Shown here: piece by piece, positions 1 to 64,000 of the stretch
Layout: each line of letters begins with the position of its first letter
Numbering within the stretch: position 1 is the stretch's first letter
NCBI GenBank assembly: GCA_028707535.1
Contig: JAQWAU010000005.1
Location: 1-64,000, forward strand
Direction of reading: 5' to 3'
Origin: Heliobacteriaceae bacterium
Lineage (GTDB): Bacteria; Bacillota; Desulfitobacteriia; Heliobacteriales; Heliobacteriaceae
DNA: 64,000 bases
The notes under the pieces: generated by a model
Told to the model about the DNA's origin: nothing
The model's input: the letters and a program-made list of their open reading frames with translations, nothing else
Database searches by the model: none
Program-made: the position numbers and the translations under genes

Positions 1-52
1 CTCAAATCTCTGTGTGGTTTTCAGGGAACACTAAAAAACCTTGAAGTGCCGT

Positions 53-127
53 TCCTCGATAGCTCAACGGTAGAGCAACCGGCTGTTAACCGGTAGGTTG
101 TAGGTTCGAATCCTACTCGGGGAGCCA
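53..127 (+). tRNA. tRNA-Asn (GTT), CCA encoded
   Basis: Cloverleaf by eye: acceptor TCCTCGA/TCGGGGA, D-arm GCTC-AACGGTA-GAGC, anticodon arm ACCGG-CTGTTAA-CCGGT, T-arm GTAGG-TTCGAAT-CCTAC, G73 + CCA. Confidence 0.95.
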
Positions 128-131
128 ATAT

Positions 132-207
<76 letters not shown>

Positions 208-217
208 AGTAGGCTAA

Positions 218-246
218 AGCAGGAGTCCGGACACTCCTGCTTTTTC
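218..246 (+). terminator. Rho-independent terminator after tRNA pair
   Basis: AGCAGGAGT-ccggac-ACTCCTGCT followed by TTTT. Confidence 0.85.
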
Positions 247-334
247 TATTTTTCGGCAGCATACCGAAATTAGTAGATTTGTGCCGAAGAAACCAATAAA
301 ATAGACCTAGAATGGAGGAAGGGACTGAAATCGT

Positions 335-1201
335 TTGGATCAGCGACAACAGCCGTTCTGGGTTCCAGTCCTGAAATTGTTCGGGATGGCTTTTTGTTTC
401 TTTTTTGTCGCCCTGGTAGGGATGTATTGGTTTCAAACGGGTTCTGCCGGGGGGACCGAAATATCATCCCGGTTTATTGAACCTGAGATTACCGAGGCTG
501 CTTTGGTGCTGGGGGTTGTTGTGCCGGAGGCAGGTTTGGTACCATTGCTTTATAGCGACGAAAGTGATCAAGATCCTAAAGTGGCAGAGAATCTTAAAGT
601 GGCTTACCTGACTTTTGATGATGGGCCAAGTGAAGTAACTCCTTTGGTGTTGGACATCTTAAAGGAATACCAGGTGCCGGCATCATTTTTTGTTATCGGC
701 AGTCAGGTGGAAGGTTACCCGGAGATTGTGCAAAGGGCTCACTGGGAAGGCCATTTGATTGGCAATCATACCTATTCCCACAAATACCGGCAAATTTATG
801 CCGGTTCCAAGGCATTTTTTGCTGATCTGGACCGGGCTGAAGCGGTTTTAATGCAGGTGATTGGTGAGCAGCCCCGGATTATTCGGGCTCCGGGGGGAAC
901 GCGCGGGAACTTTACCTTCGAGCTGGCCGGGGCAGTGCTTGCAAGCGGGTATCAGTTATATGATTGGAATGTTGATTCCCGGGATACGGCTGCTCCGCTT
1001 GTTGCCGCAGAGATAATCCGGGACCAAGTTTTGCGCCAGGCGGCGGATAAAGCGGAGGCAATCATCCTTTTGCATGACGGCCCGGGAAAAATAACTCTGC
1101 CTAAGGCTTTGCCGGGCATTATTGAAGGGCTGCAGCAACAAGGGTTCGTCTTTTCGGTAATTAACGAGGATACGACACCAATTGTGGCTTTATACCACTA
1201 A
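335..1201 (+). CDS. Polysaccharide deacetylase family protein
   Basis: TFDDGPS motif, GNHTYSH, N-terminal TM segment; TTG start. Confidence 0.88.
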   Translation: MDQRQQPFWVPVLKLFGMAFCFFFVALVGMYWFQTGSAGGTEISSRFIEPEITEAALVLGVVVPEAGLVPLLYSDESDQDPKVAENLKVAYLTFDDGPSEVTPLVLDILKEYQVPASFFVIGSQVEGYPEIVQRAHWEGHLIGNHTYSHKYRQIYAGSKAFFADLDRAEAVLMQVIGEQPRIIRAPGGTRGNFTFELAGAVLASGYQLYDWNVDSRDTAAPLVAAEIIRDQVLRQAADKAEAIILLHDGPGKITLPKALPGIIEGLQQQGFVFSVINEDTTPIVALYH

Positions 1202-1231
1202 TAAAGGGCACAATGGGACGGGGGTGGCCGG

Positions 1232-1969
1232 TTGAAAGGAATAGTGTGGCTCTGGCTGGCCCATTTTATCGGGGATTTCCCGCTGCAAACCGACAGGATG
1301 GTCAAGCAAAAAATGGCGGGGTTACCCGGGGTGGCAATCCATGGTCTGGTGGTGAGCCTGGTAATTTTAGCCGTATTAGTAGTCCTCCGGGAAGTTGGGT
1401 TGGGCCAGTATTCGGTAGCCCAGATCGGCATATTTGTAGGCCTCCATTTTGTTTGCCATGTGGGGCAGGATTACATAAAGATTCAATGGGATCAAAGGCA
1501 GAAAAAAGGGCAGAACCTTTTTTCCTTCTTTATCGATCAAGGGGTGCATTTGCTTTTACTGGCCTTATTGGTTTTGCTGTTGGACCCGGGGTTCGGACGA
1601 ACCGGTCCCGATCCGGTGGCCTTGGGGTTGATTTCCCTGGTGTTGGCCGTTTATGTTACCGGCATCGTGGTTCAGATCCGGCTTAACCAGCTTTACCCCT
1701 TAGTGAACGGCCGGTTTTTCGGCGCCGGTGAAAAAAGTCGGGGGCTGCTGCTCCGGATTTGCAGTTGGGTTCTGGGTTTTACGGGCGGTAAACTAGCATG
1801 GTTACTGCTGTTTTGGGTTTGGGGTTGTGGTTGGGTCTTTTGGCGGAAGGGGTCGGCTGAAGCCCGGGAATCGCTGCTGTGGCGGTGGAGTTATCTGTGG
1901 AGCGGGCTGATCGGGATAATCATGGGCTTCGCCATTTTTGGCCAATTTATCCCTGACCGACTACGTTAA
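1232..1969 (+). CDS. DUF3307-like membrane protein
   Basis: N-terminal LAHFIGDFPLQTDRMVKQK motif and multiple TM segments. Confidence 0.7.
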   Translation: MKGIVWLWLAHFIGDFPLQTDRMVKQKMAGLPGVAIHGLVVSLVILAVLVVLREVGLGQYSVAQIGIFVGLHFVCHVGQDYIKIQWDQRQKKGQNLFSFFIDQGVHLLLLALLVLLLDPGFGRTGPDPVALGLISLVLAVYVTGIVVQIRLNQLYPLVNGRFFGAGEKSRGLLLRICSWVLGFTGGKLAWLLLFWVWGCGWVFWRKGSAEARESLLWRWSYLWSGLIGIIMGFAIFGQFIPDRLR

Positions 1970-3845
1970 GGGGGGACCAGCACTGAAACGATTAAAATGG
2001 CGGTCTGGTTACGGCATTATCGCCGTTATCACCGGTCTGATGATGATTAGTGTTGGGTTGGGCTGGTGGGATTCTCTGGAAGCCGAGGGTTACGATCTGT
2101 GGTTTCGGGTCCGTGGCCAGCAGGCCCCGCCGGCGGATATTGTTATCATCGGCATCGATGATGAATCTTTGGCCCGGTACGGGCGGTGGCCATGGGGCCG
2201 GGAGATCCATGCCGCCTTATTGGAGAAATTGGCCGGGGCCCGGCTGGTTGGGTTTGACTTAACCTTCAACAGTTCGGGGACAGCAGAGGAAGATGCCCGG
2301 TTGGCCAAGGCTATTCGTGAGCACGGGCGGGTGGTGTTGCCGGCACATTTTTCGTTTGAAAAAGACGGCCAGGACGTGATCCAGGTATTGCGGCCCCCGG
2401 TGGGCGTTCTGTTAAGGGAGACCTTCAGCCTGGGATTTGTTAATTTCCCCACGGAACAGGATAATGTCGTTCGGACGGTAACCCCGGTAACTCAGGTGCA
2501 AGGCCGGCCTTTCCCCGCTTTTTCCCTGGCAATGGCCTTGGGGGAACAAGGGTTGGCCCCCAGCAACCTGGAAATCCGGCCTGACCAGGGGGTAACCGCC
2601 GGCAATTTGCTGGTTCCCCGACCGGGAGGAAAGGCGCCTTTTATCAATTTCTGGGGACCGGCCCAGACATTTACCACGGTGCCTTATTACCAGGTGCTTG
2701 ACGGCACGGTTTCCCCGGAATTTTTTGCCGGCAAAACCGTATTGATCGGTCCGGTGTCACCTCTGTTGAAAGATGCGTTACATACCCCGTTTACCCAAGG
2801 GAACATGGTGCTCAAAGGGGCCTTGCCGGCGCCGGGAGTTGAACTGCATGCCACTGCTTTGGCCTCTTTCCGTAACGGCCTTTATTTTTACCCGGTGCCA
2901 CTCATGGTGAACACGCTGCTGGTGGCCTTATTTGGCGGCGCGGCTTACTTGCTTACTGCCAACCGCAAACCTTTACAGGGGCTGGTGATTTTATTCCTGC
3001 TGATCGGGGTTTGGGTGGTGGTGAACTGGCTGTTATGGTGGCAGATGCACACCTGGGTATACCTGGTTGCCCCGATGGTCACTGCTTTGCTGGCTTACCT
3101 TGGGGCCACTGTTTTCAACCTGGTCAGGGTCGATCAGGAGCGGAAACGGATTAAGGGGATGTTCGGACGCTATGTCTCCCCAGGGGTTGTCGACCAGTTG
3201 CTTAAAAACCCGGAGATGATCAAGCTTGGTGGCCAACGGTTGGCGGTGACGGTGCTTTTCTCCGATATTCGGGGGTTTACTTCCTACAGTGAAGGTAAAC
3301 AACCGGAAGAGATCGTGGCTCGGCTCAATGAATATTTCTCCCGGATGACGGCGATCGTTTTTAAACATAACGGCACCTTGGATAAATTTTTAGGGGATGG
3401 GCTGATGGCGGTATTCGGTATTCCCATCCCGACCCAGGATCACGCCGGTAACGCCTTGGCGGCGGCGAAGGAGATGTGTGTCGCCTTGCACGAAATGAAT
3501 GCGGTTTGGGTGGCCCGGGGGGAACCGGTTTTCAATCTTGGTATCGGTCTCAATAGTGGGCCGGTGCTCGTCGGCAATATCGGCAGCGAGGAACGCATGG
3601 AATATACTGTAATCGGCGAAGAGGTTAATCTCGCTTCCCGTTTGGAAAGCATGAACAAGGAGTATGGCACCAGGCTGATTTTAAGTGAAAGAACCTTAGC
3701 CTGTCTGAATCAAGACCGGGAAGGGATTGTGGAGCTCGGCGCCGTGCAAGTCAGGGGAATGGTGCAACCGGTGAAAATCTATACTTTGCCGGAAGTTAAT
3801 GGAGGCGTTAAGAAACATGAAACTGCAGGGAACCGCAACGGTTAA
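1938..3845 (+). CDS. CHASE2 domain-containing adenylate/guanylate cyclase
   Basis: CHASE2-like N-terminus (DIVIIGIDDESLARYGRWPW), three TMs, class III cyclase domain (VLFSDIRGFTSYSE...GDGLMAVFG); true start uncertain. Confidence 0.9.
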   Translation: MANLSLTDYVKGGPALKRLKWRSGYGIIAVITGLMMISVGLGWWDSLEAEGYDLWFRVRGQQAPPADIVIIGIDDESLARYGRWPWGREIHAALLEKLAGARLVGFDLTFNSSGTAEEDARLAKAIREHGRVVLPAHFSFEKDGQDVIQVLRPPVGVLLRETFSLGFVNFPTEQDNVVRTVTPVTQVQGRPFPAFSLAMALGEQGLAPSNLEIRPDQGVTAGNLLVPRPGGKAPFINFWGPAQTFTTVPYYQVLDGTVSPEFFAGKTVLIGPVSPLLKDALHTPFTQGNMVLKGALPAPGVELHATALASFRNGLYFYPVPLMVNTLLVALFGGAAYLLTANRKPLQGLVILFLLIGVWVVVNWLLWWQMHTWVYLVAPMVTALLAYLGATVFNLVRVDQERKRIKGMFGRYVSPGVVDQLLKNPEMIKLGGQRLAVTVLFSDIRGFTSYSEGKQPEEIVARLNEYFSRMTAIVFKHNGTLDKFLGDGLMAVFGIPIPTQDHAGNALAAAKEMCVALHEMNAVWVARGEPVFNLGIGLNSGPVLVGNIGSEERMEYTVIGEEVNLASRLESMNKEYGTRLILSERTLACLNQDREGIVELGAVQVRGMVQPVKIYTLPEVNGGVKKHETAGNRNG

Positions 3846-5136
3846 CGAACAGGGGCACTTGACCATTGGCGGGTGTGATGCTGTTGAACTCGTGAAAAGT
3901 TTTGGCAGTCCCCTTTATGTAATGGATGAGGCCTTGCTCCGGGAAAATTGCCGGGTTTATCACCAGGCTTTTTGTGCCGGCGGGGCTGGGGAAGTGCTCT
4001 ATGCCGGAAAGACCTTTTTGACGTTGGCCATGTGCCGGTTGGTGGAAGATGCAGGTTTGGGTCTAGACGTTGTTTCCGGGGGGGAACTGTACACGGCCCG
4101 GCGGGCAGGGTTTCCGATGGATCGGGTTTATTTTCACGGCAATAACAAGACCCCGGCGGAACTGATGCAAGCTTTGGATTATGGGGTAGGCCAAGTCGTT
4201 GTCGACAATTTATACGAGATGGCCATGTTAAACAACCTCGCTGCCGGGCGGGAGGTACCGGTAAAAGTATTACTTCGGATTACACCGGGGATCGAATGCC
4301 ATACCCACGAGTTTATCCGCACCGGCCAGATTGATTCCAAATTCGGCTTTGCCTTGCCGACAGGCCAGGCGCTGGAGGCGGTCAAAGCAGTAATCGACCA
4401 TTCCCATTTGGTTTTCACCGGGCTGCACTGCCATATCGGTTCCCAGATATTTGAACTGACCTCATTCGGTTACGCCGCAACGGTGATGATGGAGTTTATT
4501 GCCGAAATCCGGCGCCAGACCGGGGTGACTGTCGGTACTTTGAACCTTGGCGGTGGTTTTGGGATTCGTTATACGGAAGCCGATACACCGGGGGATCTTG
4601 CCGCTTATGCCCGCCTGGTCCTGGATACGGTAGCCCGGGAAGCACACCGGTGCGGGTTGTCGGTGCCAAAAGTCGTGGTTGAACCGGGGCGGTCGATTGC
4701 CGGTCCGGCGGGGACCACGTTGTATACGGTTGGTTCGGTCAAGGAAATCCGGGGGGTGCGCCGGTATGTGGCGGTAGATGGCGGGATGACGGACAATCCG
4801 CGTCCGGCCTTATACGGTTCCCGTTATGAAGCCATGTTGGCGAATAAGGCCGACCGGGAGGCGGTAGAAGTAGTTTCGATCACGGGAAAATGCTGTGAGT
4901 CCGGTGATATGTTAATTTGGGATATTGCCTTACCTAAGGTGGAGAGTGGGGACATTTTAGCGGTGTCCTGTACCGGGGCGTACAATTACACGATGTCGAT
5001 GAATTATAACCGGCTGGCCAAGCCGGCAGTGATTTTTGTCCGCGACGGGCAGGCAGCGGTGGTGGTCGAACGGGAATCGTTGGATGACCTGATCCGGAAT
5101 GACCGGATTCCGCCGTATTTGCAAGGCCGGTCTTAA
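3817..5136 (+). CDS. lysA: Diaminopimelate decarboxylase
   Basis: PLP-binding YAGKTFL and HCHIGSQ motifs, CCESGD; start moved to ATG 3817 preceded by GGAGG. Confidence 0.93.
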   Translation: MKLQGTATVNEQGHLTIGGCDAVELVKSFGSPLYVMDEALLRENCRVYHQAFCAGGAGEVLYAGKTFLTLAMCRLVEDAGLGLDVVSGGELYTARRAGFPMDRVYFHGNNKTPAELMQALDYGVGQVVVDNLYEMAMLNNLAAGREVPVKVLLRITPGIECHTHEFIRTGQIDSKFGFALPTGQALEAVKAVIDHSHLVFTGLHCHIGSQIFELTSFGYAATVMMEFIAEIRRQTGVTVGTLNLGGGFGIRYTEADTPGDLAAYARLVLDTVAREAHRCGLSVPKVVVEPGRSIAGPAGTTLYTVGSVKEIRGVRRYVAVDGGMTDNPRPALYGSRYEAMLANKADREAVEVVSITGKCCESGDMLIWDIALPKVESGDILAVSCTGAYNYTMSMNYNRLAKPAVIFVRDGQAAVVVERESLDDLIRNDRIPPYLQGRS

Positions 5137-5217
5137 GTACGCAAGGCTTGCTTTTTCGACCTGAGAAAATGTGGTACAATAATTAGGTGTGACAAACTTT
5201 AGGGAGTAGGCCGGGGC

Positions 5218-7884
5218 GTGGAAATTATCCTGACCCATAATAATATGGACTTTGACGGGCTGGCGGCGGTTTGTGCGGCGCGCAAGCTTTATCCCCGGGC
5301 AGTGGCGGTTTTGCCTGGTCATCTGCATCGAAACGTGCAGGAGTTTATGGCCTTGCATAAGGACAGCCTGGACTTTAAGCCTGCCGGGAACATTCCGCCG
5401 GATCAAGTCACCCGGGTAATCATGGTGGATTTCAAGTCACCGGTCCGGGCCGGTCTGTTTGGCGGCTTACTGCGGCGGCCTGATGTGGATGTGCATATCT
5501 ATGATCATCATCCGGACGGCGCCGACGATATCCTTGGCTCCGTTATGTTTAGGGAGGATGTTGGGGCGGTGACCACCTTAATGGTGGAATTGTTGCAGCA
5601 GCGGGAGGTTAAACCGACACCGTTTGAAGCGACATTGTTCGCCTTGGGTATTTATGAGGATACAGGTTGTTTAACCTATGCTTCGACCACAGCCCGGGAT
5701 GCGGCCGCAGTGGCTTATTTGTTATCCTGTGGCGCTAACTTGGCCTTGGTGGCGGATTTTATCGGTCGTCCCCTATCGGCGGAGCAGAAAATGTTGCTGG
5801 AGATTTTATTGCGCGATGCCCAGGTTCACCTGATCCGGGGGGTAAAAGTGGTGGCTGCCGTGGCGGCAGTCGGGGAGTATATCAACGGGCTTTCTGCCGT
5901 GGTGCATATGCTGGCCGAGGTGGAAAGCCCCGATGTTTGTTTTGTTGCCGTTAAGATGGCGAACCGGGTGCATGTTGTCGGCCGCAGCCGCTTGGGGGAT
6001 GTTCAGGTGAACGAATTGTTGCAGCCGTTAGGCGGCGGGGGGCACGGGGCGGCGGCAGCGGCAACGGTAAAAGGCGGGGAGCCTGACGAAATTTTGCAGG
6101 ACCTGCTTCAGGTGCTCCACCAAATCGTCCGGCCCCAGGTGACCGCCCGGGAGATTATGTCTTCACCAGTCAAAACCTTGACGCCGGAAACAACCGTGGC
6201 TGAGGCGGGCAGGGTGATGTTGCGTTATGGCCATACCGGCCTGCCGGTGGTGGCCGGCGACGAAATGGTGGGCATCATCAGCCGGCGTGATTTAGACAAG
6301 GCCTACCTGCATGGCTTGGGACATGCGCCGGTAAAAGGGTTTATGTCCACCCGGGTAACGGCGATTTCCCCGGAGACATCGCTTCGGGAAATTCAGCACC
6401 TGATGATTACCCGGGATATCGGCCGGCTGCCGGTGATTGCCACCGGACGGCTGGTCGGGATTGTTTCGCGGACTGATGTATTGCGCACGATCCACGGTGA
6501 AAACGCTCCGGCCCCTTACTGGACCAACTACCCGCACGGGCCGGCAGCGGTTACAAACGGCCACGTCAGGCAAATGGGGTCTTTGCTGCAGGAACGGCTG
6601 CCGGTGGAAATTGGGCGTTTGTTTAAAGCTGTCAGCCGTTTGGCTGCGGCTAACGGGGTGAAAGTGTACGTTGTCGGTGGGTTTGTCCGGGACCTTTTGC
6701 TCGGGGTACAGAACCTCGACATCGATTTGGTGGTGGAAGGAGACGGGATTCGTTTTGCCACCGCTTTGGCCCGGTTTTTAGCCGGTCATTTGACCGTACA
6801 CGGGAAGTTTGGCACGGCGGTAATTTTGTGGGGGAAGCAAAGAATCGATGTGGCCACCGCCCGCCAGGAATTTTACCAGTATCCGGCGGCCTTACCCCAG
6901 GTGGAGGCGGCTAGTCTGCACCAGGATTTATACCGCCGGGACTTTACGATCAATGCTTTGGCGATTGAATTGACCCCCGGACATTTCGGGGAGCTGGTGG
7001 ACTTTTTCAACGGGTGTCGGGATTTAGAGCAAGGGCTGATCCGGGTATTGTACAATCTAAGCTTTGTGGAGGATCCCACCCGGATCTTCCGGGCCATCCG
7101 GTTTGAACAACGCTATGGTTTTAAGATTGAGCCGGAAACCTTACGTTTTGCCCGGGAAAGCATTCGCCAGGGCCTGATCCGGCGGCTTTCCCCGGAACGC
7201 CTTTTTGCCGAGCTGATGTTGATCTTGAGTGAAGAGCAGCCGGTGGCGGCTTTACGGCGGCTGACCGAACTGGAGCTCTGGGCTGATCTGCTGCCGGAAT
7301 TCCGGTGGACGGAGGAATTGGCCGGAGCGGTTACCTCCTTGCCGGCTTTACTTCGGGACTTGGCTACGGCCGGGTTAGAGGTGCCGGAACGCCGATGGCC
7401 GGTCTATTTGCTTATTTTGGCCCGGGGAATTTCCCCAGCCGGGGCGGCAGTGGTGGCGGAACGGTATCCCTTAAAAGGATGGCTCCGGGAGGCGGTGCGG
7501 CAGTTGGCCGGTTCGGCGGCAGAAACGGCGGCGGCCTTGAACTGTTGGCTGAAACAGGCGGCAGATTTGAGTGTCTTGGAAAAAATTCTCCGGAACTGGC
7601 CGGTTGAAGCATTGTTGGCTTTACGGGCCGGGGAACCGGTAAGGCAAACAATGCTGGTAATGCAGGCTTGGCAGCAAGTCCGGCAGACCAAGCCGCTCTT
7701 GACCGGTGGGGACTTAAAAAAGGCGGGGATCCCGCCGGGACCGCTTTACGCCGCTATTTTCCAGCGGTTGCGCCGGGAGTGTTTGGCCGGCAAGGTTACC
7801 GACCGGAGGGGTGAATGGCGCCTTGTCCGGGAAGTATTGACGGAAAAAGGTTATGACCACCCGGAGGAGGCATTTGATGTTTGA
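5218..7884 (+). CDS. DHH/DHHA1-CBS-CBS-tRNA nucleotidyltransferase (CCA-adding/poly(A) polymerase family) fusion protein
   Basis: N-terminal DHH-type phosphoesterase (NNMDFDGLAA, YDHHPD, GGGGHGAAA), two CBS repeats, C-terminal NTase (VGGFVRDLLLG...DIDLVVEGDG, RRDFTINAL). Confidence 0.9.
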   Translation: MEIILTHNNMDFDGLAAVCAARKLYPRAVAVLPGHLHRNVQEFMALHKDSLDFKPAGNIPPDQVTRVIMVDFKSPVRAGLFGGLLRRPDVDVHIYDHHPDGADDILGSVMFREDVGAVTTLMVELLQQREVKPTPFEATLFALGIYEDTGCLTYASTTARDAAAVAYLLSCGANLALVADFIGRPLSAEQKMLLEILLRDAQVHLIRGVKVVAAVAAVGEYINGLSAVVHMLAEVESPDVCFVAVKMANRVHVVGRSRLGDVQVNELLQPLGGGGHGAAAAATVKGGEPDEILQDLLQVLHQIVRPQVTAREIMSSPVKTLTPETTVAEAGRVMLRYGHTGLPVVAGDEMVGIISRRDLDKAYLHGLGHAPVKGFMSTRVTAISPETSLREIQHLMITRDIGRLPVIATGRLVGIVSRTDVLRTIHGENAPAPYWTNYPHGPAAVTNGHVRQMGSLLQERLPVEIGRLFKAVSRLAAANGVKVYVVGGFVRDLLLGVQNLDIDLVVEGDGIRFATALARFLAGHLTVHGKFGTAVILWGKQRIDVATARQEFYQYPAALPQVEAASLHQDLYRRDFTINALAIELTPGHFGELVDFFNGCRDLEQGLIRVLYNLSFVEDPTRIFRAIRFEQRYGFKIEPETLRFARESIRQGLIRRLSPERLFAELMLILSEEQPVAALRRLTELELWADLLPEFRWTEELAGAVTSLPALLRDLATAGLEVPERRWPVYLLILARGISPAGAAVVAERYPLKGWLREAVRQLAGSAAETAAALNCWLKQAADLSVLEKILRNWPVEALLALRAGEPVRQTMLVMQAWQQVRQTKPLLTGGDLKKAGIPPGPLYAAIFQRLRRECLAGKVTDRRGEWRLVREVLTEKGYDHPEEAFDV

Positions 7885-8506
7885 TTTCAGTTTGGCGACG
7901 TTTGTTGCGCGGGTGCCGGCGATTCTGATTGGGTTGGCTTTACACGAATACGCCCATGCTAAGGCGGCTTCCCTTTTGGGTGATCCGACCCCCCGGTTGG
8001 AAGGGCGGCTAACGATCAATCCCCTGGCCCACCTTGATCTCATTGGGACCATAATGCTGTTGATTGCCCCGATCGGGTGGGCGAAACCGGTCCACGTCAA
8101 TCCCGGTCATTTCCGGGGTGACCGCAAGCGGGGGATGATGCTGGTATCTTTGGCCGGCCCTTTGATGAACGTGCTGATTGCCGTTTTGGCGGTAGTTTTG
8201 ATCCATGGGTTCGGCCGGAATTCGGAAATGAATATGATTTTACAATACTTATTGGTGATTAATGTATCCCTGGCGGCCTTCAATATCCTGCCGATTCCTC
8301 CCCTGGACGGCTCGAAAATTTTGGCCGGGATCTTGCCATACCGGCAGGCCGGCTGGCTTTACAGCCTGGAGCAGTACGGTCCGATTATTTTGATGGTAGC
8401 GATTGTGACCGGTTTAGCGCAAAAATTGCTGCAACCAGTTTGGTATGGCTTGTTATGGGGTTTTGTCAGCCCGGTTGGTAACCTGCTGGGAACCGTGATA
8501 TTTTAG
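7877..8506 (+). CDS. Site-2 protease family (M50) membrane metalloprotease
   Basis: HEYAHA zinc motif, NILPIPPLDGSKIL; ATG 7877 overlaps upstream stop. Confidence 0.88.
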   Translation: MFDFSLATFVARVPAILIGLALHEYAHAKAASLLGDPTPRLEGRLTINPLAHLDLIGTIMLLIAPIGWAKPVHVNPGHFRGDRKRGMMLVSLAGPLMNVLIAVLAVVLIHGFGRNSEMNMILQYLLVINVSLAAFNILPIPPLDGSKILAGILPYRQAGWLYSLEQYGPIILMVAIVTGLAQKLLQPVWYGLLWGFVSPVGNLLGTVIF

Positions 8507-8527
8507 ATTGGGAGGAGTAATTCGCCG

Positions 8528-9535
8528 GTGAAAAAAGGAAAAATTTTTAGCGGGATGCGTCCTACCGGGCGGTTGCATATTGGGCACTTAAGTGTGTTAC
8601 AGAACTGGATCCGGCTGCAGCAGGAGTATGATTGTGTTTTTGGGATTGTTGACTGGCATGCTTTGACCACCTCTTTTGAAGATGTCCAAGCCTTGCCGGC
8701 AAACATCCGGGAAAATGCGCTTGATTGGCTTTCAGCCGGCTTAGACCCGGAAAAAAGCCCGATAATGGTGCAATCCCAGGTTAAAGAACATGCTGAATTA
8801 CACCTGCTTTTTTCGATGATGACCCCGGTAAGTTGGCTGGAACGGTGTCCCACTTACAAGGAACAGCTCCACCAATTCGGGATCCAGGGTAAAGAGATTA
8901 ACATGTACGGGTTCTTGGGTTATCCGCTGCTTATGGCTGCCGACATCCTGGTTTATCTGGCTGACTATGTGCCTGTCGGGCAGGACCAATTACCCCATAT
9001 TGAGATTTGCCGGGAAGTGGCCCGCCGGTTTAATTTCTTGTATCAGGTCGATCTGTTCCCGGAGCCGCAGGCCTTGTTATCCCAAGTTCCTTTGCTGCCC
9101 GGGGTGGACAACCGGAAAATGAGTAAATCCTACGGCAACGATATTCCCCTGGCGGCGACAACGGCTGAGATTCAAGAAAAAGTCCGGATGATGATCACCG
9201 ATCCGGCCCGGGTGCGCAAGACCGACCCTGGACATCCGGAAGTTTGTGTTGTGCATACGTACCAGCAGATTTATAATCAGGCGGAAGTGGCCGATATTGA
9301 GGAACGTTGCCGGACCGCCGGCATGGGTTGTGTAGCTTGTAAAAAACGGTTGGCCGCCAAGCTGGAAGAGTTGTTGGCCCCGATCCGGGAACGGCGGGAG
9401 CAGTTGTTGGCCCGGCCGGGCCAGGTGGAAGAAATTCTGGCTGCCGGTTCCCGGCAGGCCCGGGTCCGGGCGGAGGCCACCCTGGGACAGGTCAGGGAGG
9501 CGATGAGGGTCAAAGGTGTGTTGGACGGGAAATGA
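8528..9535 (+). CDS. trpS: Tryptophanyl-tRNA synthetase
   Basis: SGMRPTGRLHIGHL and KMSKS motifs; GTG start. Confidence 0.95.
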   Translation: MKKGKIFSGMRPTGRLHIGHLSVLQNWIRLQQEYDCVFGIVDWHALTTSFEDVQALPANIRENALDWLSAGLDPEKSPIMVQSQVKEHAELHLLFSMMTPVSWLERCPTYKEQLHQFGIQGKEINMYGFLGYPLLMAADILVYLADYVPVGQDQLPHIEICREVARRFNFLYQVDLFPEPQALLSQVPLLPGVDNRKMSKSYGNDIPLAATTAEIQEKVRMMITDPARVRKTDPGHPEVCVVHTYQQIYNQAEVADIEERCRTAGMGCVACKKRLAAKLEELLAPIRERREQLLARPGQVEEILAAGSRQARVRAEATLGQVREAMRVKGVLDGK

Positions 9536-10287
9536 ACACCTATCAGGTCAAGTTGCCGGTTTTTGAGGGACCTTTTGACCTCTTGTTTCATTTAATCGAG
9601 AAAAACGAAATTGATATTTACGATATTCCGATTGCTTTAATCACGGAAGAATATTTGGCTTATCTGAAACAGATGCAGGAGTTGGACTTAGAATTGGCCA
9701 GCTCCTTTCTTGTCATGGCGGCCGAACTGTTGGCGATTAAGGCCAGGTTGCTTTTGCCCGGTTCCCCGGTTACCGGGAGCACAACCGGACAATTACCGGA
9801 AGAAGACCCGCGGCTGGAACTGGTTGACCGGCTGGTCGAGTACCGCCGGTGTAAAATGGTGAGTCAAATCTTAAAGGAGCTGGCAAGCGAACAAAGCTTG
9901 CATTATTCCCGGGGTTTGGATCCTACTGTCTTGGCCGGTTTTTTGGGTGATAAAAAACCCTTGACCGGGATCGAGTTGGGAGACTTGCTGGCTGCCTGGC
10001 GGCAGGTCTGCAACCGGGAAGGGCCGGCTGACCCCGTCCAAGCGATCCCTAGGGAAGAGCTTTCCGTGCAAGGACGGATTGAGGAATTGCTTAACTTGTT
10101 CGCGGGGCACCGGACCGGGGCCTTGCTATCCTTTAAAGCCTTGTTTACCCCTGGGGCCGGCCGGGGGGAATTGGTGGTTACTTTTATTGCCGTGTTGGAG
10201 CTGGTCCGGCAACAAAAGGTGCGGTTACGGCAAGCAGAAACCTTGGGTGAAATTTTTCTTGTGCCTACCGGGGGGGAAAGGGCTTGA
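9532..10287 (+). CDS. scpA: Segregation and condensation protein A
   Basis: FEGPFDLLFHLIEKNEIDIYDIPI; overlaps trpS stop and precedes scpB. Confidence 0.93.
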   Translation: MNTYQVKLPVFEGPFDLLFHLIEKNEIDIYDIPIALITEEYLAYLKQMQELDLELASSFLVMAAELLAIKARLLLPGSPVTGSTTGQLPEEDPRLELVDRLVEYRRCKMVSQILKELASEQSLHYSRGLDPTVLAGFLGDKKPLTGIELGDLLAAWRQVCNREGPADPVQAIPREELSVQGRIEELLNLFAGHRTGALLSFKALFTPGAGRGELVVTFIAVLELVRQQKVRLRQAETLGEIFLVPTGGERA

Positions 10288-10856
10288 GCAAGGTGGTGTT
10301 TTCAGCCGATCTGAGCAGGGTGTTGGAGGCTTTGTTGTTTGTGGCCGATGAACCGGTCCCTTTGGCTGCTTTGGCTGATGCCGCCGGCTTGATGCCGGCT
10401 GCCACGAGGGAAATCTTAGCGGATTTGGCTGACCGGTATGACCGGGAAAACCGGGCTTGGCAGTTGGAGGAAGTTGCCGGTGGTTACCGTCTGGCTACCC
10501 GGCCGGAGTATGCACCATACATCGAGCGGCTGTTGCGGCGTCCCCAACCGGGTTTGTCCGGTGCGGCTTTGGAAACCTTGGCGATTATCGCCTACCAACA
10601 GCCGGTAACCAGATTAGCCATCGAACAGGTGCGCGGGGTAAAGGCGGACCATTGTTTAGCCACTCTTTTGGGTAAGGGTTTAATTAAGGAGGTTGGGCGC
10701 AAGGAAACTTTGGGCCGGCCGATCCTTTACGGAACCACGGAACAATTCTTGCGGCATTTCGGTCTCCGCAGCTTAAAAGAATTGCCCAAAATTGAAGACA
10801 TCTTTGTTCAGGAGGAGCTGCCGTTGTCCCTGGAAGGGGAATTAGCGAACAAGTGA
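10284..10856 (+). CDS. scpB: Segregation and condensation protein B
   Basis: ALLFVADEPVPL..., ETLAIIAYQQPVTRLAIEQVRGV. Confidence 0.93.
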   Translation: MSKVVFSADLSRVLEALLFVADEPVPLAALADAAGLMPAATREILADLADRYDRENRAWQLEEVAGGYRLATRPEYAPYIERLLRRPQPGLSGAALETLAIIAYQQPVTRLAIEQVRGVKADHCLATLLGKGLIKEVGRKETLGRPILYGTTEQFLRHFGLRSLKELPKIEDIFVQEELPLSLEGELANK

Positions 10857-10867
10857 GGCGAGTTTAG

Positions 10868-12946
10868 TTGCGACCCCTGATTTTTGCCGGTCTGCGTTCA
10901 CGCATGTTGGTCCTGGTGCTACTGGCGGTGTTGCCGGCATTGGGCCTGATTCTACATAATGCTGGGGAACAACGGCGCTTGGCGGGCAGCCAGGCCGAAC
11001 AGGATGTCTTTCGCCTGGTCCGCCTGGCGACGGATAACTACAAACATTTAACGAAAGAAGCCGAACAGTTGCTGGTAATTATGGCGCAGAGCCCTGAGGT
11101 TTGGGCGGATGACCTCACTGGTTACCGGCAAGTTTTGGCCGGATTAACGGCAGATTACCCTAATTACGCCTTTGTGGGCCTGAACAAGGCAGATGGTATG
11201 CTGACGGTTAGTGACTCGGAGGCCTTTCAACCTTTTGCCCGGGTAGCCCGGTATACTTGCCAACAGGCTGTTTTGAGCGGTGGCTTTGCGGGGGGCGGGT
11301 ATGCGGTGGATCCGGCTACCGGCCGGGCTGTGGCCATCTTTAGTTACCCGGTGGTTGTCACCGGTGGCAATTCGGCGGCGGTCCTGTTCACGGCGGTCGA
11401 CTTAAAATGGTTATGCGAATTTGCGGCTGAGGCTGGTATCCACGAGAGTATTGCCTTGGTGCTCGTGGACGAAAACGGCACCATTCTTTCCCATTATCCC
11501 GCGTCGCAATGGGTGGGACAAACCCTACCTGATGCACCAGTTGTCAAGGAAATCCTCAAGCGCCAAACAGAGGATATTTTTGAAAAGGAAGGACTCAATG
11601 GTGAACCTTGTTGTAACGCTTTTTCGCCGTTGCCTGCCGCCCAGGGTACGGTTAAGGCTTACGTCTGCGCCGGGATTCCCACTGCCGTAATCCAAAAGGA
11701 AGTTGACGCCCAGGTGGCCCGCAACCTCCAGCATCTCGGCCTGGTTGCCGGGTTGGTTTTGGTGATTGCCGGGGTGGGCGGGGAGTTGTTCCTGATGCGT
11801 GGGGTTGAGGCTTTGGTAAATGCTACCAAACGTTTGGCGGGTGGGGATTGGCAGACCCGGACGAACGTGCCTTACACAACGGGTGAAATCGGCCAATTGG
11901 CCCGGGCCTTCGATGAGATGGCGGCTACCTTAGAACAGAGTACCCACCGGCTGTTTTCCGTACTGGACGGGTTACCAGGGTTTGTTTATTTGCAGGGGCG
12001 GGATTATACGATCCGTTTTGCTAACCGGTACTTTCGGGAGTGTTTTGGGGATCCCGCCGGACAGCCGTGTTACCGGATTTTTCACCAACAGCAAGAACCC
12101 TGTCCGGTTTGCCCGAATTTCCGGGTGTTTTCGACCAAGTGCTTTCAGACTTGGGAGCGGCAACGGTTTGACGGCCGGGTTTATCAACTTTATAATTATC
12201 CTTTTGAAGATCTTGACGGCTCACTCCTGGTCTTAACTCTCGGGATTGATATTACGGAAAGTAAGCATTTGGCCAAGGAATTAGAGCAGCTTGAACGGCT
12301 GCAACTGGTCGGGAAGCTGGCGGCAGGGATTGGGCACGAAATCCGCAACCCGTTGACTACCGTGCAGGGGTTTTTGCAGCTATTGGGACGAAAACCGGAA
12401 TATCAGGCGGACCGGCCGCATTTTGAGCTGATGATTGAAGAATTGGACCGGGCGAACGAAATTATCGGTGAGTTTTTAACCTTGGCCAGAGACCGGGTTG
12501 TCGACCTTCAGCCCCGGAATTTGAGTGAAATCGTTGAAGCTCTGTTTCCCTTGCTCCAGGCTGATGCCCGAAACCGGCAGCAGGAGGTCAGGCTGAACCT
12601 AGCCGTTGTGCCGGCGGCTTTGTTGGACGAAAAAGAACTACGCCAGCTTTTGCATAATCTGGCCCGCAACGGGCTGGAAGCCATGTCACCCGGAGGTGTT
12701 TTGACCATTTCAACCACTGCAGAAGAAGATGCGGTGACCCTGGCGGTTCAGGACCAAGGCCCGGGAATACCCGTAGAGGTGCTCCCCAATTTAGGGACAC
12801 CCTTTTTTACCACCAAGGAGCAGGGAACCGGTCTGGGGCTATTGGTGTGCTATAATATTGCCGCCAGGCATAATGCGGTGATTAGCGTAAATACCGGGGC
12901 CAAGGGGACTACCTTGATCATCCGGTTTCCCCGGCAAGTTGTATGA
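10868..12946 (+). CDS. Membrane sensor histidine kinase (extracytoplasmic sensor, HAMP, PAS, HisKA/HATPase)
   Basis: Two TMs, HAMP region, PAS with CPVCP, H-box AAGIGHEIRNPLTTVQGFLQ, G-box GTGLGLLV; TTG start. Confidence 0.88.
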   Translation: MRPLIFAGLRSRMLVLVLLAVLPALGLILHNAGEQRRLAGSQAEQDVFRLVRLATDNYKHLTKEAEQLLVIMAQSPEVWADDLTGYRQVLAGLTADYPNYAFVGLNKADGMLTVSDSEAFQPFARVARYTCQQAVLSGGFAGGGYAVDPATGRAVAIFSYPVVVTGGNSAAVLFTAVDLKWLCEFAAEAGIHESIALVLVDENGTILSHYPASQWVGQTLPDAPVVKEILKRQTEDIFEKEGLNGEPCCNAFSPLPAAQGTVKAYVCAGIPTAVIQKEVDAQVARNLQHLGLVAGLVLVIAGVGGELFLMRGVEALVNATKRLAGGDWQTRTNVPYTTGEIGQLARAFDEMAATLEQSTHRLFSVLDGLPGFVYLQGRDYTIRFANRYFRECFGDPAGQPCYRIFHQQQEPCPVCPNFRVFSTKCFQTWERQRFDGRVYQLYNYPFEDLDGSLLVLTLGIDITESKHLAKELEQLERLQLVGKLAAGIGHEIRNPLTTVQGFLQLLGRKPEYQADRPHFELMIEELDRANEIIGEFLTLARDRVVDLQPRNLSEIVEALFPLLQADARNRQQEVRLNLAVVPAALLDEKELRQLLHNLARNGLEAMSPGGVLTISTTAEEDAVTLAVQDQGPGIPVEVLPNLGTPFFTTKEQGTGLGLLVCYNIAARHNAVISVNTGAKGTTLIIRFPRQVV

Positions 12947-13033
12947 AAATTTCGATAATAAAGCAGGGAAAACAGCGGTTAGGATGGAATATGAGGGAAA
13001 GTTATACTATTGATGAAAAGGAGTGTTCTTTGA

Positions 13034-13891
13034 GTGCCAGCTCAGTACATTGATGGTAAGGCGATTGCGGCCCAGCTACGGGAAGAACTTAAGCAGGAAG
13101 TACAGTCGATCCGGGAAAAAGGCTATGAACCCAAATTGGCGGTGGTGTTAGTCGGTGACGACCCTGCTTCCGTGGTTTATGCCCGTTCAAAAGAAAAGGC
13201 GGCTAAAAACGTGGGGATCGCCTTTGAACTTTGCCACCTACCGGAAAACAGCACGGAAACGGCGGTGTTGGCCTTGATTGACCGGCTAAACCGGGATGAC
13301 ACTGTTCACGGGATTATGGTGGAACTGCCCCTGCCCAAACATATTGCCAAACAAAAAGTGATGGCCGCGGTGGACCCGCTGAAGGATGTCGACGGGATGC
13401 ACCCCTTAAACCGGGGTAACCTGTTGGCCGACCAGCCTGGTTTAGTGCCGGCTACCCCCTTAAGCTGTATTGCCTTGTTGGAGCGGTCAGGGGTGGAAAT
13501 CAGCGGTAAGCGGACAGTGCTGGTCGGCCGGGGGGAAACCGTCGGAAAACCCTTGTTTTTTCTCCTTTTGAAACGCAATGCCACGGTTACCGTTTGTCAT
13601 ACCCGCACCAAGGATTTGGCGGCCGAAGTGCGCCGGGGGGAAATCATCGTGGTTGCCGCCGGGAAAGCCGGGTTGGTGACCAAAGAGATGGTTGCCCCTG
13701 GTGCGGTGGTGATTGATGCCGGCATTAACGAAGGGGAAGACGGTAAGCTGGTCGGTGATGTCCGGACAGCCGAAGTGGCGGAAGTGGCTGGCTTGATTTC
13801 CCCGGTTCCCGGGGGTGTCGGGGCTTGTACGACCGTGTTGATTTTTGCCAATGTGATTAAAGGGTTAAAGCTGCAAAAAGGCCTGGCTTAA
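13034..13891 (+). CDS. folD: Methylenetetrahydrofolate dehydrogenase/cyclohydrolase
   Basis: VGDDPASVVYARSKEKAAKNVGI, PLPKHI, KDVDGMHPLN, PGGVG. Confidence 0.95.
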   Translation: MPAQYIDGKAIAAQLREELKQEVQSIREKGYEPKLAVVLVGDDPASVVYARSKEKAAKNVGIAFELCHLPENSTETAVLALIDRLNRDDTVHGIMVELPLPKHIAKQKVMAAVDPLKDVDGMHPLNRGNLLADQPGLVPATPLSCIALLERSGVEISGKRTVLVGRGETVGKPLFFLLLKRNATVTVCHTRTKDLAAEVRRGEIIVVAAGKAGLVTKEMVAPGAVVIDAGINEGEDGKLVGDVRTAEVAEVAGLISPVPGGVGACTTVLIFANVIKGLKLQKGLA

Positions 13892-13912
13892 GGGAAAGGG
13901 TGGGGATAGAAC

Positions 13913-14545
13913 ATGGGGGATATCTTTGCAAAAGCGTTTCGTGAGGTAATTGCCGTGTCGGCCTCCTCCCAACCTACACCGGGGGGCGGGTCTGTTTCGG
14001 CGATGACCGGTTCGTTTGCGGCGGCGATGGTGGCCATGGTGGCTAATCTGACCGTTGGAAAGGAAAAATTCAAGGATGTGGAGCCGCAAGTTCAGGGGTT
14101 GCTTACCAAAGTCAATGCGGTGATCGGCCGGTTGGAAGACTTGGTCAGGCAGGACATGGCCGCTTTTGCCGCTTATATGGCGGTATTTAAGCTGCCGAAG
14201 GAAACGGCGGAAGAAAAGGCAGCCCGGGCCCAGGCCTTGCAGGATGCGGCTAAGGAAGCTACCGAGGTGCCTTTGGCGATTGCCGAAGCTTGCTTGGCAA
14301 TCTTGCAGGCAGCCGCTGAATTAGCCCCAATCGGCAACAAGATGGCGATTTCCGACGCCGGGGTAGGGGCTTATTTGGCCGAGGCTTCGCTGAAGAGTGC
14401 CTTGCTGAGTGTCGATATCAACCTGCCGGTGATTAAAGATGCCGGTTATGTGGCTGCGGCAACCGCCCGGCGGGATGCCTTGATTGCCGAGGCCGGACAG
14501 CTGAAGGACAAAGCGGTAACCGTGGTAGCGGAAAGGCTGAAATAA
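13913..14545 (+). CDS. Cyclodeaminase/cyclohydrolase family protein (methenyl-THF cyclohydrolase FchA-like)
   Basis: TPGGGSVSAMTGSFAAAMVAMVANLT motif of the FTCD_C family; next to folD. Confidence 0.85.
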   Translation: MGDIFAKAFREVIAVSASSQPTPGGGSVSAMTGSFAAAMVAMVANLTVGKEKFKDVEPQVQGLLTKVNAVIGRLEDLVRQDMAAFAAYMAVFKLPKETAEEKAARAQALQDAAKEATEVPLAIAEACLAILQAAAELAPIGNKMAISDAGVGAYLAEASLKSALLSVDINLPVIKDAGYVAAATARRDALIAEAGQLKDKAVTVVAERLK

Positions 14546-14592
14546 GAAATAATTCATAATTATGGGTTTTTGGGGCATGCTATCCCGTTGAA

Positions 14593-15417
14593 GTGAAGGG
14601 GGTGGCAAGGCCGGTGAATTACGATCCGGTGGTTTTGGTGACCCTCGGGGGCGGGCTGTTGTTGCTTGCTCTGGGGGTCTTTTTCGTTTCTGCCCCCCAG
14701 ACATTTCAACTCACTTACCGCAAAAGCGGGCCTAATGACGACTTAAGGATCACCTGGTGTTTTTTCGCGTGGCGATTGCCGCTGGTAAGCATTCCCGTGA
14801 TCAGTGTAAAGTGGCGCCTACTTCCGGCCGTTAGTTACCAGGTGGAGGGCCAAGCCAAAAACCAGCGGCCTTTGTTCCCTTTACTCCGGGACTTTTTCCG
14901 GGAGAGCTGGCCAAAAACGCAGGAATACTTAGGGTATCTGCGGGCTCGCCGCAATGGCATCGCGCTCCGCAGCTTGCGTTGGGAAACTTGCGTTGGTGGT
15001 GGGGATGCCTTGGAAACCGCCCTGCTTGCCGGTCTTGTTTGGGCGGGGAAGAGCAATTTGCTGGCTTATGTGCTCCACTATACAGGCAGCAAAGGACTGC
15101 GGCCCCGGTTGGCGGTGGCGCCTTGGTATAAAGGACCACGCTGGGATATGGAGCTTGATTGTATAGTTACTTTCCGGCCCGGTCATATTATCGTTGGCGG
15201 ACTTTGGCGGTCAGGGGTGCTTCCCCGGTTACTTTTTAGAAGGGGTGATCAAAAAGGTGAACCATCCAATCGAAGCGTTGATGAAAACCGCGATGGAAAG
15301 CATCAGAGAAATGGTCGATGTCAATACCGTAGTCGGCGACGCCGTCCAGGCATCGGACGGCAGCTTGATTATTCCCGTATCCCGCGTAGCGTGCGGTTTC
15401 GCCGCCGGGGGTTCTGA
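14593..15417 (+). CDS. DUF2953 (YtfI-like) protein
   Basis: Gene order with a downstream GerW/YtfJ gene, N-terminal TM, FRPGHIIVGGL; Arg-rich tail overlaps the next gene. Confidence 0.6.
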   Translation: MKGVARPVNYDPVVLVTLGGGLLLLALGVFFVSAPQTFQLTYRKSGPNDDLRITWCFFAWRLPLVSIPVISVKWRLLPAVSYQVEGQAKNQRPLFPLLRDFFRESWPKTQEYLGYLRARRNGIALRSLRWETCVGGGDALETALLAGLVWAGKSNLLAYVLHYTGSKGLRPRLAVAPWYKGPRWDMELDCIVTFRPGHIIVGGLWRSGVLPRLLFRRGDQKGEPSNRSVDENRDGKHQRNGRCQYRSRRRRPGIGRQLDYSRIPRSVRFRRRGF

Positions 15418-15697
15418 GTTCAGCGCCGAGGGCAAAAATGATGGTGATGTTATGTTGCCTTTTGGTGGTGGTAGCGGCGCCGGGGTTTCCGTGCAACCGG
15501 TGGCTTTTTTAGTTGTAAATAACGGCAATGTCCGGTTGTTGCCGGTCGACGGGTCGGCTGTGGCTGACCGGCTAATCGACCTGGCGCCTCAGATCATGGA
15601 CCGCTTGCGGGATGTGTTGGCGGGAGAACCAACCCATCCCCTTGATGACCACGAACAAAGGCCACCGGAAACCGGTAGCTGTTGCCCCCCATTTTAG
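15257..15697 (+). CDS. GerW (YtfJ) family sporulation protein
   Basis: HPIEALMKTAMESIREMVDVNTVVGDAVQASDGSLIIPVSRVACGFAAGGSEF typical of the YtfJ family; GTG start preferred. Confidence 0.88.
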   Translation: MNHPIEALMKTAMESIREMVDVNTVVGDAVQASDGSLIIPVSRVACGFAAGGSEFSAEGKNDGDVMLPFGGGSGAGVSVQPVAFLVVNNGNVRLLPVDGSAVADRLIDLAPQIMDRLRDVLAGEPTHPLDDHEQRPPETGSCCPPF

Positions 15698-15707
15698 AAA
15701 AAAGAAG

Positions 15708-15746
15708 AAACTCCTACCACATTGCGGGCAGGAGTTTTTTTCTTTT
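15708..15746. terminator. Terminator between convergent GerW and PBP1A genes
   Basis: AAACTCCT...AGGAGTTT followed by T-run on + strand; A-run on the other side. Confidence 0.75.
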
Positions 15747-15755
15747 TAAAAATGT

Positions 15756-17900
15756 TCACGGTAATATGGGGGTGATCTCGGGTGGTTTCGGTGATAGGGG
15801 GGGAAGTGGTTCGGCAGGTGGTGGGCTTGGTGCTGGTTGTTCAGTTGGTGGTTGTTCAACTTCGACTGTTTCCTGTGGTTTAACGGCGGCCCGGGGTGAG
15901 TAGGGACTGCTGTCTGGACCTAAGAAACGGCCGGCCCGGGCGGCAACATACCCTTCCGGCTGCGGGAAAGATTGGACAGAGACATCCTGAAGCACCGGGT
16001 TGAGCACTTCACGGAAGATTTGGGCCGGGTAGGAACCCCCATAAATCTGTTTTAGATAATGTTTGGCATCAGTGTGGTCATACCCCATCCAAACCGCCGC
16101 GGTCAGCTCAGGGGTATAACCGACAAACCAAGCGTCTTTGTTTCCTTTTAGCCATTTAAAATCCGGGACTTGGGGCAATTCGGTGGTGCCGGTTTTTCCG
16201 GCGACAGGCCGCCGCATTTGGGCCCGGTAACCGGTGCCTGATTGCACGGTAGTGACCAGCATTTCGGTCATCCGGTAGGCGGCATTGGCGGAAATAACCT
16301 GCCGGGTTTCCGGTACCGGGGTATACTCATTACCCTGGGAATCGACGATCCGGGTAACGGCTTGGGGTTGACGGTAGGCGCCGAGGTTGGCAAAACAGGT
16401 ATAGGCGCCGGCCATGTGCAAGGGGGATACGCCTTGGGTAAAGCCACCCAAGGCCAGGGACAGGTAACGGTCTTCCTTGGTCAGGGGCAGCCCCAAATTT
16501 TTTGCCAAGGCGATCCCGTTTTCCGGACCGATCATTTTGAATAAAGTGACGGCAGGGATATTGATGGATTGGGCAACGGCTTGGCGGATGGTTACCGGGC
16601 CCCGGTATTGGCCGTCGTAATTTACCGGGGCATACCCGCTGAAGTTAACCGGTTCATCAACGAGGACATCATCGGGCGAATAGCCTTTTTCCATGGCCGG
16701 TCCATAAACCATCACCGGCTTGATTACCGAGCCGGGCTGACGCCGAAGTTGGGTGGCCCGGTTGAAACTACGGCGTCCATCGTAATTCCGGCCGCCCCCT
16801 AGACCTTTGATTTCCCCGGAATTATGGTTAATTACGGCCATCGCCGCTTGAACCGGTTGGTCGTCCGGTCCGGGAGGATAAAAGGATTCATCAGTCAGCA
16901 CGGTTTCGATCTGTTGTTGGAGGTGAGGGTCTAGGGAGGTGTAGATTTTTAGCCCTCCATTAAAAATCTGGTTTTCCGTAAACCCGTGCCGGCTGACGAC
17001 TTCGTCGATCACGTAATCGATGTAGGCAGCATAAGGGTACCGGCCGGGAGTAAAGCCGTGCAGCTGGTGGGGCAAAGGCTGTTTTTGGGCTTGGGCCAGG
17101 TTGTATGGTGTAATCAGGTCGTTTTTGGCCATCACGGATAATACATAGCTGCGCCGCTCCAAGGCTCTTTCCGGGTTGGTGACCGGGGAATAATAACTGG
17201 GTAAGCAAGGCAACCCGGCGAGCAAGGCTGCTTCGGCCAAGTTGACGGCCGAGACGTCTTTACCGAAATAGGTCTGGGCGGCGGCTTGCACGCCGTAAGA
17301 CCCGTGGCCGAAATAAATGCGGTTTAGGTACATCTCCAGGATTTGCTCTTTGGAGTATTCGGACTCTAATTGCCAGGCGAGGTAGGCTTCTTGAACTTTA
17401 CGTTTCATCGTTTTTTCGGTAGTTAAAAACGTATTCTTAATCAGTTGTTGGGTGATCGTGCTGGCCCCTTGGGAATACCGGCCTTCGATAATGTTAGCCA
17501 AGGCTGCCCGGGCGATCGCCCGCAAGTCAACCCCTTGGTGTTCGTAAAACCGGATATCTTCAGCGGCGAGGACCGCTTGCTGCAAAACCAGCGGGATTTG
17601 GTCCAAGCTAACGGGAACCCGGTTTTGTTCCCCGTGTAAAGTGGTTACCTGGTTACCGTCTTGGTCATATATAAACGATGTTGCCTGGAGGGATCCCAGG
17701 GTTGCGGGGTCAAATTGCGGCCGGTCGCGTAAAAAATAGGCTAAGGTCCCCAGGCCGGCAACAAAGCCTAAAATGAGCAGCCCGGCCAGACCAAGCAAGA
17801 TATAGCGCCAAATGCGCTTGCTTGGCTGTACGTTAGGTGTTGGTGGTTCGGGTGGTTTCGGTGAATGACTCATCGGAAAAAGCTGCTCCTTTCCGTTCAC
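15756..17900 (-). CDS. Class A penicillin-binding protein 1A (transglycosylase/transpeptidase)
   Basis: GT51 motifs (EDIRFYEHQGVD, ASTITQQLIKN), transpeptidase SxxK/SxN/KTGTT; N-terminal TM; Pro-rich tail. Confidence 0.93.
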   Translation of the reverse strand: MNGKEQLFPMSHSPKPPEPPTPNVQPSKRIWRYILLGLAGLLILGFVAGLGTLAYFLRDRPQFDPATLGSLQATSFIYDQDGNQVTTLHGEQNRVPVSLDQIPLVLQQAVLAAEDIRFYEHQGVDLRAIARAALANIIEGRYSQGASTITQQLIKNTFLTTEKTMKRKVQEAYLAWQLESEYSKEQILEMYLNRIYFGHGSYGVQAAAQTYFGKDVSAVNLAEAALLAGLPCLPSYYSPVTNPERALERRSYVLSVMAKNDLITPYNLAQAQKQPLPHQLHGFTPGRYPYAAYIDYVIDEVVSRHGFTENQIFNGGLKIYTSLDPHLQQQIETVLTDESFYPPGPDDQPVQAAMAVINHNSGEIKGLGGGRNYDGRRSFNRATQLRRQPGSVIKPVMVYGPAMEKGYSPDDVLVDEPVNFSGYAPVNYDGQYRGPVTIRQAVAQSINIPAVTLFKMIGPENGIALAKNLGLPLTKEDRYLSLALGGFTQGVSPLHMAGAYTCFANLGAYRQPQAVTRIVDSQGNEYTPVPETRQVISANAAYRMTEMLVTTVQSGTGYRAQMRRPVAGKTGTTELPQVPDFKWLKGNKDAWFVGYTPELTAAVWMGYDHTDAKHYLKQIYGGSYPAQIFREVLNPVLQDVSVQSFPQPEGYVAARAGRFLGPDSSPYSPRAAVKPQETVEVEQPPTEQPAPSPPPAEPLPPLSPKPPEITPILP

Positions 17901-18060
17901 TGGCCGTTGAGAGGAACTTGACGGTTTCTTGATATATATTCTTGGTAACGCGGGCTTTTACCTCCCAAGTACATGGAAAAAAGCACCAAAATTGCAGAAT
18001 GCGGGTACTAGCTTGTCTGACTAAATCATAAGCTTGTACCAAGTGCCGGGAGGTGGGGGA

Positions 18061-18657
18061 ATGAACGCGATTTGGTTGTTTTTTCTTTTGGCGGGGATCG
18101 GGGTTGCCGCTGCCGGTGGCGACGTGCAGAAAGTAACCGATGGGGCGCTAAAAGGAGCCGAAATGGCCGTGGAGGTGGCTTTGGGTCTAATCGGCGTCAT
18201 GGCTTTGTGGCTTGGCATGATGCGGATTGCCCAGGAGGCCGGTTTGGTCGATCTGTTAGGGCGTTTGGTTCGACCGTTAACAACCAGGTTGTTTCCTTCC
18301 ATTCCGCCGGATCATCCGGCCCTCGGCCACATTATTATGAATCTTAGTGCCAATGTGCTTGGTTTAGGGAGTGCGGCTACACCTTTTGGGATGAAAGCGA
18401 TGCAGGGGATGCAAGATTTAAATCAGCACCGCTCGGTAGCTTCTGAGGCCATGTGCACTTTCTTGGCGTTAAATACATCCTGCATTACCCTGGTCCCCGC
18501 CACAATTGTCAGTGTCCGGGTGGCGGCCGGTTCCGTTAACCCAACCGAGATTGTCGGCCCTACAATTTTGGCCACCATGACCGGCATGACGGTCGCTGTT
18601 ACCGCCGATTGGCTGATCCGTACTTATTTTCGGCGCCGGGGGCGGAAGGTATGCTAG
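18061..18657 (+). CDS. spmA: Spore maturation protein A
   Basis: LGLIGVMALWLGMMRIAQEAGL, NLSANVLGLGSAATPFGMKAM. Confidence 0.93.
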   Translation: MNAIWLFFLLAGIGVAAAGGDVQKVTDGALKGAEMAVEVALGLIGVMALWLGMMRIAQEAGLVDLLGRLVRPLTTRLFPSIPPDHPALGHIIMNLSANVLGLGSAATPFGMKAMQGMQDLNQHRSVASEAMCTFLALNTSCITLVPATIVSVRVAAGSVNPTEIVGPTILATMTGMTVAVTADWLIRTYFRRRGRKVC

Positions 18658-19187
18658 CCGACCTGTTGGATCCCTTATCCCGGTGGACGGTGCCTGCCTT
18701 GTTTGCCCTGATCCTGTTGGCCGGTGCGGTTAAGCGGGTGAAGGTTTACGAAGCTTTTGTCGCCGGTGCGGAGGAAGGGTTTAGTATTGCCGTAAAACTG
18801 ATCCCGTACCTGGTGGCGATGTTGGTGGCGATCGGGATCTTTCGGGAAACCGGGGCGATGGCCTTGGTGATGCAGGTCGTGGATCCGGTCATGGCGATGA
18901 TTGGCGCTCCGGGCGAAGTGCTGCCGTTGGCGGTAATGCGCCCGTTGTCCGGTAGTGGCGCGCTTGGCTTGGCGACTGAGTTGATCCAAACCCATGGACC
19001 GGATTCCTTTATCGGCCGGCTGGCCTCAACGATGCAGGGGACCACGGATACTACTTTTTTTGTGCTGACGATTTATTTTGGGTCGGTCGGGGTACGCCGG
19101 TACCGGTACAGCCTTTATACCGGCCTGTTGGCCGATGTGACCAGTTTTGTCGCTTCGGTGTATTTTTGCCGGTTGCTGTTCCCCTGA
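18651..19187 (+). CDS. spmB: Spore maturation protein B
   Basis: Nucleoside-recognition-type membrane protein (YEAFVAGAEEGFSIAVKLIPYLVAMLVAIGIFRETGAM); overlaps spmA. Confidence 0.93.
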   Translation: MLADLLDPLSRWTVPALFALILLAGAVKRVKVYEAFVAGAEEGFSIAVKLIPYLVAMLVAIGIFRETGAMALVMQVVDPVMAMIGAPGEVLPLAVMRPLSGSGALGLATELIQTHGPDSFIGRLASTMQGTTDTTFFVLTIYFGSVGVRRYRYSLYTGLLADVTSFVASVYFCRLLFP

Positions 19188-19279
19188 GCAAATTTACACT
19201 TATTGGCTGGTGTGGTATAGTGAGGGTACTTAAAGTAGATGGTTCGGATAAGGGGGCTGGGAATACGGAAGGGATTCGC

Positions 19280-20035
19280 TTGCAAAAAGTCCTGGCCTTT
19301 TGTGGGGTTGCTTCCCGGCGGGAAGCGGAGGCGATGATCCGGGCCGGCCGGGTTGAGGTCAATGGTGTGGTGGTCCGGGAACTTGGCGTTCGAGTAGTTG
19401 AGGGCTGGGACATGGTGGCTGTGGATGGCAAGGATGTGGCGGGTAGGGAAGCCTTGGTTTATTATGTGTTAAACAAACCGTCCGGGGTGGTGACCACCTG
19501 TGCCGATCCCCAGGGACGGCGAACGGTGCGGGAACTGTTGCCGGGAGTGAAGGAACGGATTTTCCCGGTAGGCCGGTTGGACCAGGATACGGCCGGTCTG
19601 TTGGTTCTGACCAATGACGGTGAACTGGCCTACCGGCTTACCCACCCGCGTTATGGGGTCCAAAAAGTTTATCATGCCTGCCTGCAAGGGCGGGTGAATA
19701 ATCAGGGGTTACAGGCTTTGGCCAAAGGGGTGCTTTTGACGGACGGGTGGACTGCCCCGGCCAAGGTACGGCTGTTGCGCCGGGAAGCCGACTCCTGGGT
19801 GGAATTGATCATCCGGGAAGGGCGCAACCGGCAAGTCCGCCGGATGGCCATAGCGGTTGGTCACCCGGTAAAATCCCTGATCCGGGTAGGTTTTGGGCCG
19901 CTGACTTTGCAAGGTTTGGCCCCCGGTAAGTTCCGGCGGCTTAAGCCGCCGGAACTTACCGCCTTAAAAAGGGCGGTCGGTCTGGGCGAAAACGGTGGCC
20001 GCGGGGGGGCGGCGAACAGTGGGGGGGAGGAGTAA
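19280..20035 (+). CDS. rluB: Pseudouridine synthase, RluB/RsuA family
   Basis: S4 domain, GRLDQDTAGLLVLTNDGELAYRLTHPRYGVQKVYHA, RNRQVRRM; TTG 19280 preceded by GGAAGGGA. Confidence 0.88.
   Translation: MQKVLAFCGVASRREAEAMIRAGRVEVNGVVVRELGVRVVEGWDMVAVDGKDVAGREALVYYVLNKPSGVVTTCADPQGRRTVRELLPGVKERIFPVGRLDQDTAGLLVLTNDGELAYRLTHPRYGVQKVYHACLQGRVNNQGLQALAKGVLLTDGWTAPAKVRLLRREADSWVELIIREGRNRQVRRMAIAVGHPVKSLIRVGFGPLTLQGLAPGKFRRLKPPELTALKRAVGLGENGGRGGAANSGGEE
19924..19961. repeat. Perfect 38-bp palindrome (no loop)
   Basis: CGGTAAGTTCCGGCGGCTT|AAGCCGCCGGAACTTACCG, each half the exact reverse complement of the other. Confidence 0.97.
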
Positions 20036-20038
20036 TCA

Positions 20039-20635
20039 ATGGCGCGAACACGGCTGGTAAAGGGTTTGGTGCAGGTATACACGGGAAATTGCAAAGGCAA
20101 AACCACCGCCGCCTTAGGTTTGGCTCTGCGGGCGGTTGGCCACGGTTATAAAGTTTTTATTGTGCAGTTTATGAAAGGGGTATCCTATTACGGGGAATTG
20201 TTCAGCCTGCAACGGTTTTACCCGGATATCCAATTAGCCCGGTATGGCCGCAGTTGTCCCAATGATTCCTTAATTCGCCAAGGGGAGATGGAGTGTACCG
20301 GTTGTATGACCTGCTTCATGCGCAAAGGAGAAGCAACCACCCAGGACAAGCAGGTGGCAGCCTTGGCTTTGCAGCGGGCCAGACAGGTGATTAGCAGCGG
20401 CGAATGGGACATTGTTATTTTGGATGAACTGACCAACGCGATTTATTTTGAGGTCGTGACCGTGGCGGAAGCGCTGGCGTTAATTGATCTCAAACCGGAA
20501 TTTGTGGAGCTGGTGATCACCGGCCGGAATGCTCCCCCGGAAGTTCAGGAGCGGGCCCACTTGGTTACCGAAATGCGGGAGATTAAACATCCCTACCAAC
20601 TGGGAATTCCCAGCCGGCGGGGAATTGAGTATTAG
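20039..20635 (+). CDS. cobO: Cob(I)yrinic acid a,c-diamide adenosyltransferase (CobO/BtuR-like) with Cys-rich insertion
   Basis: P-loop GNCKGKTTAALGLALRA, WDIVILDELTNAI; insertion MECTGCMTCFMRKG. Confidence 0.88.
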   Translation: MARTRLVKGLVQVYTGNCKGKTTAALGLALRAVGHGYKVFIVQFMKGVSYYGELFSLQRFYPDIQLARYGRSCPNDSLIRQGEMECTGCMTCFMRKGEATTQDKQVAALALQRARQVISSGEWDIVILDELTNAIYFEVVTVAEALALIDLKPEFVELVITGRNAPPEVQERAHLVTEMREIKHPYQLGIPSRRGIEY

Positions 20636-20651
20636 GAGTAAAGCCGTCGGC

Positions 20652-21704
20652 ATGATCAAACCGCTAGACCAGGAAGCAATGGCTGCCGCCCGGCGGCGGT
20701 GGGACAGTTTAATCAAACCGCCTCAGGGGCTTGCCGCCTTAGAGGATTTTGTCGTGCATCTGGCCGGGATTACCGGGCAGGCGGTGCCGGCTTTGAACCG
20801 GCGACGGGCCTTGATTATTGTTGCCGACCATGGTGTGGCAGTGGAAGGAGTAAGTGCTTACCCGCCGGGGATGACCGCTGAAATCGTGAACGCCTTTCTG
20901 AACGGGCAATCCGGAACAGCGGTTTTAGGCCGGGAAACCGGGACGGAGATTTTCGTTATTGATGTCGGGCTGCAAGCCGGGTACTTGCCTGTTTGCCGAT
21001 ATTCTCCGTCAGGGGGAGCCGGCTTGCCGGTATTTCAGGGTCGGAAAATTGCGCCCGGCACCCGGAATTTCTTATTTGAACCGGCCTTAACGCCGGCAGA
21101 GGTGACGGCGGCCTTGGACACCGGGGCGGCCTTGGTCCGGGAAGCAATTGCGGCGGGGATTGAGGGGCTGGCTCTGGGGGAAATCGGCATTGGCAATACC
21201 ACTGCCTGTAGTGCGGTGGTTGCGGCCCTGTTGGACTTGCCGCCCGGCTTGGTGGTTGGGCGGGGTTCCGGGGTGGCGGCCGGTACCCTGGTGAAGAAAA
21301 AACGGGTGGTTGAACAAGCTTTGGCCAGGCACCGGCCGGCCCCTGATGACCCGTTAGGAGTATTAGCCGCAGTCGGCGGTCTCGAGGTGGCTGTCTTGAC
21401 GGGAGCCGTACTGGCAGCAGCCGGGGAACGGTTACCGGTGGTGCTGGACGGTTTCGTCACCTGTACGGCAGCTTTGTGTGCGACAAAATTGGCGCCCCAG
21501 GTCCGGGACTACCTGCTGCCCAGCCACCGTTCCCGGGAAGCAGGTCAGCAAAAGATCCTGGAGTATCTGGGGCTCCGGCCTTTACTGGCTTTTGACCTGC
21601 AGTACGGGGAAGGTGTCGGGGCGGTACTCGCCCTCCACCAGGCCTATTTGGCGACCTGTGTGCTGCGGGATATGGGTTTTTGGCGGGAAAAAGAGGAAAA
21701 ATAG
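20652..21704 (+). CDS. cobT: Nicotinate-nucleotide-dimethylbenzimidazole phosphoribosyltransferase
   Basis: VADHGVAVEGVSAYP, GEIGIGNTTACSAV, DGFVTCTAAL, SHRSREAGQ. Confidence 0.93.
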   Translation: MIKPLDQEAMAAARRRWDSLIKPPQGLAALEDFVVHLAGITGQAVPALNRRRALIIVADHGVAVEGVSAYPPGMTAEIVNAFLNGQSGTAVLGRETGTEIFVIDVGLQAGYLPVCRYSPSGGAGLPVFQGRKIAPGTRNFLFEPALTPAEVTAALDTGAALVREAIAAGIEGLALGEIGIGNTTACSAVVAALLDLPPGLVVGRGSGVAAGTLVKKKRVVEQALARHRPAPDDPLGVLAAVGGLEVAVLTGAVLAAAGERLPVVLDGFVTCTAALCATKLAPQVRDYLLPSHRSREAGQQKILEYLGLRPLLAFDLQYGEGVGAVLALHQAYLATCVLRDMGFWREKEEK

Positions 21705-21757
21705 CGTTCAGCCGCGAAATTTATCCGGAAATACCCGTTTGACTTGGAGGTAGCAGC

Positions 21758-22222
21758 TTGATCAACGGAATAACCGGGGATGGCCGGCCCCATCCGTGCT
21801 TGCGGGCCAGGGTCCGATTTGATTTTCGCACTCCCGTCAAAAAGGCCCGCTTCTTTTTTAGCGGTATCCCTTTGGACAAACAGGCAGAGGATTTGCGGGA
21901 CCAACAGATTGCCTTATTGCGAAACGTCCCGATTCAAGGGGTGGAGATCGAGGACATCGACCTGGGGGCGGAAGTATATGTTCTAATCGACGAAAAAACC
22001 GGCCGGGAGGTCGCTTTTGCCCCGGTGATCCTGACGGTAAGGACGGATTCCTTGGAGGATTTACTCCGGTTTACCATTCGGGAGGAATTCCGGAAAGTGG
22101 AGTTATTGGCACCGGACCAATTAATGCTGAACCGTTTTGACTTGGAACGGTTTATTTACCGGGTGCATGAGGAACAACAAAAGTACCAGCAGATCCTGGA
22201 ACGGCGGTTGGCGGCACGGTGA
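21758..22222 (+). CDS. Protein of unknown function
   Basis: Good codon pattern, SD GGAGG upstream, followed by terminator; no family recognised. Confidence 0.7.
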   Translation: MINGITGDGRPHPCLRARVRFDFRTPVKKARFFFSGIPLDKQAEDLRDQQIALLRNVPIQGVEIEDIDLGAEVYVLIDEKTGREVAFAPVILTVRTDSLEDLLRFTIREEFRKVELLAPDQLMLNRFDLERFIYRVHEEQQKYQQILERRLAAR

Positions 22223-22228
22223 AATCTG

Positions 22229-22258
22229 GGCAACCTTGGATTGCAGGGTTGCCTTTTT
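22229..22258 (+). terminator. Rho-independent terminator
   Basis: GGCAACC-N11-GGTTGCC-TTTTT. Confidence 0.85.
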
Positions 22259-22284
22259 GGTAAAATACGAGGTGGTGAAAGCGG

Positions 22285-23598
22285 TTGGCGGCGGAACTCG
22301 GGCCGGTGATTGTTGCCGGGGGCGGGGCCGGCGGTTTGCTGGCTGCCGTGACGGCAGCGCGGGCAGGGGCTACAGTGTTACTTTTGGAGCGGAACGATCG
22401 CCTGGGCAAAAAACTGTTGATTACTGGTAAAGGCCGGTGCAACCTGACCAATAAGGCCCCGGATGTTGCGGCGATTATTCAAAATTTCCCGGGTAACGGC
22501 CGGTTTCTTTACGGTGCTCTGAAAAGGTTCGACCAGCACCGGACGATGGATTTTTTTACCACGGAGTTAGGAGTGCCTCTGAAGGTGGAACGGGGTAACC
22601 GGGTGTTTCCCCAAAGCGACCGGGCAGGGGATGTGGTTGCTGCCTTGGCCCGGGAACTGCAGCGGTTAAAAGTGAGGGTAAGCTTTGGGCAGCGTGTACA
22701 AAGGATCAGGCGGGACCCAGCCGGGCGGGTAACCGGGGTGACCACAACCAAGGGAGCGGTCTTTTCCGGTGGGGCGGTGATTATTGCCACCGGGGGGGCG
22801 AGTTACCCGGGGACCGGCAGTACCGGCGACGGGTATGGGATTGCCCGGGAACTGGGGCACCAGGTTACCCCTTTACGGCCGGCCTTGGCGCCGTTGGTGG
22901 CGGCCGAATCATGGGTAGGGGAATTGGCCGGATTGACACTTAAAAATGTGGCGGTGACCTTACGGGAGCCAACCGGTAACCGGCTGGGGGCGGAATTCGG
23001 GGAAATGCTGTTTACCCATTTCGGGGTTTCCGGCCCGGTGATCTTAACTTTGAGTAATCTGGCGACAGCTTTTTGGCGGCATCGGGAAACCGGCCCGGAG
23101 CATCCCCCTTTGTTACTGGAAATCAATCTAAAGCCTGCTTTGACGTGGGAACAGGTAGACAACCGGTTACAGCGTGACTTTAGCCGGTATCAACGTAAAC
23201 AACTGAAAAACGCCCTGGGAGACTTGCTGCCCAGGGCTTTAATTTCCGGAGTAATCCGGTCGGCCGGTTTGCCGGAAACTAAGTTTGTGCATGAAATTAC
23301 GCGTGAAGAACGTCACCGTTTGGTGGGTGTGCTTACGGCACTGCGGCTGACCTTGACCGGTCCCCGGCCTTTGAGTGAGGCGATTGTCACGGCCGGTGGG
23401 GTGGTAGTGAAGGAAATCGATCCCCGGACCATGGCCAGCAAGTTAGTGCCCGGTTTATTTTTTGCCGGGGAGGTGATCGATGTCGACGGTTATACCGGGG
23501 GCTACAACCTGCAGGCCGCCTGGTCGACCGGTTATGTGGCCGGTGAGGCGGCGGCGGCATTTGTCAGGGGGCAAGCGGGTGATTATAATGGGTCTTGA
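22285..23598 (+). CDS. NAD(P)/FAD-dependent oxidoreductase (HI0933/BaiN-like flavoprotein)
   Basis: GGGAGGLLAAVTAARAGATVLLLERNDRLGKKLLITGKGRCNLTN; TGGYNLQAAWSTGYVAG. Confidence 0.9.
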   Translation: MAAELGPVIVAGGGAGGLLAAVTAARAGATVLLLERNDRLGKKLLITGKGRCNLTNKAPDVAAIIQNFPGNGRFLYGALKRFDQHRTMDFFTTELGVPLKVERGNRVFPQSDRAGDVVAALARELQRLKVRVSFGQRVQRIRRDPAGRVTGVTTTKGAVFSGGAVIIATGGASYPGTGSTGDGYGIARELGHQVTPLRPALAPLVAAESWVGELAGLTLKNVAVTLREPTGNRLGAEFGEMLFTHFGVSGPVILTLSNLATAFWRHRETGPEHPPLLLEINLKPALTWEQVDNRLQRDFSRYQRKQLKNALGDLLPRALISGVIRSAGLPETKFVHEITREERHRLVGVLTALRLTLTGPRPLSEAIVTAGGVVVKEIDPRTMASKLVPGLFFAGEVIDVDGYTGGYNLQAAWSTGYVAGEAAAAFVRGQAGDYNGS

Positions 23599-23613
23599 CG
23601 GGAGGGATGCCGG

Positions 23614-24036
23614 TTGACGATAGGACATCCGGAAAGTAAGCGGGTAGCGGCGGCAGCCTTGCACTTGGCGATGAGTGACAGCCGGGAGGAGGAACACCGG
23701 CTCCGGCGGATGTTTGCCGCCGAAGGGATCCGGACAGCCGCGGTCGATTACGGCGGCGAATTTATCGGGGCGGTAAAAAAGGTGATCGAACGGGCGGTGG
23801 TTGCCGCCAAACGGGAGGGTGTGATCAAGGAGACTCACGCGGAAGAAGGAGCTGTGGCCGGGGCAACTCATGAGGCAATGATGCAGATCATGCCCAAAGC
23901 GGTGGGCTTAAACATCGGGGGCAAGATTGGGATTGCCCGGTACCATGACCATATCAGTGTTGCCGTTTTTTTAGGGATTGGCTTACTTCATTTGGACGAG
24001 GTGGCTGTCGGCATGGGCCACCGGGCTGTTTCCTAG
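23614..24036 (+). CDS. HutP family protein
   Basis: GGKIGIARYHDHISVAVFLGIGLLHLDEVAVGMGHRAV resembles the conserved HutP-family C-terminus. Confidence 0.75.
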   Translation: MTIGHPESKRVAAAALHLAMSDSREEEHRLRRMFAAEGIRTAAVDYGGEFIGAVKKVIERAVVAAKREGVIKETHAEEGAVAGATHEAMMQIMPKAVGLNIGGKIGIARYHDHISVAVFLGIGLLHLDEVAVGMGHRAVS

Positions 24037-24051
24037 CGGGGAGGAACGTTT

Positions 24052-24516
24052 ATGGCGGTGAATTATGTCCGTGGTTTACGGGGAGCGATCACGGTCAAGG
24101 AAAATACCCGGGAGGCGATTTCTACCGCTACCCGGGATTTGTTGCAGGCGATGGTCGCAGCCAACCATTTGGCGGTTGAGGCGATTGCCTCCGTCATTTT
24201 TTCCGTGACTCCGGACTTAGATGCCGAATTTCCGGCTTGCGCGGCCCGGGCGTTGGGTTGGCAGCATGTGGCTTTATTGGATACGAAAGAGATCGCGGTT
24301 CCGGGTGCCTTACCCCGGTGTATCCGGGTGTTGATGCATATCAATACCACCTGTAAGCAGGAGGAAATGGTGCACATCTATTTGGGTGATGCGGTCCGGC
24401 TCCGTCCGGATCGCAGCCGGGCCGGTTTACGACACCCCTTTGGTATAAACAGTGAGGCGGGGCCGGATATAAGCCAGAACCCCGGCCGAAAGGACGGCCC
24501 CGAAGAGGTACGGTAG
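24052..24516 (+). CDS. aroH: Chorismate mutase, AroH type
   Basis: VRGLRGAITVKENTREAI, FSVTPDLDAEFPACAARALGW, HIYLGDAVRLRPD. Confidence 0.92.
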   Translation: MAVNYVRGLRGAITVKENTREAISTATRDLLQAMVAANHLAVEAIASVIFSVTPDLDAEFPACAARALGWQHVALLDTKEIAVPGALPRCIRVLMHINTTCKQEEMVHIYLGDAVRLRPDRSRAGLRHPFGINSEAGPDISQNPGRKDGPEEVR

Positions 24517-25593
24517 ATTAATGTTTAAGGCATAGATCGTGCCGCCCAAGATCGGGCCGATCACCCGCCCGAGACTGTCAAAGGACTGCATAATGCCGAC
24601 AGATGCTCCTTGCCGGTCACCGGCTGTTTTCGTGACCAGGGTGGAAAGACAGGGCCGCAACAAAAACCCGCCCAAGCAGAAAAATGTGGCGAAACCAACC
24701 AGGGAGATCATTTCCGGGGCCGCGATGAGGAGCAGGAAGCCGACGGTGTAAACCGCCAATCCGGCCATAATCAGTTTAACATCACCAAACTGCCGGACGA
24801 GTCTGCCGATCAGCCCTGCTTGTACAACAACTCCCAATACGCCGAACAAGGCAAACGCCAGGCCCATTTCTTTCGGGCCTAAATTAACCCGGTCAGCGGC
24901 AAAGATGGCAAAGGTGCTTTCAAAGCCGGCCATGGCGACACTGCCGAAGAAGGCAACGGCAAAAAGGGGAAATTGCGGGTGGCCGATGAGGGCCAGGTTA
25001 AGTTTCGGCACAATGGTCCGGGATGGCTGCTTGGCTTGGGACAACGACTCCGGCAGAAAAAAGAAGGCAAACGGCAGGGTAAATAAGCCCAGCCCGCCGG
25101 CCACGAAAAAGGGCAGGGAGAAACTATAATGACCAAGCCACCCGCCGATCGCCGGCCCGCAGATCATGCCCAGGCCCATTGCGGCACCCATCATCCCCAT
25201 GCTTTTGGCCCGGTCGTCAGGTGCGGTGTTGTCGGCGATATAGGCCATGGCCGTGGGTAAGGTGGCCGAAGAGACGATCCCGGATAAAATCCGGATGATA
25301 AAAAGCATCCATAATTCTGTGGCGAGCCCGAAAAGAATAAAGGTAATCCCGTAGCCGCTCAGCCCGATCAACAAGACCGGTCGGCGGCCGATCCGGTCGG
25401 ATAACCGGCCCCAGAACGGAGAAACGAAAAACTGCATTAAGGAATAGACCGCCATCAAGAAGCCCAGGGCAAGGGAACCACCCTGGAAGTGAAGGACTAA
25501 AAACGGCAGTAACGGGATGATGATGCCGAAACCAACCATGACTAAAAACAGGGTGAAGAAGAGTACCGTGGTGGCTGTAGTCCGGACCCGCAT
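24427..25593 (-). CDS. MFS transporter (multidrug-type, 12 TM)
   Basis: SPFWGRLSDRIGRRPVLLIGL MFS motif A; repeated TM segments. Confidence 0.88.
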   Translation of the reverse strand: MRVRTTATTVLFFTLFLVMVGFGIIIPLLPFLVLHFQGGSLALGFLMAVYSLMQFFVSPFWGRLSDRIGRRPVLLIGLSGYGITFILFGLATELWMLFIIRILSGIVSSATLPTAMAYIADNTAPDDRAKSMGMMGAAMGLGMICGPAIGGWLGHYSFSLPFFVAGGLGLFTLPFAFFFLPESLSQAKQPSRTIVPKLNLALIGHPQFPLFAVAFFGSVAMAGFESTFAIFAADRVNLGPKEMGLAFALFGVLGVVVQAGLIGRLVRQFGDVKLIMAGLAVYTVGFLLLIAAPEMISLVGFATFFCLGGFLLRPCLSTLVTKTAGDRQGASVGIMQSFDSLGRVIGPILGGTIYALNINLPYLFGAVLSAGVLAYIRPRLTVYTKGVS

Positions 25594-25762
25594 ACCAAGG
25601 CCCCCTTTGTTTGGAATTTTAAGTATCTTAACCTTTTGCGGGGAAAATCACAAGTGGCAATAACCGGACAAGGTATGGTAAGATAAATTGTCAGATACTT
25701 TCGGACATTGCGAAAATTTGCCGGGATGAGGTGACCTGAGGGGAAAGGATGATTCGGAGAAA

Positions 25763-26014
25763 ATGGTGAGCAAGAATGCTGCTGCCAACAAAAAAAGGCA
25801 GCGGGAAAAGAAACGCCTAGAGGGGAAAAAACGGCAAAAGCTTAATGAAACAATGACCCCGGATGAGGGTGGAAATCCGCCGCCGGTTAAACTAAAGCCT
25901 TTGGTTGGGGGAAAAAAGGCCGTTCGGGGTATGCCACCGGTGGCGGAAGCCGGGGAAGGGGTTTCTCCCTGGAAGAAGCTGTGCCAAATGGTGGTTGAAA
26001 AAATAAAAGGTTGA
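25763..26014 (+). CDS. Small Lys/Arg-rich protein of unknown function
   Basis: 83 aa ORF with basic N-terminus (KKRQREKKRLEGKKRQK); followed by terminator. Confidence 0.5.
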   Translation: MVSKNAAANKKRQREKKRLEGKKRQKLNETMTPDEGGNPPPVKLKPLVGGKKAVRGMPPVAEAGEGVSPWKKLCQMVVEKIKG

Positions 26015-26026
26015 TTTTGTGATGAT

Positions 26027-26058
26027 AACCCGGTTTTTGAGGCCGGGTTTTGTTTTAT
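26027..26058 (+). terminator. Rho-independent terminator
   Basis: AACCCGG-N9-CCGGGTT followed by TTGTTTTATTTT. Confidence 0.82.
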
Positions 26059-26158
26059 TTTGGTCGGTGGTTAATCTTCGCCGGCTGAGATAAAATTAAG
26101 GTTAGCTGAAGATCGTTCTTGTTTCATCATGTGGCTGTCAGAAGGGGAGCGATAAAGT

Positions 26159-27883
26159 GTGAGCATTGCCGATGAACCGGTATACGAGCTGCTGCAGCTG
26201 ATTACGGAAAAAATCTATTGCGGGATCCTGGCGGTTGATGCGGCCGGAAAGGTTCTGGTGTTGAATCCCTCCGCCCAACGGATCTTAAACCTGTCCCCGG
26301 AAACGGTAATCGGGAAACCTTTGGCGGCTGTCAGCCGCCGGTTGGCGGAATTGTTCCGGAATAACAAAGGGCAGGGCAGACACAAGCTGACCGTAGGCAA
26401 AGTCAATTTGGTCGTTACCTTAAGCCCGCTAATCAAAGCGGAAAAAACTATCGGGGTACTTGCTGTTTTCCACGAGTCCGGCAAAGAGGAATGCATCTCA
26501 CAGGAACTTTTTGTTACGGAAAACCTGCTGAAGGAAATCAATATCTTTTTGGAGTCCTCTTACGACGGGATCTTTATTACCGATAACCAGGGAAAGGTGA
26601 TCCGGGTGAATGCGGCCTGGGAACGGATTTTTGCTCCCCGCCACCTGGTTCTCGGACGGACGGTTGAGGAACTGGTTGCCCAAGGTGTATACGGAAAATC
26701 GGCGGCGGGAGAGGTGTTAAAGTCCGGCAAAACCTCGACGGTAATCATGGAAAACAAGGGCCGCAAGATTTTGGCCACCGGGACCCCGGTCTTTAACAAC
26801 CGGGGGAAAATTACCTCGGCGGTGGTTAATGTCCGGGATATTACCGAACTGGAGAATTTGCGTTGGCAGTTGGAACAACAGCAAAAAATCAGTGAGCAAT
26901 ACTCTCGGGAAATCCAGGAGATGCGCCGGCAGCAGCAAAAATTTCCGGGGATTGTCGCCAACAGCAAAGAGTTTCAAAAGGTGATGGATATGGTCACCCG
27001 GGTGGCGGAAGTTGACTCCACGGTGCTGATTACCGGGGAATCCGGGGTGGGGAAAGAGGTCGTCGCCGGTCACATTCATAAATTGAGTCATCGCCGGAAT
27101 GGCCCCTTTATTAAGATTAATTGCGGGGCGATTCCACTTGCCTTGCTGGAGTCGGAACTATTCGGGTATGAACCGGGAGCATTTACCGGTGCATCACCTA
27201 AGGGCAAACTGGGCCTTTTTGAGTTGGCGAATAAAGGCACTTTACTATTAGATGAAATCGCGGAAACTAGCCTGGATATTCAGGTTAAACTGCTCCGGGC
27301 CTTGCAGGAAAAAGAGATTATCCGGGTCGGGGGACAAACGACCAAAAAGATTGATGTGCGGATTATTGCGGCTACGAACCGGAATTTAAAAACGATGTTG
27401 CAAGCCGGTAAGTTCCGGGACGACCTGTATTACCGGTTGAATGTGATTAACATCCAGGTACCCCCGCTGCGGGAAAGGCCTGACGATATTCTACCCCTTT
27501 TGGTTTTCTTTTTGGAGAAATACAACCAAAAATACCAAAAAAACAAGGCGTTTTCACCCAAGGTGGTTGCCGCCTTGATTAATTATGATTGGCCGGGTAA
27601 CATCCGGGAACTGGAAAACCTGGCGGAAAATCTGGTTATTTTGGCTAAGGGTGAGGAGATTATGCCGTATGACCTCCCGGAAACCTACTGCCAGCCGGCA
27701 GCCATGGAACATCAAGTGATGATTAACGGCATTATGCCGTTAAAACAGGCCTTGGCCACTGTGGAACAGCAACTGCTGCAAAATGCCCGGGAAAAATACG
27801 ACAGCACCCGGAAAATTGCCGAGGCTTTGGGCATCAATCAATCGACAGTGGTGCGCAAACTACGTTCCCTGCCGCATCAGTGA
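26159..27883 (+). CDS. Sigma-54-dependent transcriptional activator (PAS-PAS-AAA+-Fis-type HTH)
   Basis: GESGVGKEVVAGHIH, GAFTGA (sigma-54 contact loop), LLDEIAE, C-terminal HTH TRKIAEALGINQSTVVRKL; GTG start. Confidence 0.95.
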   Translation: MSIADEPVYELLQLITEKIYCGILAVDAAGKVLVLNPSAQRILNLSPETVIGKPLAAVSRRLAELFRNNKGQGRHKLTVGKVNLVVTLSPLIKAEKTIGVLAVFHESGKEECISQELFVTENLLKEINIFLESSYDGIFITDNQGKVIRVNAAWERIFAPRHLVLGRTVEELVAQGVYGKSAAGEVLKSGKTSTVIMENKGRKILATGTPVFNNRGKITSAVVNVRDITELENLRWQLEQQQKISEQYSREIQEMRRQQQKFPGIVANSKEFQKVMDMVTRVAEVDSTVLITGESGVGKEVVAGHIHKLSHRRNGPFIKINCGAIPLALLESELFGYEPGAFTGASPKGKLGLFELANKGTLLLDEIAETSLDIQVKLLRALQEKEIIRVGGQTTKKIDVRIIAATNRNLKTMLQAGKFRDDLYYRLNVINIQVPPLRERPDDILPLLVFFLEKYNQKYQKNKAFSPKVVAALINYDWPGNIRELENLAENLVILAKGEEIMPYDLPETYCQPAAMEHQVMINGIMPLKQALATVEQQLLQNAREKYDSTRKIAEALGINQSTVVRKLRSLPHQ

Positions 27884-27897
27884 TGCTTGATTGCATC
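27882..27897. promoter_or_regulatory. Putative upstream activator site 1 (GATGC-N6-GCATC)
   Basis: TGATGC-ttgatt-GCATCA, overlapping the activator gene's stop codon. Confidence 0.5.
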
Positions 27898-27976
27898 ACC
27901 GGTACCGGAGGACCAGCCTAAAGCCGATTATTGCGTTAATTGCAAGTCAATTTCAAACAAAAAAGGCTTTTGCCCC

Positions 27977-28019
27977 GCCTTGAACCGATGCCTCACCGCA
28001 TCGATTCAAGGCTTTTTTT
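27977..28019 (+). terminator. Rho-independent terminator of the activator gene
   Basis: GCCTTGAAccGATGC...GCATCgaTTCAAGGC then TTTTTTT. Confidence 0.85.
27987..28002. promoter_or_regulatory. Putative upstream activator site 2 (GATGC-N6-GCATC), inside terminator stem
   Basis: CGATGC-ctcacc-GCATCG; centre exactly 105 bp from site 1. Confidence 0.45.
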
Positions 28020-28066
28020 ATTTTCGCCGTTGGATGGAAGCGCGATGCGAAGGGGTTTTCGGGTGC

Positions 28067-28082
28067 TGGCACGTTTATTGCT
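28067..28082 (+). promoter_or_regulatory. Sigma-54 (-24/-12) promoter
   Basis: TGGCACgtttaTTGCT; GG and GC separated by exactly 10 nt; 67 bp before the CoA-transferase start. Confidence 0.88.
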
Positions 28083-28148
28083 AATAAAGATAAGTAGAAG
28101 GGGAACCTTGCGCCAAAGAGTGACCCAAAACAGAAGGGGGCTTACAGC

Positions 28149-29444
28149 ATGAATAAGTGGGCGGAAATGTACAAGGCCAAGTTGACTACACCCGGGGGTA
28201 TCGCCCAACAGATTAATTCCGGCGATATCTGTGTCAGTACCGGGCAGGTGGCCGAACCGTGTGCGATCCTTGCTGCCTTGGCGGAACGCTGCCGGCGGGA
28301 GAACTTGACCGGCATTCAGCACAACCTGTTGCTGACCATGCGGGACCAGCCGTACCTGCGGCCCGAAATGACCGGGCGGATTCACCATAACTCGCTGTTC
28401 GTCAGTGCCTATTGCCGGGAACTGATTTGGAACGGCTATGCCGATTATGTGCCGGCTTTTTACGGTGAAGTACCCGAAAATCTGCGCAACCAGAATATTG
28501 ACGTTTTTTACACGACTGTTTCACTGATGGACAAGCACGGCTATTTCAGTTTCGGCACCGCCGCCGATCTGTCCGAAATCCGGCGGCAGGCAAAGAAAAT
28601 CTTTCTGGAAGTAAACCCGGCGATGCCCCGGACCCACGGCTCATTTATCCATATTTCCGAGGTTACCGCCCTTTGTACCAGCGATGTTCCGGTGACGGAA
28701 GTGCCTTCAGGCAAGATCAGTGATATTGACCGGGAGATTGGCGCCTATATTGCCGCGGAAATCCCTGACGGTGCGTGTATCCAACTAGGCATCGGCGGGA
28801 TGCCGAATGCGGTGGCCCAGGCCTTAATGGACCGGCAAGATTTGGGGATCCACAGTGAGATGTTCACCGAATCAATGGTGGACTTAATTGAAGCCGGGGT
28901 AGTTACTAACTGGCGGAAAAACATCCACCGGGGTAAGTCGGTCGTTACTTTCACCTTCGGCTCCCGGCGGGCTTACGACTTTATCGACGATAATCCGGGA
29001 GTCGAGTTCTTGCCGGTTGATTATGTGAACGACCCTTACGTGATCGCTCAGAACGACAATATGATTTCGATCAATGCCTGCTTGGAAGTGGACTTGTTTG
29101 GTCAGGTCTGTTCCGAGTCGCTGGGGCCGAAAAACTTTAGCGGGGTCGGCGGCCAGATTGACTTCGTCCGGGGGGCAATGCGGTCCAAAGGCGGCAAATC
29201 GTTTATCGCCATGCCTTCCACCGCCAAAAAGGGCACTATTTCCAAGATTAAGCCGGTATTGACCCAGGGCGGGATCGTTTCCACTTCCCGTAATGATGTG
29301 GACAACATTGTCACCGAATACGGCATTGCCCGGTTGCGGGGTAAGACTTGTTCCCAACGGGCCCGTGAATTGATCACTATTGCTCATCCGGACTTCCGGG
29401 AAGAACTGACCCGGCAGGCGCGGGAGCTGCACATTATTCCTTAA
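28149..29444 (+). CDS. 4-hydroxybutyrate / butyrate:acetyl-CoA CoA-transferase family protein
   Basis: QLGIGGMPNAVAQAL, HSEMFTESMVDLIEAG, GVGGQIDFVRGA typical of Cat2/AbfT-type transferases. Confidence 0.88.
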   Translation: MNKWAEMYKAKLTTPGGIAQQINSGDICVSTGQVAEPCAILAALAERCRRENLTGIQHNLLLTMRDQPYLRPEMTGRIHHNSLFVSAYCRELIWNGYADYVPAFYGEVPENLRNQNIDVFYTTVSLMDKHGYFSFGTAADLSEIRRQAKKIFLEVNPAMPRTHGSFIHISEVTALCTSDVPVTEVPSGKISDIDREIGAYIAAEIPDGACIQLGIGGMPNAVAQALMDRQDLGIHSEMFTESMVDLIEAGVVTNWRKNIHRGKSVVTFTFGSRRAYDFIDDNPGVEFLPVDYVNDPYVIAQNDNMISINACLEVDLFGQVCSESLGPKNFSGVGGQIDFVRGAMRSKGGKSFIAMPSTAKKGTISKIKPVLTQGGIVSTSRNDVDNIVTEYGIARLRGKTCSQRARELITIAHPDFREELTRQARELHIIP

Positions 29445-29471
29445 TAAAAAATTGTTAAAGGAGGGGAAAAA

Positions 29472-30611
29472 ATGGATTGGCAGTTGACCGAAGAACAGGA
29501 ACTGATTGTCAAAATGGCCCGGGAATTCGCCCAACAGGAAGTGGCCCCCAGAGCGGCGGAGGTGGACAAGAATCACCGCTTTCCCGGGGAAAACGTGGCC
29601 CGGATGAAAGAACTGGGATTAATGGGGATTTGTATTCCGGAGGCCTATGGTGGCGGTGGCGCCGACTACCTGACCTACATCATGGTTGCGGAAGAACTGG
29701 CCCGGGCTTGTGCTACCACCGGGGTAATCCTGTCTGTCCACATGTCGGTCTGCACCTACCCGATTTTCCAACTGGGTACCGAGGCCCAAAGGCAAAAGTA
29801 TGTCGTGCCTTTGGCTAAAGGGGAAAAACTGGGGGCATTTGCCCTGACCGAGCCGGGGGCCGGTTCAGATGCCGCCGCCCAGCAGACGGTGGCGGTCCGG
29901 GACGGGGATCATTATGTGCTGAACGGAAGCAAGTGTTTTATCACCAACGGGGCCTATGCCGATGTTTTCATCGTGGCGGCAATGACGGATAAGAGTAAAG
30001 GCACCAAGGGGATTTCCGCCTTTATCGTGGAAAAGGATTTCCCTGGTTTCTCCGTCGGTCAGACTGAGGACAAGATGGGGCTGAAAGGATCCAGCACGAC
30101 GGAAATCATCCTGAAAAACTGTGTGGTGCCGGTGGAAAACCTGCTCGGGCAGGAAGGGGAAGGGTTCAAAGTAGCGATGACCGCCCTGGATGGCGGCCGG
30201 ATCAGTATTGGCGCCCAAGCGGTCGGCATTGCCCAGGCGAGTTTGGATGCTGCCGTTGCGTACGCTAAATCCCGCCGGCAATTTGGTAAACCGATCGCTG
30301 CATTTCAAGCCGTACAGTTCATGCTGGCCGAGATGGCCACCCGGATTGAGGCGGCCCGGGGCCTGGTGCACCGGGCGGCTTGGCTGAAGGAAAAGCACCG
30401 GCCGGTAACCCAGGCTTCCGCCATGGCCAAGTATTATGCCTCGGAAGTAGCCAGCTGGTGTGCCAACCGGGCGGTTCAGATTCACGGCGGTTATGGTTAC
30501 ATCACAAGTTTCCCGGTGGAACGGTATATGCGGGATGCCAAGGTCACCGAGATTTACGAAGGCACTACCGAGATCCAGAAATTGGTCATTGCCGGCAATT
30601 TGTTGCGTTAG
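29472..30611 (+). CDS. Acyl-CoA dehydrogenase (short-chain/butyryl-CoA type)
   Basis: FALTEPGAGSDAAAQQT, KMGLKGSSTTE, QIHGGYGYITSFPVERYMRDAKVTEIYEGT. Confidence 0.92.
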   Translation: MDWQLTEEQELIVKMAREFAQQEVAPRAAEVDKNHRFPGENVARMKELGLMGICIPEAYGGGGADYLTYIMVAEELARACATTGVILSVHMSVCTYPIFQLGTEAQRQKYVVPLAKGEKLGAFALTEPGAGSDAAAQQTVAVRDGDHYVLNGSKCFITNGAYADVFIVAAMTDKSKGTKGISAFIVEKDFPGFSVGQTEDKMGLKGSSTTEIILKNCVVPVENLLGQEGEGFKVAMTALDGGRISIGAQAVGIAQASLDAAVAYAKSRRQFGKPIAAFQAVQFMLAEMATRIEAARGLVHRAAWLKEKHRPVTQASAMAKYYASEVASWCANRAVQIHGGYGYITSFPVERYMRDAKVTEIYEGTTEIQKLVIAGNLLR

Positions 30612-30651
30612 GGGAGTAAGGGCCAACAGTACCGGAAGGAGGCGAAAGTGA

Positions 30652-31878
30652 ATGATGAAAAAAGAGCCTAACCGCTGGCTGATTCTGATTGCTTGTGTAC
30701 TCATCAACTTGTGTTTGGGAGCGGGCTATGCCTGGAGCGTTTTTCAAAAGCCGTTGATCGACATTTTTGGTTGGTCAACTGCCGAGGCATCCCTGGCCTT
30801 TACGCTTTCCTTCGGGATGGTACCCTTGGCGATGATTGCCTGCGGCAAGATTCAGGATACCCGGGGGCCAAAGCTTGTCACCTTGGCCGGGGGAATCATC
30901 TTCGGCCTGGGTATGTTCCTTACCGGGTTTACCCAGTCCCTGACCACCTTATACCTCACTTATGGGGTGATGGGGGGCATCGGGATCGGGATGGCCTACG
31001 GTTGTACGGTAGCAACACCGGTTAAATGGTTTCCCGACCAGCGGGGCCTGGCCGGGGGATTGACGGCAGCCGGCTTCGGTTCCGGGGCGATCGTATTTGC
31101 CCCCCTGGCCAGTTTCTTGATTGAAAAATCGGGTGTATTAACGACATTCCGGACCTTAGGGATCTTTTACTTAGTCGTAATTGTGCTCTGTTCGTTGCTG
31201 GTCACCGCACCGCAAAGGGCGCCGGAGACGGCTGCCGCCGTTACCGCTGCCGGGCCGGCGGCGGAGGGTCATACCACCGGGGAAATGCTGAGAACCGGCA
31301 AGTTCTATATTCTGTGGTTGATGTATATCATTGGTTGCGTTTCCGGGTTGATGATTATCGGTCATGCTTCCCCGATTGCCCAGGAACAGATCGGGCTTTC
31401 CCCGGCGGTGGCGGCGATTTCCGTGAGCATTATCGGGTTGGCGAACACCTTGGGGCGGATCGTCTGGGGCGCCGTTTCCGACCGGATCGGGCGTTATGAG
31501 GCCTTAGTGATGATGTTCATTGTAGCGGGGATCTGTATGTTTCTCCTGCAAACGGCTTCCGGATTCGGGATGTTCATCATTGCCGTTTGCGGTGTCGCCC
31601 TAAGTTTCGGCGGCTTTATGGGGATTTTCCCCTCCATTACCGCGGATAACTTTGGGACGAAGAGCATGGGGACCAACTATGGGGTGATGTTCACTGCTTT
31701 CGGCTTGGCGGCGATTATCGGTCCCCAGATTGCCGCGGCGGTTAAACAGGCTAGCGGCGGGGCCTATGGTCAGGCTTTCTTAATCGCCGCCGGAATGAGT
31801 ATCATTGGGGTTTTGCTGACCCTCTACACTTATATGAAACTCAAAAAAACCAAAAATCTCGTGACTAAACAAGCCTAG
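30652..31878 (+). CDS. MFS transporter, oxalate/formate antiporter (OFA) family
   Basis: LCLGAGYAWSVFQKPL, PVKWFPDQRGLAGGLTAAGFGSGA. Confidence 0.87.
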   Translation: MMKKEPNRWLILIACVLINLCLGAGYAWSVFQKPLIDIFGWSTAEASLAFTLSFGMVPLAMIACGKIQDTRGPKLVTLAGGIIFGLGMFLTGFTQSLTTLYLTYGVMGGIGIGMAYGCTVATPVKWFPDQRGLAGGLTAAGFGSGAIVFAPLASFLIEKSGVLTTFRTLGIFYLVVIVLCSLLVTAPQRAPETAAAVTAAGPAAEGHTTGEMLRTGKFYILWLMYIIGCVSGLMIIGHASPIAQEQIGLSPAVAAISVSIIGLANTLGRIVWGAVSDRIGRYEALVMMFIVAGICMFLLQTASGFGMFIIAVCGVALSFGGFMGIFPSITADNFGTKSMGTNYGVMFTAFGLAAIIGPQIAAAVKQASGGAYGQAFLIAAGMSIIGVLLTLYTYMKLKKTKNLVTKQA

Positions 31879-32002
31879 CCAGCCGGGGGACAGTGGTGGC
31901 GGACGACTAGCCGAAGGGGGTGAATCAGCATCAAGTATAGTGCCGAAACTGCGTTCCTACCGGCAGAAATATTAAACAGAAATTTCAAGGAGGTTAATTA
32001 CC

Positions 32003-33550
32003 ATGCCGTTGAAAAACAAAGAACAATTCCAAGCCAGTATCCGGGCCCGGAAGCCCCTGAATGTCTGGTTCTTAGGGGAAAAGGTCGACGATGTGACCAC
32101 ATATCCCCCCTTGGCCGCCAGTTTCAACGCTGTTTCCAAGGTCTATGAACTGCACAATGATTCAAAATGGCAGGACCTGTTGCTCGTGGATTCCGACTTA
32201 ACCGGGGGTAAAGTCAGCATTTACACGACACCCTTGAAGTCGGCGGCAGATGCCAACAAAAAAACGAAAGCGGCCCGGGCTTTGGCCGAAGTGATCGGTT
32301 GTTGCACCCACCGGTGCACCGGTTCCGAAGCCTTTGCCGGTCTTGGCCCTTGCTGCTACGATATGGACCAGGATCTAGGCACCGATTACTTTAAGCGGTT
32401 TAATGCATTTATGAAGTATGTCCAGGAAAACGACCTCTCCTGTACCGCGACCGTTACGGACGCCAAAGGTCTCCGGACCTTGCCGCCGCATAAACAGCCG
32501 GACCGGGATGCCTATGTCCACATTGATGAGTACCGGGAAGACGGGATCGTGATCAGCGGGATCAAGGTGAACCAGACCGGAATCCTGTTTGCCCACGAAG
32601 TGGTGATTGTTCCTACCACCGCCATGAAGGAAGAGGACAAAGATTTTGCCGTCGCTTGTGCGGTGCCGGCTGATGCCCCTGGTGTCACCTATGTGCTGGG
32701 CCGGACCCCCCAAGACAAGCGTTTCTTTGAAGTCACCGATAAAATCGAAGGGATCGACCTGGGCAAAAAATATGCCGACCACCAGGCCTTGGTCTATTTT
32801 GACCATGTTTTCGTCCCCAAAGAGCGGGTCTTTATGGCCGGGGAATGGCAGTATGCCGGCCGGTTGCTCAACTACTTTACCGCAGTACACCGCCTGACTG
32901 CCGGCGGGTGCAAAGCCGGCGGCTGCAGCGCCCTTTGCGGGGCGACTTCCCTGATTGCGGACATGATCGGGGTCAATAAAGCCGGGCACATTAAGGAAAA
33001 ACTGGCGGAAATGGTCATCACGGCCGAGACCTGTTACGGTCTGTCCCTGGCCGCCGGTACCGAAGGGTTCAAACACCCGAGCGGGTTCTGGGTACCTAAC
33101 CCCCTGCTGGCCCACACCACCAAGTGGACCTGTACCTGGATTCCCTTTAACGCGGTCCGGTATGCCCGGGAGATTATCGCCGGTACCGGGGAAACCGCCC
33201 CATCGGAACTGGATATGCGCAACCCGGCGGTGGGCAAGATCTGTCAGAAAGCTTTCAACCCCGGCAACCCGAAATATGATGCTTTTGACCGTCTGCGGGC
33301 AACCCGGTTTGTTGAGCATATGGCCCGGGGTTCCAACTGGACGGCGATGGCTTTGCATGGCGGCGGGAACCCGGAAGCGGCCCGGATGATGGCTATGCGG
33401 TTTACCGACTGGCAACACCTGCAGGATATTGTCAAAGTGGCGACCGGGATGGATACTGATCCCCAATTTGTACAGGCAACTTACGAAAAGATTGGCCAGA
33501 AAAAAGGCTCGATCGATACTTTGTTGGATTTGCCGGTAGCAAAAAAATAA
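32003..33550 (+). CDS. abfD: 4-hydroxybutyryl-CoA dehydratase / vinylacetyl-CoA delta-isomerase
   Basis: HpaB-like fold; cluster ligands by position: CCTHRC (C-x3-C) and VHRLTAGGC (H-x6-C); VQENDLSCTATVTDAKG, GGCKAGG. Confidence 0.88.
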   Translation: MPLKNKEQFQASIRARKPLNVWFLGEKVDDVTTYPPLAASFNAVSKVYELHNDSKWQDLLLVDSDLTGGKVSIYTTPLKSAADANKKTKAARALAEVIGCCTHRCTGSEAFAGLGPCCYDMDQDLGTDYFKRFNAFMKYVQENDLSCTATVTDAKGLRTLPPHKQPDRDAYVHIDEYREDGIVISGIKVNQTGILFAHEVVIVPTTAMKEEDKDFAVACAVPADAPGVTYVLGRTPQDKRFFEVTDKIEGIDLGKKYADHQALVYFDHVFVPKERVFMAGEWQYAGRLLNYFTAVHRLTAGGCKAGGCSALCGATSLIADMIGVNKAGHIKEKLAEMVITAETCYGLSLAAGTEGFKHPSGFWVPNPLLAHTTKWTCTWIPFNAVRYAREIIAGTGETAPSELDMRNPAVGKICQKAFNPGNPKYDAFDRLRATRFVEHMARGSNWTAMALHGGGNPEAARMMAMRFTDWQHLQDIVKVATGMDTDPQFVQATYEKIGQKKGSIDTLLDLPVAKK

Positions 33551-33636
33551 CCCGGTAAGGATGGAAACCGGCGTCGCCGCTTAATGTGGCGGCGCCGGTG
33601 CCGATCTCCGGGAATTTATGGAGGAGGTGTCGGGGG

Positions 33637-33996
33637 ATGATTCAAAGTAAAGTCTTGTTTGGGTGGGAGTTTGATTTTTCCGGCCGGGCGGACTTTTGGA
33701 ACGGGATCGGTAAATTTGATTATTCTCTACGGTATGTAGACCAAACCGGCCGGGTGCAGGAGGTTGGGTTTAAGGAAATCTTTGCCCTGGCGGAATACGT
33801 AAGGGAACAAAATGTTGTATTCGGCCCTTTACAGCGGGAAGTGTATCCACCGTGTGCGGTAGCCTTAACCAATTATGTTTATCAGTATTTTGCCAATGAA
33901 GTGCTCTTAAAATCACGCCGGTCCTTGGGCAATCCTTGGACCTGCCAATATGAGGCCGTTGACCGGGGAAAAATTAATTGCCCCCGACAAAGGTAA
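33637..33996 (+). CDS. Protein of unknown function
   Basis: Strong SD GGAGG upstream of ATG 33637; no recognisable family. Confidence 0.6.
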   Translation: MIQSKVLFGWEFDFSGRADFWNGIGKFDYSLRYVDQTGRVQEVGFKEIFALAEYVREQNVVFGPLQREVYPPCAVALTNYVYQYFANEVLLKSRRSLGNPWTCQYEAVDRGKINCPRQR

Positions 33997-34222
33997 ACAA
34001 AACTCCCGGGGTGGTGAGGTCAATCACCCGGGGTTGCAGGCGTTTAAGGTCGGCTACCCGCCACCGGGGTTCCCGGGCGGCCAAAATGGCCAGGGCCTGT
34101 TCTTCGGTTTCGGCCAGGACAACGGCAACGGCATCAGTATACAGATCGGGAACCACACAAGGTTCGTCGATCATGCTGTAGCTGTGGAACCGGCGGTTAT
34201 GCCGCCAGATAAAGAGTTTCAT
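33974..34222 (-). CDS. Small protein of unknown function
   Basis: SD GGAGGTGA before ATG 34222 on the minus strand; directly downstream of ctpA-like gene. Confidence 0.6.
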   Translation of the reverse strand: MKLFIWRHNRRFHSYSMIDEPCVVPDLYTDAVAVVLAETEEQALAILAAREPRWRVADLKRLQPRVIDLTTPGVLFTFVGGN

Positions 34223-34229
34223 GAGATTA

Positions 34230-35681
34230 TCACCTCCGGGGGACATTCAGGGTGACGGTCCGGGCGTTTTCCTGAAAGGATAGGTCGAGACCGAGTTGTT
34301 CCGCGATCTGGCGGACAGGAGCGTAAAGCCGGTCGTTGATTAACGGCAGGCGGGTTGTTTCCCCGCCCGTTTGGGCCAAGGAAAGAGTCAGCTGCCGGTT
34401 ATTCCCGGAAATTACCGCCTGTTGAGCGGTTTCCTGATAGGTTACCGTTAGTCCTAGGGCTTCGGCGAGAAAACGGATCGGCAGGTAGGCCCGGTCTTCC
34501 CGCAGGATTGGCCGGTCAGCAAGCAAAATTTTTTCCCCGTTAACCCAGGTGACCGGTTCGTTCAAAGAAAAATGCAGCTCCCGGATCGCAGTCGGGTCCA
34601 GCGCGGCTTTCGCCCGGATCAATTGCAGGGAAGGATAGGTGACCGGTTCTTCCGGTTGGAGCCCGACTTGATCGACAGGCTGCCAACCCGGGGTAAAATA
34701 ACGGGCGGTGGTCAGTTTTAGGACACCCCCGGCTTGCAGGGGGATCAGGGACTGGACTGATCCCTTGCCATAGGTTGGGGTGCCGATCAGGATGGCGTGG
34801 GCATTGTCCCGCAGGGCGCCGGCTAAAAGCTCGGCGGCGCTGGCGGTATCGTGGTTTACCAGGATAGCCATGGGCAGCGGTTGTTCGTCACCGGAAGTCA
34901 GGGCGGTTTTTTCCGCCTCCGCGTCAACCAGATGGTAAAGCGGGCCGGTGGGGAGTAAGGTATCGCCGATATCTTCCGCGGCGGTAACCATCCCGCCGGT
35001 ATTGCCGCGCAGGTCGAGCACCAGTTTGGTCATACCGGCCTGCCTAAGTTCCTGGTAGGTGGCGGCAAACTCTGTTCCTGCCCGGTCACCAAAGCCGTAA
35101 ATGCGGATATAGCCCAGCTCCGGGGCCAACAGTTTCCCTTCGACTTGGGGTAAGATGATCTCGCGCCTGGTTAGGCTCAGGGACCGGGGGGCAGTGCCCC
35201 CGGCCGGGGTGATGGTCAAAGTGAGTATGGAGTCTGCCGGGCCGCGGATTTTACTTGCCACTTCGTCCAGGGTTAGCCCTTGGACGGAAACCGTATCGAC
35301 CGCCAGAACCTGATCACCGCTTTTGAGGCCGGCGTTGGCGGCGGGAGTGGCCGGGAAAACGTGGTCGATAATGATGGTTTCCCCGGATTGAAAGATTACC
35401 ACCCCGATGCCGGCATATTCCGGGTTGAGGGATTCCAAGAGCCGGGCAAATTCGGCCGGGGGCAGGTATTTGGTATAAGGATCTTCCAGGGCGGCCAGCA
35501 AGCCGGTAACTGTGGTTTGGGTGCTGAGGTCAGGCAAATAGTTTTTGTCGACGTGATAATCTTCAACCAGTTGGCGGATTTCCCTGACCAGGGGGTCACC
35601 GGCCGGGACCGGGGCGGCCTGGGCTACCGGGGTCAGGAAGAGTAAGCTGATTAATACGCAAAAGGTTTTTAACACCGGCAT
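34230..35681 (-). CDS. S41 family C-terminal processing peptidase with PDZ and C-terminal copper-amine-oxidase-N-like domain
   Basis: PDZ (GIGVVIFQSGETIIIDHVFPATPAANAGLKSGDQVLAV), GNTGGMV, NHDTASAAELLAGALRDN, GKGSVQ; signal peptide. Confidence 0.92.
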   Translation of the reverse strand: MPVLKTFCVLISLLFLTPVAQAAPVPAGDPLVREIRQLVEDYHVDKNYLPDLSTQTTVTGLLAALEDPYTKYLPPAEFARLLESLNPEYAGIGVVIFQSGETIIIDHVFPATPAANAGLKSGDQVLAVDTVSVQGLTLDEVASKIRGPADSILTLTITPAGGTAPRSLSLTRREIILPQVEGKLLAPELGYIRIYGFGDRAGTEFAATYQELRQAGMTKLVLDLRGNTGGMVTAAEDIGDTLLPTGPLYHLVDAEAEKTALTSGDEQPLPMAILVNHDTASAAELLAGALRDNAHAILIGTPTYGKGSVQSLIPLQAGGVLKLTTARYFTPGWQPVDQVGLQPEEPVTYPSLQLIRAKAALDPTAIRELHFSLNEPVTWVNGEKILLADRPILREDRAYLPIRFLAEALGLTVTYQETAQQAVISGNNRQLTLSLAQTGGETTRLPLINDRLYAPVRQIAEQLGLDLSFQENARTVTLNVPRR

Positions 35682-35753
35682 TGGGATTCACCTCCATCAA
35701 TCTAAAATTCGGGGCGGGGAAACGATTTCCTGCGCCGCTTTAAATATAAAGAT

Positions 35754-35781
35754 TGACAACATGGGGTTTGGTAGTTAGGAT
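35754..35781 (+). promoter_or_regulatory. Sigma-A-type promoter for trp operon
   Basis: TTGACA-N16-TAGGAT. Confidence 0.65.
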
Positions 35782-35803
35782 AAAAGTAATTTAATAGGCT
35801 GTT

Positions 35804-35847
35804 GAGCTGAGTTGAGATGAGCGGAGTTTGAGTGGAGTCGAGCGGAG
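35804..35847 (+). promoter_or_regulatory. TRAP-like (G/U)AG repeat array in trpE leader
   Basis: GAGctGAGttGAGatGAGcgGAGtttGAGtgGAGtcGAGcgGAG: nine GAG triplets with 2,2,2,2,3,2,2,2 nt spacers. Confidence 0.82.
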
Positions 35848-35883
35848 AGTGGCGGTGCTTTTTGCGCCTTTTTTTGGCGGATA

Positions 35884-35917
35884 AAAACCGGCCCCCTTTT
35901 CGGTGGGCCGGTTTTTT
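35884..35917 (+). terminator. Leader terminator (attenuator) upstream of trpE
   Basis: AAAACCGGCCC...GGGCCGGTTTTTT. Confidence 0.85.
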
Positions 35918-35971
35918 GTCGTGCCGGAACGCCCGGACATTTCCTCACTGCCGCCGAAAGGACGGGGGAAC

Positions 35972-37438
35972 ATGACGACCGAAACAACCGGTGTAACCCG
36001 GGCGGAGTTTCAAAGGCTCAGCCGGGAATACCGGTACATACCCTTATGGGTTTCCTTTAATGCTGACCTGGAAACACCGGTCACTTTATTTCGCAAGTTG
36101 ACCGGGGAAGGGTGCGGCTATTTGCTGGAAAGCGTGGAACATGGCCGGGTATTAGGCCGTTATTCCTTTGCCGGGGCGGAGCCTTTGGCTTATTTTACCG
36201 GTAGCCTGCCGGGCGGACCGGCTGTCCCTGACCGGCCGTTGGCCGCTTTGCAGCAATGGCTGGCCGGGTTCCGGACGGCCCCGGTTGCCCGGCGGGCGGG
36301 GTTGCCTCCTTTTTACGGCGGGGCGGTCGGGTATTTTGCCTATGATTTAGTGCGGGCTTATGAAAAACTGCCCCGGCAAGCGGTGGATGATTACGGCCTG
36401 CCGGCGATGACCATGATGGTTACCCGGTATACTTTGCTGCTGGACCATTTGCGGCATACGGCTACATTGGTGTATTTGGCCGAGGCTGGGGATGAACAGG
36501 CTTACCAGGCCGCCCGGGATAAACTGTACCGGTGTCTGGCGAGGCTTAAAGGCCCGGATAACGGTCTTGGGGTGGGGAGGCCGGAACCGGAGGCCGGGAC
36601 CCGGGATGAACCGGTGACTTTTGACCGGGCCGGGTTTTGCCGGGCGGTAGAAAAATGCCGGGAATACATTGCCGCCGGGGAGGTTTTCCAGGTGGTTTTA
36701 TCCCAGCGGTTTTCTGTTCCCCTGCGGGCCCACCCTTTTGATGTCTACCGGGCGTTACGGTCTTTGAATCCTTCTCCGTACTTGTTTTATCTCAACCTGC
36801 CCGGGGTTTGCCTGGCCGGTGCTTCACCGGAAGCCTTGGTCCGGGTGAATGGCGGCCGGGTGGAGACTCATCCGATCGCCGGTACCCGCCCCCGGGGTGA
36901 AGACCCGGCTGAAGACCGGCTGTTGGCGGCCGAATTAGTTGATGACGATAAAGAGCGGGCAGAACACGTGATGCTGGTCGACCTGGGCCGGAACGATTTG
37001 GGCCGGGTCTGCCGCCCGGGGACGGTCAAGGTCGAACGGTTCATGGAAGTAGAATATTACTCCCACGTGATGCATTTAGTCAGCCAGGTGGCGGGGGAAC
37101 TGGCCCCCTCCTTTTCTGCCCTCGATGCTTTGGCCGGTGTGTTTCCGGCGGGTACTTTAAGTGGGGCGCCGAAGATCCGGGCAATGGAAATCATCGAAGA
37201 ACTGGAACCGGTCCGCCGGGGACCGTATGGCGGGGCCGTGGGCTATCTGGGTTTTGAGGGTAATCTGGATACCTGTATCACGATCCGGACGGTGGTGATG
37301 TGTCAGGGCCGGGCGGATATCCAGGTCGGGGCCGGGATTGTCGCCGATTCGGAGCCGGAGCGGGAATACCAGGAAACACTGAATAAGGCCCAGGCGCTTT
37401 TTACCGCTCTGGCCCGGGCCGAGGAGGGATTTGCTTGA
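35972..37438 (+). CDS. trpE: Anthranilate synthase component I
   Basis: Chorismate-binding motifs [60 protein letters not shown]. Confidence 0.95.
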
Positions 37439-38007
37439 TCCTGATGATTGATAATTATGATTCTTTTACCTATAACCTGGTTCAGTATTTTGCCGAATTG
37501 GGTGAAACCCTCCGGGTGGTCAGGAATGATTCCTTGCCGGTAAGTGAGTTGGCAGCCTTGGCCCCGGATTACCTGGTGCTTTCCCCGGGTCCCGGCACCC
37601 CGGACCGGGCCGGGGTTTGCCTGGATTTAATCCGCCATTTTGCCGGCAAAATTCCCGTACTTGGTGTCTGTCTGGGGCACCAGGCAATCGGGCAAGGATT
37701 CGGCGGCCGGGTGGTGCGGGCCAGCCGGTTGATGCACGGAAAAACATCTTTGATTTATCACGATAAAAAAACTATTTTCCGGGGTTTGCCCAATCCTTTT
37801 ACCGCTACCCGCTACCATTCGCTGCTTTTGGCCGAGACAGCCCTGCCCCCGTGTTTGGAGGTTTCGGCCCGGACGGCTTTAGGGGAAGTGATGGCGGTAC
37901 GGCATAAAGAATTTCCAGTGGAAGGAGTGCAGTTCCACCCCGAGTCCGTTTTAACGCCGGCCGGGAAAAAACTGCTGAAAAATTTTTTGGCCTTAGAGGT
38001 GAGCTGA
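37435..38007 (+). CDS. trpG: Anthranilate synthase component II (glutamine amidotransferase)
   Basis: [38 protein letters not shown]. Confidence 0.94.
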
Positions 38008-38008
38008 G

Positions 38009-39097
38009 ATGAGTTGTAGCCGGGAGATTGTCCGGGAGGGCCTGGCGGCCCTCTTGGCCGGGGAACGGTTGGGAGAAGAGCGGACGGAGGCGATTATGGA
38101 GATCGTCATGGAAGGTAAAGTGCCGTCTGCACAGTTGGCGGGGATTTTAGTCGCCCTGCGGCTGACTGGGGAAGGAGAAGAGGAGATTGCCGGGTTGGCC
38201 CGGGCAATGCGTTGCCGGGTCGGCCGGGAGCTGCAGCCGTTTATGCCGGCCGGGTTCGGCCGGTTGCAGGATCAGTTGGTGGATACCTGCGGCACCGGTG
38301 GTGACGGGGCGGGAACTTTTAACATCTCCACCGCCGCCGCCTTGGTTGTGGCGGCCGCCGGGGTACCGGTAGCCAAACACGGTAACCGGGCGGTTTCCGG
38401 GCGGGCCGGGTCGGCCGATGCGCTGGAAGCGTTGGGAGTTGTCGTCGACCAACCGCCAAAGGTGGCGTTTGCTTGTCTGGCCGCCACCGGTTTCGGGTTT
38501 TTTTACGCGCCACAGTGCCACCGGGCCATGGCCCATGCGGCACCGGCCCGGCGGGATTTGGGGGTGCCTACCGTGTTTAATCTGCTGGGACCTTTGACCA
38601 ACCCGGCCGGGGCCAAACGGCAATTGTTAGGGGTAAACCAGGCCGGCCGGTTAACGGTGATGGCCCGGGTACTGGCCCGTTTGGGTGCCGATAAGGCCTG
38701 GGTTGTGCACGGTCATGGCGGTTTGGATGAAATCAGCCTGACCGGTCCGACCCGGGTCGCCTGTCTGGAACAGGGTCAGGTGAGCAGTTTTGTGCTTGAC
38801 CCCCGGGATTTGGGGTTGGCTTATTGCCGGCCGGGTGATTTGGCTGGGGGCGACCGGGAGGTCAATGCCGGGATTATTGCCGGGGTGCTGCAGGGTGAAC
38901 GGGGTCCCCAACGGGACACGGTGGTGTTAAATGCCGCCGCCGCGCTTTATGTGGCCGGGCGGGTGGCCGACCTGCCGGTCGGAATGGCCGTGGCCCGGGA
39001 AGTCCTTGATTCCGGGCGGGCGAGGGAACTGTTGGGCCGGGTGCGGGAATTCACTTTAACGGCAGCTGCCGCCCCCGTTCAGGCAGGGGTCGGCTGA
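38009..39097 (+). CDS. trpD: Anthranilate phosphoribosyltransferase
   Basis: DTCGTGGDGAGTFNISTAAALVVAAAGVPVAKHGNRAVSGRAGSAD. Confidence 0.95.
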   Translation: MSCSREIVREGLAALLAGERLGEERTEAIMEIVMEGKVPSAQLAGILVALRLTGEGEEEIAGLARAMRCRVGRELQPFMPAGFGRLQDQLVDTCGTGGDGAGTFNISTAAALVVAAAGVPVAKHGNRAVSGRAGSADALEALGVVVDQPPKVAFACLAATGFGFFYAPQCHRAMAHAAPARRDLGVPTVFNLLGPLTNPAGAKRQLLGVNQAGRLTVMARVLARLGADKAWVVHGHGGLDEISLTGPTRVACLEQGQVSSFVLDPRDLGLAYCRPGDLAGGDREVNAGIIAGVLQGERGPQRDTVVLNAAAALYVAGRVADLPVGMAVAREVLDSGRARELLGRVREFTLTAAAAPVQAGVG

Positions 39098-39948
39098 TGG
39101 CGGCGCTCAACTGGGAACCGGCGGGGTTTCTCCGGACGATCCGGGAAGAAAAAGCCCAAATTGTCCGGGCGGCCCAAAGCCGGCAGCCTTTGGCCGGTTT
39201 GCAGGCCCAGGCGGCCGTTCTGCCCCCGGCCCGGGATTTAGCCGGGGCCTTGGCCCGGTCCGGTGATCCGGTCGTGAAGGTGCTGGCCGAAGTAAAACGG
39301 GCTTCCCCGGTAAAAGGTCCTTTGCGGCCCGGGGCGGCTGCCGGGGAATTGGCCCGGGCTTATGCGGCCGGAGGAGCGGCGGCCATTTCAGTATTAACCG
39401 ACCAAAAATATTTCGGGGGTAGGTTGGCGGATTTGACGGCGGTAAAAGCGGCGGTTAATCTGCCGGTGTTGCGTAAGGATTTTTTAATTTCTTCCTACCA
39501 GGTCTGGGAGGCCCGGGCTTATGGTGCTGACGGATGTTTGCTGATTGCCGGTTTGCTCGGGCCGGCAGAACTGACGGTGATGTGTCTGACTGCCTTGGCG
39601 GCTGGGGTGCAGCCATTGATCGAGGTGCACGGGGATGCGGAATTGCCCTGGGCCTTGCGGACAATTGCGCAGGGCAGGCAGGGATACCCGGCTTGGCGGC
39701 CGATCCTGGGATTTAACGCCCGGGATTTGGTCCGGCTCAAGGTCCGGCCGGAACAGGTGCGGGACCTTGCTGCCGCTCTGCCGCCGGACGTGGCCCCTGG
39801 GTTGGTGAAAGTAGCGGCCAGCGGGATTAAATCGGCGGCTGATGCGGCCAGGTTGGCAGCGGCCGGTTTTGATGCGGTACTGGTCGGGGAGGCCTTGGTT
39901 ACGGCTCCTGATCCGGCCAAAGCGGTCCGCTGCCTGCGGGGGGAATGA
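39097..39948 (+). CDS. trpC: Indole-3-glycerol phosphate synthase
   Basis: VLAEVKRASPVKGPL, LTDQKYFGG, VLRKDFLISSYQVWEARAYGAD. Confidence 0.94.
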   Translation: MAALNWEPAGFLRTIREEKAQIVRAAQSRQPLAGLQAQAAVLPPARDLAGALARSGDPVVKVLAEVKRASPVKGPLRPGAAAGELARAYAAGGAAAISVLTDQKYFGGRLADLTAVKAAVNLPVLRKDFLISSYQVWEARAYGADGCLLIAGLLGPAELTVMCLTALAAGVQPLIEVHGDAELPWALRTIAQGRQGYPAWRPILGFNARDLVRLKVRPEQVRDLAAALPPDVAPGLVKVAASGIKSAADAARLAAAGFDAVLVGEALVTAPDPAKAVRCLRGE

Positions 39949-39952
39949 AGTG

Positions 39953-40618
39953 ATGGCTGGTTATCCCCGGATAAAGATTTGTGGCATCCGCTCTGGCCGG
40001 GATGCCCAGGTGGCGGTTAATGCCGGAGCGCATGCCATCGCTTTTAACTTTGTGCCTGGGGCAAAGCGGTATATCGAGCCGGCGAAAGCCCGGGCAATTA
40101 TTCAAGCCCTGGGGCCTTTGGTCACCATCGCCGGCGTTTTTGCCGATGCCCCAAGGGCAGAGGTAGTCCGGATTGCCGGTGAATGTGGTTTGCAGGTACT
40201 CCAATTTCACGGCAATGAGTCGCCGGCTTATTGCCAGGGCTGGCCTTACCCGGTGATCAAGGCTTTTCGGTTTGGTTGCGGGGCCCCGGCTCAGGCCGGA
40301 ACGGCGGTGTTCAACACCTGGGACCAGTTGGTTTGCCGGGCCGGGGAGTACCTTGTAGCCGCCTTTTTAATCGATGCTTTTCACCCGGCAGTGGTGGGGG
40401 GAGCAGGCCGGACTTTTGATTGGACGCAAATCAGGACACCATTACCCCGGCCCCTTATTTTGGCCGGGGGGCTGCACCCCGGGAATGTCCGGGAAGCGAT
40501 TACCCAGGTTCATCCCTACGGCTTGGATGTTGCCACCGGGGTGGAAACCGGTGGGCAAAAAGACTGGGAAAAGGTGCGGGCCTTTATCGAGCAGGCCCGA
40601 TTTTCCGGATTATCTTGA
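39953..40618 (+). CDS. trpF: Phosphoribosylanthranilate isomerase
   Basis: KICGIRSGRDAQVAVNAGAHAIAFNFVPGAKRYI, LQFHGNE, LAGGLHPGNVREAI. Confidence 0.93.
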   Translation: MAGYPRIKICGIRSGRDAQVAVNAGAHAIAFNFVPGAKRYIEPAKARAIIQALGPLVTIAGVFADAPRAEVVRIAGECGLQVLQFHGNESPAYCQGWPYPVIKAFRFGCGAPAQAGTAVFNTWDQLVCRAGEYLVAAFLIDAFHPAVVGGAGRTFDWTQIRTPLPRPLILAGGLHPGNVREAITQVHPYGLDVATGVETGGQKDWEKVRAFIEQARFSGLS

Positions 40619-40796
40619 ACAGTATGTCGCCCTAGCCGCTTGTATTTTGCCGGGGTACTTTAAATGGTGGTCGAATATTGCTAGGAAGACGATTTTTGTG
40701 TTATATTGATATTTAAAGGTAGTATAGCTTGTTTGGTTGGTGTCGTAAAAATTCTCGTAGCATGGTAGAACGGCAGGAGGAAACCAGCTGCTGTTC

Positions 40797-40823
40797 AAAG
40801 TACTCCACCAAGGAGTACTTTTT
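40797..40823 (+). terminator. Terminator/attenuator-like hairpin before aroF
   Basis: AAAGTACTCC-accaa-GGAGTACTTT-TT. Confidence 0.85.
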
Positions 40824-40886
40824 ATCTTTTTGTTGTCTCGTTCGGTGTAGCGTTTCTTGGGGCAGAACACTTAAGGGGGGAAAGTT

Positions 40887-41900
40887 GTGATTGTGGTAAT
40901 GCACCGGGGGGCATCCGCCCCGGAGATTGATGCGGTTTGTCAACGTTTGAGTAACGCGGGTTTCACTTTGCATTTGTCCCAAGGCGTGGAACGCACAATT
41001 ATCGGTGCGGTTGGGGAGAAGTCCCGGGCAACGGTTTCTGGTCTGGAAGCTTTACCGGGGGTAGAGAAGGTTGTACCCATCCTGCAGCCCTATAAATTAG
41101 CCGGCAGGGACTTTCACCAGGAGGATACAGTTGTAAATCTCGGTAATGTGGCCATTGGTGGCAACCAGTGTCAGGTTTTTGCCGGGCCTTGTGCGGTGGA
41201 AAGCTGGGAGCAGCTACTGGAAGCGGCTTTAGTGGTAAAAGAATCCGGGGCGAATATTTTACGGGGTGGCGCCTTCAAACCCCGGAGTTCTCCGTATTCT
41301 TTTCAAGGCTTAGAAGAACAGGGGCTAAAATTGTTGGCCAAGGCCAGGGAGGCCACCGGTTTAAAGATTGTTACCGAAGTGCTGGATGCGGCCAACATCG
41401 AACGGATTGGTTATTACTCCGATATCCTGCAAGTAGGCGCCCGGAATATGCAAAACTTTTATCTACTGAGGGAGTTAGCTAAAGTGGACCGGCCGGTCCT
41501 GCTCAAACGCGGCATGGCGGCAACGGTTGAAGAATGGTTGATGGCGGCCGAATACCTGGTATCAGGCGGCAATGACCGGGTCATCTTATGTGAGCGCGGG
41601 ATCCGTACTTTTGAGACGGCTACCCGGAACACCTTAGACTTAAGCGCGATTCCGGTGGTTAAACAATTGAGTCACTTGCCGGTCATTGTCGATCCCAGCC
41701 ATGCCACCGGCAAATGGCAATTGGTCGGACCGCTGGCCAGGGCGGCGATTGCCGCGGGTGCCGATGGGGTGATGATTGAAGTACACCCACACCCGGCAAT
41801 GGCGTTGTGTGACGGGCCCCAGTCATTAACCCCCCAGAATTTCACTGCCCTGATGGCGGAATTGCGGGCAGTGGCCCGGGTGATGGGAAAACAACTATAA
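40887..41900 (+). CDS. aroF: 3-deoxy-7-phosphoheptulonate (DAHP) synthase, type Ibeta-like with N-terminal ferredoxin-like domain
   Basis: [46 protein letters not shown] start. Confidence 0.94.
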
Positions 41901-41906
41901 GGAAGA

Positions 41907-42806
41907 ATGGATGGGAATATGCAGGGACTGGTTGGGCAAGTGACGATTATCGGCCTTGGCGTGATCGGCGGTTCGCTTGGCCTGGCTTTAAGCCGGTCAG
42001 GGTTGGTCGGTGAAGTTGTGGGGTATGACCAGGATGCGGAAACCCTTGGCTTGGCCTTGGCAACAAAGACTGTCCACCGGGTAGAGCCGGATTTGCGGCG
42101 GGCGGTTACCGGGGCCGCCGTTGTGGTCTTGGCGACACCGGTCGGTACCTACCCGGCGATCATCCGGGTAATCCGAGACGCTTTGGCGCCTGGGACAATT
42201 TTGACGGATGTCGGCTCCACCAAGCAATGGGTGTTGGCCCAAATGGACCGGCTCTTGCCCCCGGGGGTACATTTTGTGGGTGGGCATCCGATGGCCGGGT
42301 CGGAAAAAACCGGGTTGGAAGGTGCTGACCGTTACCTGTTGCAAGATGCGGTTTACGTGCTGACTCCTACCGCGGAAACAGACGAAGAGGCGATGGCGGT
42401 GGTAGCAAGATTGGTGACGGCGGTTGGGGCCCGGGTGGTCAAGCTACCGGCGCCGGAGCATGACCACGTGGCAGCGACGGTTAGCCACCTGCCTCACATG
42501 GTGGCGGTGGCTTTAGTGGATACTTTCGGCCAGGTGGCGGCAGGGCACCCGGCGGCAGGGTTGCTTGCGGCCGGAGGTTTTCGGGACATGACCCGGATTG
42601 CCGCCGGAGATCCGCAATTGTGGCGGGATGTTGTCCTGACTAACCGGGGCCCTCTGCTGGCGATGCTCCGGCTTTTCGGGCAAAATTTGGCCCAGTTGGT
42701 GCAGGATATTGAAGGCTGTGGTGATGTTGCCGGGGAGGCAGCTCTCCTTAAAGGGCGGCTGGAACGGGTTCGTCAGACGCGGTTGGCCTTGCCGGAACAG
42801 GGCTAA
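41907..42806 (+). CDS. tyrA: Prephenate dehydrogenase
   Basis: [44 protein letters not shown]. Confidence 0.93.
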
Positions 42807-42820
42807 AGGGGAGTTTACAG

Positions 42821-44137
42821 GTGACGAAGACGAAAGATACCAGCTTACGGATCCGGCCAGGCCGCCCTCTGCGGGGAGAAACTGAAGTGCCTGGCGACAA
42901 GTCTATTTCCCACCGGGTGGCCATGTTTGGCGCCTTAGCCTTGGGCACAACGCGGATCCGCCGGTTTTTACCCGGGGCGGATTGCCTGGCAACAGTGGCT
43001 TGTCTGCAAAAACTGGGGGTGGGGATTACCTGGGTGGCGCCTACGGAGCTTCTGGTCTACGGCCGGGGCTTGGGGGGATTGCAGGAGCCAGCGGAAGTAC
43101 TTGATGTCGGCAACTCGGGAACCACGATCCGGTTGCTGTGCGGGATTTTAGCGGGCCAGCGGTTTTTTTCCGCTCTAACCGGTGATGCTTCCATCCGCCG
43201 GCGGCCAATGGAAAGGGTAACCAAACCCTTACGGGAAATGGGGGCGGCCATTTTTGGCCGGGAAAATGCCTGCCGGGCTCCGCTGGCCATCTGTGGCCAG
43301 ACCGGACTATTGCGGCCTTTGCACTTGGTCAGCCAGGTAGCGAGTGCCCAGGTTAAATCGGCTGTCCTGTTGGCGGGGCTGTTTGCCGAAGGCTGGACCC
43401 GGGTTACCGAACCGTGTATTTCCCGGGACCATACCGAGCGGCTCTTGGCGGCTTTCGGTGCTCAAGTAATCCGGGAGGACGACGGTTTGACCATGGCGGT
43501 AGCCGGTTTTCCCGAGCTGCGCGGGGTGGATCTGGAAGTACCCGGGGATATTTCGGCGGCAGCCTTTTTACTCGTGGCGGCAAGTTTGGTATCCGGGTCG
43601 GCGGTCACCATCCGTGGGGTGGGGGTTAATCCCACCCGGGACGGGGTACTGGTTGTTTTGCGGGAAATGGGCGGCGATATCCGGGTGGAAAACCGGCGGG
43701 AAGTGGCGGGAGAGCCGGTTGCGGACATTACGGTAAAAAGTGCCGCTTTACATGGGGTGATGATTCAGGGAGACATAATTCCCCGGTTGATTGATGAAAT
43801 TCCCGTTTTGGCCGTGGCGGCCTTGTTTGCCCGGGGAACAACGGAAATCCGGGATGCCGGTGAGTTGCGGGTAAAGGAATCAGACCGGATTGCGGTTTTG
43901 GCCGGGGAATTAAAGAAAATGGGGGCGCTGGTGGAGGAACTTCCGGATGGGTTGGTGGTGCACGGCGGGGAAACGCTCCGGGGAGCAATGGTGGAAAGCC
44001 ATGGTGATCACCGGATTGCCATGGCTTTAGCGGTTGCCGGCCTACTGGCCCGGGGTGAAACAACTGTCCGGGATACGAGTTGTCTGGATGTTTCTTTCCC
44101 CGGCTTTGCCTTTACCCTGGAAAAGCTGCGCCGGTAA
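42821..44137 (+). CDS. aroA: 3-phosphoshikimate 1-carboxyvinyltransferase (EPSP synthase)
   Basis: GETEVPGDKSISHR, GNSGTTIRLL, RDHTERLL, ESDRIAVLAGELKKMG, HGDHRIAMALAV; GTG start. Confidence 0.95.
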   Translation: MTKTKDTSLRIRPGRPLRGETEVPGDKSISHRVAMFGALALGTTRIRRFLPGADCLATVACLQKLGVGITWVAPTELLVYGRGLGGLQEPAEVLDVGNSGTTIRLLCGILAGQRFFSALTGDASIRRRPMERVTKPLREMGAAIFGRENACRAPLAICGQTGLLRPLHLVSQVASAQVKSAVLLAGLFAEGWTRVTEPCISRDHTERLLAAFGAQVIREDDGLTMAVAGFPELRGVDLEVPGDISAAAFLLVAASLVSGSAVTIRGVGVNPTRDGVLVVLREMGGDIRVENRREVAGEPVADITVKSAALHGVMIQGDIIPRLIDEIPVLAVAALFARGTTEIRDAGELRVKESDRIAVLAGELKKMGALVEELPDGLVVHGGETLRGAMVESHGDHRIAMALAVAGLLARGETTVRDTSCLDVSFPGFAFTLEKLRR

Positions 44138-44184
44138 GTAAGTTGTGGTAAGATGATTAAAAAGAGCGGTAGGGAGCTAACACT

Positions 44185-44874
44185 GTGACAAAAGCCGGAC
44201 TACAGGTGGCGATCGATGGGCCGGCCGGGGCGGGGAAAAGCACTGTCGCCCGCGATGTGGCCCGGCGGCTCGGTTATGTATATATTGATACTGGGGCGAT
44301 GTACCGGGCGGTTACTTGGCTTGCTTTGACGCAAAAGGTGGACCTGGCCGACAAACAGGCCTTGAGCAGGCTGGCGGCGGAAGCCGACATCCGGTTGGTA
44401 CCCGGAGCCAAGGGGCAAAGGACTTTTATTAACGGGCAGGATGTTACCGAAGCTATCCGGTTGCCGGTGATATCGCGGCATGTTTCACCGGTATCGGCGG
44501 TCGCCGGGGTGCGTGAGCCGATGGTGCGGCAACAAAGACGCTTGGCCGCCAATGGCAAGGTGGTTATGGATGGCCGGGATATCGGGACCAATGTGCTGCC
44601 TGAGGCCCTGGTGAAAATATTTTTGACTGCCTCGGTCGCCGAACGGGCCCGCCGACGGTACCTGGAGTTGGTGGAAAAAGGTTTGCCGGTAGACTTGCCG
44701 GAGTTGACCACGGAAATCATCCGGCGGGATAACTATGATGCTTCCCGGGAGGTATCCCCTTTGGTTCAAGCACCGGACGCCTTTTTACTGGACACCACCG
44801 GGCTGACCAGGGAAGCGGTGGTCGAACAAGTATTGGCTCTGGTACGGAAAGCGGAGGCTGCTGGGCATGGATAG
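44185..44874 (+). CDS. cmk: Cytidylate kinase
   Basis: AIDGPAGAGKSTVARDVARRLGYVYIDTGAMYRAVTW, MDGRDIGT. Confidence 0.95.
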   Translation: MTKAGLQVAIDGPAGAGKSTVARDVARRLGYVYIDTGAMYRAVTWLALTQKVDLADKQALSRLAAEADIRLVPGAKGQRTFINGQDVTEAIRLPVISRHVSPVSAVAGVREPMVRQQRRLAANGKVVMDGRDIGTNVLPEALVKIFLTASVAERARRRYLELVEKGLPVDLPELTTEIIRRDNYDASREVSPLVQAPDAFLLDTTGLTREAVVEQVLALVRKAEAAGHG

Positions 44875-45532
44875 GGTCGGGTATAATGCCGAAATCAAAA
44901 CGGCTACGTTTACTTACCGTTTTTTTCGGGGGCTGTTCACTTTTATTTTTCGGCATTTCTGCCGTTGGCAGGTAGCCGGATTGGAAAATGTGCCGGCAAC
45001 CGGTCCGGTGGTTGTAGCGGTGAACCATACTTCCAACTGGGACCCGGTGATCGTTGGTTGCGCTATTAACCGGCAGATCCACTTCATGGCGAAAAAAGAG
45101 CTGTTTGGAATACCGGTGGTTGGATGGATTTGCCAAGCTTTGGCCGCCTATCCGGTGGAACGGGGAAAGACCGGCCGTCAAGCCTTGCGGGCATCGCTGG
45201 ATATCTTGGCGGCAGACAAGTGTATCGGCATGTTTCCGGAAGGAACCCGGAGTAAAACGGGAGAAATCAGTGAAGCTAAGGGCGGGGTGGTGATGATCGC
45301 CGCTAAAGCCCAAACGGTGATTATCCCGGTAGGCTTGTACAATAGCCGGCAGGTGTTTTTCCGGGGCAGGTTCCGGCCTTTTGCGGTGTGTTTTGGCCCA
45401 CCTGTATCGGTCCAGGTTCCGGAGGGGGAAAAGTTGACTTCCAAACGCCTACAATCCCTGGCGAACGAACTGATGGTGAAGATTGCGGCTGAAGTGGAAA
45501 AGGGTCGGCGTTTAATCACCCCACAGATTTAA
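44867..45532 (+). CDS. plsC: 1-acyl-sn-glycerol-3-phosphate acyltransferase
   Basis: VNHTSNWDPV (H-x4-D), FPEGTRSKTGE. Confidence 0.92.
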   Translation: MDRVGYNAEIKTATFTYRFFRGLFTFIFRHFCRWQVAGLENVPATGPVVVAVNHTSNWDPVIVGCAINRQIHFMAKKELFGIPVVGWICQALAAYPVERGKTGRQALRASLDILAADKCIGMFPEGTRSKTGEISEAKGGVVMIAAKAQTVIIPVGLYNSRQVFFRGRFRPFAVCFGPPVSVQVPEGEKLTSKRLQSLANELMVKIAAEVEKGRRLITPQI

Positions 45533-45568
45533 ATTCCCTGATGCCGTGGGAAGTATTGGGGATTTTTT
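45531..45568 (+). terminator. Possible terminator after plsC
   Basis: AAATTCCC...GGGGATTTTTT (one G-U pair, long loop). Confidence 0.5.
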
Positions 45569-45634
45569 ATGTTTTAAGCAGGAATTATAGGATTTATCAC
45601 GAAAATAAAACCAGAATAAGAAGGAGGGATCTTT

Positions 45635-47782
45635 TTGCAAGTGTTCCTGGCGGATCACGCCGGGTTTTGCTTTGGTGTGCAAAGAGCCTTGAGCCAAGTT
45701 GAGAAAGCGGTGCAGACACCAGGAGCTGTTTATACCTACGGACCACTGATCCATAACCCGCAGGTAGTCGAGCGGCTGAACCGGCTGGGCGTTGCGGTGA
45801 TCGACGACCTTGCCCTGGTGACCGCAGGCCGGGTAGTCATCCGTTCCCATGGTGTGGGACCGGTTGTTTACCGGGAAGCGGAACAGCGCGGGTTGGCTGT
45901 GGTCGACCTTACCTGCCCATTTGTCCGCAAAGTCCAAGCAGCTGCACACCAATTTACGGCTACAGGTTACCAGGTAGTGATCGCCGGTGAGGCCCAGCAT
46001 CCGGAAGTGGCCGGAATTGTTGCCTGGACGGCGGGGAAAGCATTGGTTGCCGCCAATGCTGCTGCCGCAGAAAACTTGGCTGTTCGGGGTAGAGTTGCCT
46101 TGCTGGCCCAGACTACACTGCAAAGGTCTACTTTCCGGGAGATTGAGGTGGTGCTCCGCCGGAAAACGGTGCAACTTACGGTCCAAAATACTATTTGTTC
46201 CGCAACGGTCCAACGGCAGGAAGCTGCCGGGGAATTGGCCGGTAAAGTGGATGTCATGGTGGTTGTAGGTGGGCGGAATAGTTCGAACACCCGGAAGCTT
46301 GCCTTGATTTGTGCGGCGGCGGGTGTACCCACCTATCATATAGAGGAGCCAAATGAACTTTGTTCTCAGTGGTTTGAGCGGGTGTCTAAAGTAGGCGTAA
46401 CTGCCGGTGCATCCACTCCCCATTGGATTATAGAGGAGGTAATTCATATAATGACCGAATTGAACCAGGAGCAAAAACAAGAAGAAAAGGTAATCAGCCA
46501 GGATGAGGCAATGGAAAACCCGGTAGTCGAAGCGGCAGCCGAGCCGGAAGTTTCAACAGCCGATCCGGAACCGGTGACCACTGAAGGGCAGGCGGCTTCA
46601 CTAGAACCGGCAACAGACCCAACGCCGGAACTTGACGCCACCGCTACAGAACCTGAGGTGGAGGATATGGGCAAATCTTTTGCCGCGTCCCTGAAGGAGT
46701 TAAAGGAAGGGGATCTAATCACCGGTGTGGTAGTTAAAGTCAGCCATGATGAAATTTTGGTTGACGTTGGCGGCAAATCGGAAGGTGTGGTTCCTCTACG
46801 TGAAGTGGCGCCCCGCATTCCCGATACGGCAGAAGGCGTCGCTCAAGTCGGGGATGAAATAAAAGTGGTGGTCTTGAAGGCTGAATCAGAAGACGGTACG
46901 ATGGTGCTTTCCCGGCGGCGGGCCATTGAACGGGAAAAGATTCTGCAACTGCAAGCAGTCAAAGAAAACGGGGAAATTGTAACTGGTGAAGTGATCGCGG
47001 TAGTCAAGGGTGGTCTGCGGGTTGATGTCGGGATTATGGGTTTTGTGCCGGCATCCCAGATTGAACGGGGTTATGTGGAAAACCTCGAGAAGTATGTAGG
47101 TCAGACTTTCCGCATGAAAGTGATGGAAATTGATTCCCGGCGGAATAATGCCGTATTGTCCCAAAGAGCCGTTTTGGAGGAGGAATACCAAGAGGCACGC
47201 ACGGCGACGTGGCAGGAGCTGGAAGAAGGCCAAATCCGCAAAGGAACGGTCCGCCGCTTGACCAATTTCGGCGCCTTTGTCGATATCGGCGGTGTGGATG
47301 GTTTGCTGCACGTTTCCGAGTTATCCTGGGGCCGGGTTAAACATCCCGGTGAAGTGGTCAAGGAAGGCGATGAAATTGAGGTCTATGTACTTAAGGTAGA
47401 CCGGGAAAAAGAAAAGGTGTCCTTAAGTCTCAAACAGGTTTTGCCCAATCCTTGGACTACGGTGGTGGAGAAGTATCCGGTCGATAGCATAATTACCGTT
47501 AAAGTGGTCCGGTTAACCCCTTTCGGTGCCTTTGCGGAGTTGGAACCGGGAGTTGACGGGTTGATTCATATTTCCCAACTGGCCAACTACCGGGTCAATA
47601 AGCCGGAAGATGTCGTCCAGGTGGACCAATTGGTTAAAGTTTTGGTGCTGGATGTTAAACAAGCCGAAAGGCGGATTTCCTTGAGTATGCGGGAAGTCGA
47701 GCAAGACTTCGACGAAGAAGAATCGGCTGAGTACGCGGATGAGGAGATAGCCCCGGAAGCTGATTACGATTCGGAAGAATAA
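45635..47782 (+). CDS. ispH-rpsA: Bifunctional IspH (HMBPP reductase) - ribosomal protein S1 fusion
   Basis: IspH half (AGFCFGVQRAL, GPLIHNPQVVERL, GAVRSHG-like VIRSHGVG, GRNSSNTRKL, GASTPHWIIEEV) followed by four S1 repeats; TTG start. Confidence 0.95.
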   Translation: MQVFLADHAGFCFGVQRALSQVEKAVQTPGAVYTYGPLIHNPQVVERLNRLGVAVIDDLALVTAGRVVIRSHGVGPVVYREAEQRGLAVVDLTCPFVRKVQAAAHQFTATGYQVVIAGEAQHPEVAGIVAWTAGKALVAANAAAAENLAVRGRVALLAQTTLQRSTFREIEVVLRRKTVQLTVQNTICSATVQRQEAAGELAGKVDVMVVVGGRNSSNTRKLALICAAAGVPTYHIEEPNELCSQWFERVSKVGVTAGASTPHWIIEEVIHIMTELNQEQKQEEKVISQDEAMENPVVEAAAEPEVSTADPEPVTTEGQAASLEPATDPTPELDATATEPEVEDMGKSFAASLKELKEGDLITGVVVKVSHDEILVDVGGKSEGVVPLREVAPRIPDTAEGVAQVGDEIKVVVLKAESEDGTMVLSRRRAIEREKILQLQAVKENGEIVTGEVIAVVKGGLRVDVGIMGFVPASQIERGYVENLEKYVGQTFRMKVMEIDSRRNNAVLSQRAVLEEEYQEARTATWQELEEGQIRKGTVRRLTNFGAFVDIGGVDGLLHVSELSWGRVKHPGEVVKEGDEIEVYVLKVDREKEKVSLSLKQVLPNPWTTVVEKYPVDSIITVKVVRLTPFGAFAELEPGVDGLIHISQLANYRVNKPEDVVQVDQLVKVLVLDVKQAERRISLSMREVEQDFDEEESAEYADEEIAPEADYDSEE
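46431..46453 (+). promoter_or_regulatory. Internal Shine-Dalgarno plus in-frame ATG for a stand-alone S1 protein
   Basis: tagAGGAGGTaattcatataATG at the IspH/S1 junction; ATG 46451 is codon 273 of the fusion frame. Confidence 0.65.
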
Positions 47783-47804
47783 GCACAGGCGTACAAAAAG
47801 TTTC

Positions 47805-47843
47805 GACCCCGGTGCTGCCCAGAAGGCAGGCCGGGGTCTTTTC
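47805..47843. terminator. Terminator after ispH-rpsA
   Basis: GACCCCGG...CCGGGGTC-TTTT. Confidence 0.82.
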
Positions 47844-47860
47844 TTCGGGGAGAAAACAGA

Positions 47861-48361
47861 TCAGCCCTTGGGTGGCCGGGGGAAGGAGGGGGGTGCCGGG
47901 GGCGGGATAACCACTGGTTCAGCCGGGCACGGTTTCGGTGCCGGGGGTTTTTCCGTTATCGGCATTTCCGTTACAGGCATTTCCGGCATTTCCGGTAGTG
48001 GGCAGACCGGTAGGGGGGCCGGACCAGGGCGGCAATGAACCGGTGCCTCCCACGGAACATTATCCCAGGGTTCGGCATAATCATTCGGCTGATCGCTCAG
48101 CTGCTCATAGGCTGGGCAAGCGGGCGGCAGGGGACGGGTCGTGTCCGACATCATGTGCATAACCATATACCGCATATGCTGGTAAAGGTGATGATACATC
48201 ATTTGTCCGTATTCATGCATCATGTTGCACATCATTTCCTGCATCATTTTATGCAGGTTCCGGTCCCGTGGTTGGCATTCCGGGTAAAGGCGGCCCGGGC
48301 AACGGGCCATTTCACGCCGTTCGGGATACCGGGGATAATATGGGTAACAGGTGTCTTTCAT
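47861..48361 (-). CDS. Met/His/Pro-rich low-complexity protein (spore-coat-like or metal-binding candidate)
   Basis: MMQEMMCNMMHEYGQMMYHHLYQHMRYMVMHMM core and Pro-rich tail EMPEMPVTEMPITEKPPAPKPCP. Confidence 0.65.
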   Translation of the reverse strand: MKDTCYPYYPRYPERREMARCPGRLYPECQPRDRNLHKMMQEMMCNMMHEYGQMMYHHLYQHMRYMVMHMMSDTTRPLPPACPAYEQLSDQPNDYAEPWDNVPWEAPVHCRPGPAPLPVCPLPEMPEMPVTEMPITEKPPAPKPCPAEPVVIPPPAPPSFPRPPKG

Positions 48362-48503
48362 ATTATACGGATCCCCCTTTAACTGATTCCGCTACATTTT
48401 ATGAACCTGGCCGGGTAATGGTGCCTCTTGGCAAGGGGAGAAATCCCGGCATGAAAACGGTGGTGGCGGGAATAAGTTCTTATACGGGATAGGGGGGCAA
48501 ATA

Positions 48504-49202
48504 ATGATGCGGATAACCAGTTGGCCGGCCGGATGCCTTTTTTTCTTACTTACCTGCTGCTTTTGGTTTGGTGGGGTAGGGCCGGTCCTGGCCACCGAGG
48601 TGTTTTTCACCGGAAAAGGGGCGACTAATTTGGATAATGCCATCCGGCTCCCTGCTTTGGCCCAGTCTTGCACAATCTTCGGGCGGTTGGCTTATCCGGG
48701 GCAGTATGACTATTACACTTTTTCCGGCCGTAAGGGTGAGGTTTTCACGGTGGAAATGGCGGTACCCACCTTGGGGAATCCGGAAAAATTCCGGCTGTTT
48801 TTGGCAATTGCCGGACCTGGATTACCAGTGGGTGACCATGACAGCAGTTTGTTTGTCTTACCACCTGGTGTTGGCCTTTATACGGTTAAGCCGGTAGGCA
48901 AAGAACGGGAGAAAACGGACTCTCCATATGGCACCGATTACCGGGTTACCCAGGTTTTCCAGCTGGTGGTGCCGGGAGATGCCGACTATTATGTGATTGC
49001 CTATAATCCGGAAGGGTTAACCGGTAAGTATGTATTACGGGTCGGCCCACCGGCGGAAGCGGGGATTTTAACGGCGGTTTGCCACCCGGGGCGCTTTTTG
49101 GCGGTCCGGGCCTGGTATAATCCCGTACAGTTGTTGGTGGTGATGGCTTTGCTCAGTATGGCCGGTGGGGTATTATTGTTGAGCCGGCGGGCAAAGCGGT
49201 AG
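48504..49202 (+). CDS. Secreted, C-terminally membrane-anchored protein with PPC-like beta domain
   Basis: N-terminal signal peptide; LAYPGQYDYYTFSGRKGEVFTVEM and DYYVIAYNPEGLTGKYVLRVG; C-terminal TM plus RRAKR. Confidence 0.6.
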   Translation: MMRITSWPAGCLFFLLTCCFWFGGVGPVLATEVFFTGKGATNLDNAIRLPALAQSCTIFGRLAYPGQYDYYTFSGRKGEVFTVEMAVPTLGNPEKFRLFLAIAGPGLPVGDHDSSLFVLPPGVGLYTVKPVGKEREKTDSPYGTDYRVTQVFQLVVPGDADYYVIAYNPEGLTGKYVLRVGPPAEAGILTAVCHPGRFLAVRAWYNPVQLLVVMALLSMAGGVLLLSRRAKR

Positions 49203-49298
49203 TCACGGATTTTGGCCTCTTTCGATAAACGTAAGAACTTGGTATAATTAATGGATAATCAAAGCGGTTAAAACACGGAAGGAAATGAAGGAAGCAGC

Positions 49299-50504
49299 AT
49301 GAAATATGTAGTAATTCTCGGCGATGGGATGGCGGATTATCCGGTAGCCGAGTTAGGTGGCCGTACACCTTTACAATGTGCCCGGAAACCGCACATTGAT
49401 GCGTTGGCCCGGCGGGGGCGCGTGGGTCTGGTTAAAACCGTCCCTGACGGGTTTGCGCCTGGCAGTGATGTGGCTAACCTGTCCGTGATGGGTTATGATC
49501 CCTTGGCCTACTATTCGGGACGTTCGCCGTTGGAAGCGGTAAGTATGGGTATTGACCTGGGAACAAGTGATGTTACCTTCCGGTGCAACTTGGTTACCTT
49601 GTCCGCAGAAGCCGATTATGCGGACAAGACCATGCTTGACTATAGTGCAGGGGAAATTTCTTCGGCTGAGGCGGCCTTGCTGGTTCAGGAACTCAACCGT
49701 CATTTTAAAAATCAGGAAATCGCTTTTTACGCCGGCGTTAGTTACCGGCAGTGCCTGGTGTGGAAAAACGGGCCGTCAGAGTTGGCACTGACGCCTTCCC
49801 ACGACATATTGGACCAAAAAATCGGCCCGCATTTGCCTCGGGGAGCCCAAAACGAGGTGCTCCGGCATATAATGGAAAGGTCTGCCGCCTTTTTACCCGG
49901 CCATCCGGTGAATCAGGCCCGGCAGGAAAAAGGCCTACGCCCGGCTAACGGGATCTGGTTATGGGGGGAAGGTACGAAGCCGGCCTTGCCGGGTTTTTTT
50001 GCCAAGTACCGGCTTAAGGGGTCCGTAATTTCTGCTGTCGACCTGATTAAGGGGATCGGCATCTGTGCCGGCTTAAAAGCGGTGGACGTGCCTGGCGCCA
50101 CCGGTACGTTTCACACGGATTACGCCGGCAAGGCCAGAGCGGCCCTGCAGGAATTGGCAAACGGCCAGGATTGGGTGTATGTGCACGTGGAAGCACCCGA
50201 TGAGTGTGGTCACCAGCGGGCGGTTGAAAACAAGGTCAAAGCGATCGAGATGATTGATGAATTAGTTGTGGGGATGATTTGGAACGGCCTTGAGCAGGAT
50301 GATGATTACCGGATCCTGGTGCTCCCCGATCACTTTACCCCGCTTGCTTTACGTACCCATACGGCTGATCCGGTGCCTTTTATCATGTACGCTAAAGGTG
50401 GGGAGCAAGGTGGTGGGACCAAGGGGTATGACGAAACGGTGGCCCGGGAAACCGGTTGGCTGATCACGGCAGGGCATACCTTGATGGATTTGTTTGTCGG
50501 CTAA
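49299..50504 (+). CDS. Cofactor-independent phosphoglycerate mutase (ApgM type)
   Basis: YVVILGDGMADYPV, GSDVANLSVMGYDP, HVEAPDECGHQ, DHFTPLALRTHTADPVPF. Confidence 0.92.
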   Translation: MKYVVILGDGMADYPVAELGGRTPLQCARKPHIDALARRGRVGLVKTVPDGFAPGSDVANLSVMGYDPLAYYSGRSPLEAVSMGIDLGTSDVTFRCNLVTLSAEADYADKTMLDYSAGEISSAEAALLVQELNRHFKNQEIAFYAGVSYRQCLVWKNGPSELALTPSHDILDQKIGPHLPRGAQNEVLRHIMERSAAFLPGHPVNQARQEKGLRPANGIWLWGEGTKPALPGFFAKYRLKGSVISAVDLIKGIGICAGLKAVDVPGATGTFHTDYAGKARAALQELANGQDWVYVHVEAPDECGHQRAVENKVKAIEMIDELVVGMIWNGLEQDDDYRILVLPDHFTPLALRTHTADPVPFIMYAKGGEQGGGTKGYDETVARETGWLITAGHTLMDLFVG

Positions 50505-50535
50505 AACGTGAACAAGGCAAGGGGTGTGAGTTTAA

Positions 50536-51825
50536 ATGAGCCAACCCATTTGGATTGGTTTGCTTGGGTTAGGTACCGTTGGGAGCGGCACCTTACGCAT
50601 TTTGGAGAACCGGGCCCAGGAGATCGCCCGGCACCTTGGCCGGGTGGTAAAAGTGAAGCGGATTTTAGTGCGGGACCGGCAAAAACCCCGCGCCGTGCCG
50701 GTGGCTCCGGAGTTGTTGACAACTAATCCGGCGGATATTTTGGCGGATCCGGAGATTAAGATTGTCGTTGAATTGATCGGGGGGATTGAACCCGCCTTTA
50801 GTTACATTAAACAGGCTTTGCACGCCGGGAAAAATGTGGTCACCGCGAATAAAGACCTGATCGCCGGTCATGGTGGGGAATTATTGCCCTTGGCCGCTGA
50901 AAAGGGTTTAGACTTTGAATTCGAGGCCTCGGTTGCCGGCGGGATCCCGATTATCCGGCCGCTTAAGGTTTGCCTGGCGGGGAATAAAATCGAAGAAGTC
51001 AAGGGGATTATCAACGGCACGACCAACTTTATCTTGACCAAGATGACCCGGGAGGGTAGTGATTTTGCGGCGGTCTTGCAGGCAGCCCAGGCGTTGGGTT
51101 ATGCGGAAGCCGACCCGACCGCCGATGTGGAAGGCCTGGATGCCGCCCGGAAGCTGGCCATTTTGGCTTCGATCGCTTTTAACACCCGGATTACTTTGGA
51201 TGATGTGTTTGTTGAGGGGATCACGAAAATCACCGCCCGGGATATTGAATATGCCCGGCAGATGGGTTACACGATTAAACTGCTGGGGATCGCTAAGGAG
51301 CAGGATGGCCGGGTAGAGGTCCGGGTACATCCGGCCATGATTTCGGCCAACCACCCCTTGGCCGCGGTAAATGATGTTTTTAACGCGATTTTTGTCAAAG
51401 GTGATGCGGTGGGAGAAACGATGTTTTACGGCCGGGGGGCCGGGGAACTCCCTACCGGCAGCGCCGTGGTCGGGGACATTATTGATGTGGCCCGCAACAT
51501 TATTGACGGCAATACCGGGCGTTTGGCCTGTACCTGTTATTATGAAAAACCGGTGAAACCAATCGGCCAGATTGAAACCAAGTTCTACCTCCGCCTTTTG
51601 GTGCTGGAAAAGCCGGGGGTGTTGGCGGCGATTGCCGGTATCTTCGGTCAGGAAGGGGTTAGCTTGCAAACGGTGATTCAGCCCCATCAGGTGGGTGATG
51701 AAGCGGAGATTGTGCTGGTGACCCACCAGGTTAAGGAAATAAATTTGCAAAATGCCTTGCGGTGTTTGGAACAATTACCGATTGTGAAGGCAATCAGCAA
51801 TGTGGTCCGGGTCGAGCAAGGGTAA
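50536..51825 (+). CDS. hom: Homoserine dehydrogenase
   Basis: GLLGLGTVGSGTLRIL, VTANKDLIAGHG, EASVAGGIPIIRPL, ACT domain at C-terminus. Confidence 0.95.
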   Translation: MSQPIWIGLLGLGTVGSGTLRILENRAQEIARHLGRVVKVKRILVRDRQKPRAVPVAPELLTTNPADILADPEIKIVVELIGGIEPAFSYIKQALHAGKNVVTANKDLIAGHGGELLPLAAEKGLDFEFEASVAGGIPIIRPLKVCLAGNKIEEVKGIINGTTNFILTKMTREGSDFAAVLQAAQALGYAEADPTADVEGLDAARKLAILASIAFNTRITLDDVFVEGITKITARDIEYARQMGYTIKLLGIAKEQDGRVEVRVHPAMISANHPLAAVNDVFNAIFVKGDAVGETMFYGRGAGELPTGSAVVGDIIDVARNIIDGNTGRLACTCYYEKPVKPIGQIETKFYLRLLVLEKPGVLAAIAGIFGQEGVSLQTVIQPHQVGDEAEIVLVTHQVKEINLQNALRCLEQLPIVKAISNVVRVEQG

Positions 51826-51846
51826 GGGAAGGGAAGGGTTCAACAG

Positions 51847-52896
51847 GTGATTTGGCAAGGAGTAATACCTACTTACAAGGAATATTTGCCGGTAACTGAA
51901 CAGACGCCAATGGTGACCATCAGCGAGGGGAACACGCCTTTGCTTCCGGTACCCCGGATTTCAACGCAGCTCGGGCTGGAACTTTATTTTAAATACGAAG
52001 GCATGAACCCGACCGGTTCATTTAAGGACCGGGGGATGTGTATGGCGGTGGCTAAAGCCTTAGAGGCCGGATCCCAGGCGATTATGTGTGCCTCTACCGG
52101 TAATACCTCGGCGGCGGCGGCTGCCTATGCCGCCCGGTGTGGTCTCAAATGTATCGTGATTATCCCGGAAGGGAAGATCGCTTTGGGTAAACTGGCGCAA
52201 GCCCTGATTTACGGGGCAAAGGTGATTGCCATTGAGGGTAATTTTGACCAAGCCTTGCAAATCGTCCGGGACATTTGCGCCAAGCACCCGATTACCCTGG
52301 TTAATTCCCTCAACCCTTACCGGATTGAAGGCCAAAAGACAGCTGCTTTCGAAGTTTGTGAACAGTTGGGGGATGTGCCGGATTACCTGGCGATCCCGGT
52401 GGGTAATGCCGGAAACATCACGGCTTATTGGAAGGGCTTTACCGAGTGGCGGCAGGCCGGCAAAATCGCTAAGACACCCAAGATGATCGGGTTCGAAGCC
52501 GAAGGGGCAGCAGCGATTGCCTTTGACCGGGTGATCGAAAAACCGGAGACGGTCGCGACGGCGATCCGGATTGGGAATCCGGCTTCCTGGCAAGGAGCGG
52601 TGGCGGCAGCCCGGGATTCCGGTGGGTTGATTGACTATGTTACGGACGACGAAATTCTGGCGGCTTACCGGTTGATTGCGGCTCAAGAGGGGATTTTCTG
52701 CGAACCGGCTTCCGCTGCTTCCTTGGCCGGCGTGATCAAGAAAAAGCAGGCCGGGTATTTTGCTTCCGGGGCGAAAGTGGTTTGTGTCCTAACCGGTCAC
52801 GGGTTAAAAGATCCGGACAACGCGATCAAGTCGGTAGCCTGCGGGCCGGTCATGGTGCCGGCTACCGAAGCGGCGGTTTTACGGGAGGTTTTATAG
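51847..52896 (+). CDS. thrC: Threonine synthase
   Basis: [50 protein letters not shown] start. Confidence 0.95.
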
Positions 52897-52897
52897 T

Positions 52898-54118
52898 ATG
52901 GCCTTGGTTGTCCAAAAGTTTGGGGGTAGTTCCGTAGCTGACCCCGACCGGATTAAGAGGGTGGCCCGGCGGGTTGTCGATACGAAAGAACAAGGCAACC
53001 AAGTCGTGGTGATCGTATCGGCGATGGGGGACACCACCGATGATTTGATTAGTTTGGCGAGACAGATCACCACCAAACCGAAAAGCCGGGAAATGGATAT
53101 GTTGCTGGCCACAGGCGAACAGATCTCGATTGCCTTGTTGGCGATGGCGATCGACGAATTGGGTCACCCGGTGGTCTCGCTCACCGGGCCCCAGGTTGGG
53201 ATTGTAACGGAACCTGTCCACGGGAAAGCGAAGATCCTGGCGATTAGTCCGGAACGTTTGCGCCAGGAATTAAACGGCGGCAACATCATTATTGTCGCCG
53301 GTTTTCAAGGGGCGACCAATACGGGGGAGATTACTACCCTCGGCCGGGGTGGTTCCGATACAACGGCAGTCGGGGTGGCGGCTTGTCTGCATGCTGATGT
53401 GTGCGAGATTTTTACCGATGTTGACGGGGTTTACACCGCCGATCCCCGGGTTGTTCCCCAGGCGCGTAAACTGGAGGCCGTTACTTATGACGAGATGTTG
53501 GAGTTAGCCAGTCTGGGGGCCCAGGTCCTGCATCCCCGGGCGGTGGAGTTAGGGAAAGAGTACCAGATTCCGATTCGTGTCCGTTCCAGTTTTAATTACC
53601 ATGCCGGTACACTGGTACAGGAGGGGAGTTCATCCATGGAAAAAGAAATCATGGTCAGCGGGGTGGCCTATGATGTCAATGTGGCGAAAATTGCCCTTTT
53701 TGACGTGCCTGACCAACCGGGCATCGCTTACCGGCTATTCAAAGCTTTGGCGGATGAACGGGTTAATGTGGATATGATTATCCAGAGTGCCAAACGCAAT
53801 CATACAAACGATATCAGTTTTACCGTTGTGCAGGATGATTTAGGGACAGCGGTTAAGGTAGTTGAACGGATCAAGGCGGAAATCGGGGCCGGGGACTTTA
53901 TCTTTGATGATGGGGTGGCAAAAGTTTCGATCGTGGGGGCCGGGATGATCACCCGTCCGGGAGTGGCGGCGATGATGTTCGAAGCCCTGGCGGACGCCGG
54001 AATTAATATCGAAATGATCTCAACCTCGGAAGTCAAGGTTTCCTGTGTGGTTAAAGGGGACCAAATCAAGCAGGCGGTCCAGGTTGTTCACGCTAAATTC
54101 GATTTGGCGGCAGACTAA
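52898..54118 (+). CDS. lysC: Aspartate kinase
   Basis: [33 protein letters not shown], two ACT regions. Confidence 0.95.
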
Positions 54119-54181
54119 AAAACCGGGTTAATTTTGTCACCAGACAACCGGTAGTTGGGTATTTTGTTGAGAATAAATTTA

Positions 54182-54209
54182 TTGACTTTGAGGGTGGTGA
54201 TGCTATAAT
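54182..54209 (+). promoter_or_regulatory. Sigma-A-type promoter for speD
   Basis: TTGACT-N16-TATAAT. Confidence 0.7.
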
Positions 54210-54253
54210 CAACCTTGGTTCAAAAATTTAATAATCAAAAGGAGGCGTGATAA

Positions 54254-54634
54254 ATGACCAATGCTTTAGGCCGCCACGTTCTCGCAGAAGTTTACGGTTG
54301 TGATTTTAATCTTCTTAACGATGTACACAAGGTTGAAGAGATCATGGTGAACGCGGCGCTGGAAGCGGGCGCGGAAATCCGCGAATTTGTATTTCATAAG
54401 TTTAGTCCTCAAGGTGTTAGCGGTGTAGTGGTAATTTCGGAGTCGCATCTGGCGATCCATACCTGGCCCGAATTGGGTTACGCAGCAATTGATGTTTTTA
54501 CCTGCGGGGATAAGGTTAACCCGTGGGATGCTTGCCAGTACATGCAAAAAGGGTTTAAGGCCGCACACGTTACCGCGCAAGAGGTTAAACGGGGTCTAAT
54601 TCACTCAGCCCCGAAAGCGGCGGTCAACCTATAG
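54254..54634 (+). CDS. speD: S-adenosylmethionine decarboxylase proenzyme
   Basis: SESHLAIHTWPELGYAAIDVFTCGD. Confidence 0.95.
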   Translation: MTNALGRHVLAEVYGCDFNLLNDVHKVEEIMVNAALEAGAEIREFVFHKFSPQGVSGVVVISESHLAIHTWPELGYAAIDVFTCGDKVNPWDACQYMQKGFKAAHVTAQEVKRGLIHSAPKAAVNL

Positions 54635-54691
54635 GAGGGATATTTATTTTATTACCCCACATATGTTACACACCAAATAATGCTTTATAAC

Positions 54692-54735
54692 TAAAGCCCA
54701 ACAAATCATATAGGATGGCGGGCTTTAGTTTTTTT
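54692..54735 (+). terminator. Rho-independent terminator after speD
   Basis: TAAAGCCC...GGGCTTTA-GTTTTTTT. Confidence 0.78.
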
Positions 54736-54836
54736 GTGCCCATTAATCCCCTAGGGCAGGATTTTTACCGCTATGCTAGAATTATAAAAAGACCTGACGG
54801 GGAAAATTCGTTAGGTTTATAAAGGGGTTTTTGGAA

Positions 54837-55637
54837 ATGGCTTTGCGGATTTGGAAATCGCTCCTCCCGGAGCTGGCCAAAGTGCAGGCCTGGTTGGATA
54901 AAGAAATGCAGATCCGGTCAGGTCATGTTGGGCAGCTAATGGGCTGGCCGGCCAGCTATTTGGAGCAGGTTTCCCCGGCATCCCTGCTGGTGTTACTGAT
55001 CGCCCGCATGTTTGGGGATCCGAACCGCCAGGCGGCTTACCTGGCGAATGTGGTCCAATTAATTGATTTGGCGATGGAAATTCACCGCAAGGTGCCGGAT
55101 GAAGAAGCTGCGGTTGCAGCCGTAGACAAAAATGGGATTCCTTTTTCCGTTTTAGTTGGTGATCTCTTATACGGCCAATTTTTTGCCGGCTTGTGCCGTA
55201 GTGGTCTTTTGGAATTCTTGAGCCCGTTGTCTGTGGCCATCTGCCGGATGCACGAAGGCGGGATGATGCGCAAGGAGTTGGCGGGCGGGCCGGCAAACAC
55301 CGAAAAGATTGAGACCATGCGGGAATTGGAGTTTGCTAGTTTACCGGTGGCTGCCTGCCGTTTGGCCGGGCAACTTTCCGGGGCTTTGCCTGACCAGATC
55401 CAGGCTTTGGAGCGGTTAGGGCAGGCGATCGGTCTGCTGAACGGGGCGGTGGTTGTACCGGCGTCGCCGGGGCAGATCAGTGCTTGGCTGGGGCAGGCTC
55501 TCGATGCTTTAAAAAAACTGCCGCCCGGTCGTATGCGGGAAGCCTGCCGGGACTTGCTTGACCAGCTCAGTGGCAGGAGTGGTGAACAGGATTACCGGTT
55601 GGCATCTGGCTTGGGTAAGGCGTTGGTCGCGCGGTAA
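54837..55637 (+). CDS. Polyprenyl-diphosphate-synthase-like protein lacking aspartate-rich motifs (HepS-position protein)
   Basis: LLVLLIARMFGD...NVVQLIDLAMEIHRKVPDEEAAV..NGIPFSVLVGDLLYGQFFAGL aligns by eye to trans-prenyltransferases; DDxxD positions replaced; precedes ubiE/menG. Confidence 0.65.
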   Translation: MALRIWKSLLPELAKVQAWLDKEMQIRSGHVGQLMGWPASYLEQVSPASLLVLLIARMFGDPNRQAAYLANVVQLIDLAMEIHRKVPDEEAAVAAVDKNGIPFSVLVGDLLYGQFFAGLCRSGLLEFLSPLSVAICRMHEGGMMRKELAGGPANTEKIETMRELEFASLPVAACRLAGQLSGALPDQIQALERLGQAIGLLNGAVVVPASPGQISAWLGQALDALKKLPPGRMREACRDLLDQLSGRSGEQDYRLASGLGKALVAR

Positions 55638-55681
55638 ACGGCCTTTTCCCGCAATTTTTATCCGGATGGGGGGTAGTTTTC

Positions 55682-56413
55682 TTGGCGGTTTCCGGGCAAT
55701 TCCGTTCTGCTGCCGAAAAGGAACGGTTCATTCAAGCGACTTTTTCCACTATTGCCGGGTGTTATGACGGCATGAACCGGGTGATGACTTTTTCGCTGGA
55801 CCGCCGGTGGCGCCGGTATACGGTGCAATTGTCGGGTATGCCCGCTGGTGGCCGGGCCTTGGATGTTTGCTGTGGCACCGGGGAATTGGCGCGGGCTTTG
55901 GCGGAGCGTACCGGACCGGCCGGCCGGGTTACCGGCTTGGATTTTAACCGGGAAATGTTGCAGATCGCCAAGCGCAAACAGGAGCAAGGATTACTGGCGG
56001 ATTCGATTGATTTTGTGCAGGGAAATGCCATGGCTTTGCCTTTCCCAGACAACCAATTCGATACGGCGACGATTGGGTTCGGTTTGCGTAACGTACCGGA
56101 TTACCGCCAAGTTTTACGGGAAATGCGGCGGGTTGTTCGCCCCGGGGGAACGGTAGTTTCTTTGGAAACAGGTAAACCTACCTTGCCGGTTTTTAAGTCG
56201 CTGCATGGTCTTTATGTTGGCTTATTCGTCCCCTTGATTGACCGGTTAGCTGCCGGCAAAAACGGGCCATATGCCTGGCTAGCCAGTTCGGCAGAGGCGT
56301 TTTTGCCCCAAGAAGCCTTAGCTCAGGTTTTCCGGGAAATCGGTCTGGACAACGTTTTTTTTCGCAACATCTTTGGGGGAGCGGCAGCGGTTCACGTGGG
56401 GGTTAAGTCTTGA
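55682..56413 (+). CDS. ubiE: Demethylmenaquinone methyltransferase
   Basis: YDGMNRVMTFSLDRRWRR, ALDVCCGTGELA, ATIGFGLRNVPDYRQVLREMRRVVRPGG. Confidence 0.93.
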   Translation: MAVSGQFRSAAEKERFIQATFSTIAGCYDGMNRVMTFSLDRRWRRYTVQLSGMPAGGRALDVCCGTGELARALAERTGPAGRVTGLDFNREMLQIAKRKQEQGLLADSIDFVQGNAMALPFPDNQFDTATIGFGLRNVPDYRQVLREMRRVVRPGGTVVSLETGKPTLPVFKSLHGLYVGLFVPLIDRLAAGKNGPYAWLASSAEAFLPQEALAQVFREIGLDNVFFRNIFGGAAAVHVGVKS

Positions 56414-56537
56414 CGTTTCGAGGGAAACAATGTTAATCGATGGTGCCATTTTTTACCGGAGAGCTGTTTAGCCAGTTTGGTCTGGGCGGTTGCTCCGGAT
56501 TTTGTTGCCGGTACATTTTTGTTTGAGGAGGATTAAC

Positions 56538-57983
56538 TTGGCCTTTAAAGATTTGCGCGAATTTATCCAGGCTCTGGAGCAACGCGGGTGGTTGAAGCGG
56601 ATCACGGCCGCCGTTGACCCTTATTTGGAGATTAGTGCAATTACCGACCGGGTGGTAAAACAGGGTGGCCCGGCGTTGCTTTTTGAAAATGTCAAAGGAT
56701 CCCGTTTGCCGGTACTGACCAATGCCGTCGGTTCTTTTGACCGGCTGAAAATGGCTTTGGGGGTGGCCGATCTGGACGAAACCGGCCGGGAGATCATGAG
56801 TTTTTTGCAGCCACCGGAGGCGGCCGGCTCGCTATTGGGAAAAATCAAAGCTTTACCTAAAATCGCCCAGATCGGCAACTTTTTACCCCGGACTGTGCGC
56901 ACCGGCCCGGTTAAGGAAGTGATTCAAAAGACCCCTGATCTGACGCAACTGCCGGTTCTAACTACTTGGCCGGATGATGGGGGGCCGTTTATTACCCTGC
57001 CTTTGGTTTTTTCTAAGGACCCGCAGTCCGGGCGGCGTAATGTGGGGATGTATCGCCTCCAGGTCTATGACCGGCAAACTACCGGCATGCACTGGCACCG
57101 CCATAAGCAAGGGGCCCGGCATATGCGGAAACATCAAGACCTGGGCCGCCGGATGGAAGTGGCGGTGGCCCTCGGTGGCGACCCGATTTTGACTTACGCG
57201 GCAACCGCGCCTTTGCCGCCGGATATCGATGAAATGTTGTTTGCCGGGTTTTTACGGAAAAGCCCGGTGGAAATGGTGCCCTGTGAAACCGTAGATTTGG
57301 TGGTGCCTGCTCATGCGGAGATTATCCTTGAGGGTTATGTGGATCCGGAGGAGCTGCGGCGGGAAGGGCCGTTTGGCGACCATACCGGTTTTTATTCGTT
57401 AGCAGATGACTATCCGGTGTTTCACCTTACCTGTATTACCCATCGCCAAGACCCGATTTATCCGGCTACAGTGGTTGGGCGGCCACCGATGGAGGACTGC
57501 TACCTGGGTAAAGCCACCGAACGGATTTTTTTGCCGTTATTGCGGCTGCAACTGCCGGAGATTGTGGACATTAATTTGCCGTGGGAAGGGGTGTTTCACA
57601 ACCTGGTGGTTGTGGCGATTGAAAAAGCTTACCCCGGCCATGCCCGGAAGGTGATGAGCGCTTTGTGGGGCATGGGGCAAATGATGTTTACGAAAACCAT
57701 TATTGTGGTCGATGCGGCGGTTAATGTGCAAGATATGAGCGAGGTCTGGTGGCGGGTCTGGAACAATATCGACCCCCGCCGGGATACGATGATTGTGGAC
57801 GGGCCTTTGGATGCCCTGGACCATGCCGCTCCATTACCGTGTTATGGTTCGAAATTAGGGATTGACGCGACGCAAAAATGGCCGGAGGAAGGCTACTCCC
57901 GCGAATGGCCGGGTGACCTGGAGATGCCGGTTGATGTTCAGGAGCGGGTAACCCGGCGGTGGCGGGAATACGGACTGGATTAA
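56538..57983 (+). CDS. UbiD family decarboxylase (menaquinone pathway)
   Basis: FKDLREFIQALEQRGWLKRI, MYRLQVYDRQTTGMHWHRHKQGARH, EGPFGDHTGFYS; TTG start. Confidence 0.92.
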   Translation: MAFKDLREFIQALEQRGWLKRITAAVDPYLEISAITDRVVKQGGPALLFENVKGSRLPVLTNAVGSFDRLKMALGVADLDETGREIMSFLQPPEAAGSLLGKIKALPKIAQIGNFLPRTVRTGPVKEVIQKTPDLTQLPVLTTWPDDGGPFITLPLVFSKDPQSGRRNVGMYRLQVYDRQTTGMHWHRHKQGARHMRKHQDLGRRMEVAVALGGDPILTYAATAPLPPDIDEMLFAGFLRKSPVEMVPCETVDLVVPAHAEIILEGYVDPEELRREGPFGDHTGFYSLADDYPVFHLTCITHRQDPIYPATVVGRPPMEDCYLGKATERIFLPLLRLQLPEIVDINLPWEGVFHNLVVVAIEKAYPGHARKVMSALWGMGQMMFTKTIIVVDAAVNVQDMSEVWWRVWNNIDPRRDTMIVDGPLDALDHAAPLPCYGSKLGIDATQKWPEEGYSREWPGDLEMPVDVQERVTRRWREYGLD

Positions 57984-58009
57984 GGAGCGTTGTAGGGAGG
58001 GTGAACAAA

Positions 58010-58882
58010 ATGGCCGGGACAACCGGGGTGGTCGCCCGCATCGGCACTTTTCTGGAAATGATCAAATTTGAGCACACGGTTTTCGCCTTGCCGTTTGCGT
58101 TTATCGGGGCGATGGTGGCGGAGCAGCGGATTCCGGCCGGGCCGGTGGTTTTTTGGATCCTCGTGGCGATGGTGGGAGCCCGGACGGCGGCCATGTCGCT
58201 CAACCGGCTGATTGACCGGCACATCGACCGTTTGAACCCGCGGACGGCGAACCGGGCCTTGGTTACCGGCACCGTCGGTGTAGCGGAGACCTGGCTGTTC
58301 ATTATCTTGAGTTTCGGGTTGCTGTTTTTGGCGGCGGTGATGCTTAACCCGTTTGTTATGGCTTTGTTTCCGGTGGTAGTAATTGTGCTTTGTGGTTATT
58401 CCTACACTAAACGGTTTACCTGGGCCTGTCACTTGGTTTTGGGGGCAGCCTTAGGTTTCGCCCCGGTGGGGGCTTGGGCGGCGGTAACGGGTTCCCTTGA
58501 TTGGCCGGTCATTATTTTGGGTTTGGCCGTGACCGCCTGGGTGGCCGGTTTTGATGTTATTTATGCCTGCCAGGACCTGGACTTTGACCGGAACCACGGT
58601 ATTTTTTCGATTCCGGCGCGGTTTGGCCTGGCCAGGGGTCTTTGGTTTGCCCGGGTGCTGCATGTGGCGGCTCCGGCCTTATTGGCCTGGGCTGGGTATC
58701 TGTTAGGGATGGGGACCTGGTACTTTGCCGGCATTGCCGTGGTGGTTGTCTTATTAGCGTATGAGCATTCCTTGGTTTCCCCCCGGGATTTAAGCCGGCT
58801 CGATGCGGCTTTTTTTGCCATGAACGGTTACATTAGTGTAACAATGTTTGTTTTTACTTTAGTCGATATTTTGTTAAAGTAA
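58010..58882 (+). CDS. UbiA-family prenyltransferase (MqnP-like)
   Basis: MIKFEHTVFALPFAFIGAM, MSLNRLIDRHIDRLNPRTANR, DVIYACQDLDFDRNHGIFSIP. Confidence 0.92.
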   Translation: MAGTTGVVARIGTFLEMIKFEHTVFALPFAFIGAMVAEQRIPAGPVVFWILVAMVGARTAAMSLNRLIDRHIDRLNPRTANRALVTGTVGVAETWLFIILSFGLLFLAAVMLNPFVMALFPVVVIVLCGYSYTKRFTWACHLVLGAALGFAPVGAWAAVTGSLDWPVIILGLAVTAWVAGFDVIYACQDLDFDRNHGIFSIPARFGLARGLWFARVLHVAAPALLAWAGYLLGMGTWYFAGIAVVVVLLAYEHSLVSPRDLSRLDAAFFAMNGYISVTMFVFTLVDILLK

Positions 58883-58898
58883 TGGGGGTAAGGGGATT

Positions 58899-60002
58899 TT
58901 GAAGGAATATGTTGCCCGGAGTGAGTTGGCGGATTTACTGCCGAAAGTTGAGGCGGGAAAGCGTTTAACCGCTGCCGATGGGTTGCGTTTGTTTCAATCT
59001 ACTGATTTACTGGCGATTGGTTACCTGGCCAACATCGTTCGTCACCGCAAACATGGTAGCAATGTCTATTTTATCAATAATTGGCACATCAACCCGACTA
59101 ATATTTGTATCAATCGTTGCAAGTTGTGTGCCTTTGGGGTCGATAAAGATGATCCCAGTGCCTACGAGATGACTTTAGACCAGGTTGAAGCTAAGGTTTG
59201 GGAAGCGGCGCCAAGCAACCCGTCTGAAGTGCATATTGTTGGCGGGCTGCACCCCGAGTTGCCGTTTGACTGGCAGATTGCTTTATTACAGACGGTCCGC
59301 CGGATTTTACCGGCAGCGCACATTCAAGCGTTTACCGCCGTGGAGATTGATTATTTCGCCCGGCAGACAGGACAGCCGGTTAGGGAAGTACTGAATACCC
59401 TCCGGGAAGCCGGCCTGGGGTCTTTGCCCGGGGGAGGGGCGGAGATTTTTAGTCCTCGGGTCCGGCCCTTGATTTGCGAAAAAAAGATTTCCGGGGAACG
59501 GTGGCTTGAGGTGCATGGCGAAGCACACCGGTTAGGGATCAGGACCAATGCCACCATGCTTTACGGACACGTAGAAACCCTGGAAGAACGCGTCGACCAT
59601 TTAATTCGCCTGCGGGAACAGCAGGACCGGACCGGGGGGTTTCTGACGTTCATTCCCTTAGGCTTTTACCCCCGGAATACAGGGCTGGTGAACCTGGGGA
59701 TTGCGCGGACGACCGGTTATGATGACCTGAAATGTTTAGCGATCGGCCGGTTGTTGCTGGATAATATTGACCATATTAAGGCCTTCTGGATCATGATTGG
59801 CGCCAAACTGGCCCAAGTTTCCCTCGCTTTCGGGGTTGACGACATCGATGGGACGGTTATTGAGGAGAAAATTATGCATGCGGCTGGGGCCGACACCGGT
59901 CAAGCGTTGACCCGTTCCCGGCTGGTGGCGATGATCCGGGCCGCTGGTTGTGTTCCGTTGGAAAGGGATACCTTATATAATATTGTGCGCAAGGAGTTCT
60001 GA
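58899..60002 (+). CDS. mqnE: Aminofutalosine synthase (radical SAM)
   Basis: NPTNICINRCKLCAFG, HIVGGLHPELPFDW, GLGSLPGGGAEIFSPRVR; TTG start. Confidence 0.93.
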   Translation: MKEYVARSELADLLPKVEAGKRLTAADGLRLFQSTDLLAIGYLANIVRHRKHGSNVYFINNWHINPTNICINRCKLCAFGVDKDDPSAYEMTLDQVEAKVWEAAPSNPSEVHIVGGLHPELPFDWQIALLQTVRRILPAAHIQAFTAVEIDYFARQTGQPVREVLNTLREAGLGSLPGGGAEIFSPRVRPLICEKKISGERWLEVHGEAHRLGIRTNATMLYGHVETLEERVDHLIRLREQQDRTGGFLTFIPLGFYPRNTGLVNLGIARTTGYDDLKCLAIGRLLLDNIDHIKAFWIMIGAKLAQVSLAFGVDDIDGTVIEEKIMHAAGADTGQALTRSRLVAMIRAAGCVPLERDTLYNIVRKEF

Positions 60003-60007
60003 TCGGC

Positions 60008-60856
60008 ATGTTGCGTTTAGGACGGGTTGGTTATTTAAATGTCTTGCCTGTTTACCATGCTTTCGATTCCGGGGCGGTGCCGTTAACGGCAAGGTTGGTC
60101 AGTGGGGTGCCGGCGGAATTAAACCAAAAGTTTCTGGCCGGGGAACTGGACATCACCCCGATCTCTTCGATTGCCTACGCCCGCCAGCCCGAAACAGGCT
60201 GGGTATTGCCGGATGTATCGATTAGTGCGGATGGCCGGGTAGCTTCGATCCTTTTGTTTTCCCGCTTGCCGGTGGACAAGCTGGCGGGCCGGACGATCGC
60301 CGTTACCACAGCTTCTGCGACTTCCGTGGTGCTCCTGCGGATCTTGTTGGCGAAGTATTACGGGATTACTGCTCACCTTTCGCCGGCAGCCCCGGATTTG
60401 ACCCAAATGCTTAAGACGTATCCGGCCGCTCTTTTAATCGGTGATGATGCTTTATATGCCGCTGAACAGTATAAAACCACGGTGGGGGCGGAAATTAAGG
60501 TTATCGATTTAGGTGAGGTCTGGAAGCAAATGACCGGTTTGCCGATGGTTTTTGCCCTATGGGCGATTCGCCGGGATTATGTCGCCAAACACCCGGACCG
60601 GATCGCTATGGTCGCGGCGGCCTTCCGGGCTGCCCGGGTCTGGAGCGACCAAAACCGGGAGGCTGTATTGGCGGCGGCCCGGCAAAGGTATAGTTTGCCG
60701 GATCAAGTCCTAACCGATTATTTTCAGACCATTCGCTACGATCTGGATGCAACCTACCAACGGGCGGTAGAAACGTATTTTACTTATGCGGCACAGATTG
60801 GCATCCTGCCGGCGCCGGTTAAACTGCGGGTTTGGGGAGCGAAAGACGATGCTTGA
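60008..60856 (+). CDS. mqnA: Chorismate dehydratase
   Basis: RVGYLNVLPVYHAF, LAGELDITPISSIAYARQ, between mqnE and mqnC. Confidence 0.92.
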   Translation: MLRLGRVGYLNVLPVYHAFDSGAVPLTARLVSGVPAELNQKFLAGELDITPISSIAYARQPETGWVLPDVSISADGRVASILLFSRLPVDKLAGRTIAVTTASATSVVLLRILLAKYYGITAHLSPAAPDLTQMLKTYPAALLIGDDALYAAEQYKTTVGAEIKVIDLGEVWKQMTGLPMVFALWAIRRDYVAKHPDRIAMVAAAFRAARVWSDQNREAVLAAARQRYSLPDQVLTDYFQTIRYDLDATYQRAVETYFTYAAQIGILPAPVKLRVWGAKDDA

Positions 60857-61919
60857 ACAGACAGGCGAGATTTTAAGGCGGGCGGGTAAGGGGGAACGGT
60901 TATCCCACGCCGATGGGGTTGCTTTGCTGGCCGGCGCCGATCTTTTGGCTTTAGGGGCCGCCGCCCGGGAGGCGGCCAGACGGCGGCATCCCGAAAACAA
61001 GGTTACATTTGTTATTGACCGCAATATTAATTACACTAATATTTGCACGGCGGGTTGCCGGTTTTGTGCTTTTTATCGCTTGCCGGGGGCGGCAGACGGG
61101 TATGTCTTGTCCCGGGAGGCGATTTTTGAGAAGATTGAAGAGGCCGTAGCTGCCGGCGGTACCCAAATTTTGATGCAAGGCGGTTTGCATCCGGACCTGG
61201 ACTTACCCTATTTCGAAGCCCTTTTGCAGGCCATTAAGGTCCGGTTCCCTGTGCATATCCATTCTTTTTCCCCGCCGGAGATTTGGCACCTGGCCGAAAA
61301 ACACGGGCTGCCGGTGCGGGAGGTTATCCGCCGTCTGCACCAAGCCGGGCTGGATTCTTTGCCGGGTGGTGGGGCGGAAATTTTAGACGACCGGGTTCGC
61401 CGGGTGATCAGCCCCCGGAAGATCGGGTGGCGTCAGTGGATGATGGTGATGCAGGAAGCCCACCGGCTGGGCCTTAAAACTACCGCCACAATGATGTTTG
61501 GCTCCGTAGAAACCTTGCCTGAGCGGGTGTGGCATTTGGTCCGGATCCGGGAGGCCCAGGATGAAACCAAAGGTTTTACCGCCTTTATTCCTTGGAGTTT
61601 CCAGCCGGGCAACACCAGCTTAGGGGGGACGGAGACCACCGGCGTGGATTATTTGCGTACCTTGGCCGTATCCCGGCTGATGTTGGACAATATTCCCAAC
61701 ATCCAGGCTTCCTGGGTTACCCAGGGAGCAAAGCTGGCCCAAGTTTCTCTGTCCTTTGGGGCTAACGATTTCGGGGGAACCATGCTGGAGGAAAACGTGG
61801 TCCGGGCGGCAGGGGTCTCTTATCGGGCGCCTTTGACCGAGATTTTGGGATGTATTCGCCAAGCTGGGAAACAGCCGGCCCAAAGGGATACTTTGTACCG
61901 GATTCTCCGGGAGTTCTGA
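60849..61919 (+). CDS. mqnC: Cyclic dehypoxanthinyl futalosine synthase (radical SAM)
   Basis: NYTNICTAGCRFCAFYR, MQGGLHPDLDLPYFEALL, GLDSLPGGGAEILDDRVR; ATG 60849 overlaps mqnA. Confidence 0.93.
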   Translation: MLEQTGEILRRAGKGERLSHADGVALLAGADLLALGAAAREAARRRHPENKVTFVIDRNINYTNICTAGCRFCAFYRLPGAADGYVLSREAIFEKIEEAVAAGGTQILMQGGLHPDLDLPYFEALLQAIKVRFPVHIHSFSPPEIWHLAEKHGLPVREVIRRLHQAGLDSLPGGGAEILDDRVRRVISPRKIGWRQWMMVMQEAHRLGLKTTATMMFGSVETLPERVWHLVRIREAQDETKGFTAFIPWSFQPGNTSLGGTETTGVDYLRTLAVSRLMLDNIPNIQASWVTQGAKLAQVSLSFGANDFGGTMLEENVVRAAGVSYRAPLTEILGCIRQAGKQPAQRDTLYRILREF

Positions 61920-61936
61920 GGAGGCGAAAAGCCCCA

Positions 61937-62716
61937 ATGACCCAAACAAAAGAAAATACGATGCCTTTGCTGGCCCACCTGGACGAACTACGCAGTGTGT
62001 TAATCTGGATCTTAGTTTTTGCGGCGGTCGGTACCGGTATTGCCTATTTGTGGCACCCGGATATAATTGCCTTGCTGACCAAACCGTTGACCACACCGGC
62101 GGGGGAGCCGATTAAGCCGGTAATCATCCGGCCGGCGGAGGGTTTTTTTGCTTCCTTAAAGGTTTCATTTTTTGCCGGCCTGGTTGTCGCCTCTCCGGCA
62201 ATTTTTTGGAAAATATGGAGTTTTATCGTGCCGGCATTATACCCCCATGAGCGGCGCTGGGTCTATATCTTTCTGCCGGTTTCCGTGCTGCTGTTTGTGG
62301 GCGGGGTGGTTTTTGCCTACATGACCGTTTTTCAAGTGGGCGTTAAGTTTTTAATTGCGTTTGGTGACTTTAACCCGATGATCTCGATCAACGAATACCT
62401 CAGTTTTGCGTTGACGTTTATTTTGCCTTTCGGTATTGTTTTTCAGCTGCCTTTAGTCACTTTGTTTTTAGTCCGGATCGGGGTGGTATCCCGGGATTTT
62501 CTCGCCCGGTACCGGAAACACGCCTTATTGGTCATGTTTATCGTCGCGGCCGTTTTTACCCCTACCCCGGATATGGTTTCCCAAACCTTAATGGCCTTAC
62601 CGATGTATTTGTTATATGAGGTCAGTGTGCAATTGGCCCGGTTTGTTCGTCCCCGTCCGGCGACAGATCCGGAGCCTAAGCCGGAAGAGGCGTTAAGCCC
62701 CCGGGAAGGGCCTTAA
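61937..62716 (+). CDS. tatC: Sec-independent protein translocase TatC
   Basis: MPLLAHLDELRSVLIW, FFASLKVSFFAGLVVASPAIFWKIWSFIVPALYPHERRW, VAAVFTPTPDMVSQ. Confidence 0.94.
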   Translation: MTQTKENTMPLLAHLDELRSVLIWILVFAAVGTGIAYLWHPDIIALLTKPLTTPAGEPIKPVIIRPAEGFFASLKVSFFAGLVVASPAIFWKIWSFIVPALYPHERRWVYIFLPVSVLLFVGGVVFAYMTVFQVGVKFLIAFGDFNPMISINEYLSFALTFILPFGIVFQLPLVTLFLVRIGVVSRDFLARYRKHALLVMFIVAAVFTPTPDMVSQTLMALPMYLLYEVSVQLARFVRPRPATDPEPKPEEALSPREGP

Positions 62717-62938
62717 TTTTGCGTTTTTGGCTTTATTTGGCCTGGCCGGTTTGTCGCAAAATTATGGTATTTTGGTTTTCAAGGAAGGACTTAAGCGTGG
62801 TAACGGAGAATTATACATGCTAGATCTTTTGATTGGCCGGCTGACGGGCGCAGGGGGTCAATCAACATTAGTGCGCCCTGGAGTTGTCTGCGGTGATCGT
62901 AGAAGGCCGGAAAAGTTTATCGAGAAAGGAGATGGTTA

Positions 62939-64000
62939 GTGGTGGTGATTACCCGACGCAGCTTTCTTAAGTTGTCGGGTACAGCGGCAGCCGCGGCCGG
63001 GGTTGGCACCCTGGGTTTTGATTTAAGTCAAGCTTATGCTAAGACTGCCGAACTAAAAATTAAAGAATCAAAAGCTGTACCCACCATTTGTCCTTACTGC
63101 GGCGTGGGCTGTGGCATTCTCATCCATGTTGACAAAGAGGGCAAGGTAATCCATGTGGAAGGGGACGCGGAGCACCCGATTAACCGGGGAAGCTTATGTT
63201 CCAAGGGCGCCTCTTTAGGCCAGCTCCACAATAATGACCGCCGGTTGAAGAAGCCACTTTACCGGGCCCCTGGTTCCGACAAGTGGGAAGAGAAGGATTG
63301 GGACTGGACCTTGACCGAGATTGTCAAGCGGGTCAAGGAAACCCGGGACAAGTCCTTCATCCACAAGGAAGGTGACTTGATTGTCAACCGTACCGAAGCG
63401 ATCGCCAGTCTGGGAGGCGCCGCTTTGGACAATGAAGAATGCTATCTGATGTCTAAACTAAACAGGGGGTTAGGCCTGGTCTATTTCGAACATCAGGCCC
63501 GAATCTGACACAGTGCTACGGTCGCAGGTCTGGGACCGTCATTTGGCAGAGGAGCAATGACTAACCATTGGAATGATCTAGCCAATACCGATTGTGCTTT
63601 GATCATTGGATCCAATGCGGCAGAGAACCACCCGATGTCCTTCAAGTGGCTGACTAAAGCCCGGGAGGAGCGGAAAGCAAAGATTATTTGCGTTGACCCG
63701 CGGTTTACCCGTACAGCAGCGCGCAGCGACATTCACGCTCCTTTACGCTCTGGTACGGATATCGCCTTTATTGGTGGCCTCATTAATTATGCTATTCAAA
63801 AGAATAAATTCCAACGGGATTATGTCGTCAGATACACTAATGCGGCCTTCATCGTTGATGACGGTTACGATTTCAAAGATGGTTATTTTTCCGGCTGGGA
63901 TCCGCAGAAAAAGACTTACGCCAACGCAACCTGGAATTTCAAGAAAGACGACCAAGGGAATTTCCTCAAGGATGAAACCCTCGAAAACCCGCGTTGTGTC
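62939..64000 (+). CDS. fdhA: Formate dehydrogenase alpha subunit, selenocysteine-containing, Tat-exported (truncated by window end)
   Basis: Tat signal TRRSFLKLSGTAAAAAG; 4Fe-4S CPYCGVGCG; in-frame TGA at 63506-63508 in HQARI-U-HSATVAGLGPSFGRGAMTNHWND; frame stays open to 64000. Confidence 0.93.
63506..63539 (+). promoter_or_regulatory. Selenocysteine UGA codon plus bacterial SECIS hairpin
   Basis: UGA, then ACGGTC-GCAGGTCTGG-GACCGT; apical GCAGGTCTG matches the E. coli fdhF SECIS loop. Confidence 0.9.

Follow-up and report, generated by a model that had tools for sequence, protein, structure and literature searches.

A putative TRAP-dependent attenuator of the trpEGDCF operon in a heliobacterial genome and a candidate second TRAP site at trpD

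The leader ahead of trpE in a 64-kb stretch of DNA, here called the window, very probably attenuates transcription of the trpEGDCF operon in a TRAP-dependent manner. This leader holds a row of nine GAG triplets which, judged by sequence and conservation, is almost certainly a docking strip for TRAP in anaerobic heliobacteria, and we infer that binding and termination at the leader depend on tryptophan. An attenuator of this kind is already known; the heliobacterial lineage was not met in the literature searched. A shorter array at trpD, discussed below, is the part that could be new.

Anatomy of the trpE leader and its operon

The features of the leader and of the operon are listed in Table 1. 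The nine GAG triplets start at positions 35804, 35809, 35814, 35819, 35824, 35830, 35835, 35840, and 35845, with location and spacers exactly as described in an earlier note on this DNA. A further GAG at 35847–35849 forms a tenth triplet that overlaps the ninth, and the UAG to which the note had drawn attention at 35795 is present and lies off register. The promoter proposed there was found, with TTGACA at 35753–35758 and TAGGAT at 35776–35781, although the spacer between them is 17 nt and not 16. Likewise, the GC hairpin and U-tract described before trpE are present, but their limits had to be shifted slightly, to 35883–35917, with the hairpin at approximately 35883–35911 and a run of six U at 35912–35917. 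The trpE start at 35972 agreed with the note. Between the triplets and the terminator hairpin, the window leader has a G-rich stretch. A small hairpin, GGTGC-TTTTT-GCGCC followed by seven U, was also observed at 35854–35875, upstream of the main terminator, and scored as terminator-like; it may be an extra terminator or a pause site peculiar to the genome of the window.

A T-box leader or another known RNA element before trpE was considered and rejected, since an Rfam scan of the 64-kb window called two tRNAs only, with no T-box or other leader element. A Trp-rich leader peptide was not seen by eye in the leader. On both points the earlier note had come to the same view.

For comparison with chance, one strand of the window was shuffled 300 times with a first-order Markov model, and the shuffles were scanned for chains of triplets at 2–3 nt spacing. 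The longest shuffled chain held 2–5 triplets (5 in 2 of the 300 shuffles), compared with the 9 observed. A five-triplet phased pattern had a single match in the 2.09-Mb assembly, the trpE leader array. Genome-wide statements for the genome of the window derive from pattern and family searches.

Table 1. Predicted and annotated features of the trp leader and operon, in window coordinates
Feature	Position	Strand	Basis or remark
Sigma-70-type promoter of the trp operon, TTGACA-N17-TAGGAT	35753–35781	+	Predicted; arrays of relatives have similar promoters upstream
Candidate TRAP-binding array, nine GAG triplets	35804–35847	+	Spacers 2,2,2,2,3,2,2,2; conserved with mtrB
Predicted antiterminator	35851–35893	+	GGCGGU 35851–35856 with ACC-GCC in 35887–35893; inner hairpin CGCC 35865–35868 / GGCG 35876–35879
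Intrinsic terminator, AAAAACCGGCCC...GGGCCGGUUUUUU	35883–35917	+	Homologous hairpin in 9/9 leaders
trpE, anthranilate synthase component I	35972–37438	+	TIGR00564 over cut-off
trpG, glutamine amidotransferase	37435–38007	+	TIGR00566 over cut-off
Candidate second TRAP site, GAGgtGAGctGAGatGAGttgTAG	37996–38019	+	Across the trpD Shine-Dalgarno and ATG
trpD, anthranilate phosphoribosyltransferase	38009–39097	+	TIGR01245 over cut-off
trpC, indole-3-glycerol phosphate synthase	39097–39948	+	Best NCBIfam matches are TrpC models, E to 1.6e-65
trpF, phosphoribosylanthranilate isomerase	39926–40618	+	NCBIfam matches, E to 1.4e-60; start approximate

At 40618–40887, trpF gives way directly to aroF, with no trpBA between them. 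The eight relatives from the same family carry trpB and trpA a few kb downstream of trpE. No trpB, trpA, or trpP was found in the assembly of the window, which is 87.6% complete, so these genes may have been lost or left unassembled. A bchL-type protochlorophyllide reductase scoring over the cut-off was not found in this genome either. The host may lack phototrophy, unlike the phototrophs for which its family is otherwise known, or its bchL-type cluster may not have been assembled.

MtrB and the conservation of the array

The search for mtrB in the rest of the genome, which the earlier note had suggested, located an intact gene on another contig than the window (G000:C32:21726-21923; PF02081, E = 1e-38), downstream of a coaD-like gene. 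Its 77-aa product scored 135.6 bits against the NCBIfam equivalog "trp RNA-binding attenuation protein MtrB", for which the cut-off is 117. The protein aligned without gaps over 66 residues with the solved Bacillus-type TRAP chain 1c9s, and the alignment includes the stretches LTRGKDTKFHH, KLDKGEV, and QFTEHTSAIKIRG, within which the Trp- and RNA-contacting residues fall. For anti-TRAP (rtpA), the family gave only weak, sub-cut-off matches inside frames of ~380–390 aa, and these candidates were rejected. Some Bacilli are also without anti-TRAP (PMC11255114).

Conservation was followed in a comparison set of nine genomes, the genome of the window (G000) and eight relatives (G001–G008) of one family, which we infer to be the Heliobacteriaceae. 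All nine carry mtrB, and a homologous terminator follows the array in all nine leaders. The trpE leaders of G000 to G007 hold 9, 9, 11, 6, 6, 7, 11, and 6 tight triplets, respectively, and the window's array ranks with the most regular of the family. In G008, mtrB is present but the array is broken. Across the close relatives, in which the phasing had been proposed for comparison, triplets and terminator are kept together in 8/8 and the phasing is tight in 7/8. A scan of the 400 bases ahead of the trpE match at each locus found tight chains of 4–11 triplets in all eight mtrB-positive loci covered. The 19 mtrB-negative loci, from class-mates of the window's genome, had chains of 1–2 triplets and no array in any of them. 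Arrays also precede trpE-like genes in the mtrB-positive class genomes G016, G028, G037, and G059, and in two Firmicutes MAGs (L018 and L019) found through trpE similarity. The presence of mtrB, together with triplets and terminator conserved alongside it, supports the claim that the trp operon of this anaerobic lineage is regulated by TRAP. Outside Bacillus, TRAP is no rarity: of 299 genomes sampled from the phylum, 153 carry mtrB. To our knowledge, TRAP has been studied almost only in Bacillus.

Predicted folding and a proposed mechanism

Folding was modeled for a state in which transcription is paused at the terminator loop and the triplets are either free or blocked. In all nine genomes, pairing was predicted between the segment just 3′ of the last triplet and the 5′ terminator arm, with mean values of 0.70–0.89. 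With the triplets blocked, the predicted pairing dropped to 0.41–0.66 in eight genomes and stayed at 0.83 in G003; in the window, blocking barely lowered it, from 0.70 to 0.66. Compared with shuffles, the isolated antiterminator was better in seven of the nine (z –2.7 to –5.5), with –1.7 for G005 and –0.8 for the window, the least significant of the nine. The GGCG, CGCC, and GGCG segments at 35851, 35865, and 35876, singled out in the earlier note as a potential alternative structure, all take part in the predicted fold. The exclusivity of antiterminator and terminator that it had proposed to look for was predicted in 9/9 genomes but is weak in the window. Here the antiterminator abuts the last triplet with no overlap, and the model leaves exclusion between TRAP and antiterminator plausible and poorly supported by energy alone. 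When antiterminator arms were swapped to test for co-evolution, the cognate combination did not consistently come out ahead from genus to genus, so covariation is not claimed.

A hairpin at the trpE Shine-Dalgarno was predicted in the relatives G002, G004, G006, G007, and G008. Blocking the triplets lowered the predicted unpaired fraction of the Shine-Dalgarno from 0.50 to 0.00 in G007 and from 0.52 to 0.02 in G008. This closure with blocked triplets corresponds to the translation switch at trpE in B. subtilis, which there forms a second tier of control and is not needed for attenuation itself. Such a switch, clear in some relatives, was rejected for the window, where the unpaired fraction changed only from 0.26 to 0.22 and no significant hairpin was predicted. 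Direct pairing of the triplets with the anti-Shine-Dalgarno strand was also rejected as a general rule, being not clearly above shuffles.

In B. subtilis, TRAP sites consist of GAG/UAG repeats 2–3 nt apart, placed before a competing antiterminator and terminator (PMC3913778). By the mechanism we propose for the window, the MtrB ring encoded on contig C32 would wrap the emerging leader RNA at its nine GAG triplets when tryptophan is ample. The wrapped triplets would hinder the antiterminator that begins just past the last of them, the terminator would form, and transcription would end upstream of trpE. When tryptophan is low, TRAP would be off the leader, the G-rich segment past the triplets would pair with the 5′ terminator arm, and transcription would continue into the operon. 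As a possible addition in this family, a short TRAP site over the trpD ribosome-binding site could repress trpD translation on transcripts that escape termination.

TRAP might instead bind the leader and act mainly by sequestering the Shine-Dalgarno of trpE on readthrough transcripts, or through more direct termination, and not by excluding the antiterminator. The weak antiterminator of the window is consistent with this, as are the Shine-Dalgarno hairpins of the relatives named above, fully closed in G007 and G008, and the report that TRAP of B. subtilis can bring about termination without the attenuator hairpin (PMC3913778). We consider it unlikely, however, as the window's own Shine-Dalgarno hardly responds and a strong terminator is kept in 9/9 leaders. 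The array could also be a relic, with TRAP control out of use in this organism or another factor governing the leader. With no trpBA in the operon and trpB, trpA, and trpP missing from the assembly, selection could be relaxed; yet the incompleteness of that assembly, the intact mtrB, the regularity of the array, and the lack of any T-box or other Rfam leader element in the window make a relic highly improbable.

The trpD start, further candidate targets, and known systems

Besides the putative attenuator before trpE, each of the nine family genomes has a shorter array (GAGgtGAGnnGAGatGAG) that spans the trpD Shine-Dalgarno and start codon. It takes the form GAG-gt-GAG-nn-GAG-ATG-AG, in which nn varies, with an AAG as the first triplet in G001 and a TTG start codon in G003 as exceptions. 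The GAG right before the start codon and the AG right after it are invariant in the nine genomes. Nothing like this form was found at the starts of trpE, trpG, trpC, aroF, tyrA, or aroA. Within ~13 kb around each of the nine operons, on both strands, runs of at least four tight triplets are confined to two places, the trpE leader and the trpD start. Each of the nine genomes has one copy of the 17-base pattern AGGTGAGNNKAGNTGAG at trpD, and in ~30 Mb total there is one extra match. The extra match lies in G006 (L168 1501–1517), before a 235-aa methyltransferase-like ORF. Counted as tight triplets, the trpD array has 5 in the window (7 with spacers up to 10) and 3–6 in the other family genomes. 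At least seven triplets are reported as enough for stable binding of B. subtilis TRAP (PMC4027176), and the 3–6 at trpD fall below this number. None of 18 trpD starts from mtrB-lacking genomes had more than two tight triplets, and in mtrB-positive genomes from beyond the family the count at trpD was 0–3, so the site looks particular to the family.

From its sequence and position, the trpD array may be an additional TRAP site, internal to the operon and acting on translation. The chances appear evenly balanced that heliobacteria use TRAP twice per operon, by attenuation before trpE and by blocking trpD translation through a short site at the trpG–trpD junction. A slightly less than even chance goes to the array being no TRAP site but simply a strong ribosome-binding site inherited from a common ancestor. 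The Shine-Dalgarno GAGGTGAG by itself supplies two of the array's triplets, and a further one spans ATG-AG, which fits such an origin, as do the low triplet number and the restriction to the family. Against this stand the invariance of the bases flanking the start codon while the nn spacer varies, the lack of a similar form at any other operon start tested, the near confinement of the 17-base pattern to one trpD copy per genome, and the low counts at trpD where mtrB is lacking. A literature search, which did not reach comparative studies behind subscriptions or the original work on repeat number and on trpG, returned no internal trp-operon TRAP site (~4–6 tight triplets), no TRAP site at trpD, and no TRAP in heliobacteria.

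The transporter TrpP is encoded in 6/9 family genomes, each time behind an array (5 or 7 tight triplets) that is followed by a terminator-like hairpin, so its control looks transcriptional. At the loci L131–L136 and L138, trpP-type genes of six heliobacterial genomes and G028 were seen behind 5–9 tight triplets and a terminator-like hairpin. In G016, from a related family, six triplets with spacers of 2–3 cover the start region of a 456-aa TrpB-like gene (L145 1297–1325, minus strand of the locus); this array is a candidate translational TRAP site.

These arrays make RNA targets of TRAP readable in the heliobacterial family and in some neighbors. Their natural variation in array length, antiterminator geometry, and target set offers a way to test the requirements of a TRAP site. 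Should the trpD array be bound, short arrays would be functional inside an operon, and one ring protein would set two pathway steps separately. TrpG-type subunits can also serve folate synthesis, and two-point control by TRAP, if true, would shut the dedicated steps more tightly than trpE and trpG.

The tRNA-Trp T-box leaders of other Gram-positive trp operons likewise place terminator-based control ahead of trp genes, but their sensor is a tRNA, whereas here it would be a protein ring, and no T-box was called in the window. The trpEDCFBA leader of B. subtilis is closer, sharing triplets 2–3 nt apart, a terminator before trpE with a competing antiterminator (a predicted one in the window), and an orthologous MtrB. 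It differs in having eleven GAG/UAG triplets, whereas the window has nine tight triplets, all GAG, an antiterminator that abuts the array, trpG inside the operon, no anti-TRAP found, and a candidate extra site at trpD. B. subtilis TRAP also blocks the translation of trpG, trpP, and ycbK by binding their initiation regions (PMC11255114), and the triplets there overlap the Shine-Dalgarno and start codon, as they do at trpD here. Those genes, however, lie outside the trp operon, and B. subtilis sites are described as having 9–11 repeats (PMC4347634), compared with 3–6 tight triplets at trpD. In contrast to the translational control reported for B. subtilis trpP, the control of heliobacterial trpP looks like attenuation of transcription.
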